Assembly: GCA_903839205.1 (NCBI GenBank)
Contig: CAIMBM010000059.1
Span: 1 to 38,483, forward strand
DNA from: an uncultured Holophagaceae bacterium
GTDB taxonomy: Bacteria; Acidobacteriota; Holophagae; Holophagales; Holophagaceae
Reading direction: 5' to 3'
DNA: 38,483 nucleotides
The translations under genes and the position numbers were made by a program. Under the pieces are notes generated by a model. That model was given only the letters and a program-made list of their open reading frames with translations, had not been told where the DNA came from and did no database searches. Below, piece by piece: positions 1-38,483 of the stretch; position 1 is the first letter of the stretch; each line of letters opens with the position of its first letter.

Positions 1-1359
1 ATCCGCCCGCCCGCCGTGCCGGAGCTGGCCCAGCGCTGGGGTGTGCATCGCCTCACCGTGTTGAAGGCCATCGCGGGCCTGAAGCGCACGGGGTGGATCC
101 AGACCGTACAGGGTCGGGGCAGCTTTGTGGCGCCGCGACTGCCCGAGGCCTCGGGGCTGCGGGCCAGCAGCGAGTTCCCCTTCGAGGGATCGTCCCTGCT
201 GGTCCATGACGGCGAACTGGGCTCCTGGCTGGGCGAGACCCTGGAGCGGGTCCAGGACCGCCACCTGGTGAGCTTTTCCGCTGGTTTCATCCCTTCGGAC
301 CTGGTGCCAGGCGAGCAGCTGCGGCGCCTCACGGCCCAGGTCCTGAAGGAGCTCGGGTCCGAAGCCTGGGTCTATTCCCCGCCCGCGGGCTTCGCGCCCT
401 ACCTGGAAGCCGTGGGCCGCTGGCTGGCCACGGAAGGCGAGCCCATCGATGAGGGCTGGGGCATCCGCGCCCTCCCCGGCGCCCAGTCGGGCCTGGCCCT
501 GGCACTGGAATCCTTCACGGTGCCCGGCGACCGGGTGCTGGTGGAAAGCCCCTGCTACGTGGGCATCCTGGCCCTCATCCGGGCCCTGGGTCGGGAGGCG
601 GTGCCCGTGCCCGTGGACCGGCAGGGCCTGGATCCGGATCGCCTGGCCTCGGCCCTTCAGCGCAGCGAAGCGAAGCTGCTCTTCACCGTGCCCAGCTTCC
701 ACAATCCCACCGGCATGACCCAGTCCAAGGCCCGCCGGGAGCGGGTACTGGCGCTGACGAGAAGCCATGGCGTACTCCTGGTAACCGATTCGGCCTACGG
801 TGACCTGCGCTTCTCCGGCAGCTCCCTGCCGCCGTTCCGGCGCTTGGAGGGCGCCGACCATGTCATCCACCTGGGCAGCTTCTCCAAGTCCCTGGCGGCC
901 GGTCTCCGCCTGGGCTACCTCATCGCGAAGCACGATCTGCTGCGCCGCATGGCCCCCATCCAGGAGGTGCAGACCATCGCCCAGCCGCCCCTCATGCAGG
1001 CCGTGGTGGCGCGGTTCCTTGATGACGGCGGCTTCCGTCGTCACCTGGCCAGACTCCGCCGGGCCCTCAAGGAGCGCCGCGATGCCATGGTCGAGGCCCT
1101 GGCGGAGCATTTCCCGCCCGGCACGCAGGTCTCCGAACCCAAGGGCGGCATGCACCTCTGGGTCGTGATGCCCGAGGATTTCTCTGCGCTGGACCTGCAT
1201 CGGGACGCCCTGCAGCACGGCCTCGGCTTCGCACCGGGGCCGCTCTTCTTCGCCGATGGCCGGGGCACCAACTGCCTCCGCTTGAACTTCTCCACCCATG
1301 ACCCCGCGACCACCCGGGAGGCCATCGCCCGACTCGGCCATCTGGTCCATCGGGTCTGA
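1..1359 (+). CDS. MocR-type GntR/aminotransferase regulator (5' end outside window)
   Basis: The frame is open from base 1, so the first codon that could start (GTG at 16) is probably internal and the true start lies upstream of the window. The visible N-terminus is the recognition part of a GntR winged helix (LAQRWGVHRLTVLKAI, then a wing ending GRGSFV). The rest is a fold-type I PLP aminotransferase domain with the lysine motif GSFSKSLAAGLRLGY (Lys codon 886-888). This architecture is the MocR/PdxR/GabR family, which senses PLP-linked ligands and usually controls vitamin B6, GABA or amino-acid genes. The target is unknown. It lies 32 bp upstream of ilvE on the same strand, so it could be co-transcribed with it. 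Confidence 0.9.
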   Translation: MRPPAVPELAQRWGVHRLTVLKAIAGLKRTGWIQTVQGRGSFVAPRLPEASGLRASSEFPFEGSSLLVHDGELGSWLGETLERVQDRHLVSFSAGFIPSDLVPGEQLRRLTAQVLKELGSEAWVYSPPAGFAPYLEAVGRWLATEGEPIDEGWGIRALPGAQSGLALALESFTVPGDRVLVESPCYVGILALIRALGREAVPVPVDRQGLDPDRLASALQRSEAKLLFTVPSFHNPTGMTQSKARRERVLALTRSHGVLLVTDSAYGDLRFSGSSLPPFRRLEGADHVIHLGSFSKSLAAGLRLGYLIAKHDLLRRMAPIQEVQTIAQPPLMQAVVARFLDDGGFRRHLARLRRALKERRDAMVEALAEHFPPGTQVSEPKGGMHLWVVMPEDFSALDLHRDALQHGLGFAPGPLFFADGRGTNCLRLNFSTHDPATTREAIARLGHLVHRV

Positions 1360-1391
1360 TCCGGTCATCCTGATTTAGACAAGGAGCTGCT

Positions 1392-2501
1392 GTGAGCCTC
1401 ACCACGAACGACGCCATGATCGAGATCCGCCCCTCCGCCCACGCCGCCAGTCCCGAAGAGCGGGCGAAGCGCATGACCAATCCCGGCTTCGGCCGGATCT
1501 TCACGGACCACATGGTCGTGGTCCACTACCGGGACGGCCAGGGCTGGGACCGGGGAGTTCTGCGGGCCTACGCGCCCATCGAGCTGGATCCCGCGGCTTC
1601 GGTGTTGCACTACGGACAGGCCATCTTCGAGGGCTTCAAGGCCTACAAGCAGCCGGATGGCGCCATCGCCTGCTTCCGCCCCGAAGCCAACGCACGGCGC
1701 TTCAACACCTCGGCGGCACGGCTCGCCATGCCCGAGCTGCCGGAAGCGACCTTCCTGAGTGCGGCCAAGGCCCTGATCACGCAGGACCAGGCTTGGGTGC
1801 CCGGTGCTGTGGGCGAGAGCCTCTACATGCGCCCCCTCATGATCGCCATGGAACCCGCCCTGGGTGTGCGCCCCAGCAACGAGTACCTGTTCATCCTCCT
1901 GGCCAGCCCCAGCGGCGCCTACTTCCCCGCCGGTGTGAAGCCTGTGACCGTGTGGATCTCCGATGACTATGTCCGTGCGGCGCCCGGCGGCACCGGCTTC
2001 GCCAAGTGCGCCGGCAACTACGCCGCCAGCCTCGTGGCCCAGCGCCAGGCCCAGGGCGAGGGCTGCGACCAGGTGGTCTGGCTGGATGCCATCCACCGCA
2101 CCTACATCGAAGAAATGGGCGGCATGAACATCTTCTTCGTCTACCAGGAGAAGGGCGAGACCGTGGTCGTCACACCGGAGCTCACGGGCACGCTGCTGCC
2201 GGGCATCACCCGCGACAGCCTCCTGCAGCTGGCCCGGGAGCAGGGCTTCCGTGCCGAGGAGCGCAAGATCACCGTGGACGAGTGGCGCTCTGCCATCCAG
2301 GAAGGACGCATGACCGAGGCCTTCGCCTGCGGCACCGCCGCCGTCATCACGCCCGTGGGCCACGTGAAGTCGCGCAAGGGCGACTGGACCATCCACAACG
2401 GTGAGACCGGCCCCGTGGCGGCCAGCCTCCGCGAGACCCTGCTGAACCTGCAGCATGGCCTCAGCAAGGACAGTCACGGCTGGATGAAGAAGATCGTGTA
2501 G
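1392..2501 (+). CDS. ilvE: Branched-chain amino acid aminotransferase (class IV, BCAT type II)
   Basis: A 369-residue fold-type IV PLP enzyme that interconverts Leu, Ile and Val with their 2-oxo acids using 2-oxoglutarate/glutamate in the cytoplasm. The N-terminal VLHYGQAIFEGFKAY segment (about 71-85) and the PLP-lysine motif GGTGFAKCAGNYAAS (Lys205) are typical, as is YIEEMGGMNIFF. The length is that of the longer, eukaryote-like BCAT group rather than the roughly 300-residue E. coli IlvE. The GTG start at 1392 is preceded by AAGGAG six bases upstream. A strong hairpin follows at 2526. Confidence 0.95.
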   Translation: MSLTTNDAMIEIRPSAHAASPEERAKRMTNPGFGRIFTDHMVVVHYRDGQGWDRGVLRAYAPIELDPAASVLHYGQAIFEGFKAYKQPDGAIACFRPEANARRFNTSAARLAMPELPEATFLSAAKALITQDQAWVPGAVGESLYMRPLMIAMEPALGVRPSNEYLFILLASPSGAYFPAGVKPVTVWISDDYVRAAPGGTGFAKCAGNYAASLVAQRQAQGEGCDQVVWLDAIHRTYIEEMGGMNIFFVYQEKGETVVVTPELTGTLLPGITRDSLLQLAREQGFRAEERKITVDEWRSAIQEGRMTEAFACGTAAVITPVGHVKSRKGDWTIHNGETGPVAASLRETLLNLQHGLSKDSHGWMKKIV

Positions 2502-2525
2502 TCGCCGCTCGCTTGGTTCAGCTGC

Positions 2526-2554
2526 AAAAAACGCCCGCATCGGCGGGCGTTTTT
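2526..2554. terminator. Bidirectional intrinsic terminator
   Basis: An A-run, the stem ACGCCCGC / GCGGGCGT with loop ATCG, and a T-run. The A and T tracts make it usable in both directions. It lies between ilvE (plus) and the convergent lipoprotein gene (minus). Confidence 0.9.
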
Positions 2555-2571
2555 CGTAGGGAGAAGCCGGT

Positions 2572-3726
2572 TCAGGGATAGCTGAGCGCGGGCGTTAGGA
2601 GCCCACCCGAACTCACCTGCACGATGGTGCCGGTCTTCTGGACCGGGGCGGCCCCGGCGGTGCTTCGCTGGGCGGTGATCCCGTAGAGGCCGGGCGCCAG
2701 GCCCGCGAAGGCGACCAGATCCTGGGACAGGGACGTGGCCGCGGTCTGGGACTGGACGATGAGCATCTGGGAGCCCGTGCCGCCCGTGGAGAGGTTTTGC
2801 CGCAGTTCGCCCCAGGTGCCCTGGGTGCCGCCTGAGCCGGGAGTGATGGTGAGGGCGATGGAGCCCGGGGCCAGGGGGGCACCAAAACTCAGATTCTTGG
2901 CGGTGTAGGTGGCGGCAGTCGTGGCATTCACGGGCAGGGCGGCCGCGGCCGGGTAGGCGTTGAAGGCCCCCGTGGGCAGTGCGGCCACGAAGTAGATGCT
3001 GCCCGTGGGCAGGCCTTCGAGGAGGAAGTTCCCAGTGCTGCTGGTGAAGGCCCTGCGCTGGAGGGTGGCTAGGCCCGTCCCGTCCACGGTCTCCGCGAAG
3101 ACCTCAGCTCCGGCCAGCGGCGTCGTGCCGTAGACCAGCTGGCCGGTGATGAGAGCCGAGGCGCTCAGGTCATAGAAGCTGCCCGAGGCCTGGAACGTAT
3201 ACGAGGTCCCACCGGTCGAGGCCCGGTACTGCACGGCCTGCTCCCCGCTGAGCATGATCTGGGCTGTGGCGCTCCCGTTGGCGGGCACCGTGATTGCGCC
3301 GCTCACGATGGTGGTGGTGGGCATGGTCATGGGCTGCCCGTTGGCGGAGCCGGTCGGGTACACGTAGGCGGGATAGTAGGCGCTGCTCGGGTAGGTCTGG
3401 GTGGCCCAGGTGATCCGGAACTGCTTGTAGGTCCCGGGGGTCACCTTTGCCGCAGGCAGGATCACCGCGCTGTTGCCGTTCTGGAGCAGCATCAGGTCGC
3501 AGGTCTTCTGGACGTTCCCCAGGGCGACCCAGTTGGTGCCGTCGGGGCTTCCTTCCACCTTTTCCAGGCTGACCACGGCCTGGTCGTAGCCTGGGAAGCT
3601 GTCGGATCCGAAGCGGAGTGTCAGGCTGCCGGTGGACGGGGCCGAGTACGAAGTCCCGCCACCCCCACCGCAGGCCACTGCCAATCCGACAGCGAGAAGC
3701 GAGGCCAGGAATGAATAACTGCGCAT
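2572..3726 (-). CDS. DUF4382 domain lipoprotein with C-terminal carboxypeptidase-regulatory-like domain
   Basis: A predicted exported lipoprotein of about 384 residues. The chosen ATG at 3726 has GGAG six bases upstream and starts a hydrophobic signal peptide ending LAVAC-GGGG. The Cys followed by glycines is a plausible though non-ideal lipobox. Residues about 30-180 look like DUF4382 (GSLTLRFGSDSFPGYDQA opening and a GTYKQFRI strand). Around residues 210-270 there is a beta-sandwich repeat of the carboxypeptidase-regulatory type (ITGQLVYGTTPLAGAEV). The tail is Gly/Ser/Thr-rich. An upstream in-frame extension to 3945 runs over the tRNA and terminator and is not real. Function is unknown; probably cell-surface. 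Confidence 0.8.
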   Translation of the reverse strand: MRSYSFLASLLAVGLAVACGGGGGTSYSAPSTGSLTLRFGSDSFPGYDQAVVSLEKVEGSPDGTNWVALGNVQKTCDLMLLQNGNSAVILPAAKVTPGTYKQFRITWATQTYPSSAYYPAYVYPTGSANGQPMTMPTTTIVSGAITVPANGSATAQIMLSGEQAVQYRASTGGTSYTFQASGSFYDLSASALITGQLVYGTTPLAGAEVFAETVDGTGLATLQRRAFTSSTGNFLLEGLPTGSIYFVAALPTGAFNAYPAAAALPVNATTAATYTAKNLSFGAPLAPGSIALTITPGSGGTQGTWGELRQNLSTGGTGSQMLIVQSQTAATSLSQDLVAFAGLAPGLYGITAQRSTAGAAPVQKTGTIVQVSSGGLLTPALSYP

Positions 3727-3850
3727 CGGAGGCTCCATGAAGGGGTCCGGATCCAGTGTAGACCCAGCGGCAGGTCCCTGGTTGAAGCAGGCATGCGGTG
3801 GGCCAGGTTCAGTCCCACGCCCGTTCCGAGGCATTCCGTTCAGTGACTTG

Positions 3851-3993
<143 letters not shown>

Positions 3994-4145
3994 AAGGCCT
4001 TCAAGATTACCGTTGGGAGCCGATTGGCACAAGGCTTCTTGACTGGACTAGGGCCGGCCTTCGGGATCGAGGCGCCCGGGGAACGTGGAACGGAGCGATG
4101 ACCCGGGAATGGGGTTCGGCTGTGGGATGCAGGAAGGGCCAGAGG

Positions 4146-4571
4146 CTAAGAGTCGCTGGTGGTCCCTTTCGTGGAGAACTGGACGAGGTACTTGGCCATC
4201 AACTTGTCCTCGACGCTGATGTGGTTCTCCATCCAATCCTTCACGAATTCCATGACCCCAGCCGCCACTGCCTTGGGGTCCTTGCTGGAAATGGCCGTCA
4301 GGCCCTGGACCCGGGACCTCATGCCATCGTGGAAGGCCTTGTGCTCCTGGAACCTTGGGTAATGGTTGGCCAGCATGTGGATTTCCTCTTCCTCACAGTG
4401 CGCGTCAAGGTAATCGCCGAGGAACGCGAGGAGGTTCGTGATGTGTTCCCGGTGGAAGTCCTGTTGGACGGCCTCGAGAAAATCATTGAACTCGGCCAGC
4501 AGACGCCGGTGCTGCTCATCGAGGTTGGGGAATCCCGTCTCCCACTCTGGGTTCCATTCGAGCCGGCTCAC
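4146..4571 (-). CDS. Bacteriohemerythrin
   Basis: A 141-residue hemerythrin-like protein with a non-heme di-iron site that binds O2 reversibly in a four-helix bundle. All seven expected ligands are present: His21, His58, Glu62, His77, His81, His117 and Asp122 (motifs DEQH, AHCEEEE, EHKAFH, HISVED). The GTG start at 4571 has GGGGGAGG upstream, and residues before it in the open frame are non-conserved. Bacterial members serve as O2 stores or sensors in microaerophiles and anaerobes. It is monocistronic, between two tRNA-Ser genes. Confidence 0.92.
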   Translation of the reverse strand: MSRLEWNPEWETGFPNLDEQHRRLLAEFNDFLEAVQQDFHREHITNLLAFLGDYLDAHCEEEEIHMLANHYPRFQEHKAFHDGMRSRVQGLTAISSKDPKAVAAGVMEFVKDWMENHISVEDKLMAKYLVQFSTKGTTSDS

Positions 4572-4876
4572 GCTACCTCCCCCAACCTGACGGTGTTGCA
4601 GCGGTCGAAATCGCCGTGCCTCAAACATAAAAATGAGTCACGAGTCATCATTAAGCAAGCCGGAAAACTCCAAGGTGGGTCCCGAAGTGTAATCCGGATC
4701 GACCCATGGCCGGGGAAGGTCCCTCTACCCTTGCAGCCCCGGTGTGCCTGGGACCTGGAAGGGCCCCCATCGTCTTTGGAATGCCCACAGGTCTGCAGGC
4801 TCCCTGGGCACAGGGGTACAGGTGCTCCGGGCCCCTTCCCGGAGCTGAATCGGGGCCTGATCAGCAAGCCTTTCAC
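4572..4876. other. Intergenic region upstream of bacteriohemerythrin
   Basis: About 300 bases with no credible gene; the open frames here are antisense noise. An AT-rich patch near 4622-4665 contains GAGTCA twice at seven-base spacing (4634 and 4641) and could hold the hemerythrin promoter and an operator. I cannot identify convincing -35 and -10 boxes. Confidence 0.4.
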
Positions 4877-4964
4877 TGGCGGAGGGTGAGGGATTCGAAC
4901 CCCCGAACGCTTTCACGTCTCCAGTTTTCAAGACTGGCGCCATCAACCGCTCGGCCAACCCTCC
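4877..4964 (-). tRNA. tRNA-Ser (TGA anticodon)
   Basis: An 88-base class II tRNA. The acceptor GGAGGGT pairs with ACCCTCC, with discriminator G and encoded CCA. The anticodon stem CCAGT/ACTGG has loop CTTGAAA (anticodon TGA, reading TCN codons). It has a long variable arm and T-loop GGTTCGAATCC. It is tRNA-Ser rather than selenocysteine tRNA, because the acceptor stem is seven bases and the anticodon is not TCA. Confidence 0.95.
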
Positions 4965-5066
4965 GTGCGAACAGTTTGCCCTGGGGGCCCCCGATTCGTC
5001 CATTTTGGACCCGGGAGGGAGGGGGCCGAGGCTGGGGCGTGACTGGTCCGGTGATCACCCAAAAAG

Positions 5067-5747
5067 CTAGGGTTTGGTGTCCCATCCCTCCGCGGCCCTG
5101 AAGCTGTGGTAACGGCCCTGGCCCAGGATCAGGTGATCGGCGAGGGGCACCCCCAGGGATTCCCCGGCGGCCTGCAGCCGCCGGGTCAACTGTGTGTCTT
5201 CGCGGCTGGGTGTGGGGTCGCCGCTGGGATGGTTGTGGTAGGCCAGGGCCGAGGAGGCGCCGTAGCGCAGAGCCTCGCGGAAGAACTCCCTCGGGCTGAT
5301 GAGTGTGGCCGTAGTGGTTCCCTGGCTGAGGATCCGCTCGGCCAGCAGGTCGCCTTTGGCGTTCAGGGCCAGCAGGCCGAAGCGCTCCTCGGACCATCCC
5401 TGGCAGCGCGGTAGCAGGTAGGCCCCGGCGGCCCTGGGACTGGTGATGCGGGGTCGTTCGGCGGTGCACTGGGCGCGCCGAGCCAGTTCCACCGCCGCCC
5501 AGAGCTGGCCGGCCTTGGCGGGACCGAGGCCGGGCTGCTGCAGCCAGTCGTTCAGGCCCAGGCCGATGAGGCCGGCGAGGCCTCCGGTGCGACCAAGCAC
5601 CGCCTGCGCCAGTTCCACTGCGCTTTGGCCCCGGCGCCCTGTCCCCCAGAGCAGGGCCAGCAGCTCCGCGTCAGCCAGCCTTTCGCCATGTCCCGCCAGC
5701 AGGCGTTCCCGGGGGCGCTGCTCGGGGGAGAGGTCGAGAATGCGCAT
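5067..5747 (-). CDS. radC: RadC family JAB/MPN protein
   Basis: A 226-residue RadC-family protein. Residues about 1-95 are the helical N-terminal region with a helix-hairpin-helix-like part (LQQPGLGPAKAGQL). Residues about 100-226 form the JAB/MPN domain with a complete JAMM zinc site HNHPSGDPTPSRED (His171, His173, Asp184). The historical DNA-repair role is not well supported, but radC is often competence-induced. It starts at ATG 5747 with AGGAG eight bases upstream. It follows the comEA/pseudopilin genes on the same strand after a 111-bp gap, which fits a transformation link. Confidence 0.92.
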   Translation of the reverse strand: MRILDLSPEQRPRERLLAGHGERLADAELLALLWGTGRRGQSAVELAQAVLGRTGGLAGLIGLGLNDWLQQPGLGPAKAGQLWAAVELARRAQCTAERPRITSPRAAGAYLLPRCQGWSEERFGLLALNAKGDLLAERILSQGTTTATLISPREFFREALRYGASSALAYHNHPSGDPTPSREDTQLTRRLQAAGESLGVPLADHLILGQGRYHSFRAAEGWDTKP

Positions 5748-5858
5748 GAAGGCGCTCCTGGGTGGGAAGGGCAGGGAGGTCCGGCAGCGCCTCGGCCGCC
5801 CGGGTGGGCTCCGGGTCGCGCTGGCGGCAAGGGGATCCGCATGGAAACGGCGGGCACG

Positions 5859-6305
5859 TCAACAACGGGTCCAGGTACCCAGCCGCGGCCGGTAGCGCAG
5901 CAACTCCACGGATCCGGACAGATCCAGGAAGAGGCAGAGGGCCTCCTGGCCGTGGTGCAGGAACCACACATTGGCCAGGGCCCCGCGCTGGGGCATGACC
6001 GTGATGGGGTGTGGATCACCCCCTCGCCAGCCGCTGTCCTCTAGACTCGGCGGAAGGGGGACGGCCGGGGGTCTACCCCAGCGGACTCCTTTGGGTAGTC
6101 TCACGGCGATTCGTCCCTCCGCGGGCTGGCGGCGGGGTTCCAGCACCACGGTGCGGTGATGGAGGGAGGCCAGCCGGAAGGCGAGGCGAAGGCTGCGGTC
6201 CAGTTCGACCCGGGCGGCCCGGAGGGGTCGGCAGAGGGGCGAGGGCCAGAGGGCGACCGCGATCCGGGTGACCTGCTGGAGGAAGGTGGCTCCAGAGGCG
6301 AGCAT
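5859..6305 (-). CDS. Pseudopilin paralogue lacking the prepilin cleavage motif
   Basis: A 148-residue protein whose ATG (6303-6305) overlaps the stop of the preceding pseudopilin gene as TGATG, so the two are translationally coupled. It is homologous over most of its length to that neighbour: compare VRWGRP with VKWGKP, then DPHPITVMP with SHPIITVTP, FLHHGQEALC with FLNDGQEALC, and LGTWTRC with LGKWSRV. Its N-terminus (MLASGATFLQQVTRIAVALW) has no G-x(4)-E prepilin motif and only a short hydrophobic stretch. It may be a minor pseudopilin exported another way, or a decaying duplicate. Arg-rich composition is notable. Confidence 0.7.
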   Translation of the reverse strand: MLASGATFLQQVTRIAVALWPSPLCRPLRAARVELDRSLRLAFRLASLHHRTVVLEPRRQPAEGRIAVRLPKGVRWGRPPAVPLPPSLEDSGWRGGDPHPITVMPQRGALANVWFLHHGQEALCLFLDLSGSVELLRYRPRLGTWTRC

Positions 6306-6805
6306 CACACCCTCGACCACTTGCCGAGGCTTCGGCGCCAGCGCAGCACTTGAAGATGTCCTTGGCCGGAGAGGCGCATGCACAGGGCCTCCTGGCCATC
6401 GTTCAGGAACCAGGCACTCGCCAGGGCGGTGTGCCTCGGTGTCACGGTGATGATGGGGTGGGATTCGCCGGTTTTAGCCGCCACGGGTGAGTCCATGTCG
6501 GGGGGATACGGGATGTGATCGGGCTTGCCCCATTTCACATGGCGACCCAATTGCACCGGCAGGTGCTCTCCCGCGCCGCTGGAATGGCCCAGCGCCACCT
6601 TGACATCGGTACCCCGGGCGCGGGCCAGGGTGAAGGCCTGGTACAGGCTCCCCACGATCTCCTGGTGAGCCGCCGACAGCTCGATGCTTCCCTCGTCGAG
6701 GCAGAGGGTGGACATGGCGCCAAGGATCACGAGCACGGCCATGACCACGGTGAGTTCCAAGAGGGACGAGCCCCGCTGGTGGAGCTGCCTAGAATCCCGA
6801 CCCAT
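6305..6805 (-). CDS. GspH/FimT-type pseudopilin
   Basis: A 166-residue type IV pilin-like protein. The N-terminus has a short basic leader and a class III prepilin motif G12-SSLLE, giving Glu at +5 after cleavage, followed by the hydrophobic helix LTVVMAVLVILGAMS. The C-terminal part is a GspH-like globular domain. Such minor pseudopilins prime type IV pili or competence pseudopili at the inner membrane. It starts eight bases after the comEA stop and is coupled to the downstream paralogue, giving a likely operon comEA - pseudopilin - pseudopilin. Confidence 0.85.
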   Translation of the reverse strand: MGRDSRQLHQRGSSLLELTVVMAVLVILGAMSTLCLDEGSIELSAAHQEIVGSLYQAFTLARARGTDVKVALGHSSGAGEHLPVQLGRHVKWGKPDHIPYPPDMDSPVAAKTGESHPIITVTPRHTALASAWFLNDGQEALCMRLSGQGHLQVLRWRRSLGKWSRV

Positions 6806-6813
6806 GGCCGCAC

Positions 6814-7125
6814 CTACTTCTTCGAGACCGCAGGGGCCTGCACGGGCGCCGTGGACAGGAAGGGCTTGAGCTTGGCGAAGGCCTTCTCGCCGATCCCCTT
6901 GACGTTCATCAGCTCCTCGGACCTCTGGAAGCCGCCATGCTGCTTCCGGAAGGCGATGATCCGTTCGGCGGTCTTCTGCCCCACCCGGGGCAGCTGCATC
7001 AACTCGGTGACCGTCGCCGTGTTGAGATTCACCGGCCGCTGCGGCGCACGGGGGGCGCGGTCAGGGGCGGCGGCGAGGGGGAGGGCGAGCCCGAGGACCA
7101 GGGATGTGAAGAAGCGATGGGACAT
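6814..7125 (-). CDS. comEA: ComEA-like helix-hairpin-helix DNA-uptake protein
   Basis: A 103-residue exported protein. The signal peptide (MSHRFFTSLVLGLALPLAAA) is followed by a tandem helix-hairpin-helix domain at about 32-92, with VNLNTATVTELMQLPRVG and a second LMNVKGIGEKAF hairpin. This is the minimal ComEA form of Gram-negative bacteria. It binds incoming dsDNA in the periplasm and acts as a ratchet during natural transformation. GGAGG lies five bases before the ATG. It is first gene of the leftward cluster with two pseudopilins, with radC following. Confidence 0.9.
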   Translation of the reverse strand: MSHRFFTSLVLGLALPLAAAPDRAPRAPQRPVNLNTATVTELMQLPRVGQKTAERIIAFRKQHGGFQRSEELMNVKGIGEKAFAKLKPFLSTAPVQAPAVSKK

Positions 7126-7384
7126 GACAGCCTCCTTTCAGGCAGGCCGGTTCCATCGAGGGTTGTGCCAGTTGGCAAGTCCTTTATTTCTTTTGTTAAG
7201 AAAATCCGTCGAAAAAATTTCAGTAATACAGACATGACAAAATTCTAGAATCATTTATCAAAATAAATTATTTCAACACAAGTAGTTAATCGCAAAAACT
7301 TGAAACATGAAGGCTGGATGACAACTCCAGCCACCCCTAAAATCACCCTCCGGCGATTGTCTGAACCGCCTATCCTGGGAGGGT
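7126..7384. promoter_or_regulatory. AT-rich divergent promoter region comEA / ahcY
   Basis: Between the divergent comEA and ahcY transcripts, about 7180-7300 is strikingly AT-rich compared with everything around it. On the minus strand TTGTGT followed after 18 bases by TAAATG is a possible comEA promoter. The plus-strand promoter for ahcY must lie before the riboswitch at 7384. I cannot assign its boxes with confidence. No gene is visible. Confidence 0.45.
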
Positions 7385-7464
7385 TCGAGGAGCGCTGCAG
7401 GACCCGGCAGATCGGCTGCGTGGGATCTCAGGCTCGGACGTATCTCATCCGGAACGGCGCTCAC
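7384..7464 (+). promoter_or_regulatory. S-adenosylhomocysteine (SAH) riboswitch
   Basis: The leader carries the conserved SAH-riboswitch blocks in order: CGAGGAGCGCTGC (7386-7398), CAGGCTCGG (7429-7437) and AACGGCGCTCA (7453-7463). CGAG (7386-7389) pairs with CTCG (7433-7436) to close P1. GAGCGC pairs with GCGCTC (7456-7461) for the pseudoknot helix. The class is an ON switch upstream of SAH-recycling genes, and here it sits 65 bp before ahcY. SAH binding is therefore expected to raise ahcY expression. Confidence 0.93.
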
Positions 7465-7528
7465 CTCAACCCAGCATCGGGTCGTCGAGGTGGCTACCAC
7501 CCGACGCCCGGCCCTTCGAGGAGGTCCC

Positions 7529-8926
7529 ATGACCGTTGCCGCCACCGATTTCATCGTCGCCGATCTCTCCCTCGCCGCCTGGGGTCGCAGGGAGATCGCC
7601 ATCGCCGAGGGGGAGATGCCCGCCCTCATGGCCATCCGTACGGAATACGCGGCTCAGCAGCCCCTGAAGGGGGCGCGCATTGCCGGCTCCCTGCACATGA
7701 CCATCCAGACCGCGGTGCTCATCCAGACCCTCAAGGCGCTGGGCGCCGAGGTGCGCTGGGCCAGCTGCAACATCTTCAGCACCCAGGATCACGCCGCCGC
7801 GGCCATTGCGGCCGATGGCACGCCGGTCTTCGCCGTGAAGGGTGAGACCCTGCCTGACTACTGGGCCTACACGCACCGCATCTTCGACTTCGAGGGCGGG
7901 GCCAACATGATCCTCGACGACGGTGGTGATGCCACCCTGCTGCTGCACCTGGGGGCCCGGGCCGAGCTGGACCTCCAGGTCCTCGCCCAGCCTGACAGCG
8001 AGGAGGCCACGGTGCTCTTCGCCGCCATCCGCCAGCGCATCGCCGAGAAGCCGGGCTGGTATTCGGCACAGCTGGCCAAGATCCAGGGCGTGACTGAGGA
8101 GACCACCACGGGGGTGCACCGGCTCTACGAGATGGCCAAGAAGGGGGAACTGAAGTTCCCCGCCATCAACGTCAACGACAGTGTCACCAAGAGCAAGTTC
8201 GACAACCTTTACGGCTGCCGCGAATCCCTGGTGGATGCCATCAAGCGGGCCACCGACGTGATGGTCGCCGGCAAGGTCGCCGTGGTCTGCGGCTACGGCG
8301 ACGTGGGCAAGGGCAGCGCCCAGGCCTTGCGCGCCCTCAGCGCCCAGGTGTGGGTCACGGAGATCGATCCCATCTGCGCCCTGCAGGCAGCCATGGAGGG
8401 GTACCGGGTCGTCACCATGGACGAGGCCTGCGACAAGGCCGACATCTTCGTCACCTGCACGGGCAACCTGCGGGTGATCACCCACGACCACATGGCCCGC
8501 ATGAAGCACAACGCCATCGTCTGCAACATCGGCCACTTCGACAGCGAGATCGACGTCGCCAGCCTCGAGAAGTACCCCTGGGAAGAGATCAAGCCCCAGG
8601 TGGACCACGTGATCTTCCCCGACGGCCACCGCATCATCCTGCTGGCCAAGGGCCGCCTGGTGAACCTGGGCTGTGGCACGGGCCACCCCAGCTACGTGAT
8701 GTCCTCCTCCTTCGCCAACCAGACCCTGGCCCAGATCGAGCTGTGGACCAAGAAGGGCAGCTACGAGGTGGGCGTCTACACGCTGCCCAAGCACCTGGAC
8801 GAGCAGGTGGCGCGGCTCCAGCTGCAGACCTTGAACGCGAAGCTCACGACCCTCCGCCCTGATCAGGCCAAGTACATCGGCGTGCCGGTGAAGGGGCCCT
8901 ACAAGGCGGAACACTACCGCTACTAA
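7529..8926 (+). CDS. ahcY: Adenosylhomocysteinase (SAH hydrolase)
   Basis: A 465-residue cytosolic NAD-dependent enzyme that cleaves S-adenosylhomocysteine to homocysteine and adenosine in the methyl cycle. The ATG at 7529 has GAGGAGG just upstream; the open frame beginning at 7490 has no such signal. The N-terminal substrate domain contains [13 protein letters not shown]. The bacterial insertion lies near residues 150-190. The NAD motif [10 protein letters not shown] lies near residue 254, and the C-terminus KAEHYRY supplies the tail that reaches into the partner active site of the tetramer. Controlled by the SAH riboswitch. Confidence 0.97.
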
Positions 8927-8969
8927 GCCTTCCATTCCCGGCCGAATCGCCCGCGCGATTCGCTGAGCA

Positions 8970-8997
8970 CGGCGCCGCGAGGCGCCGCGCTTGTTTG
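8970..8997 (+). terminator. Probable terminator after ahcY
   Basis: Stem CGGCGCC / GGCGCCG with a four-base loop, followed after three bases by the T-rich tract TTGTTTGTT. The U-tract is interrupted, so strength is uncertain. Confidence 0.5.
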
Positions 8998-9046
8998 TTG
9001 GCGACCGCTTCCGTCAGGATGGAGGCACTCACCACAGGGAGCTCCT

Positions 9047-10210
9047 ATGCGGTCGTGGGGCCAGGGCCTTCTCCTCCTCCTGGCCGTGACCCTCGCGGGT
9101 GCGGGGGGCGCGGGCCTGGTGCTGTGGGTCCAGGGGCGCAGGGCGGCCACCCCGGTCCAGGCGCCGGTCGCGACTCCAGCCGACCTCGCGCCCCAGGCTC
9201 CACCTGAGGCACCGGAGCCAGCAGCCGGCCTCCCCTCCACCGAGGACGTCATCGCCAGGGCCATGCCCGCCGTGGTGCTGGTGGAAACCTCCTCGGGCCG
9301 GGGCAGCGCCTTCTTCGTGGACCGCGATCGGCTCATCACCGCGCACCATGTCGTCGTGGGGCAGAGTTACGTGAAGCTGCGCCTGTCTGACAACAGCGCG
9401 CTGGATGCCAGGATCCTCGCGACGGCCCCGGACTTCGATCTGGCGGTACTACGCCTCATGCAGCCGGGTCCCGACCGGGCCTTCCTGCCCCTGGGCACCC
9501 TCCAGGACGTGCGCCAAGGCCAGGAGGTGTTCGCCATTGGGGCCCCGCTGGGCGTCTTCCAGAACACCGTGACCCGCGGCATCGTCAGCAGCCTCCGCCA
9601 GATCGACAAGGTGGTGGTGCTGCAGACGGACACGGCCCTGAATCCCGGCAACAGCGGGGGCCCGCTGATCGATCGCGCCGGGCGGGTCATCGGCATCAAC
9701 ACCATCAGCTTCCGCGGCAGCCAGGGGCTGAACTTCGCCGTGGCCATCGATCATGCCAAGGCCCTGATGGAAGGCCGATCCCTGCAGCTGGCTTTCGACC
9801 CACCGGCGACCGGCGAAGGGATGAAGTCCCTCATGCCCAGGGCAGGTGCCAGCGAGGCCGACCGGATCCGGGAGGAGGGCACCAGGCGGTACGCCGCCCA
9901 GTTGGCGGCCCTGGCCCAGGCTTCGGACCAGATGGAATCGACCTTCAGGACCTTCCTCGCCTATTACTGGGATGGGAAGGTGGTGGGCAGCTTCGACCGG
10001 AACTTCTATGCGCTGTGGGAGAAGGGCGCCCTCCAGGGCAGGCCCGTGCAGGGCTACGAAGCCAGGGCTGAGGCGCTGCACCGGGCTGCCGACCAGCTCC
10101 GCGGCCAGTTCCGGGAGGCGGAGGAGCAGGCACGGCGGGCCGACATCTTCCCGGGCACGCGACGGGAACTCCGGCAGCGGTACCGCCTGGACGCCCGGGA
10201 GTGGGACTGA
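9047..10210 (+). CDS. Membrane-anchored trypsin-like (HtrA-type) serine protease without PDZ domain
   Basis: A 387-residue protein with an N-terminal signal-anchor (about 7-28), then a Pro/Ala-rich linker (about 33-62). The chymotrypsin-fold protease domain spans about 65-240. The catalytic triad is visible: His101 (ITAHHVV), Asp131 (PDFDLAVL) and Ser203 (NPGNSGGPL). DegP/HtrA members usually carry PDZ domains. Here the C-terminal 140 residues are instead a charged, probably helical region of unknown role, with no PDZ pattern. Expected in the periplasm, in protein quality control or specific processing. ATG 9047 follows AGGGAG. Confidence 0.85.
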   Translation: MRSWGQGLLLLLAVTLAGAGGAGLVLWVQGRRAATPVQAPVATPADLAPQAPPEAPEPAAGLPSTEDVIARAMPAVVLVETSSGRGSAFFVDRDRLITAHHVVVGQSYVKLRLSDNSALDARILATAPDFDLAVLRLMQPGPDRAFLPLGTLQDVRQGQEVFAIGAPLGVFQNTVTRGIVSSLRQIDKVVVLQTDTALNPGNSGGPLIDRAGRVIGINTISFRGSQGLNFAVAIDHAKALMEGRSLQLAFDPPATGEGMKSLMPRAGASEADRIREEGTRRYAAQLAALAQASDQMESTFRTFLAYYWDGKVVGSFDRNFYALWEKGALQGRPVQGYEARAEALHRAADQLRGQFREAEEQARRADIFPGTRRELRQRYRLDAREWD

Positions 10211-10313
10211 CCTGGATCCCTTTCCCGCCGATGGAACGCATGGCCCTCACGTCAACTGGGTGCCGAAAGGTGGCCGGTTTTTTGTATGATCATGGATCCG
10301 GAGGAGGATGAAC

Positions 10314-10859
10314 GTGGCCGACGACAAGAAGGAACCCTGGCTGAACCTGCTGGCCCTCACGACGGTCATCCTGGCGGTGTGCGCGACCCTGGCCACCTTC
10401 AAGGGCGGCGGCTTCAGCACACGCTCGGTGCTGCGCCAGAACCAGGCCTCGGACCAGTGGGCCTACTACCAGGCCAAGAGCATCAAGGGGAACCTCTACG
10501 AGATGGACCGGGAGCACCTGGTCCGGGAGATCAAGCTGCTGGAAGGCGGCAAGGGCAACGGCGCGGCCCTGGAAGACGCCCGTAAGGCCCTGGAGGACAC
10601 CAAGGCGAAGGTAGCCAAGTACGAGAAGGAGAAGGCCGAGATCAAGGAGAAGGCCGAGTCCATCGAGCGGGAGCGGGACGATGCCACGAAGCACGGCGCG
10701 CCCTTCGGCCTGGCGGTGATCTACCTGCAGATCGCCATCCTGCTCTCCTCCATCGCGGCCCTCATGAAGAAGCAGCCCGTCTACTGGCTGGGCCTCGTGA
10801 TCGGCGTCGTGGGCCTGGTCTACTTCGCCAACGGGTTCTTCCTCTTCTTCAAGGTCTAG
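10314..10859 (+). CDS. DUF4337 family membrane protein
   Basis: About 181 residues with the DUF4337 layout. There is an N-terminal transmembrane helix (LLALTTVILAVCATLATF), a long charged coiled coil (about 60-125, rich in Lys/Glu), and two C-terminal transmembrane helices (LAVIYLQIAILLSSIAALM and VYWLGLVIGVVGLVYF). Family function is unknown. I prefer GTG 10314 because GAGGAGG abuts the ATG at 10308 with no spacer but sits six bases from the GTG; the ATG start would add two residues. It ends 11 bp before nudJ. Confidence 0.8.
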   Translation: MADDKKEPWLNLLALTTVILAVCATLATFKGGGFSTRSVLRQNQASDQWAYYQAKSIKGNLYEMDREHLVREIKLLEGGKGNGAALEDARKALEDTKAKVAKYEKEKAEIKEKAESIERERDDATKHGAPFGLAVIYLQIAILLSSIAALMKKQPVYWLGLVIGVVGLVYFANGFFLFFKV

Positions 10860-10870
10860 GTCCTGCTCCC

Positions 10871-11314
10871 ATGTGGGCCCTCACCGTCGCGGCGGTCATC
10901 GAGCGCCAGGGCCGCTTCCTCTTTGTCGAGGAGCCGGACAAGGTGACGGGCCTGCCCGTCCTCAACCAGCCCGCGGGCCATGTGGAGCCCGGCGAGGCCC
11001 TGCTCGAGGCCGTGAGGCGCGAGGTGCGCGAGGAGACCGGGCTGGTCTTCACCCCCGAGGCGATCCTGGGGCTCTATCCCCTGAAGGCCGCCAACGGCAG
11101 CGACTACTTCCGGGTCTGCTTCACGGGGACCGTGCCCGAGGCCGCCGTGGCGGCCCCCGAGGATCCGGACATCCTGCGCTGCCACTGGCTCACCCGGGAG
11201 CAGCTGGCCACCGCCCCCCTGCGCTCGGGCTGGGTGCTGCGCTGCCTCGATGACGCCCTGGCCGGGCGGCGCTACCCCCTCGATCTGGTGGCCGGCATCC
11301 GCCTGGAGCGGTGA
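10871..11314 (+). CDS. nudJ: NUDIX hydrolase, NudJ-like phosphatase
   Basis: A 147-residue Nudix enzyme. The Nudix box is complete: it starts at GHVEPGEALLEA and ends RREVREETGL, with the REXXEE metal-binding core. The neighbouring LNQPAGH and the C-terminal GRRYPLDLVAGI match NudJ, which hydrolyses HMP-pyrophosphate and nucleoside triphosphates. Substrate is inferred by family only. No strong ribosome binding site precedes the ATG, which is 11 bp after the DUF4337 gene, so coupling is likely. Confidence 0.85.
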   Translation: MWALTVAAVIERQGRFLFVEEPDKVTGLPVLNQPAGHVEPGEALLEAVRREVREETGLVFTPEAILGLYPLKAANGSDYFRVCFTGTVPEAAVAAPEDPDILRCHWLTREQLATAPLRSGWVLRCLDDALAGRRYPLDLVAGIRLER

Positions 11315-11333
11315 AGCGGCACCACGCTGAAAC

Positions 11334-12074
11334 TCAACCCTCCAGGCAGGTGGGCAGTTCCTCGAAGCCCTTGCGGATCGCCTTCGACCAGCTCTGGGAG
11401 ATGGCGGCGAAGGTGGGATCGTCCCGCTCGATGCGCCGCCGCAGCCGGAAGGCCAGGGCGTCCTTCTCGATGACCGCCAGGTCCAGGGGCATCCCCACGG
11501 ACAGGTTGCTCCTGAGGGTGGAATCCATCGAGACGAAGACGGCCTTGAGGGACTCCTCGATGGAGCTCTTCGGAGTGATGATCCGGTCAAGGATAGGCTT
11601 GCCGTACTTGTGCTCGCCCAGCTGGAAATAGGGTGTGTCGTCCGTGGCCTGGATGAAGTTCCCGGCCGAGTAGATCAGGAACAACCGGTGCTTCCCGCCC
11701 CTGCGCTGTCCCGCCAGGAGAATGGAGGCGTCCGCCGAGGTCCCCTGCTGGAGGATCGCCTCGCGATTCTCGGCCTGCATGCGCCGCATCTCCGCACCCA
11801 CCAGCTGCGCCACCTCGAACAGGCTCTCCACGCTCAGGATGGTGGGGTGGCTGCGGTCCTCGGCGCCTCGCTGGATTCCGTAGCGAAGGCGGGCGATGAC
11901 CCCCTGCGTGATGGAGAGGTTGCCCGCGGTGAGCAGGGTCATCACCCGCTCGCCCGGTTTCTCGAAGCTGAACATCTTGGTGAAGCGGGAGACATTGTCC
12001 AACCCGGCATTGGTCTGGGTGTCCGACAGCAGAACCAATCCCTCGGACACCCGCAGGCCCACACAGTAGGTCAT
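11334..12074 (-). CDS. Anbu-type bacterial proteasome homologue
   Basis: A 246-residue Ntn-hydrolase of the Anbu (ancestral beta-subunit) family, related to HslV and 20S beta subunits. After removal of Met, Thr1 would be the N-terminal nucleophile (TYCVGL). Asp17 (LSDTQTNAG) and Lys32 (RFTKMF) fall at or next to the proteasome positions Asp17 and Lys33. LLTAGNLSITQ is also characteristic. Anbu assembles into open rings or lock-washers; its substrate is not known. It is last gene of a leftward operon with transglutaminase-like, alpha-E and ATP-grasp genes, 18 bp after the transglutaminase stop. Confidence 0.9.
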   Translation of the reverse strand: MTYCVGLRVSEGLVLLSDTQTNAGLDNVSRFTKMFSFEKPGERVMTLLTAGNLSITQGVIARLRYGIQRGAEDRSHPTILSVESLFEVAQLVGAEMRRMQAENREAILQQGTSADASILLAGQRRGGKHRLFLIYSAGNFIQATDDTPYFQLGEHKYGKPILDRIITPKSSIEESLKAVFVSMDSTLRSNLSVGMPLDLAVIEKDALAFRLRRRIERDDPTFAAISQSWSKAIRKGFEELPTCLEG

Positions 12075-12092
12075 CGTCGCCGTCCCTTTCCG

Positions 12093-12929
12093 TCACTGTT
12101 GCTGTTGCGTCTGCTGGGCCGCGCCCGGCTCGGCTTCCCCGATCATGACATCGGCGCGGATGGCAATGGTCGTGGCGCCGAGGACGGACCCTCGGACCGG
12201 GGCGGCGTCGTGGGCGTCCAGGCCACCGCACAGGCGCACATAGTGGTCGGTGACGCAGATGCCGTTGGTCGCGTCGAAGCCGATCCACCCCAGGCCATCG
12301 ACCCAGGCTTCGGCCCAGGCGTGGGTCTCGCGCAGGGCCCGGTCCCCCGCCTGGGCCATGAGGTAGCCGACCACGTAGCGGGCCGGGATGCCCAGGGCCC
12401 GGGCCGCACTGACGAAGAGATGGGCGTGGTCCTGGCAGACCCCCCGGCCCTGGGCCAGGACCTCGGCCGCGGTCGAGGCGGTCGAGGTGCTCCCGGCGCA
12501 GTAGCCGACCCTGTCCCTCACCAGCGCCGACAGCGCGTGCAGGCGGGAGAGGCGGTCCGTCCCGCCCGCCGAGTGGGCGAAGGCTGTCACGGCCGCGTCC
12601 GGGCGGGTGAGGTGGGTCTGGCGGAGGAAGACCGGAAGGGGCCCCTCCTGCCGGAAGCCCGAGACGACCCCGTGCTGGTCCCGGGTCTCCACCCGGCCCG
12701 ACGCCACGATGAGGACTTCCTCGACGGAGGCCCTCAGGTGGACGAAGGCCTCGCCGTCCCCGTAGGCGTTGGGGCGGAAGGTCTGTACGGGCGTGTCGTT
12801 CACGGTGACCGCCCACTGGCGGGGGACCTGGCCGTCCAGCGCGGCCGGCTGTAGCCTCAGCAGCAGGGCGACCTGGCTGGCCGGTGTCTCGTAGCAGTAG
12901 GTGGTCTGGTGCCGGACCGTCAGCTCCAT
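12093..12929 (-). CDS. Transglutaminase-like cysteine peptidase of the Anbu/ATP-grasp operon
   Basis: A 278-residue protein. Residues about 1-90 are the beta-rich bacterial transglutaminase-like N-terminal region (LTVRHQTTYCYETPASQ). Residues about 150-240 form the papain-like transglutaminase core with Cys (GRGVCQDHAHLF), His (ETHAWAEAWV) and Asp (GWIGFDATNG) in the standard order. The C-terminus ends in a Gln-rich tail. The ATG at 12929 has AGGA overlapping the alpha-E stop, eight bases apart. Likely acts with the neighbouring ATP-grasp protein as a peptidase or amide transferase on the same product. Confidence 0.88.
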   Translation of the reverse strand: MELTVRHQTTYCYETPASQVALLLRLQPAALDGQVPRQWAVTVNDTPVQTFRPNAYGDGEAFVHLRASVEEVLIVASGRVETRDQHGVVSGFRQEGPLPVFLRQTHLTRPDAAVTAFAHSAGGTDRLSRLHALSALVRDRVGYCAGSTSTASTAAEVLAQGRGVCQDHAHLFVSAARALGIPARYVVGYLMAQAGDRALRETHAWAEAWVDGLGWIGFDATNGICVTDHYVRLCGGLDAHDAAPVRGSVLGATTIAIRADVMIGEAEPGAAQQTQQQQ

Positions 12930-12937
12930 GGGGGTTC

Positions 12938-13867
12938 CTAGAAGTAGTAGGACTCTGCGATTTCGTTGGCCAGCCGGTTCGTCAGCTTGAGGCACTGCTG
13001 CACGGACTCGTGCAGCCCGCGCTGGAAGATGGCCCCATCCTGGCCATCCAGCAAGAACTCGAAGATCTCGTCGACGGTCTTGTGGCAGGTGGCCAGGACC
13101 CCATGCTCCTGCGCCAGGCGTTCCAGGTGCCAGCGCATCTGGTCCACGCAGTAGGCCACGGAGCGGGGGAAGGCCCGGTTGACCATCAGGAAATCGGAGA
13201 TGTGGGCCGGCGAGTAGGTGCCACCGTAGACATGGTGATAGGCGCGAATCCCCGAAAGGGCGTGCAGCACCGAAGACCACTGGTAGTGGTCCCGGCCGCC
13301 ACCCACCACGTCCGTCTCGGGCAGCAGGACGTAGTACTTCACGTCCAGCAGGCGCAGGGTCATCTGGGCGCGTTCGATGGCGCCGCCGATCCGCATGAAA
13401 TCGTGGCCCTCGTGGCGCAGCATGCCGGTCTCGGCGGCCCCGCGAAAGACGGAGGCCCGGGTCTTGACCCAGTCGATCAGGGCCGGCAGTTCCTGGCAGG
13501 CCTCGTCGAGGCCGTAGCCCTCGAAGCGGCGCCAGCTCAGGTTGAGGGCCTCCCACATCTCCTGGGTGAGCTTGGTGCGCACGGAGCGACCGTTGGCGCG
13601 GGCGCGGACCAGGCAGGAGTGGATCGACGCGGGGTTCTCGGAGTCCAGCAGGAGGATCCTGACCACGTCTGCTTCCGTGACCGGACCGCTCCTCGTGTGG
13701 AAGGGCTCGCAGCCCGTCACCCGGAGCACCGACCGCCATTCGTCCCGGTAGGCCGAGCCCGGGAGCACCGCCATGCGCTGGCCCATGGTGATGAGGCGGG
13801 CCGTGCTCTCGGCCCGCTCGAGGTGGCGGGCCATCCAGAACAGGTTCGCGGCGGTTCGGCTCAGCAT
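12938..13867 (-). CDS. Alpha-E domain protein (DUF403)
   Basis: A 309-residue all-helical protein. The start MLSRTAANLFWMARHLERAE is the family signature. Further conserved-looking segments are MWEALNLSWRR and FMRIGGAIERAQMTLRLLD. Function is unknown. It is found almost always next to circularly permuted ATP-grasp and transglutaminase-like genes, as here, and is thought to be part of a peptide-synthesis or modification pathway. The ATG lies four bases after the ATP-grasp stop and eight bases separate its stop from the next gene, so this is a tight operon. Confidence 0.88.
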   Translation of the reverse strand: MLSRTAANLFWMARHLERAESTARLITMGQRMAVLPGSAYRDEWRSVLRVTGCEPFHTRSGPVTEADVVRILLLDSENPASIHSCLVRARANGRSVRTKLTQEMWEALNLSWRRFEGYGLDEACQELPALIDWVKTRASVFRGAAETGMLRHEGHDFMRIGGAIERAQMTLRLLDVKYYVLLPETDVVGGGRDHYQWSSVLHALSGIRAYHHVYGGTYSPAHISDFLMVNRAFPRSVAYCVDQMRWHLERLAQEHGVLATCHKTVDEIFEFLLDGQDGAIFQRGLHESVQQCLKLTNRLANEIAESYYF

Positions 13868-13871
13868 CGGT

Positions 13872-15281
13872 CTAGTTCCTCAGGACCCAGGTGTCCTTGA
13901 CACCCCCGCCCTGGCTGGAATTGACCACCAGCGACCCCTCCGTCAGCGCCACCCGGGTCAGACCCCCGGCCACGAGCCGCATCTGGCTGCCCACCAGGCA
14001 GAAGGGACGGAAATCCGCGTGGCGCTGGACCACCGCCGACTCGCCCAGGGTCGGGACGGTGGAGAGGGCGAGGGTGGGCTGGGCGATGAAGCCGCCCGGG
14101 TTGGCCCGGATCCGGGCCGCATAGGCCGCGACCGCCTCCGAGGTGGCCTGGGGGCCGATGAGCATGCCGTAGCCGCCCGAACCGTGGACCTCCTTGGCCA
14201 CCAGCTCACCCAGATGCTCCAGCACGTAGGCCAGGCCGGACTCGGTCCCGCACTGCCAGGTGGGGATGTTGGACAGGATGGGCTCCTCGCCGAGGTAGAA
14301 CCGGATCATCTCCGGCACGTAGACGTAGATCGCCTTGTCGTCGGCGAGCCCGGCCCCGGGGGCCGAGCAGAGGGTCACGCCGCCGGCCCGGTAGGCATGA
14401 AAGAGGCCAGGGACACCCAGCAGGCTGTCGGGACGGAAGGCCAGCGGATCGAGGTAGTCGTCGTCGATGCGGCGGTAGATGACATCCACCGCCCGGGGGC
14501 CCGTGGTGGTCTTCATCCAGACGCGGTCGTTGTCCACGAAGAGGTCCACCGGTTCCACCAGCTCGATTCCCATCAGGTCGGCCAGGAAGCTGTGTTCGTA
14601 GTAGGCCGAATTGAGGGAGCCAGGGGTAAGCAGCACCACCACGGGATCGCGCTTGCAGGCTGGGGGCGCCACCTCCTTGAGGGTCTTCAGCAGGAGGGCC
14701 GGATAGTCGTCCACCGGCGTGACCAGCCCCTTGCTGAAGAGGCCGGGGAACATGCGCGTCATGATCTCCCGGTTCTCGAGCATGTAGGAGACCCCGGAGG
14801 GGGTCCGGCAGTTGTCCTCCAGGACCTCGAACTGGTCCGGGCCCGTGCGGACGATGTCGATCCCCACGATGTGGCTGTAGACCCTCCCCGGGGGATCGAA
14901 GCCGATCATCTCCGGCCGGAAGGCCTCGTTCTGGTAGACCAGGTCCTGGGGGATGAGGCCCGCCCGCAGGATCTCGGCCCGGTGGTAGGCATCGTAGAGG
15001 AAGGCGTTGAGGGCCTGGGCCCGCTGCCGGATGCCCTTGTCGAGGCGCTCCCACTCCAGGCGGCTGAACACGCGGGGCAGCAGGTCGAAAGGGATCAGCC
15101 GCTCGGGGTCGCCCCCTTCTCCGTAGACGGCGAAGGTGATGCCGATGCGCCGGAAGATCGCCTCCGCCTCGTCCATCCGGCCGTGGAGGCCGTCGATGCC
15201 CGTCTCGTCGATCCAGCGCTTCACCTCCGCGTAGCAGCTGCGGATGGTTCCGTCCTGTTCGTGCATTTCAGAGAAGGTCAT
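13872..15281 (-). CDS. Circularly permuted ATP-grasp type 2 protein
   Basis: About 469 residues, the typical length. Recognisable family segments are LNAFLYDAYHRAEILRAGLIP, EVLEDNCRTPSGVSYMLENR, a GSLNSAYYEH loop, YRRIDDDYLDP and the C-terminal VNSSQGGGVKDTWVL. Members are predicted amide- or peptide-bond-forming ligases consuming ATP. I chose ATG 15281 because the sequence from MTFSEMHEQDG on fits the family. The open frame extends to a TTG at 15329 and neither start has a clear ribosome binding site. First gene of the four-gene leftward operon. Confidence 0.88.
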   Translation of the reverse strand: MTFSEMHEQDGTIRSCYAEVKRWIDETGIDGLHGRMDEAEAIFRRIGITFAVYGEGGDPERLIPFDLLPRVFSRLEWERLDKGIRQRAQALNAFLYDAYHRAEILRAGLIPQDLVYQNEAFRPEMIGFDPPGRVYSHIVGIDIVRTGPDQFEVLEDNCRTPSGVSYMLENREIMTRMFPGLFSKGLVTPVDDYPALLLKTLKEVAPPACKRDPVVVLLTPGSLNSAYYEHSFLADLMGIELVEPVDLFVDNDRVWMKTTTGPRAVDVIYRRIDDDYLDPLAFRPDSLLGVPGLFHAYRAGGVTLCSAPGAGLADDKAIYVYVPEMIRFYLGEEPILSNIPTWQCGTESGLAYVLEHLGELVAKEVHGSGGYGMLIGPQATSEAVAAYAARIRANPGGFIAQPTLALSTVPTLGESAVVQRHADFRPFCLVGSQMRLVAGGLTRVALTEGSLVVNSSQGGGVKDTWVLRN

Positions 15282-15420
15282 GGCGGCCCGACGATTCGCC
15301 CATTGTGGGGCCGGGGTTCGAAAGTGCAAGTCTAAACATCAATGTAAATTGAAGTTGCAATCTGTGTGGGCTCGCCCCCTGTGCTCCTGAAGGCGCTCCC
15401 TCGTCTCCCGCCGGGAGCGG

Positions 15421-15924
15421 CTACTTCCTGCGCAGCCACAGGGCGGCGATTGTCGAGGTCAGGACGCCTGTCACCACGGTGCCGATGGCACTGGCCATGG
15501 CGGCACCCCGGGGGGTCTGCATGGGCGCCTGGGCCCGCACGGCGGCCTCGATCTGCGCAGGATTCAGACCCTGCTTGGCCATGATCTGGCGGCCCAGGCC
15601 TTCCAGATCCCGGAAGTAGTGGGGGAACACGACGCTGGTGAAGAGGAGGCTGGCCCCATAGACGAGCATGGACCCCAGCAGGGAAACACTCACGCCGTTC
15701 CACACCTGGCGGCCGTAGCCGGCCGTGGGAGCCAGATCCCGCAGGGTCCAGAGCAGGATGGCGATCTGCGCGGGAACCACCAGCCAGGCCAGGATCCAGA
15801 GGCTCGGATGCCTGAACCAGCCCGTGAGGCCCATGACGAAGGACCAGGCGGCCACGGCGAGGCCGAGGATCAGGCCCGCGCGAAGGGTTGTGGGCAGGGG
15901 CTCAGAAGACGTGGCTTCCCCCAT
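15421..15924 (-). CDS. DUF4199-like four-helix membrane protein
   Basis: About 167 residues with four predicted membrane segments: AGLILGLAVAAWSFVMGL, WILAWLVVPAQIAILLW, VSLLGSMLVYGASLLFTSV and a C-terminal AIGTVVTGVLTSTIAALWL, ending in the basic tail RRK. The VVFPHYFRDLE segment between helices three and four fits DUF4199. The ATG at 15924 overlaps the SDR gene by 23 bases, so the two are probably translated together. A shorter start is possible. Function unknown. Confidence 0.65.
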   Translation of the reverse strand: MGEATSSEPLPTTLRAGLILGLAVAAWSFVMGLTGWFRHPSLWILAWLVVPAQIAILLWTLRDLAPTAGYGRQVWNGVSVSLLGSMLVYGASLLFTSVVFPHYFRDLEGLGRQIMAKQGLNPAQIEAAVRAQAPMQTPRGAAMASAIGTVVTGVLTSTIAALWLRRK

Positions 15925-16645
15925 TGACGGGGAGGGTGGCGCCTGTGACGAAGCCAGCCTGCAGGATGCCCACCACGGCCTCGGCCACATCCTCGGCCTG
16001 GCCGTTGCGCCGCAGGGGGGCTTGAGCCGCCGCCGCCTGCTTGTGCTTCTCGGGAATGTTGGCCGTGGCATCCGTCAGGGTGAGGCCGGGCGCGACGGCA
16101 TTCACCCGGATGCCCATGGGGCCCAGTTCGAAGGCCAGGGCCCGCACGAAGCCCTCCAGCCCGGCCTTGGCGGCGCTGTGGGCGCAAAACCCCCAGCCCG
16201 GATTCCGGGCCAGCCCGCTGGTGATGGCCACGATGGAGCCGCCCTTGCGCTCGAGCATCTGGGGCGCCACGGCCCGGCAGCCGTGGAAGGCGGCCCCCAG
16301 CTCCCCGAGCAGTTTGGCCTGGAAGGCCTCCCAGGGATACTCGAGGATTCCGGCCATGGGAAAGCCGATGGAGGCGTTCAGCACCAGGATGCCGATGGGG
16401 CCGAGTTCGGCCTTCACGGTCGCCGCCAGGGCCTCCACCTGGACCTGGTCCCGGGCATCGGCCTTCACGGCCAGGGCCCGGCCGCCCGCGGCCTGGATCT
16501 CCGCCACGACGCCGCGGGCGGCCGCCTCGGAGCCAAAGTAATTGACCGCCACGGCGGCGCCCTGGGCCGCCAGGGCCTTGGCCACGGCCGCACCGATGCC
16601 GCGGCTGGCGCCGGTGACGAGGGCTACATTTCCGGTGAGCGTCAT
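15902..16645 (-). CDS. SDR family oxidoreductase with His in place of the catalytic Tyr
   Basis: A 247-residue classical short-chain dehydrogenase by length and fold. It shows TGASRGIG (11-18) for the dinucleotide, VLNAS (Asn90), Ser143 and Lys160. The residue four before Lys160, normally the catalytic Tyr (YxxxK), is His156 (CAHSAAK). Spacing to Ser143 is the normal 13 residues, so this is a real substitution. The C-terminus VTGATLPVNGGSHVF is typical of FabG-like enzymes. Activity may be altered or lost. The downstream DUF4199-like gene overlaps it. Confidence 0.85.
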   Translation of the reverse strand: MTLTGNVALVTGASRGIGAAVAKALAAQGAAVAVNYFGSEAAARGVVAEIQAAGGRALAVKADARDQVQVEALAATVKAELGPIGILVLNASIGFPMAGILEYPWEAFQAKLLGELGAAFHGCRAVAPQMLERKGGSIVAITSGLARNPGWGFCAHSAAKAGLEGFVRALAFELGPMGIRVNAVAPGLTLTDATANIPEKHKQAAAAQAPLRRNGQAEDVAEAVVGILQAGFVTGATLPVNGGSHVF

Positions 16646-16696
16646 GGGATCTCCGTCAGCAGGTGACTGCGATAGTGCCTCGTTCGGCCGGGCGAC

Positions 16697-17194
16697 TCAA
16701 GGCACAAGCTCCTTGATGGACAGGACCCCCGTCGAAGCCGCATTGCCCGTGAGGGCCCGGCGCAGGTAGCCCGCCTGCCCCAGGTGGAAGGCGAGGTGGG
16801 ACGCGAGGTGCAGCAGGAAGCGCCCGGTGACCAGGTGGAGGCCGCCCACCTCCATGGGAAAGGGGGCCGCCAGGGATTCCGGGGTCAGGGCCTTCAGGCC
16901 GATCTCCACCTCGCGCGCGGCGCCCTCCAGGGCGGCGACCACGTCGGCGCGGGAGCCCTCCCGCTGGCTGAACTCCTGTTCACGGTGCCGCTGGTAGCCA
17001 GTGCCGCCCAGCGCGACGCCCACGAAGGAACTCAGGTTCCCGGCCACATGCAGCGCCAGGTTACCCGCACTGTTGCTGATGCCCGGCACCGTGTGCCAGA
17101 GCGTGGCATCGTCCGGAAAGGCCTCGACCTCGCGGATGAAGCAGCGGAGGTCGCGGTGGAACAGCACCAGGAGATCGGCGGCAAGGGGCGTCAT
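16697..17194 (-). CDS. DinB/DUF1572-like four-helix protein
   Basis: A 165-residue DinB-superfamily protein. Helix segments carry the metal-ligand histidines: GNLALHVAGNLSSFVG (first His) and the C-terminal HLASHLAFHLGQAGYLRR. The pattern LALHxxGNL is typical of DUF1572. Members bind a divalent metal, and some are thiol-dependent transferases in detoxification; the activity of this one is unknown. ATG 17194 has AAAGGAGG six bases upstream; the in-frame extension to 17368 lacks any such signal. Confidence 0.8.
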   Translation of the reverse strand: MTPLAADLLVLFHRDLRCFIREVEAFPDDATLWHTVPGISNSAGNLALHVAGNLSSFVGVALGGTGYQRHREQEFSQREGSRADVVAALEGAAREVEIGLKALTPESLAAPFPMEVGGLHLVTGRFLLHLASHLAFHLGQAGYLRRALTGNAASTGVLSIKELVP

Positions 17195-17297
17195 GCGGCA
17201 CCTCCTTTGCCGCACCCTTCGGGCTTCGGCTTCGCCAAAGTGGCACTTCGCTCCTGCTTCGTGCTCATGTCCACCCCCCTGTGAAAAGGTTGCTGCC

Positions 17298-17324
17298 ACA
17301 GATAAGCACAGATAAGCACAGATG
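17298..17324. repeat. Short direct repeat CACAGATAAG
   Basis: The ten-base unit CACAGATAAG occurs twice in tandem followed by CACAGAT, then a looser copy-like CACGGATGGGCATGGAT. It lies in the divergent intergenic region between the DinB-like and glutaminase genes. It is too short to be a CRISPR and could be simple slippage or a regulator site. Confidence 0.5.
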
Positions 17325-17392
17325 GTCACGGATGGGCATGGATTAGGTTCATCGGGGATCATACGCATTCATCCGTGGCTATGCTTGGTTTT

Positions 17393-18304
17393 ATGGATCT
17401 TCAACGCCTTCTAGATGACCTGGCCCGTGAATCGGCGCCTTTCGCGGCGCAGGGAAGGGTGGCGGACTACATCCCGGCCCTGGCCGCGGTGGATCCGGTC
17501 CGCTTCGGCATTGCCCTCGCCACCATGGACGGGGGGCTTCGCGGAAGTGGCGACTGGCGCATGCCCTTCTCCGTCCAGAGTGTGTCCAAGGCCTTTTCCC
17601 TGGCGCTGGTGCTGGCCCGGGACGGCGAGGCGTTGTGGAAGCGGGTGGGCCGGGAACCCTCGGGCAGCCCCTTCAACTCGCTGGTGCAGCTCGAGTATGA
17701 AAAGGGCATTCCCCGCAACCCCTTCATCAATGCCGGAGCCCTCATCCTCGTCGACCGGCTGCTCTCGCTGACCGGGGATTCCCTGGGCACGCTGCGGGAC
17801 TTCCTGCGGACCGAAAGTGGCAACCCCGCCTTGGACATCGATCCCGAGGTGGCCGCCTCCGAGGCTGAGCACGGGCATCGCAATGCGGCCCTGGCGCACT
17901 TTATGGCCAGTTGCGGGAACCTCGAGAACCCGGTGGAGCAGGTGCTCGACCACTACTTCCGCCAGTGCAGCCTCGCCATGAGCTGTGCTGACCTGGCGAA
18001 GGCGGGCCTCTTCCTGGCCAACCATGGCCTGCGGGCGGACGGCTCCAGGCTGCTGAGCCGCAGCGAATCCAAGCGCATCAACTCGGTCATGCTCACCTGC
18101 GGTACCTACGACGCCGCCGGCGACTTCGCCTATCGGGTGGGCCTGCCCGGCAAGAGCGGTGTGGGCGGTGGGATCCTTGCCGTGCTGCCGGAACGGGGCG
18201 TGCTCTGCGTGTGGAGTCCCGCCCTCGATCCCCACGGCAACGGAGTGGCGGCCGTCGAGGCCCTGGACCGCTTCACCACCCGCACCGGCTGGTCCATCTT
18301 TTGA
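17393..18304 (+). CDS. glsA: Glutaminase (beta-lactamase-like fold)
   Basis: A glutaminase of about 303 residues that hydrolyses glutamine to glutamate and ammonia. It has the serine-lysine motif SVQSVSKAFSLAL, the substrate-binding NPFINAGALILVD and, near the C-terminus, GLPGKSGVGGGI. The N-terminus VADYIPALA matches the family. I chose ATG 17393 because family members begin near this point; ATG 17381 and GTG 17375 are in frame and no clear ribosome binding site separates them. Monocistronic. Confidence 0.93.
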   Translation: MDLQRLLDDLARESAPFAAQGRVADYIPALAAVDPVRFGIALATMDGGLRGSGDWRMPFSVQSVSKAFSLALVLARDGEALWKRVGREPSGSPFNSLVQLEYEKGIPRNPFINAGALILVDRLLSLTGDSLGTLRDFLRTESGNPALDIDPEVAASEAEHGHRNAALAHFMASCGNLENPVEQVLDHYFRQCSLAMSCADLAKAGLFLANHGLRADGSRLLSRSESKRINSVMLTCGTYDAAGDFAYRVGLPGKSGVGGGILAVLPERGVLCVWSPALDPHGNGVAAVEALDRFTTRTGWSIF

Positions 18305-18381
18305 GGACCCGTTCGCCCAGCGAGTCCGCAGTTTCGACAGGTGGATGAAACCACCTCAGGCCACGTGGACCTGTGGATGGA

Positions 18382-18712
18382 TCATGACTTCGTCTTGCGG
18401 AGCAGCCAGGCCGCCCAGGCCGTGAAGGCTGTCACCGCGCCGAAGATGAACACCAGGCGGAGCCAGGGCAGGCCCAGGGCGAGACGCTCGCTCACCCGCA
18501 GCCAGGCCATGCCCACCCAGGCAAGGCACCCGGTCCACAGTGCGGCAAGGGGCGGCCACCTGCGGGATGGCCCGGGGCACGAAGAGGAGCGCCAGCAGGA
18601 CCGATGTCAGGAACAAGGCCGCCCAGTGGGCCATACCCAGGCGGAGCGACAGCGCCCCCAGCATGAGCACGGCGATCAGGGCGGGGATGCGTCGGAGCAG
18701 GAACATGGCCAA
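18382..18712 (-). pseudogene. Frameshifted small membrane protein gene
   Basis: Translation from ATG 18712 gives two clean membrane helices (LLRRIPALIAVLMLGAL and WAALFLTSVLLALLFV), then turns into a Pro/Gly/Arg-rich shadow. A different frame takes over near 18551-18572 and continues as membrane protein (LAALWTGCLAWVGMAWL, then LVFIFGAVTAFTAWAAWLL) to a stop at 18382. One missing or extra base around the PRAIP codons joins the halves into about 110 residues with four helices. It is either a mutated gene or a sequencing error. Function not recognised. Confidence 0.7.
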
Positions 18713-18724
18713 CCTCGTCGGGCT

Positions 18725-19726
18725 TCAGGGCAATCCAGGAGCCTTCGTCGGGTCCAGCAGGGTTGGAAGGGACCGGAAGGTACGGCGCCCTCCAGCCTCC
18801 AGGAAACTCCAGGCCACGAAACGGCTCTGCTTCTGGCCCTGGGCCATGGGCACCGTGCGGATGTCCCGGGCCTCCGCCTGGCGCAGGGAGCGGTGCACGG
18901 CGGGCAGGGAGGCCGAGCTGGAGACCAGTGCGGTGAACCAGCGCACCTGGTCGCGCAGACCGGCACTCTCCGTGATCATTCGGCGGAGGAAGCCCACCTC
19001 GCCGCCCTCGCACCAGAGTTCCGTGCCCTGCCCGCCGAAGTTCCGCAGGGGACGCGGGGTTTCGCGGCCCAGCTTCCGCCATTTCTGCCCGGAGGCCTCG
19101 CGCACGGCGTGCATGGACCCGTGGAAGGGCGGGTTGCAGAGGGTCAGCTCGAATCGTTCACCGGCCTCCACGATGCCCGTGAAGATCGCATTCCGGTCCT
19201 GCTGCCGCCGCAGCGTGATGGCCCCGGTCAGGCCCGGATTCGCGGCGAGAATGCGCTCTGCCGAGGCCAGGGCCGTTCCATCGACTTCGGAGCCCACGAA
19301 AGACCAGCCGTACTCCCGCTGTCCGATGAGCGGATAGATGGCGCTGGCGCCCACCCCCACATCCAGCACGCGGATGGCAGGACCCCGGGGGATCGCGCCG
19401 TCCGCATCGGAGGCCAGCAGGTCGGCGAGGTGGTGTACGTAGTCCGCCCGGCCGGGGATGGGCGGGCAGAGGTAGCCCGGCGGCAGGTCCCAGGCCCTGA
19501 TGCCGTAGGCTTCCGCGAGCAGAGCCCGGTTCAAGGCCTTCACAGCCTCAGGATCGGCAAAGTCGATGGAGGGTCCCCCATGCTTCGCCCGTGACACGAA
19601 GGGGGCCAGCTCGGGGCTGGCCTTCAGCAGGTTCTGGAAGTCGTAGCCGCCGGCGTGGCGGTTGCGCGGATGCAGGCCGGGCTTGGCGGGTGGGCTCACG
19701 GGGGATCGTCCGGTGGGGTCGGGCAT
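18725..19726 (-). CDS. rlmF: 23S rRNA (adenine(1618)-N(6))-methyltransferase RlmF
   Basis: A 333-residue SAM-dependent N6-adenine methyltransferase modifying A1618 of 23S rRNA. It has N-terminal [13 protein letters not shown], the SAM-binding LDVGVGAS (121-128), the catalytic NPPF motif (198-201, CNPPFHGS), and [13 protein letters not shown] further on. The ATG at 19726 begins the conserved protein. A longer open frame upstream is the shadow of the neighbouring isochorismatase gene. It ends 12 bp before the frameshifted membrane gene. Confidence 0.93.
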
Positions 19727-19752
19727 GACCCCAGTGTCCGATGAATGAGGCC

Positions 19753-20301
19753 TCAAAGTCCTGCGCAGAGTTCCTTCCCGGACAGCACGGTGGCGAAGGT
19801 GCCGTCGAGGGCGGCGAGGAAGGCCATCTGCACCTGGGCTGCGGGCACCACCTGACCCTGCCAGGTGAGGTCCCGCGTGGCGCAGGCATCTCCCGCCAGC
19901 TGGCACTGGAAGCCGAGGTCGAAGGCGGCCCGCACCGTGGTGTCGATGCACATGTGGGTCATCATCCCCGCGATGACCACCTGCGTGACGCCGAGCCCCT
20001 GCAGGTGCGACTGCAGTGGTGTCTCCCGAAAGCTGTTGGGGAAGTGTTTCTGGAACAGGGCCTCGCCCGGCAGCGGCGCCGCGCTCGCGTGGATCTCGGC
20101 CCCGAGGGTGCCCGGCAGGAAGAAGGTGGCACCGGGCCGGGCCGCGAGGTGCTGGATGTGGACGACGGGCCGGCGGGCTCGCCGGAAGGCCTGGAGCAGG
20201 GCCCCTGCCCGGATTCCGGCTTCGAGGCTGCCCACCAGCTCCATGGCCCCACCCGGGAAATAGTCGTTCTGCAGGTCGACGAGCAGCAGGGCCTGGGTCA
20301 T
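19753..20301 (-). CDS. Isochorismatase-family cysteine hydrolase
   Basis: A 182-residue alpha/beta cysteine hydrolase. The catalytic triad positions are present: Asp ([10 protein letters not shown], about 9), Lys (FQKHFPNSF) and Cys ([14 protein letters not shown]). The family includes nicotinamidases, ureidoacrylate hydrolases and general amidases; the substrate cannot be read from sequence. GGAGGGG lies upstream of ATG 20301. A separate homologue without the Cys lies at 23882-24586. Confidence 0.88.
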
Positions 20302-20325
20302 GGGGTGCCCCTCCTTGGAACCAGC

Positions 20326-20910
20326 TTAGCGCTCCGTCCCGTCCCGGAATGCCTCCAGGTCCCGGGCGCGGTGGGAGCCGATGAACCAGAAGGTGAGGGT
20401 CAGGAGAAGGGTGAGGCCAGCCACGGTGAAGGCCAGGTTGCGCCCATGCCACAGGCCATTCCAGGCGGCGGAGATCTGGGCAGCCAGGACGTTCACCTTC
20501 CCGCCGAAGGCCTCCATGTCGCGCAGGTATTTCTTGCTGTCCTCCGGTTCGAAGCCCAGGGGGTTGGGGCTGACTGGCACGGCGAGCAGGTAGATCACCG
20601 CAGCCCAGCCCAGTCCGAGGGCCAGCATGGCGGCGGCGAGCTGGTGGATGCGCCGCAGGCGGGCTTCCAGGGTCCTGCCGAGGCCGGCGACGAACCCGCG
20701 GTTCAGCTGGGCCTGCGCGGCGGCGGAGCGGGCGGCGAGGCCCGCCTGGATCCCCTCCCTTGTTTCGGGCGGCAGGGCCAGGCCCCGTCGGTCCACTTCC
20801 TCCAGGGCCGCCTCCACGGCCTCGGTTCGGTAGTCCTGGAACTGCCTCAGGTACTGGAGCAGGTCGGCATCGGAGAGGGCCTGGATCCGTTCCAGGAAGG
20901 TCTGGGCCAT
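20326..20910 (-). CDS. Unrecognised protein with two membrane helices
   Basis: About 194 residues. The N-terminal half is helical and charged ([24 protein letters not shown], shortened here to its opening residues in other families). Two membrane segments follow: [20 protein letters not shown] and [19 protein letters not shown], ending with a short basic tail. ATG 20910 lies eight bases after the AHSA1 gene stop; a TTG at 20922 overlaps that stop but has no spacer to its ribosome binding site. Likely co-transcribed with the AHSA1 gene. Confidence 0.65.
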
Positions 20911-20918
20911 GAGTCGCT

Positions 20919-21380
20919 TCAACCCTCGGCCAGCAGTGCCGCGAGGCGATCGAAGGTCAGCTCGTTGCCTTCGAGGGCGAAGCTCTTGACCGCTTCACAC
21001 TCGGCGGCGCTGCCGAATCGCATGCGGAAACCGAGGCGGGTCCGCGGGCCCTCCTCCTCAAAGGTGACGATGACCCTGAAGGCCGGCGTGGACACATGGT
21101 CGAAGACCAGCCGCTCGGGTGGGAGGACCTCGATGAACAGGCTCTCGTTCTTGAAGTGGACCCCGCCCGGTCCGTGCATGACGAAGTCCCACCGGCCTCC
21201 GGGCTTCGGCTCGAAGGCCTGAAACGAATTGGTGAAGCCCTCCGGGCCCCACCAGCGGGCCAGCAGGTCCGGATCGGTCCAGGCCCTGAACACGCGCTCC
21301 CTGGAGGCATCCAGGATCCGCGTGGTGAGGACGTCGCGGTCCGCCTGGGGGTCCAGGTCCTGCGCTGTAGATCCGACCAT
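20919..21380 (-). CDS. SRPBCC/AHSA1 family protein
   Basis: A 153-residue START-like protein of the AHSA1 group. Characteristic segments are [45 protein letters not shown] and the strand [15 protein letters not shown]. The fold has a hydrophobic cavity for small ligands; members are often encoded with ArsR regulators or act in stress. No specific ligand is known. GGGAG precedes ATG 21380 by suitable spacing. The next gene starts just after its stop. Confidence 0.88.
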
Positions 21381-21501
21381 GGAGGCTCCCGGGAACGGTT
21401 GAGGCTTCGAGGGAAAGGTTAACCGATCGGGCCCCGGATCCCCCGAGCTCCGGCCGGGAAGGGACTGTTCTCCAGAAACTGGGTGGGTTCAGGACCTGGG
21501 C

Positions 21502-21876
21502 TCAGGCGATCTTGCAGGGAATGAGGGCGTCCTCGTCGAACCGGTAGACCGCGCAGAGCCGATGGTATCCGTCCGCGATCACGACCTTCCCGGCGGCGTC
21601 CCGAACCAGCAGGAGGGGCGAGAGCGCCTGGCCCTTCCGGATCTTCTTCTGATCCCTGGCCACGTGGGAGTTGCTCACGCCGAGCAGGGACAGCTGCGAG
21701 GCCCGAAAGATGTCCTTGGCCTTGAAATGGACGAGGGGCGCGGACCTCAGGCGTTCGAGGAGATCGGCCACCTCGTCCCCGTCGTGCAGGAGGCTGAGGT
21801 AGGACCCGGCGGCGGGATAGTCCTGGTCCTCCACCTGGGGAAGCCACCGGATCTGTGCAACGGGTGTTCTGGCCAT
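21502..21876 (-). CDS. Small ParB/sulfiredoxin-like domain protein
   Basis: A 124-residue protein whose C-terminal part reads SPLLLVRDAAGKVVIADGYHRLCAVYRFDEDALIPCKI. This is the beta-sheet and GYHRLxA pattern of the ParB N-terminal/sulfiredoxin fold. No HTH or partition partner is present, so a chromosome-segregation role is unlikely. Homologous small proteins are common in soil bacteria without assigned function. GAGGAG precedes the ATG. Confidence 0.65.
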   Translation of the reverse strand: MARTPVAQIRWLPQVEDQDYPAAGSYLSLLHDGDEVADLLERLRSAPLVHFKAKDIFRASQLSLLGVSNSHVARDQKKIRKGQALSPLLLVRDAAGKVVIADGYHRLCAVYRFDEDALIPCKIA

Positions 21877-21944
21877 GGCAGGTTCTCCTCGGGCCGGATG
21901 TCTGGGGGAACCATGGCGCAGTGGGGCCCAGAGGGCAAGTGGCC

Positions 21945-22340
21945 TCAGGTCGTCCGGCCCGCCTGGAGCAGGGCCGCCATCTTGCCATGGATCAGGTCGA
22001 TGGCCTTCAAGGGCCGGAGCATGACCTTGACCTCCACGATCCTCCCGGCCTCATCCCACCGGAGCATGTCCACGCCGTTCACCTCGATGCCGTCGATCTC
22101 GACCTGGAACTCCAGCACCGCATCGCAGGGGCCCACCACTTCACGGATGTAGCGGAAGGAATCGTTGACGAAGACCCTGAAGGCCGCGGTGAGATACCGC
22201 GAGGTGAGGGCCCGCCCCACCTGCGGCGTGTGCATGACCGGCGAGTGGAAGACCACCGCTTCCGCGAGCAGCGCGCTGAGACCCCGCGGATCCCGGCTCT
22301 CCAGGACCTGGTGCCAGCGGGCGACGGGGTTGGCGGACAT
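21945..22340 (-). CDS. SnoaL/NTF2-like protein
   Basis: A 131-residue cone-shaped alpha+beta barrel protein. The start WHQVLESRDPRGLSALLAEA and VFHSPVMHTPQVGR are typical of SnoaL-like proteins, followed by strands ending VNGVDMLRWDEAGRIVEVKVMLRP. Such proteins are small isomerases, hydrolases or binding proteins; no specific activity can be named. AGGAGG precedes ATG 22340. Confidence 0.8.
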   Translation of the reverse strand: MSANPVARWHQVLESRDPRGLSALLAEAVVFHSPVMHTPQVGRALTSRYLTAAFRVFVNDSFRYIREVVGPCDAVLEFQVEIDGIEVNGVDMLRWDEAGRIVEVKVMLRPLKAIDLIHGKMAALLQAGRTT

Positions 22341-22402
22341 GAGGTGCCTCCTGGTGGGGTGCGGATGGTACGGTGCCGGGACCAGACTCCTGGTGTCCAG
22401 GA

Positions 22403-23095
22403 TCAGGCCAGGGCTGCGGCCACGGCCGCCTCCGCGTGGAGCGCCGTGGTGTCGAAGAGGGGAACCCTGGAGTCTTCCGCGGCCACCAGCAGGGAGATCT
22501 CCGTGCAGCCGAGGATGATGGCCCCGGCGCCCTGGGCGGCCAGACGGGTCAGGATGCCCCGGAAGACACTGCGCGACTCGGGAAGGACCTTCCCGAGGCA
22601 GAGTTCATCGAAGATGATGCGGTGGACGGCCTCGCGATCTTCCGCCTCCGGGATGAGCACCCGGAGCCCGTATCCTTCGCGCAGCCGATCCCGGTAGAAG
22701 GGCTGTTCCATGGTGAACCTGGTGCCCAGCAGGCCCACGGTGGCGTGTCCGGCCCGCCGGATCGCCTCGGCGGTCGGATCGGCGATGTGCAGCAGCGGGA
22801 TGGTGGTGGCCGCCTCGATGGGCGCGGCCACCTTGTGCATGGTGTTGGTGCACAGCACCAGGAGCTCCGCGCCTGCTTCCTCGAGGGTCCGGGCGGCTCC
22901 GGCCAGCAGGGCCCCGGCCGCCTCCCAGTCGCCGGCCTGCTGCAGCCGCTCCACGTCGTGGAAGTCCACGCTGTAGAGGATGAGCCGGGCCGAGTGCAGC
23001 CCCCCCAGCCGCGATTTGACCGCCTCGTTGATCAGGCGGTAATAGGACACCGTCGATTCCCAGCTCATGCCTCCGATGAGGCCGATGGTCTTCAT
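22403..23095 (-). CDS. Aspartate/glutamate racemase family protein
   Basis: A 230-residue PLP-independent amino-acid racemase. It opens MKTIGLIGGMSWESTVSYYR and carries both catalytic cysteines, LVLCTNTMHK and IILGCTEISLL, in the two lobes. It is close in layout to YgeA/aspartate racemase. AAGGAG precedes ATG 23095. The open frame to 23311 is an extension without conservation. D-aspartate or D-glutamate production for cell wall or signalling is possible but not shown. Confidence 0.9.
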   Translation of the reverse strand: MKTIGLIGGMSWESTVSYYRLINEAVKSRLGGLHSARLILYSVDFHDVERLQQAGDWEAAGALLAGAARTLEEAGAELLVLCTNTMHKVAAPIEAATTIPLLHIADPTAEAIRRAGHATVGLLGTRFTMEQPFYRDRLREGYGLRVLIPEAEDREAVHRIIFDELCLGKVLPESRSVFRGILTRLAAQGAGAIILGCTEISLLVAAEDSRVPLFDTTALHAEAAVAAALA

Positions 23096-23150
23096 GGGGG
23101 CTCCTTGGAGATGGCGGTTCATGCCCGGGTGGGGTCGACCAGGGGGCGGC

Positions 23151-23885
23151 TTAGTCCCCTGGGGGCTCGGGGATGCCGAGGCGCCGGGCGACCCGCCGGG
23201 CCGTTGCCTCCCGCTGGATCGTGAGGTCCCTAAGATCCCGCCTGGCGCCGGCCAGCACCGGGGCCGGGGCCGTCTCCGGAGTGCCACTGCTGAAGGGCGG
23301 CTCGGGCGCATAGGCCATGTAGAGCTGGATCGTCTGGGCGGCCTCGTCCCCCCGCAGCTGGGCGACCACCCGCAGAGCGCCGTCGAGGCCCGCCGTGACT
23401 CCGGCGGCGAACACCATGGGGCCGTCCAGGACCACCCGCTCGTTCACGGGGACCGCGCCGAACCAGGGCAGCAGGTGGAGCGAGGCCCAGTGGGTGGTGG
23501 CCCGCCGACCCCGGAGCAGCCCGGCAGCGCCGCAGATGAGGGCGCCGGTGCACACGGAAAAGACGCAGCGGGCTCCGGCCGCCTGGCGCCGCACCCAGCC
23601 CAGCACCTCCTCGTCGTCCATGAGGGCCTCCTGCCCCCAGCCGCCGGGTACGTGCAGCACGTCCAGCTGTGGGGCCTCCGCCAGGAGGGCGTCCGGGCTC
23701 AGCCTCAAACCGCACACATCCCGGACCGGCGCGGCGGTCTTGGCGTAGATGCGGTAGGTGGCGTTCGGGATCCTCGACAGCACCTCGAAAGGGCCCGTGA
23801 GGTCGATCTGGTCCAGGCCCTCGAAGAGGAGCGACCCGATCTGGAGATGGGTCTCGAGCGGGATCCCAGGCGGGAGGCTCGTCAT
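23151..23885 (-). CDS. DJ-1/PfpI family protein, isonitrile hydratase-like
   Basis: A 244-residue class I glutamine-amidotransferase-like protein. LLFEGLDQIDLTGPFEVL, LDVLHVPGGWGQEAL and the nucleophile elbow FSVCTGALICGAAGLL are very close to isonitrile hydratase InhA, which converts isonitriles to N-substituted formamides. A true substrate cannot be assigned. The C-terminal extension after about residue 190 is charged. The ATG overlaps the upstream gene's stop as ATGA, so the two are coupled. Confidence 0.85.
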   Translation of the reverse strand: MTSLPPGIPLETHLQIGSLLFEGLDQIDLTGPFEVLSRIPNATYRIYAKTAAPVRDVCGLRLSPDALLAEAPQLDVLHVPGGWGQEALMDDEEVLGWVRRQAAGARCVFSVCTGALICGAAGLLRGRRATTHWASLHLLPWFGAVPVNERVVLDGPMVFAAGVTAGLDGALRVVAQLRGDEAAQTIQLYMAYAPEPPFSSGTPETAPAPVLAGARRDLRDLTIQREATARRVARRLGIPEPPGD

Positions 23886-24586
23886 TTTGCCTTGGCTTCG
23901 AGAGCCTGAAGGAAGGCCTCCGTGGTCAGGACCGTGGCCTGCCCCGGGAACACCTTTTCCATGAGCACCCGGTGCACCTCGTCGTCAAAGTCGGCGCAGG
24001 CGTCCCCCACCACGAGGAGCTGGTAGTCCAGGTCCGAGGCCCAGCGCACCGTGGAGAGGACGACCCCGCTGGTGGAAATGCCGATCATGGCGAGGGTCGT
24101 GATGTGGTTGGCCCGGAGGATGGATTCCAGATCCGTGGTGGAGAAGGCGCCCACCCGGCGCTTGGTGACCACGATGTCGCCGGCCTGGGGGGCGACCCGC
24201 CCGTGGATCTCCGCCCCGGGGCTGCCTTCCCGCAGGCGCCCGGAGGCCTTGAGGGCGCTAAAGCGCTTGTTCTGGGGGCTCAGCTCCGGGTAGCCGTCCC
24301 GGAACCGGACGACCACGTAGATGATCGGCAGACGGGCCGCGCGGGCCTCCTTCAGGATGGCGCTGGCCCGGTCCAGGAGGGGCCCCTGTGCCTTCTCGGG
24401 CAGCATGGCCAGAATGTCGTTCTCGAAGTCCATGACGAGCAGCGCCGCGTGTTCCCGGTCGAAGGAGAAAGCCTGGACCGGGGGGCTCTGGTGGGGCGCG
24501 TCCGGCGCCCCGGCCGCGGGCCGGGGCAGGCTCAGCAGCGCGAGCCAGGCCAAGGACAGCAGGGCGGATCTGGCGGGGATGCGCAT
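23882..24586 (-). CDS. Exported isochorismatase-fold protein without the catalytic Cys
   Basis: A 234-residue isochorismatase-fold protein with an N-terminal signal peptide (SALLSLAWLALLSLP, ending near PAAGA). Asp (LVMDFENDI) and Lys (VTKRRVGAF) are conserved. The Cys position reads GISTSGVVLSTVRWA, i.e. Gly instead of Cys. Members lacking the Cys include true isochorismatases, but those are cytoplasmic. Its periplasmic location and coupling to an InhA-like gene suggest an unassigned pathway. Confidence 0.8.
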   Translation of the reverse strand: MRIPARSALLSLAWLALLSLPRPAAGAPDAPHQSPPVQAFSFDREHAALLVMDFENDILAMLPEKAQGPLLDRASAILKEARAARLPIIYVVVRFRDGYPELSPQNKRFSALKASGRLREGSPGAEIHGRVAPQAGDIVVTKRRVGAFSTTDLESILRANHITTLAMIGISTSGVVLSTVRWASDLDYQLLVVGDACADFDDEVHRVLMEKVFPGQATVLTTEAFLQALEAKAK

Positions 24587-24707
24587 GGGTCGTCTCCTTT
24601 GGCTCGGCGGCGCGGGATCGGGAGGATGGAGCCTGGTCCCCAGGATGATAGCCGGCAGGGAAAGCCGTAAATCAGACGGGCCTGCTAAGCCGAGGCCGCG
24701 GGGACCT

Positions 24708-25349
24708 TCAGGTCTCCAGGTAGATCTCCACCCGTTCCTTGGCCCGGCCGATGTTGTTGCGCCTCAATCGGATCGGGCCGACTTCGCCCGTGCGCCGAGG
24801 GTGCGTCCCCCCGCAGGGCACCCGAGCGAACCCATCGATCTCCCAGTAGCGTCGCTCCGTGGGAGCATCCTCGAAGGCGGACCTGATCTCCAGGTTGGCC
24901 TCGATGATGCGATGGGTTTCGGCACTGAGGGCGGGAAGCCAGGGTGTGAGGCTCTCGGGCCAGGCGAAGTCGATTCGGGCCTTCTCCTGGGCAATGTGGG
25001 CCCCGACCTTGCCGGCCCCCCCGAGGGACCGGTAGACAAGCTCCAGGACCAGTTCGGCGGCAAAGTGGAGGCGCATCAGCCGGTAGCGCCTGTTCCAGTC
25101 GATGTCCATCTGCACCGGTTCGCCGGTACTCAGCCCGTGGGACTCGGGAAGGGTGTAGACCAGTTCCAGACCCTCCTTCCGGGCCGAGAGCACCGGGTAG
25201 CCGCCGATGGTTCCCTGGTCGCTCTCCTGGCCTCCGGAGAAGGCGTAGTAGATGGTCGATTGCACGGTGATGTCAACCCCGTCCACGGAGGCGACGAGGG
25301 TGCGGTGGGTGGTCTGGTAGGGATCCTCCCAGAAGACCTTCCTGGTCAT
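24708..25349 (-). CDS. Alanyl-tRNA editing protein, AlaX-like
   Basis: A 213-residue stand-alone editing-domain homologue that hydrolyses mischarged seryl- or glycyl-tRNA(Ala). The early AFSGGQESDQGTIGG and the C-terminal VPCGGTHPRRTGEVG supply the second pair of zinc ligands (CxxxH). The first motif, usually HxxxH, reads H95-FAA-E99, so one His is replaced by Glu. Zinc binding may still work. The C-terminus ends VEIYLET. Confidence 0.85.
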   Translation of the reverse strand: MTRKVFWEDPYQTTHRTLVASVDGVDITVQSTIYYAFSGGQESDQGTIGGYPVLSARKEGLELVYTLPESHGLSTGEPVQMDIDWNRRYRLMRLHFAAELVLELVYRSLGGAGKVGAHIAQEKARIDFAWPESLTPWLPALSAETHRIIEANLEIRSAFEDAPTERRYWEIDGFARVPCGGTHPRRTGEVGPIRLRRNNIGRAKERVEIYLET

Positions 25350-25514
25350 GGCGCCTCGGGATGAAGGTTCACTTCATCTTCGACTTTAGCCGGATCATCT
25401 CGCCCGCCACCATGAACCGCCCCCTCCCGAGGTGACGAACCCTTCGCGGGGCCTGCACCGAGGAGCCCAAGGCCTGGACGGGTTCTGACCACGTGTGCCG
25501 TGCCCCTGACCCGG

Positions 25515-25979
25515 TCAGGCCTTCACGAGGTGGGGAAGGACGAGGCCCAGGATGATGACTTTGGCCGAAATGGCCGCGGTGGCGAGGATGGGCAGCCACT
25601 TCAATTCGGCGTCGGTGATGGATGGGACTTCATCCCCTGCGGGCTGGAAGGGAAGGAAGGGACCGGTCTCCCCTTCGGCGGTGTCCAGGGCGACCAGGAG
25701 GCGCTCCCGGAGTTTCTGACACTGTCTGGCGTGGTAGAGATCCCTCATCAATCTCGCGAAGACGACCCATATGATCCCGAGGAGCAGGGCATCGATGAGC
25801 GCGTAGAAAAGGTAATCGCGCAGCAGGGAGTTGGCCAGGAAGGCAGCCAGGACGAAGGAGGATACGGTCACGAAGGAGATGGAGTGGTAGAGGGCGAGGC
25901 GGATGGTGCGGATCTCGGTTCGATCCTCAACCATGAGGGTCTTGAGGATGTCGGCCCGGAGGGCCAGTGGAAGCGTCAT
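25515..25979 (-). CDS. Unrecognised membrane protein
   Basis: A 154-residue protein with about three membrane helices (SISFVTVSSFVLAAFLANS, YALIDALLLGIIWVVFARL and the C-terminal ILATAAISAKVIILGLVLP). Between them is a charged loop with the segment RDLYHARQCQKLRERLL. GGGAGG precedes ATG 25979. I do not recognise a family. Confidence 0.7.
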   Translation of the reverse strand: MTLPLALRADILKTLMVEDRTEIRTIRLALYHSISFVTVSSFVLAAFLANSLLRDYLFYALIDALLLGIIWVVFARLMRDLYHARQCQKLRERLLVALDTAEGETGPFLPFQPAGDEVPSITDAELKWLPILATAAISAKVIILGLVLPHLVKA

Positions 25980-26095
25980 AATGTCCTCCCTTGACGGGGC
26001 AGGAAGCGGGTTCCTGCCGCTGTGGTTCCGATGGTTCTGCGTGGGACTTCGAGATGGGCTTGGAAGGGGTTCCCGACCCTACCTCTGAAGCGGGT

Positions 26096-26488
26096 TCAGG
26101 TGGGTTCCCAGGCCGCACCCTTCTGGATCAGCAGTTCGCGAAGCACAGAGCGGTGGCAATGCGCTTCGTCCTCGCAGTAGCAGCCCACCGAGAAATTGCA
26201 TTGTCGGGACAGGGTGGCAAGCAGTTCGAGGGTGTGGCTGTTCTCTGGGGTCGCCATCTCGGCCCGGTACTTCCTGGCGAAGTCGGCCCACTGCGAGGCT
26301 GTTTGGGCCTCCTGACCGAGCCTTACCGTCGAGGGGCTGGGGGCCAGATTGGGGTACCACACGTCGAACCAGTTCTGGGAGGCGTAGTCGGACTTCGGCA
26401 CGCCCCGGGGCGGGCGTCGCACCGTTCCGATCCGGGTGCCCTCCCCCTCCACCCTTGGACCGCCGGGCCTGAGGACGCGCATGACCAT
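26096..26488 (-). CDS. DUF488 family protein
   Basis: A 130-residue protein of the YeaO/DUF488 group. The core RRPPRGVPKSDYAS, WFDVWYPNLAPS and the C-terminal NFSVGCYCEDEAHCHRSVL are typical: a CxCxxxxxCHR-like motif before the last helix. Function of the family is unknown. GGGAG precedes ATG 26488; a second ATG two codons later (26482) is also possible. Confidence 0.85.
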   Translation of the reverse strand: MVMRVLRPGGPRVEGEGTRIGTVRRPPRGVPKSDYASQNWFDVWYPNLAPSPSTVRLGQEAQTASQWADFARKYRAEMATPENSHTLELLATLSRQCNFSVGCYCEDEAHCHRSVLRELLIQKGAAWEPT

Positions 26489-26719
26489 GTTTCGCTCCCT
26501 TCTAGGATGCCCCGTTTTCGAGGAGGATTTGCCCGACCCTGGGGAGGGGTGCGAACGAGGCCGATCCCCAATCCTGCTCCAAGGCCCCGAGGCTCGGGTC
26601 CAGCGTCGGATTGGGCAGGGAATCGACGGCAGGGTCGGGGCGCCAGAAAATCAAACACAAGGATGTCTGCCGGATTGCCGATACTCGAGTCAGGATATTC
26701 CACGTCTGGAGTGAGCCCA

Positions 26720-26944
26720 ATGAGCGAAGATGTGTCATCGAAACCCCTGCCTGAGCTGGCCGAGTATGCCCTGGAAACACCCTTGAACTGTCATCACTGC
26801 CAGAAGGTGATCACGTGCCTTCATGTGGTCCGCCTCCTCAGGACCAAGGTCAATTTTGTCTCCACCCTTCCACGGCGGGGACATGTCATTGTCTGTCCGG
26901 AGTGCCGGAGAATCCTCTCTGCCGACCTGGGTGGCATGACCTGA
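26720..26944 (+). CDS. Small zinc-ribbon protein
   Basis: A 74-residue protein with two cysteine pairs, CHHC and CPEC, separated by about 37 residues, predicting one zinc ribbon. GGAGTGA lies upstream of ATG 26720. The longer frame beginning at 25991 is antisense to other genes and not real. It is the only plus-strand gene in this stretch and its end overlaps the convergent RidA-like gene by 59 bases. Family not recognised. Confidence 0.6.
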   Translation: MSEDVSSKPLPELAEYALETPLNCHHCQKVITCLHVVRLLRTKVNFVSTLPRRGHVIVCPECRRILSADLGGMT

Positions 26945-27314
26945 GGGCCGTTGCTTCGATTTCGATCTTCATGCGGGGGTCCGCCAGGCCAGCACAGATC
27001 ATCATTGCAGCCGGGCGCACTTCCTCGAAGTAGCGTCGCAGGACCGGCCAACATGGCTCGAAGTCATCACCGTCTGGAAGCACGTAGGTGACCCTGACCA
27101 CGTCCTTGAGGGTGGAGCCGGCCTGGCGGAGGGCGGCGTCGATGTTCTTCAGGCACTGTTCGGCCTGTTCAATGACGCTTCCGGAAATGGACATGGTGCC
27201 GTAGTCGAAGCCCGTGGTGCCCGAGACGAAGATCCAGTCCCCCGCCACCACTGCGCGTGAATAGCCGATTTTCTCTTCGAAGACAGAGCCTGAGCTGATG
27301 CATTTCCTGGTCAT
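26886..27314 (-). CDS. RidA/YjgF family protein
   Basis: A 142-residue Rid-family protein. The pattern YSRAVVAGDWIFVSGTTG, EQAEQCLKNIDAAL and VVRVTYVLPDGDDF is characteristic, followed by YFEEVRPAAMMIC and KIEIEATA. The Arg that defines imine-deaminase (RidA-type) activity appears in VRPAAM. Such enzymes quench reactive enamine/imine intermediates. AGGAGGG precedes ATG 27314. The C-terminal 17 residues beyond IEATA are unusual and overlap the convergent gene. Confidence 0.85.
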   Translation of the reverse strand: MTRKCISSGSVFEEKIGYSRAVVAGDWIFVSGTTGFDYGTMSISGSVIEQAEQCLKNIDAALRQAGSTLKDVVRVTYVLPDGDDFEPCWPVLRRYFEEVRPAAMMICAGLADPRMKIEIEATALRSCHPGRQRGFSGTPDRQ

Positions 27315-27436
27315 GGGTCCCTCCTGAAGCACGGTGGGTGGGCGGGGCACTTCTCGTCATGGGGGTTGGTGTCAGCCGCCCCGGGGAAGCTGGTGGATAA
27401 CCTGGCCCGTGCGCGGGACTCGGTGAAACGTGGGGG

Positions 27437-27892
27437 TCAGGCCGGCTGGTGAGCGTCCAGGGCGACGAAGACGCCCGAAAAGCGGCCCACCACCTGGCCC
27501 TCGTGTTCCAGGATCGAGGTGACCGTGATCCGGGCCTTTCCCTTGCGCTGGAGGATGTGGAGGAACTTCAGCCAGGCCTCCGGGGGGCCAAGGGAGGACC
27601 GGGCATAGAAGAGACCCCGGATGGGGTGCTCGTACTCCATGGTGTTCCGCTGGATCACAAGCCGGCAGGCATAGCCAGATCCCCGGAGGCGCGTGTGCAG
27701 CAAGGACCAGGCCGCCAGGATGGCCAAGGCCGATGCACTTCCGCCAAATACGGTCTCCCGGTGGTTGATGTTTGGTCCGAGCGGCGCGCTCAACACAACG
27801 CATTCATCTTCGACCGAATGGACCGAGAGCTGCATGGCCCTGGATATTGGGATGTGCTCGTGAAGGTAGTACTCAAGCTCAATGGGGGACAT
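27437..27892 (-). CDS. YiiD C-terminal-type thioesterase (hotdog fold)
   Basis: A 151-residue protein resembling the thioesterase domain of YiiD: ELEYYLHEHIPISRAMQL, then LSAPLGPNINHRETVFGGSA and SILEHEGQVVGRFSGVFVAL. The NINHRETVFGGS loop is the usual active-site helix entry. Substrate (an acyl-CoA or acyl-ACP) unknown. AAGGA lies before ATG 27892. Possibly a further cassette gene, but no clean attC was seen on either side. Confidence 0.75.
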   Translation of the reverse strand: MSPIELEYYLHEHIPISRAMQLSVHSVEDECVVLSAPLGPNINHRETVFGGSASALAILAAWSLLHTRLRGSGYACRLVIQRNTMEYEHPIRGLFYARSSLGPPEAWLKFLHILQRKGKARITVTSILEHEGQVVGRFSGVFVALDAHQPA

Positions 27893-28013
27893 GGCTGAAT
27901 CCTTGAGGCCCCGAGGAAGCGTGACCTTGAGGCTCCCGCGATCGCGTGGAGCATAACAGCGAAGGCCACCTCCGGCGAAAGGAGGCCCCTGTGAGGCCAG
28001 GAAGCGGCCTTGT

Positions 28014-28505
28014 CTAGGGGCTCCGGACCCTCTGGAAGAACCCTGTGGGATCTGAATAGGCCTCTGTGATTTCCTCGAACCATTCCGGGTGATTGAAGGA
28101 GATGCCCACGACGGCATGGGTGGCTTCCTCGAATTTGGGATCAGGCCAGGCGGAGTTGATGGAAAACCAGAGAGCCTCGGCAAGGGGCACATCGTTCTGC
28201 CAGGTAGTCCTGTTCCAGGGGCCTGCCGGGTGAAGCTCAGCGTCCTCCTGGTCGATGAGCTCGTGGACGCGCTCGGAGTCGGGGCCCCAGCAGCAGATGT
28301 AGGTGCAGCCTGCCCGCATGAGGTCCAATGCAATGGTCTTGATCTCCACGTCAGTGGCTTCGGTCCCATCGATGGCCAGGCATGCGATGAAGCCCCCGTT
28401 GATCTCCTTGAAGGCGCCATGGGGAATTTTGTGGTGCCGGAGATTCAGCACGTACAGGTCCCGGGAACCGAATTCTGCGTGTCCAAGTTTCTGGACCATC
28501 GACAT
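28014..28505 (-). CDS. Unrecognised protein (cassette-like)
   Basis: About 163 residues from ATG 28505 (a second in-frame ATG lies at 28499). The mid-section ALDLMRAGCTYICCWGPDS and the acid-rich VHELIDQEDAEL resemble a DUF7684-like family, but the match is tentative. The start is seven bases from a GCTAGGC core (minus strand, 28512-28518), similar in spacing to cassette genes to its right. The frame upstream of 28505 has no conserved look. Confidence 0.6.
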   Translation of the reverse strand: MSMVQKLGHAEFGSRDLYVLNLRHHKIPHGAFKEINGGFIACLAIDGTEATDVEIKTIALDLMRAGCTYICCWGPDSERVHELIDQEDAELHPAGPWNRTTWQNDVPLAEALWFSINSAWPDPKFEEATHAVVGISFNHPEWFEEITEAYSDPTGFFQRVRSP

Positions 28506-28511
28506 AAGGCC

Positions 28512-28719
28512 GCCTAGCAGAAGGGAGAATACGGCCGCATGGACAGCGGGCCGCCGAGGTGGGGCGCTCTGGAAGGGCCCAGGGGACTGGGCTGGAAGTC
28601 GTGGCTCACGGGGGACAGCTCCACGGCAAGGTGTGATTGAAGCGAAAGGTAGCTGGGCGGCCTTGATTATTGACCCTGCCACCCCGTTTTGGGAACCGAA
28701 AGGAGAGCGGCTGCTAGGC
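28512..28719. repeat. Degenerate attC-like boundary (tentative)
   Basis: GCCTAGC at 28512-28518 and GCTAGGC at 28713-28719 are exact inverted core-like heptamers bounding about 208 bp. The block ending GAACCGAAAGGAGAGCGG before the right core is similar to the corresponding part of the attC at 29128. The whole is longer than the others, so it may be two remnants fused. Confidence 0.35.
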
Positions 28720-28832
28720 CGTGGGGATGGCTAGGAACCTGGGCGGTCATCCGTCCCTGTTGACTTGGCGGTGCCATGAGTGGGCATCCTCCACGCAGGC
28801 GGATCGCGGTCCACGGAGGCCCCTCCGGGGTG

Positions 28833-29075
28833 TCACCGTGGCAGTATGAGCTTGAAGCCGTACACTGATGATTCCTGCTGAGAAATATCCAGGTCCTCGG
28901 ACCGCCTGAAACCCAAGCGCAGGTATAGACCCAGGGCCACCTGCATCGCCTGGGTCGTATGGAGGATGGCTTCGGAGTGATGCTGCTCCTCTGACAGCTC
29001 GATGCAAGCCTGGATCAACGCCCTGCTTACGCCAAGCCCCCGGTGCTTTGGATCGACTCCCAGGAGGCGGATCCC
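28833..29075 (-). pseudogene. GNAT acetyltransferase, C-terminal fragment
   Basis: The frame reads GSGIRLLGVDPKHRGLGVSR, ALIQACIEL, ... LYLRLGFRRSEDLDISQ to a stop at 28833. This is the acetyl-CoA-binding motif and C-terminal half of a GNAT enzyme. The N-terminal half is missing and the sequence upstream turns directly into the body of an attC site (from about 29082). No start codon suits it except an internal TTG at 29018. It is a deletion remnant. Confidence 0.8.
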
Positions 29076-29081
29076 CGAACC

Positions 29082-29134
29082 GTGGAAGCGGAACGAAGAG
29101 AAAGAGCGGAGTCACTGTGGGCAGAGGGCTAGGC
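29082..29134 (-). repeat. Truncated attC site (half)
   Basis: GCTAGGC at 29128-29134 and the adjacent GGAAGCGGAACGAAGAGAAA block match the distal half of the 124-bp attC at 33026, minus about 16 bases. The other half is absent and is replaced by the GNAT remnant. The stop codon of the glycosylase-like gene lies inside the core (29129-29131). Confidence 0.75.
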
Positions 29135-29563
29135 CGTGATGACTTCCCATGAGGCTATGCCGCCCTTTGTGACACGGAAAAGTGGGTGTGGGAGCGGCCG
29201 TTTAATGTCTGCACATTGCAGGTACCGAGCAGGATCGCGCGATTCCAGCTTGGCCAGAAGGTGCCCCCACTCATATTCGATTTGGCCTTCTGTGACTGTG
29301 AGCAGGCCCAGCGGCACAACACTTTGGATCTTCCTTTCGTCAAACAGATAGCCCCGCCGGAGTGACTCGAGATGAACCTCCTTCAGGTAGGAGGCGATGA
29401 ACGAAGCCGGGTTTGGAGAGGCTTTGAACCGTTCCAACTGCGGGTGATTCTTGTAACCCTTGGTTGCGTCCGCAAGAACGGCTTGGGCAAGCAAGCCCTC
29501 CCGCCAGAGGGCGACGAGGCCCTTGGAATCCAGGTAGCGAGGATGGATGGACCAGAGTCGCAT
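29129..29563 (-). CDS. Pyrimidine-dimer DNA glycosylase/endonuclease V-like protein (cassette gene)
   Basis: A 144-residue protein of the Pyr_excise type (T4 endonuclease V family). It opens MRLWSIHPRYLDSKGLVALW and continues REGLLAQAVLAD, KGYKNHPQLERF, then a C-terminal GHLLAKLESRDPARY and PHPLFRV. Members excise UV dimers in a base-excision pathway. T4 endonuclease V uses an N-terminal Thr; here the second residue is Arg, so the nucleophile is uncertain. ATG 29563 lies 17 bases inside the attC core at 29580 and the stop is inside the attC core at 29128. No good ribosome binding site. Confidence 0.75.
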   Translation of the reverse strand: MRLWSIHPRYLDSKGLVALWREGLLAQAVLADATKGYKNHPQLERFKASPNPASFIASYLKEVHLESLRRGYLFDERKIQSVVPLGLLTVTEGQIEYEWGHLLAKLESRDPARYLQCADIKRPLPHPLFRVTKGGIASWEVITA

Positions 29564-29579
29564 CAAGGTTCCTTGAGCG

Positions 29580-29702
29580 GCCTAACCAAGGTGGCCAACA
29601 GCCCCGCCTGCAACGATGCGCCGATCGCAGCCGGGGTAGCTGGAAGAAGGGCAAGCACGAAAGGCCCGGCAGGCAACTTCCGTGTTGAGCGCAAGGGCAG
29701 GC
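29580..29702 (-). repeat. attC recombination site, 123 bp
   Basis: Starts GCCTAAC (29580-29586), i.e. GTTAGGC on the minus strand next to the glycosylase-like gene, and ends in degenerate GCAGGC. The internal block CAACAGCCCCGCCTGCA and the distal GTGTTGAGCGCAAGG match the sites at 32372 and 33026. The site orientation follows the genes. Confidence 0.85.
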
Positions 29703-29732
29703 CGCTACCTGATTCAGAGTCTGGAGACATGC

Positions 29733-30119
29733 TCAGCCCCATCCTTTGGGCCCACTGACGTTCAAGACCCTTCCGACACTGTCCGAATGAACGATAATCG
29801 CAGTGCGATTGGCTATGCCAAAAAACTGCAACACCAACTCAGTCTCCTGTGCTCCCTCGGATTGTGGTGTCTTTATAGCGGCTGAGAATTCTTCTCGCGA
29901 GACAAGTTTCCATTCACCGGACCGTCGAACCCTGTAGAGGGTGTAGTGCCGACCTGACATGAACTGCTCTATCTCTAGCACACTCATGCCAATCTGAATT
30001 TTGTCATGGACAAAATCGGCACGTCGGCTGGGTTCCTGGACCTGCCAACCAAAGACTGACACCAAGCCAATAGCCAGTAGAACGGCGAGGAGGCAGCCCT
30101 TCGTCTTGCGAGTGATCAT
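29733..30119 (-). CDS. Unrecognised membrane-anchored/secreted protein (cassette gene)
   Basis: A 128-residue protein with an N-terminal membrane helix (LLAVLLAIGLVSVFGW), then a soluble part starting KIQIGMSVLEIEQFM. That opening is like the SmpA/BamE-type 'GMS..E...' repeat, but the rest does not fit. It is encoded 68 bp from the truncated methyltransferase-like gene. No attC site is visible on its upstream side, so it may share a cassette with the preceding genes. Confidence 0.6.
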   Translation of the reverse strand: MITRKTKGCLLAVLLAIGLVSVFGWQVQEPSRRADFVHDKIQIGMSVLEIEQFMSGRHYTLYRVRRSGEWKLVSREEFSAAIKTPQSEGAQETELVLQFFGIANRTAIIVHSDSVGRVLNVSGPKGWG

Positions 30120-30185
30120 GTCGATTCCCCTATTAGAAATCCCTGGAGCGAGGCCTCAGGCGCTGTGCGGACCGGCTGGATGATT

Positions 30186-30527
30186 CTAAATCCAGCGGCG
30201 AACCGAATGGAGGTAGGCCTCGTATTCCGCGCCGAAACGCTCGAGGAGGTAGCTTTCTTCACGTGCAATGACGGAATAGCGGATGACAAGGAGAACTGGC
30301 AGAAGAGATAGCAGGGGCCACAGTGCGTTGGCTGAAAGGGAGATCCCTGCGTGCGCTAATGAAAGACTGAGGTACAGGGGATTTCGGCTGAGTCGAAAAA
30401 CCCCATGTGTTACGAGCGAGGAGACAGGGCGGTCGAGCCTGATGGGAGTGTGTACACCCTGGAGCGCGAGAAAGGCGCAGAGGGCTAGCGATGCAGCGAG
30501 GATGAAGGACCCCTCGAGGTTCCGAGT
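30186..30527 (-). pseudogene. Isoprenylcysteine carboxyl methyltransferase-like gene, N-terminally truncated
   Basis: The frame carries the conserved C-terminal core of ICMT/PEMT-type membrane methyltransferases: VTHGVFRLSRNPLYLSL, then two helices and REESYLLERFGAEYEAYL near the end. The N-terminal 40 or so residues (first membrane helices) are missing. Upstream the reading frame runs into the DUF2007 gene around the codons for KGG-TRNLEG. A TTG at 30593 opens the frame but gives residues without conservation. Likely the product of a deletion fusing two genes. Confidence 0.75.
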
Positions 30528-30745
30528 TCCCCCTTTGTAAAACGCGTGACCAGCGCATGAGCTTTTTCTGACTCGGAAGAGTTGAAAATCCAAACGGTGG
30601 GGAGAACGCCTGGAGCCGAAGACCCGACACCGAGCATCGAGGAGAGATCCTTACCGCGAATTCCAGCGTCAACACCTTCCGCCTGAAGAAGATTGCAAAC
30701 CAGGTGTGCCTCGGCAAGATGCTGGGCTTGAAATACCTGCAACAT
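30485..30745 (-). CDS. DUF2007-like protein (cassette gene)
   Basis: An 86-residue protein. MLQVFQAQHLAEAHLVCNLL and QAEGVDAGIRGKDL are the DUF2007 pattern (a putative signal-transducing domain). GGAGG precedes ATG 30745 by five bases. About the last 15 residues lie in sequence that belongs to the neighbouring truncated methyltransferase-like gene, in another frame. The core domain is intact, so the protein may still be made. Confidence 0.7.
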   Translation of the reverse strand: MLQVFQAQHLAEAHLVCNLLQAEGVDAGIRGKDLSSMLGVGSSAPGVLPTVWIFNSSESEKAHALVTRFTKGELGTSRGPSSSLHR

Positions 30746-30763
30746 CGTTACCTCCAAGAGGCG

Positions 30764-30824
30764 GCCTTGCCAGTGAAGCTAATCGGGCGGTGACTTAACC
30801 GGGCCAAAGGACCGTCGGCCCCTA
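30764..30824 (-). repeat. Degenerate attC-like site, about 60 bp
   Basis: GCCTTGCCAGTGAAGCTAATCGGGC aligns with the core and L-box of the site at 33026 but the core is mutated (GCCTTGC for GCCTAAC). The distal end overlaps the stop of the phosphatase-like gene (30822-30824). It marks a former cassette boundary. Confidence 0.5.
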
Positions 30825-31358
30825 CTTGACCTCGAAAGGTATTTTCGCCTTCTTAAGTTGAGCATTCATGAATTCTTTCCACTGATTCTTGGGAGTCCAT
30901 ACTTTTAGAACGGCATCGTAGGCCTGCTCAGGGTTCTCCCGGGCCACAATCACACGGTACAGAAATGTCATGGCCGAGGCCCTCCTATTCGCCTGGCAGT
31001 GAACCAGTACCTTTCGGCCTTGGAAGCGCTCCATCGCTTCGGTAAAGGAATGGAAGTTGGCTTCGGTCGGATTATTCCACTGAATCGGAATATTGACGAA
31101 GTCCATGCCCTGATTTCGAACGAGATCGGGTTCGTTGGCGACCGCGTCGGGGACGGTCGGTGGTGCAAGATAAATCACTGCCTGGAAACCAAGCCTGGAA
31201 AGACCTGAAAGTGATTCTGCGGTTGGTTGGCCGGCGGTCACCAGTCCCTTGGAAATGAGAACCACATGCGAGGCTTGGAGACCCCGGTTGCCTTGACCAA
31301 AGGCCGAAATGGAAAGCGCCAGGAGCATTAAAGGAAACAGATATTTAGAGTGGCGCAC
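30822..31358 (-). CDS. Secreted tyrosine phosphatase-like protein (cassette gene)
   Basis: A 178-residue exported protein. The signal peptide (LFPLMLLALSISAFG) is followed by VTAGQPTAESLSGLSRLGF and the active-site HCQANRRASAMTFLYRV, a C-x4-R loop as in the DUF442/Blh phosphatase-like group. It lacks the usual C-x5-R spacing. GAGGTGA lies five bases before GTG 31358. It is flanked by attC-like elements on both sides. Confidence 0.8.
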   Translation of the reverse strand: MRHSKYLFPLMLLALSISAFGQGNRGLQASHVVLISKGLVTAGQPTAESLSGLSRLGFQAVIYLAPPTVPDAVANEPDLVRNQGMDFVNIPIQWNNPTEANFHSFTEAMERFQGRKVLVHCQANRRASAMTFLYRVIVARENPEQAYDAVLKVWTPKNQWKEFMNAQLKKAKIPFEVK

Positions 31359-31364
31359 TGCATC

Positions 31365-31487
31365 ACCTCATGAATGAAATCGACCGGACCTGCCTCCAAC
31401 AAAGCGATGACCGGAGAAGAAAAGCTGGAAGCCGAAAGAGAACGGACGGCAGTGCGGGGGGGCTGATAATAGCGAAGGCCTAAGGGC
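31365..31487 (-). repeat. Degenerate attC site, 123 bp
   Basis: Same length and layout as the clean sites: ...GAATGAAATCGACCGGACCTG... through GCAGTGCGGGGGGGCTGA. The core heptamer is mutated (ACCTCAT at 31365-31371) and the opposite core is CTAAGGGC. It may no longer recombine. Confidence 0.6.
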
Positions 31488-31505
31488 GCCCGAAGTTGCG
31501 TACCT

Positions 31506-31787
31506 CTATTTGTAAAGACAGAGGTAGGCGGTATCAAGGGTCACCTTGAGCTGGAATTTTTCAAAGGCCTCAACCGTGAAGGACGATCCAGCGGGGTAGG
31601 ATACCCAATTGCCATTGCTTGGAAGTTTGACCAGAAGCGATCCTGAAATGACATTCATGATCTCCAGCGTGGTTGTACCGAATTCGTACTCGCCAGGTGC
31701 CATAACTCCGATTGTGGCGGGTCCTTCAGCGGCTTGGAAGGCGATGGAGGTCACTTGGCCATCGAAGTATTGGTTTGTCTTGAACAT
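31506..31787 (-). CDS. ppnP: Pyrimidine/purine nucleoside phosphorylase PpnP (cassette gene)
   Basis: A 93-residue single-domain cupin-like protein. [51 protein letters not shown] and the end [16 protein letters not shown] match E. coli PpnP (YaiE/DUF1255). That enzyme phosphorolyses several nucleosides to bases and ribose 1-phosphate. ATG 31787 has GAGGA five bases upstream; the longer frame from 31868 is over the attC site. Full-length and apparently intact. Confidence 0.9.
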
Positions 31788-31849
31788 GGAGATCCTCAAA
31801 AAATGGGTCGTATCAACTAGGAGAATCCGGCGAGCGTCAGGAGCAGGGT

Positions 31850-31909
31850 GCCTAATCGAACAAGCCAACCAACTCAGGCTGCACCTAGCAGATGAGCGGA
31901 TGGTTAGTT
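31850..31909 (-). repeat. attC recombination site, 60 bp
   Basis: GCCTAAT (31850-31856) and GTTAGTT (31903-31909) bound a 60-bp element with internal pairing. The length is that of the classic 59-base element, shorter than the 124-bp family in this array. The stop codon of the four-helix protein (TAA, 31904-31906) lies inside it. Confidence 0.7.
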
Positions 31910-32299
31910 GTTACTTCGAGGCGTTGACAATGGTTGCCTGAGGTCCGAGTTGAGCGAAGGGTTCCGCCATAACCATGCGCTGAGGTGATGAATCTCGGCC
32001 TTTGCTGCGAGTGCTAGGACTGTTCCACTTGTGAAGAAGAGGCCCATCAGTAAGTTAAATTCAATGGCCATCTTAAACGAGGGGGCGGGTATCTCTTTTA
32101 CTTGCCGGTGATAGAGAACAGCTAGGACCACTCCTTGGATCACCATTGACGCGAACCCGATTGGGATGATGGGATTTGCGCGGTTGTACACCCCGAACGT
32201 CTCGTACACCTGTTTGAAGAATACAAGGTGCCATGTGAAGCCGTGGACAAAGGTAATTAGCGAGTAGCCTGATGAAGCAAGAATGACCTTCTTCAGCAT
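31904..32299 (-). CDS. Unrecognised four-helix membrane protein (cassette gene)
   Basis: A 131-residue protein with about four hydrophobic segments ([17 protein letters not shown]-like start, [36 protein letters not shown] and others) and a Ser/Arg/Asn-rich tail. GGGAGG lies before ATG 32299. Between the attC sites at 31850 and 32372, so it is a one-gene cassette. Confidence 0.65.
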
Positions 32300-32371
32300 C
32301 GAATCCTCCCAGGAATCGGCACTCGCATCATGACTTAGTTTGAGTAGAACTGCGACAGGGTCGGTGACACT

Positions 32372-32495
32372 GCCTAACGAATGAAGTTAACCGGCCCCGC
32401 CTGCACCGATGCGATGAACGGAACCGAGGAAACGGGAAGCGGAAAGAGAGCGGAAGACAGTGTAGGCGTGGTCCGAGTTGAGATAAGGGCTAGGC
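32372..32495 (-). repeat. attC recombination site, 124 bp
   Basis: Perfect GCCTAAC (32372-32378) and GCTAGGC (32489-32495) cores. The L-boxes pair: AAGTTAACCGG near one end with CCGAGTTGA near the other, with one extra base, as expected for an attC bottom-strand hairpin. The stop of the DUF1801 gene is inside the core (TAG, 32490-32492). Confidence 0.92.
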
Positions 32496-33017
32496 GTTAT
32501 TCGCCCCCTTCTTGCGGGGGCGCTGTTTAGCTGACACAGACTTGATGATGGTCCGAGGACTACCTGTTGTTGGGAGTGGTGTTTTCCCAATGCTTTCGGC
32601 CGAGTGGACCAACTGAACCACACCTGGAGCGCGAAGGCGCTCCGCGCTCGGGAGACGGATGAATCGATTCTGCTTGCCTTCGCCCTGAAGGAGGCCCCCG
32701 GGGTCCGGCACACTTGCCCCTCGGTAGAAAGAAAGCACTACGCCATTCGAAGACGCAGCGATGGAAACGATGCAGTCGGAAGGTCTTTCTGTGGAGCAGT
32801 ACCCGATGACAAAGAAATTATAATTGTCGTAAACAATTTCGACCGCAGTTGGCAGAAGGCGACGCAACTCCGCACGGCATTCACGAATGACCATGGCAAT
32901 ACCTGGCTCGAACCTGTCCATGAAGGAGCCCAGCTCGACCTCAACGAAAGCAGGGTCACTAACGTGCTTACTCGCAACTGGCGGCTTGGGTTTGATGGTT
33001 CGTTTCTCTGTAGCCAT
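32490..33017 (-). CDS. DUF1801 domain protein (cassette gene)
   Basis: A 175-residue protein of the YdhG/DUF1801 type: AELRRLLPTAVEIVYDNYNFF, VVLSFYRGASVPDPGGLL and FIRLPSAERLRAPGVVQL. The C-terminus ends in a basic tail (KQRPRKKGANNA). Family function is unknown. ATG 33017 is nine bases from the GTTAGGC core of the next site and lacks a good ribosome binding site, as is common for first genes of cassettes. Confidence 0.8.
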   Translation of the reverse strand: MATEKRTIKPKPPVASKHVSDPAFVEVELGSFMDRFEPGIAMVIRECRAELRRLLPTAVEIVYDNYNFFVIGYCSTERPSDCIVSIAASSNGVVLSFYRGASVPDPGGLLQGEGKQNRFIRLPSAERLRAPGVVQLVHSAESIGKTPLPTTGSPRTIIKSVSAKQRPRKKGANNA

Positions 33018-33025
33018 TGGCTGAT

Positions 33026-33149
33026 GCCTAACGAAGGAAGCTAACGGGCCCCGCCTCCACTTAGGCGATGAACGAAGCAGAGGAAGCGGAACAAAGAGAA
33101 AAAACGGAAGACAGAGTGGGCGTGGTCCGAGTTGAGCGGGGGGTTAGGT
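33026..33149 (-). repeat. attC recombination site, 124 bp
   Basis: GCCTAAC (33026-33032) at one end and GTTAGGT (33143-33149) at the other, both matching the RYYYAAC/GTTRRRY consensus. L-boxes GAAGCTAACGGG and CCGAGTTGAGC pair. Same length as the site at 32372 and similar along its whole length. Confidence 0.95.
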
Positions 33150-33172
33150 TGCCGTTCCTTAAGACCTAGCAA

Positions 33173-33748
33173 TTAAAAGCGGATACCAGCGTAGATTCCG
33201 ACCTGGACGTTCGCAGAATCGTCCTTATGAACCAACGGGGCAGCCACTTCAAAATTAACGAAAGGTTTCACGACGGGGGAGGGCGCGGCATATCCAACAT
33301 TCAATCGAGCCCAAGGTCGGACGTACGAATTCGAAGTGGGATTCAGGGGGAAGCCCTGACTCGTGATGGTTGTTCTTTCGGAACGAACATCCAATCCGGC
33401 GCCAATGGCCAAGGTGGTGTTGAAATTGAACATGCCGCCGACCCCAAAATACTCACTGCCTAACTTGTTGGGGTAGTTGAAGGCCCCATTGGGTTTGAGG
33501 TCAGTATCTAACTTGGGTTGATAGGCAACAGTGACCTGGAAAAGTGCAGGGCCCATGTCAACGAGCGCATAGCCAAGCCGTGCAGCGGCCACTATTTTAG
33601 AGCTGTAATCGTTATTTATATCTGGAACTGGGTAAAAATTTCGGTATGTGCTTCCAGAGTAACTCTGGCTTGAAACATTGAGACCAATTTCAAAATTCTG
33701 CGCTGCCAGTGGGAAGGCTAGAAACAGGAATAACAATTTCAATTTCAT
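33173..33748 (-). CDS. Predicted outer-membrane beta-barrel protein (cassette gene)
   Basis: A 191-residue protein with a signal peptide (LKLLFLFLAFPLAAQ) and alternating amphipathic strands (FEIGLNVSSQSYSG, YALVDMGPALFQVTVAYQP, YFGVGGMFNFNTTLAIGAGL, VNFEVAAPLVHK), ending ...VQVGIYAGIRF with the terminal aromatic typical of BAM substrates. It is not assignable to a known family. The ATG lies about 70 bases from the GTTAGGC core at 33822. Confidence 0.75.
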   Translation of the reverse strand: MKLKLLFLFLAFPLAAQNFEIGLNVSSQSYSGSTYRNFYPVPDINNDYSSKIVAAARLGYALVDMGPALFQVTVAYQPKLDTDLKPNGAFNYPNKLGSEYFGVGGMFNFNTTLAIGAGLDVRSERTTITSQGFPLNPTSNSYVRPWARLNVGYAAPSPVVKPFVNFEVAAPLVHKDDSANVQVGIYAGIRF

Positions 33749-33821
33749 GGGTTGTTCCTAATCGTGTTGGGTCGCTCCCAAAGGGTTATGTTTCTGCTGG
33801 GGAAGTGGCATTGGATGTGCA

Positions 33822-33872
33822 GCCTAACTTGGTAGCGGACGCTTGGAGCGGAGAGGCGTGAGTCCGCCTAGC
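33822..33872 (-). repeat. Array-end attC-like site (degenerate)
   Basis: GCCTAAC (33822-33828) followed by GGTAGCGGACGC, with GCGTGAGTCCGC pairing. The second core reads GCCTAGC rather than GTTAGGC. It is the rightmost cassette boundary; further right there is no sign of attC. Confidence 0.5.
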
Positions 33873-34131
33873 GCGGGAAACGGAATTCCATGGGGGAGTC
33901 TGAGCGGGTTCCAATCGGAGAGGAAGAGACATCCCTGGGCGCGGGTTGGCGAAAAAAACGAAAAATTCAGGCATCCCGCCGATTCTGCTGTCGATCCGGT
34001 CCCGAGATCAGGGAGATAGGCGACCTGAGACGATGGGGGCAGAGCCCAGGGTCGAGGCGAATCGGCAGACGGGCGGCGGACGCGGGGTCCCGAGCCCACC
34101 GGACGGGCTGTGAAGGGAGTAACCTCCTCCC
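33873..34131. other. Intergenic region to the right of the cassette array
   Basis: No gene is visible. The GC content rises again. I looked for an attI site or remains of an integrase gene and saw none; a short AG-rich stretch near 34012 has no clear role. Confidence 0.4.
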
Positions 34132-34503
34132 ATGCGCGTATCGGATAAGGCGTTCCGCAGGCTGGTGGACGAGGCGCTGGCGCTGGTTCCGGAGGAGTTC
34201 CGGCCCTACCTGGACGGTGTGCCCGTGCTTGTGGAGGACTGGCCCCCGGAAACCCTGCTGGAGGACCTGGGCCTGCCCGTGGACGAGACCCTCTACGGCC
34301 TCTACTCGGGCCCTGCCCTGACGGAAGGGGTGCAGGTGTCAGGCGACCTTCCGCCTCGCATCACGATCTACCGGGGACCGCTGCTGGAGGACTGCGAGAG
34401 CGAGGCGGACCTGCGCCGGGAGATCGCCACCACGGTCCTTCACGAGGTGGCCCACCACTTCGGTATCGGCGAGGCGCGGCTGGAGGAACTGGGCTGGAAC
34501 TGA
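34132..34503 (+). CDS. Zincin-like metallopeptidase (PF06262-type)
   Basis: A 123-residue minimal metallopeptidase. The C-terminus carries VLHEVAHHFG (HExxH) with a Glu a few residues later (GEARLEELGW), and the N-terminus is MRVSDKAFRRLVDEALALVP. Family members are small cytoplasmic zinc proteins of unknown substrate. ATG 34132 follows AGGGAG, 12 bases away. Confidence 0.88.
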   Translation: MRVSDKAFRRLVDEALALVPEEFRPYLDGVPVLVEDWPPETLLEDLGLPVDETLYGLYSGPALTEGVQVSGDLPPRITIYRGPLLEDCESEADLRREIATTVLHEVAHHFGIGEARLEELGWN

Positions 34504-34516
34504 AGTCGGTAGGCCG

Positions 34517-35359
34517 CTACAACGCCTTCAGGAGGGCCTCGCGCTTCGCCTGGTACTCCGCCTCGCTGATGAGGTTCTCGTCGCGGAGGCGCTTGAGGGT
34601 CCGAAGGCGCTGGGCCTTGGCCTCGTAGGCGGCATCCTCGGCGGGGGCTGCCTTGGGTGCGGCCGAAGGTGAAGCCGTCGTCGCGGGAACTGGGGTGACC
34701 GCTACAGGGGCGACCGGGGGTGCGGGTATGGGGCGCGGAGCCAGGGGCGTGGCAGGCGCGGGAGCCATTAGGGACGGGGCCGGGAGGGCCAGCGGGAGGG
34801 CGAGCCAGTCGGGGCGGAGGCGCCTGGCCCGGGGGGCCTGGAGGCTGGCCTTGGAAGCGGCCTGGCGGGAGCCGTAGGTGAAGGTGGGCTCGAGGTTGTC
34901 CATCTGGTAGCTGTCCAGGAAGTTCAGCCGGGCGTCCTGGACGATCAGGTTCAGGGCGCCGTCCCGCACGAACAGCCGGGCCGTGAGGCCCGTGGCCCGC
35001 TCTAGGAATCCATGACCGTGCCGGCTGGTGCTGAGCAGGGCCACGTCCTCGCCGGGCTGGGCCAGGGAGAGCGCCTCGCTCAGGGCCTTCGAGAGTTCCA
35101 GCAGTTCCTTCCTTCCGAAGAGGGGGATATCCTCGCCATCATCCTTGGCCAGGACGGGCCCGAGGGTGGCCTGGAGGACTTCCGGGCTGATCGCCACGGG
35201 CTGGGCGTTGGGGGAGGCTCCCGGCTCGGCCGGGACCAGCTTCACCCAGGTGAAGCTGCCGAGCTTCCAGAGGGCCTGGTCGGGGCTGGCGGGGCTCCCC
35301 GCGAGCGGGGCCAGCAGCAGCAGCGGCATCATCCAGAGCATCCATCCTCGGTGTCGCAT
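34517..35359 (-). CDS. Exported SHOCT-domain protein
   Basis: A 280-residue protein with a signal peptide (LWMMPLLLLAPLAGSPA), a mixed beta region (about 25-150), a Pro/Ala-rich linker and a SHOCT domain at the C-terminus (LRTLKRLRDENLISEAEYQAK). SHOCT domains mediate self-association. The ATG at 35359 follows GGGAG; the frame upstream to 35386 is an extension. It is convergent with the peptidase gene. Role unknown. Confidence 0.8.
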   Translation of the reverse strand: MRHRGWMLWMMPLLLLAPLAGSPASPDQALWKLGSFTWVKLVPAEPGASPNAQPVAISPEVLQATLGPVLAKDDGEDIPLFGRKELLELSKALSEALSLAQPGEDVALLSTSRHGHGFLERATGLTARLFVRDGALNLIVQDARLNFLDSYQMDNLEPTFTYGSRQAASKASLQAPRARRLRPDWLALPLALPAPSLMAPAPATPLAPRPIPAPPVAPVAVTPVPATTASPSAAPKAAPAEDAAYEAKAQRLRTLKRLRDENLISEAEYQAKREALLKAL

Positions 35360-35485
35360 CTGTTTTTCTCCCGGGTGCCTGCCCAAAGCATAGCGGAAGG
35401 GCCGGCAGGTATTTCCGGGCCTGGCAGGAGCCCGGTTTCGCTATGCTGGTCGGTCTGGTCCGGCGGCCCGGGTGGGGTTTTCCCA

Positions 35486-36364
35486 ATGTTCAAGCGGTTC
35501 TGGATGACACTGAAGGGCAGCTTTGCCGGTTCCGTGCTGGCGGCCAATGCGGTGACCATCTTCTCGGGCATGATTCCGGTGGCCCTGCTGAAGCTGGTGC
35601 TGCCTTCCGGGGCGGCCCGCCGGGGCGCGGACCGGGTGCTCAACGCCCTGGCCGAGGCCTGGATCGCCGTGAACGGCGCCTGGATGGCCCTGGTCCAGCG
35701 CATCCACTGGGACGTGACGGGTTTGGAGGGCCTGCGCCGCGGGGGGTGGTACCTGGTGAGCAGCAACCACCAGAGCTGGGTGGACATCCTGGTGCTCCAG
35801 AAGGTCTTCCATCGCCGGGTGCCCTTCCTCAAGTTCTTCCTCAAGCGCCAGCTGCTCTACGTCCCGGTCATGGGCCTGGCCTGGTGGGCCCTGGACTTCC
35901 CATTCATGAAGCGCCGGAGTGGCAGCCGTTCCGCGGACCTGGCCACGGCCCGCCGGGCCTGCGAGAAGTTCCGCCAGATCCCCACCTCGGTGATGAACTT
36001 CCTGGAGGGCACACGCTTCAGCCGGGACAAGCACCAGCGGCAGGGGTCGCCCTACCGGCACCTGCTGAAGCCCAAAGTCGGCGGCCTGGCCACGGCACTC
36101 AGCGCCATGGGCGAGCGCTTCGACGCGCTGCTGGATGTCACCATCGTCTACCCCGGGGGCGTGCCCAGCTTCTGGGACCTGCTGTCGGGCCGGATGAAGC
36201 GCGTGGTGGTGCGGGTGCGCGAGCGGGAGATCCCCAAGGACCTGATGGCCGGCGACTACGAGGGTGACCCCGCCTTCCGCGCCCGTCTGCAGGCCTACGT
36301 CCATGCCATGTGGGCCGAGAAGGACCGCGGAATCGGGGAGATCCTGCTCCAGGACCCCGGTTAA
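35486..36364 (+). CDS. PlsC-type acyltransferase (YihG-like)
   Basis: A 292-residue 1-acyl-glycerol-3-phosphate acyltransferase-family enzyme. The N-terminal membrane helix is LAANAVTIFSGMIPVALL, the catalytic HX4D is NHQSWVD and the second motif is FLEGTRFS. The layout is close to YihG/LPLAT; it transfers an acyl chain to lysophosphatidate or a related lipid at the inner membrane. The open frame starting at 35012 is antisense to the SHOCT gene. ATG 35486 has no strong ribosome binding site. Confidence 0.88.
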   Translation: MFKRFWMTLKGSFAGSVLAANAVTIFSGMIPVALLKLVLPSGAARRGADRVLNALAEAWIAVNGAWMALVQRIHWDVTGLEGLRRGGWYLVSSNHQSWVDILVLQKVFHRRVPFLKFFLKRQLLYVPVMGLAWWALDFPFMKRRSGSRSADLATARRACEKFRQIPTSVMNFLEGTRFSRDKHQRQGSPYRHLLKPKVGGLATALSAMGERFDALLDVTIVYPGGVPSFWDLLSGRMKRVVVRVREREIPKDLMAGDYEGDPAFRARLQAYVHAMWAEKDRGIGEILLQDPG

Positions 36365-36391
36365 GACCTGAGCGAGACCGCGGCTGGTCGG

Positions 36392-38086
36392 CTAAACCAG
36401 CATCAGGGTTCCCAGGAGGGACCCCAGCATGGGTGGCCGACCAGGCCTGCGCTCCTCGTAGAGGCCCGCCAGGCCGGCATCGGGGTGGAACTGGGCCGCG
36501 GGTGGAAGGGCCAGGTCGCGGAAGCTGACCAGGGCGCAGAGGTTGGAGGCCAGGGCCGCCTCGTCGCCCGCCTTGGTCTGGGCGCTGCCGAAGGGGCGGG
36601 AGGCGGCCCGGTGGTGGTGCAGGTGCTTGCGCATGCGATGAAAGAGACCCGCGAATTCATCGAGGGGGAGGGGGGCCCCCAGGCGTTCCCGACGGTCGAG
36701 GACGGCGAAGATGTGGAGCAGCACCTGGACCGGGACCTGGGTGGGGGCGTTCTCGTCCCGGAAACAGGCGTGGATGGCCGCAAAGGCGTCGATGGGGCCC
36801 TGGATCCGGGCCTTTACAAAGCCCGCCGCATGGGCCAGGTGGGTGCCGAAGATCAGGGTGGTGCCCCGGTCGCCCAGGTCGTAGGGGGCGCTCTTGGCGG
36901 CCTCCATCACGGTCTCAAGGGCCTGGCGTACGAAGCGGTCCATCAGGATGCCCGGCGCGAAGTTCCGGACCCGGGCCGCATGGGCGAGGACCAGGGCCAG
37001 GCGGAAGAACTGGCCGTCCCTGATGCGGACGTTCTCCAGCACCTCCGATTGGACGCGGTGGACAGCTTCGAGCAGGCGGATCCGCTGCGCTGCCTGCTCC
37101 TCGTCCCCGGAACGTCCGCCGTCCGCCAGGAAGAGATCGGCGGCATAGGGCAGGCGCCAGCCCGAGGCGGCCACGGTGCTGGGCAGCAGGGCGCGCAGGC
37201 TGGTGGTCGCCGCATGCAGGCGGTCACGGTTGCACCAGAGGTAGGCCCGTTTGGGGTCCTCTCGGGAGGCCCGCAGGAGCCGCACGAGGAACCCGATCTT
37301 GGCTCGGAGGGGCTGCAGGTCCGCAAAGGCGGGGGTCCGGTCGAAGGCCTCCAGCAGGCCTTCATACTCGCTCACGAGGGCGGAGGGCCGATCACCGAGG
37401 TCCATGCGATCCAGGAGCAGGGTAAGGAGCCCGGAGGGATCCTCCTTGAAATGGGGGAAGCTCCCGCCCCGCTGGCCGGGGCCGAAGGCCGTCTGCAGGG
37501 CGGTCTCGAGCAATTCCATCACGGGGGCCTCAGGCAGGGCGGCCTCGCCGGCGGCAGTGAGCCGGAAGTAGCCCTCACCTTCCACCTGGGTGCCCGGCGG
37601 GACCTGCTTTTGGACCTGATCGATCTCCCGGTCCGTGTTGGCCAGGCGGTCCAGGCACTCCCGCCCCTCGACCTGGAGGTATTCCTGGATGCGGTCCAGC
37701 TGGGGCAGCACGTCCTCGGAACCCTTCACGCCCCGGACCTGGATCTTCAGGAACTCCAGGAGACGGACGAGTTCGACGGCATCCGGGTCGTCCGGCCCCG
37801 GACCCGCCGAGGCACTCCGGGGAAGCAGGCCCGCCAACCGGGACTTCGGCACCAGCCGGCGCTGCAGGCGGTCCGCGCAGCCCTTGGCCTCGACGATCTG
37901 GCGATGGGTCTCTTGGAGGGCTTCGTAGCGGACCTCCAGGCTGGCCTGCTGGGGGCGCACGTCCTTCCGAATGAGGCCCCGGGTGATCAGGTCATCCAGG
38001 CCGGCCCGGCCGATGGCCTCCAGACGCACCGATTCGGAGGCCGCCAGGAGCTTGAGGTGGTCGAGCCAGGTCGGGAGGTTGTCCAT
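36392..38086 (-). CDS. Large unrecognised protein
   Basis: A 564-residue, mostly helical protein. The N-terminal 160 residues are charged with heptad-like repeats. The rest holds segments such as FLVRLLRASREDPKRAYLW, RIRDGQFFRLALVLAHAAR and LLHIFAVLDRRERLG. No signal peptide, membrane helix or catalytic motif is visible. Start ATG 38086 has a weak ribosome binding site. It lies between the acyltransferase gene and serC, with no overlap. I do not recognise the family. Confidence 0.75.
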   Translation of the reverse strand: MDNLPTWLDHLKLLAASESVRLEAIGRAGLDDLITRGLIRKDVRPQQASLEVRYEALQETHRQIVEAKGCADRLQRRLVPKSRLAGLLPRSASAGPGPDDPDAVELVRLLEFLKIQVRGVKGSEDVLPQLDRIQEYLQVEGRECLDRLANTDREIDQVQKQVPPGTQVEGEGYFRLTAAGEAALPEAPVMELLETALQTAFGPGQRGGSFPHFKEDPSGLLTLLLDRMDLGDRPSALVSEYEGLLEAFDRTPAFADLQPLRAKIGFLVRLLRASREDPKRAYLWCNRDRLHAATTSLRALLPSTVAASGWRLPYAADLFLADGGRSGDEEQAAQRIRLLEAVHRVQSEVLENVRIRDGQFFRLALVLAHAARVRNFAPGILMDRFVRQALETVMEAAKSAPYDLGDRGTTLIFGTHLAHAAGFVKARIQGPIDAFAAIHACFRDENAPTQVPVQVLLHIFAVLDRRERLGAPLPLDEFAGLFHRMRKHLHHHRAASRPFGSAQTKAGDEAALASNLCALVSFRDLALPPAAQFHPDAGLAGLYEERRPGRPPMLGSLLGTLMLV

Positions 38087-38195
38087 GGGGGAAGGGCTGG
38101 CTCCGGCGGGCGCAGGGGGCGCTGGGTTTTCATCGGCCGGGGGCGGAAGAATCCCAAGAATGGGGAAAATGGCCGCCGACGCTGCTCTTTCCTGA

Positions 38196-38231
38196 CGCAG
38201 GAGGGGGCGCCTGAATCAGCGCCCTCCCTGC
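38196..38231. terminator. GC-rich hairpin between serC and the large unknown gene
   Basis: Near-perfect inverted repeat GCAGGAGGGGGCGC / GCGCCCTCCCTGC with an eight-base loop. It lies between two leftward genes just after serC. There is no T-run on the minus-strand side, so termination is unproven. Confidence 0.4.
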
Positions 38232-38251
38232 GCGGAGACTCCGTCCTGGAA

Positions 38252-38483
38252 TTACCCGTTCACCTTGACGAACTGCTCCATGAAGTCCACCAGGGTCTTC
38301 ACGTGGTCCACGGTGACGGCGTTGTAGGCGCTGACGCGGATGCCGCCGATATCGCGGTAGCCCTTGAGGCCCACCATGCCGGCCTTCTTGGCCTCCTTGA
38401 CGAACTGGTCGTCCAGCTCGGGGGTGGGCAGGAAGAAGTCCACGTTCATGAGGCTGCGGTGGGCCTTCTCGGTGACGAAGCCC
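38252..38483 (-). CDS. serC: Phosphoserine aminotransferase, C-terminal part (5' end outside window)
   Basis: The C-terminal 76 residues of SerC. They include the segment NVDFFLP, then [18 protein letters not shown] and [18 protein letters not shown], ending VKVNG with stop TAA at 38252. The [16 protein letters not shown] region binds substrate phosphate. SerC forms phosphoserine from 3-phosphohydroxypyruvate in serine synthesis. The frame is open to the window end. Confidence 0.93.

Follow-up and report, generated by a model that had tools for sequence, protein, structure and literature searches.

A pilin head without a prepilin start, encoded beside an intact prepilin gene in the comEA locus of Geothrix

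Why would a duplicated pseudopilin gene keep its place in an operon, its coupling to the parent gene and its C-terminal domain after the signals that make a prepilin have gone? The locus that raises this question lies on the minus strand of the window, by which we mean the whole stretch of 38,483 nucleotides of Holophagaceae DNA that was analysed. A sequence-only reading of this DNA had assigned the first gene to comEA and had coupled the two pilin-like genes, here called g1 and g2, through TGATG; the profile matches listed below uphold the assignment, and the letters of the junction uphold the coupling and the order comEA, g1, g2. The features are as follows.

6814..7125, minus strand: comEA-like gene for a secreted helix-hairpin-helix DNA-binding protein of 103 aa (Pfam HHH_3, E 1e-23; NCBIfam TIGR00426 over its cut-off)
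6305..6805, minus strand: g1, a minor-pilin-like prepilin of 166 aa with a predicted GspH/FimU-like fold (G12/S13...E17, the slash marking cleavage; orthologues in the family)
6303..6307, minus strand: TGATG overlap of the g1 stop and the g2 start, the same junction in all intact orthologues
6310..6314, minus strand: GAGGG, a possible g2 ribosome-binding site 4 bases before the ATG (read from the sequence)
5859..6305 (stop included), minus strand: g2, a "headless" pilin paralogue of 148 aa plus stop
6246..6284, minus strand: g2 residues 8-20, a putative amphipathic helix that replaces the membrane helix of the pilin (helical moment; predicted helix)
5862..6224, minus strand: g2 residues 28-148, the conserved pilin head (remainder of alpha-1 and the beta sheets)
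5067..5747, minus strand: radC, the next gene (PF04002, E 1.1e-36)

The g1/g2 junction reads GAGGGTGTGATG. The AGGG ahead of TGATG is kept in most relatives and precedes radC too in genomes without g2. Downstream of radC, two tRNA-Ser genes (gct and tga; window 3901-3993 and 4877-4964) lie close together on the same strand.

The product of g1 has the cleavage motif RG/SSLLE (G12, E17) followed by a hydrophobic membrane helix, and the earlier statement that only the first of the two proteins has G-x4-E and a pilin helix is correct, g2 having neither. Residue +5 of the motif, counted from the alignment of 36 g1 proteins, is glutamate in 28 and aspartate in 8; seven of the eight G-x4-D proteins (L012, L014, L019, L022, L024, L027, L028 and L050) come from a clade devoid of g2, and the eighth, L050 (G. 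rubra), is from a g2 carrier. Pfam N_methyl matches 27/36 g1 proteins at E <= 0.1, the g1 of the window scoring 19.8 bits, below the cut-off of 21.2. A PDB profile search with g1 gave only rows at E >= 0.049, in which geopilin, PilA and other pilins were mixed with unrelated proteins, and when the class was searched with the g1 profile, one weak match turned up beyond the family.

That g2 is a duplicate of this pseudopilin follows from its local alignment with g1, which holds 49 identities in 123 columns and scores far above shuffled sequences (208 versus 29 +/- 4.9, with a maximum of 67 in 1000 shuffles). The further proposal that the two are paralogues over nearly their whole length stands in part: profile-profile comparison (E 1.3e-27) aligns 120 columns, from Leu28 of g2 and Leu43 of g1 to both ends, whereas g2 residues 1-27 are not detectably related to g1. 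The homology thus spans 120 of the 148 g2 residues and begins at mature residue 31 of g1, counting from S13. In all 25 distinct intact g2 proteins (that of the window and 24 from relatives), translation begins at the junction ATG and yields 145-148 aa; a normal prepilin start, which would have made the window copy a local error, was found in none of them. N_methyl matches none of the 25, a prepilin peptidase motif with a hydrophobic helix is likewise absent from them, and a PDB profile search with g2 returned nothing relevant. Judged from these orthologues, the loss of the prepilin start is real and not a frameshift.

Two candidate signals near the start of g2 were rejected. A few members, the window included, show G-x4-Q there; G-A-T-F-L-Q in the window, considered as a G-x4-E motif with E changed to Q, was put down to chance, with glycine in just 6/25 members. 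A lipobox, L-A-S-C, occurs in L016 and L018 (with a similar sequence in L040) and is not conserved; it may explain the weak lipoprotein-motif matches of 2/25 g2 proteins, presumably these same two.

What stands in place of the leader and membrane helix is only mildly hydrophobic. The best 9-residue hydropathy mean averages 1.67 over the 25 g2 proteins, versus 2.86 for g1 and 2.75 for ComEA signal regions (n=11), and by hydropathy g2 has no transmembrane segment; the same measure speaks against a signal peptide in most of the 25 and is borderline in six. Insofar as g2 has no transmembrane helix by this measure, the earlier suggestion of a soluble second protein gains support. The six borderline members (L017, L021, L023, L025, L026 and L051) have a longer hydrophobic stretch, with best 9-mers of 2.0-2.5; in L006, L009, L011 and L050, charged residues break the stretch up. 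Residues 8-20 have a mean helical moment of 0.566 versus 0.292 +/- 0.085, peaking at 100 degrees and reached by 0/2000 joint column shuffles, a count flattered by the choice of this segment after the sequences had been viewed. A helix is predicted over residues 3-19 with a pLDDT of about 60. The simplest reading is that the N-terminus of g2 forms an amphipathic helix lying on a membrane or packing on a protein. No origin of the first 27 residues was detectable in the N-terminus of g1 (E 0.24) or in that of RadC (E 0.36), the latter having been considered because tandem duplication could have produced a radC'-g1' fusion, which would account for the ATGCGC starts. Since the g1 head is expected in the periplasm and g2, devoid of a convincing signal peptide, on the cytoplasmic side, a direct partnership of the two would need an export route; none was found for g2.

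AlphaFold models of the two proteins (mean pLDDT 83.0 for g2 and 80.4 for g1) point to a common fold. In VIA-align comparisons, rows 1-6 for g2 and rows 1-4 for g1 are EpsH, FimU, GspH and XcpH structures. For g2, EpsH ranks highest (Z 8.2 and 8.1; best alignment rmsd 3.3 over 102 residues), followed by FimU (7.7), GspH (7.1) and XcpH (6.9), the best non-pilin reaching 4.8; for g1, FimU gives Z 8.8 (rmsd 3.1 over 107 residues), with the best unrelated row at 5.2. Foldseek placed FimU first for g1 at E 0.023, returned nothing significant for g2 and gave no match at E <= 0.001 for either model. Pfam GspH/FimT (PF12019) matches neither protein, nor anything else in the whole genome, at E <= 1. 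Because a fold match is not accompanied by a PF12019 match, we describe g1 and g2 as having a GspH/FimT-like fold and leave them outside PF12019; as modelled, both resemble GspH/FimU minor pilins.

The distribution of g2 is restricted to one genus, taken to be Geothrix, a bacterium of soil and sediment, from its named members (Geothrix species, G. limicola and G. rubra among them, alongside Holophagaceae metagenome bins). The gene occurs in 28/47 genus genomes (26 intact) and in 0/30 other genomes of the family; g1, counting strong full or partial matches, occurs in 41/47 and 20/30, respectively. Twelve of the 41 g1-bearing genus genomes are without g2, and in G010, whose partial g1 lies at a contig end, the status of g2 cannot be judged. 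Both g1 and g2 are frameshifted in G004. In G011 (L110, L109), some 30 g2 codons follow g1, and a separate contig carries the head next to radC; the letters after these codons read as repeated coding resembling phage tail-fibre, and either inserted DNA within g2 or a faulty assembly may explain the split. G022 and G070, genus genomes with completeness ratings of 96% and 94%, have ComEC but no g1 orthologue.

At 18/19 loci of the other genera, the start of radC follows the stop of g1 at a distance of -1 to +2 bases, often via the same TGATG, which argues that the junction is older than g2 and that g2 was inserted into it. A tree of four proteins from 52 loci places g2 in early-branching Geothrix, and the loci L107/L111/L112 and L113, devoid of g2, are nested in it among carriers and represent losses. 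For an eight-locus clade without g2, loss is preferred and not proven (AU p 0.124; 39/52 sequences kept). In a domain tree, all 25 g2 proteins form a single clade with support 100; it sits at the end of a long branch, and the tree does not place it among g1 (support 67, 54 and 49). Taken together, the gene orders and trees indicate that a truncated g1 copy was inserted in an old g1-radC junction and later lost in places. In L114 and L115, from genomes without g2, 96 bases separate g1 from radC and open with a copy of the ATGCGCAT radC start. Several genomes keep g1 and ComEC without g2, so that g2 must be dispensable.

Where it is retained, the g2 head evolves under constraint. The median omega-like ratio is 0.37 for g2 and 0.34 for g1 (300 pairs), and the first 26 columns of g2 change with near-silent-site freedom (pN 0.43 versus pS 0.47); by these substitution ratios, purifying selection on the head domain equals that on g1 in strength. 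Judged against 40 Geothrix g1 proteins and 17 from other genera, g2 has fixed residues of its own, for example L41, P57, G92, W93, P98, N112, H118, L129 and P140 (25/25), and C148 is present in 23/25, being absent from the early-branching L045 and L050. The core common to both proteins comprises A42, F43, W76-G77, P85, W114-F115, G119, C124 and W145. Once corrected for ahcY, evolutionary distances of g1 and g2 show the strongest correlation among the ten gene pairs compared (partial r 0.645 in 19 of the 25 genomes), with g2 and radC second (partial r 0.47). The g1-g2 correlation is the sole hint of a functional link beyond adjacency, and a shared genomic position could produce it too.

The head is also strongly basic, with a mean charge of +9.7 and a pI of 11.4 in the 25 g2 proteins; the g1 head averages +7.6, and 26 long open frames of the window have a median charge near 0 per 100 residues. 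In Legionella FimT, DNA is bound through an arginine patch, binding being carried by the C-terminal region with the motif GRxR (PMC8897410). The g1 of the window ends in GHLQVLRWRRSLGKWSRV, which is basic and has no GRxR, and g2 ends in GSVELLRYRPRLGTWTRC, likewise devoid of that motif; over the last 16 residues, g2 is less basic than g1 (+1.7 versus +4.4). ComEC is encoded in 66/77 family genomes, this one included, and this genome further encodes a prepilin peptidase and three secretins. The comEA-g1 setting, together with ComEC, the prepilin peptidase and the secretins, makes a DNA-uptake pathway plausible. The literature searched yielded no relevant work on competence in Geothrix or Holophaga.

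Comparison with known systems places FimT/FimU/GspH (FimU 4IPU, EpsH 2QV8/4DQ9, GspH 2KNQ) closest to the g1 and g2 models in fold, and the likeness extends to a small pilin in a competence setting and to the arginine-rich C-terminus of g1. The two proteins differ from this group in having no PF12019 match, the g1 of the window in having no exact GRxR, and g2 in having neither prepilin leader nor membrane helix. By analogy, the nearest precedents of g2 itself would be Geobacter PilA-C and gonococcal S-pilin. PilA-C (GSU1497) is a pilin head without the pilin helix, provided with a signal peptide, whose gene adjoins that of PilA-N (GSU1496) (PMC5174107, PMC11046646), much as g2 lies directly beside g1; however, PilA-N has no head and PilA-C has a signal peptide, whereas g1 keeps its head and g2 has a putative amphipathic helix instead. 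S-pilin is a soluble PilE head released by proteolysis after mature residue 39, a cleavage that supports transformation (PMC4877100). It thus begins nearly where the homology of g2 does (residue 31), but is a product of proteolysis of an exported pilin, whereas g2 has a gene of its own. In the literature searched, no description of a headless pilin paralogue adjoining an intact pilin was found.

The sequences show much of the course of events. The family has the order comEA-g1-radC, with translational coupling between g1 and radC. Geothrix and its close kin carry a copy of the g1 head in this junction, where it has taken over the TGATG start; a 27-residue stretch keeping just an amphipathic helix has replaced the leader and membrane helix, and the head, under purifying selection, has gained fixed residues of its own. 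The copy was kept and reshaped by selection after the loss of its anchor, and the pilin head probably acts now as a soluble protein. Such a g2 should be neither cleaved by prepilin peptidase nor packed into a pilus; it would be made in step with g1 and either remain soluble or attach through its amphipathic helix to the cytoplasmic surface of the inner membrane. Less surely, the basic, FimT-like-fold g2 might serve the ComEA/g1 uptake pathway, whether it holds nucleic acid or, from within the cytoplasm, exerts control over g1 or over the assembly of the pilus; that the basic head handles DNA or controls the pilin is most likely, but is a guess with modest support. Overall, we tentatively favour g2 as a functional, headless FimT/GspH-like paralogue of genus-level distribution, coupled to g1, soluble or docked on the inner membrane and with a role in DNA uptake with ComEA and g1, and hold this view at a little less than an even chance.

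Three points count against this view: the last 16 residues of g2, in the region to which FimT owes its DNA binding, are less basic than those of g1; C124, together with the newly gained C148 at the C-terminus, resembles the FimU disulphide and would fit the periplasm better; and g2 is dispensable, several genomes retaining g1 and ComEC without it. The cysteine pair favours the chief rival explanation, which we regard as unlikely on balance, namely that g2 is exported as a periplasmic soluble head, in the manner of PilA-C or S-pilin, and caps or decorates tips that contain g1 or binds DNA beside ComEA, with a C124-C148 disulphide stapling its tail. In FimU, the disulphide joins Cys127 of beta-6 to the penultimate Cys158 (PMC8897410), a pattern matched by C124 in strand 121-127 and C148, conserved in 23/25 proteins, after the last strand; the six members with a longer hydrophobic stretch and the signal peptide of PilA-C, encoded beside a helix-only pilin (PMC5174107), point the same way. 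Yet L006, L009, L011 and L050 have no plausible Sec signal, charged residues interrupting the stretch, the conserved feature of the N-terminus is its amphipathic pattern and not a hydrophobic core, and two early-branching lineages (L045, L050) have no C148.

It is rather improbable that g2 serves RadC or general DNA metabolism, its pilin head having been borrowed as a basic nucleic-acid-binding module. The insertion of g2 between g1 and radC, the second-best correlation of its distances with those of radC and its strongly basic head agree with such a role, but radC is coupled to g1 where g2 is absent, so that the cluster is older than g2, and the correlation of g2 with g1 exceeds that with radC. 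Frameshifting at the junction that would fuse the frames into some two-headed g1-g2 pilin is very improbable: in many genomes the g2 frame does continue without a stop codon on the upstream side of its ATG (giving open frames of up to 444 aa), but at this G+C such frames are a common occurrence, the junction shows no slippery run, and a good ribosome-binding site and the ATG are kept. We give hardly any credence to g2 being a local frameshift, a wrong start or a decaying pseudogene; the frameshifts of G004, the split gene of G011 and the lineages that lost g2 might suggest decay, but start and length are the same in 25/25 distinct intact orthologues and the head is under purifying selection.

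If g2 is indeed a functional soluble or docked head, its implications would reach beyond this locus. A leader and a membrane helix define pilins, and with both lost from g2, a lineage that keeps the head alone, coupled to its parent and bearing fixed residues of its own, would show a new use of the fold. It is conceivable, if doubtful, that in DNA uptake one and the same pilin fold is at work outside and inside the inner membrane, with g1 outside as a pilus subunit and a docked g2 inside as an acceptor or regulator. The protein would offer a natural soluble head with which to probe the function of FimT-like heads outside a filament, and its locus may provide a first starting point for the study of DNA uptake in Acidobacteriota.
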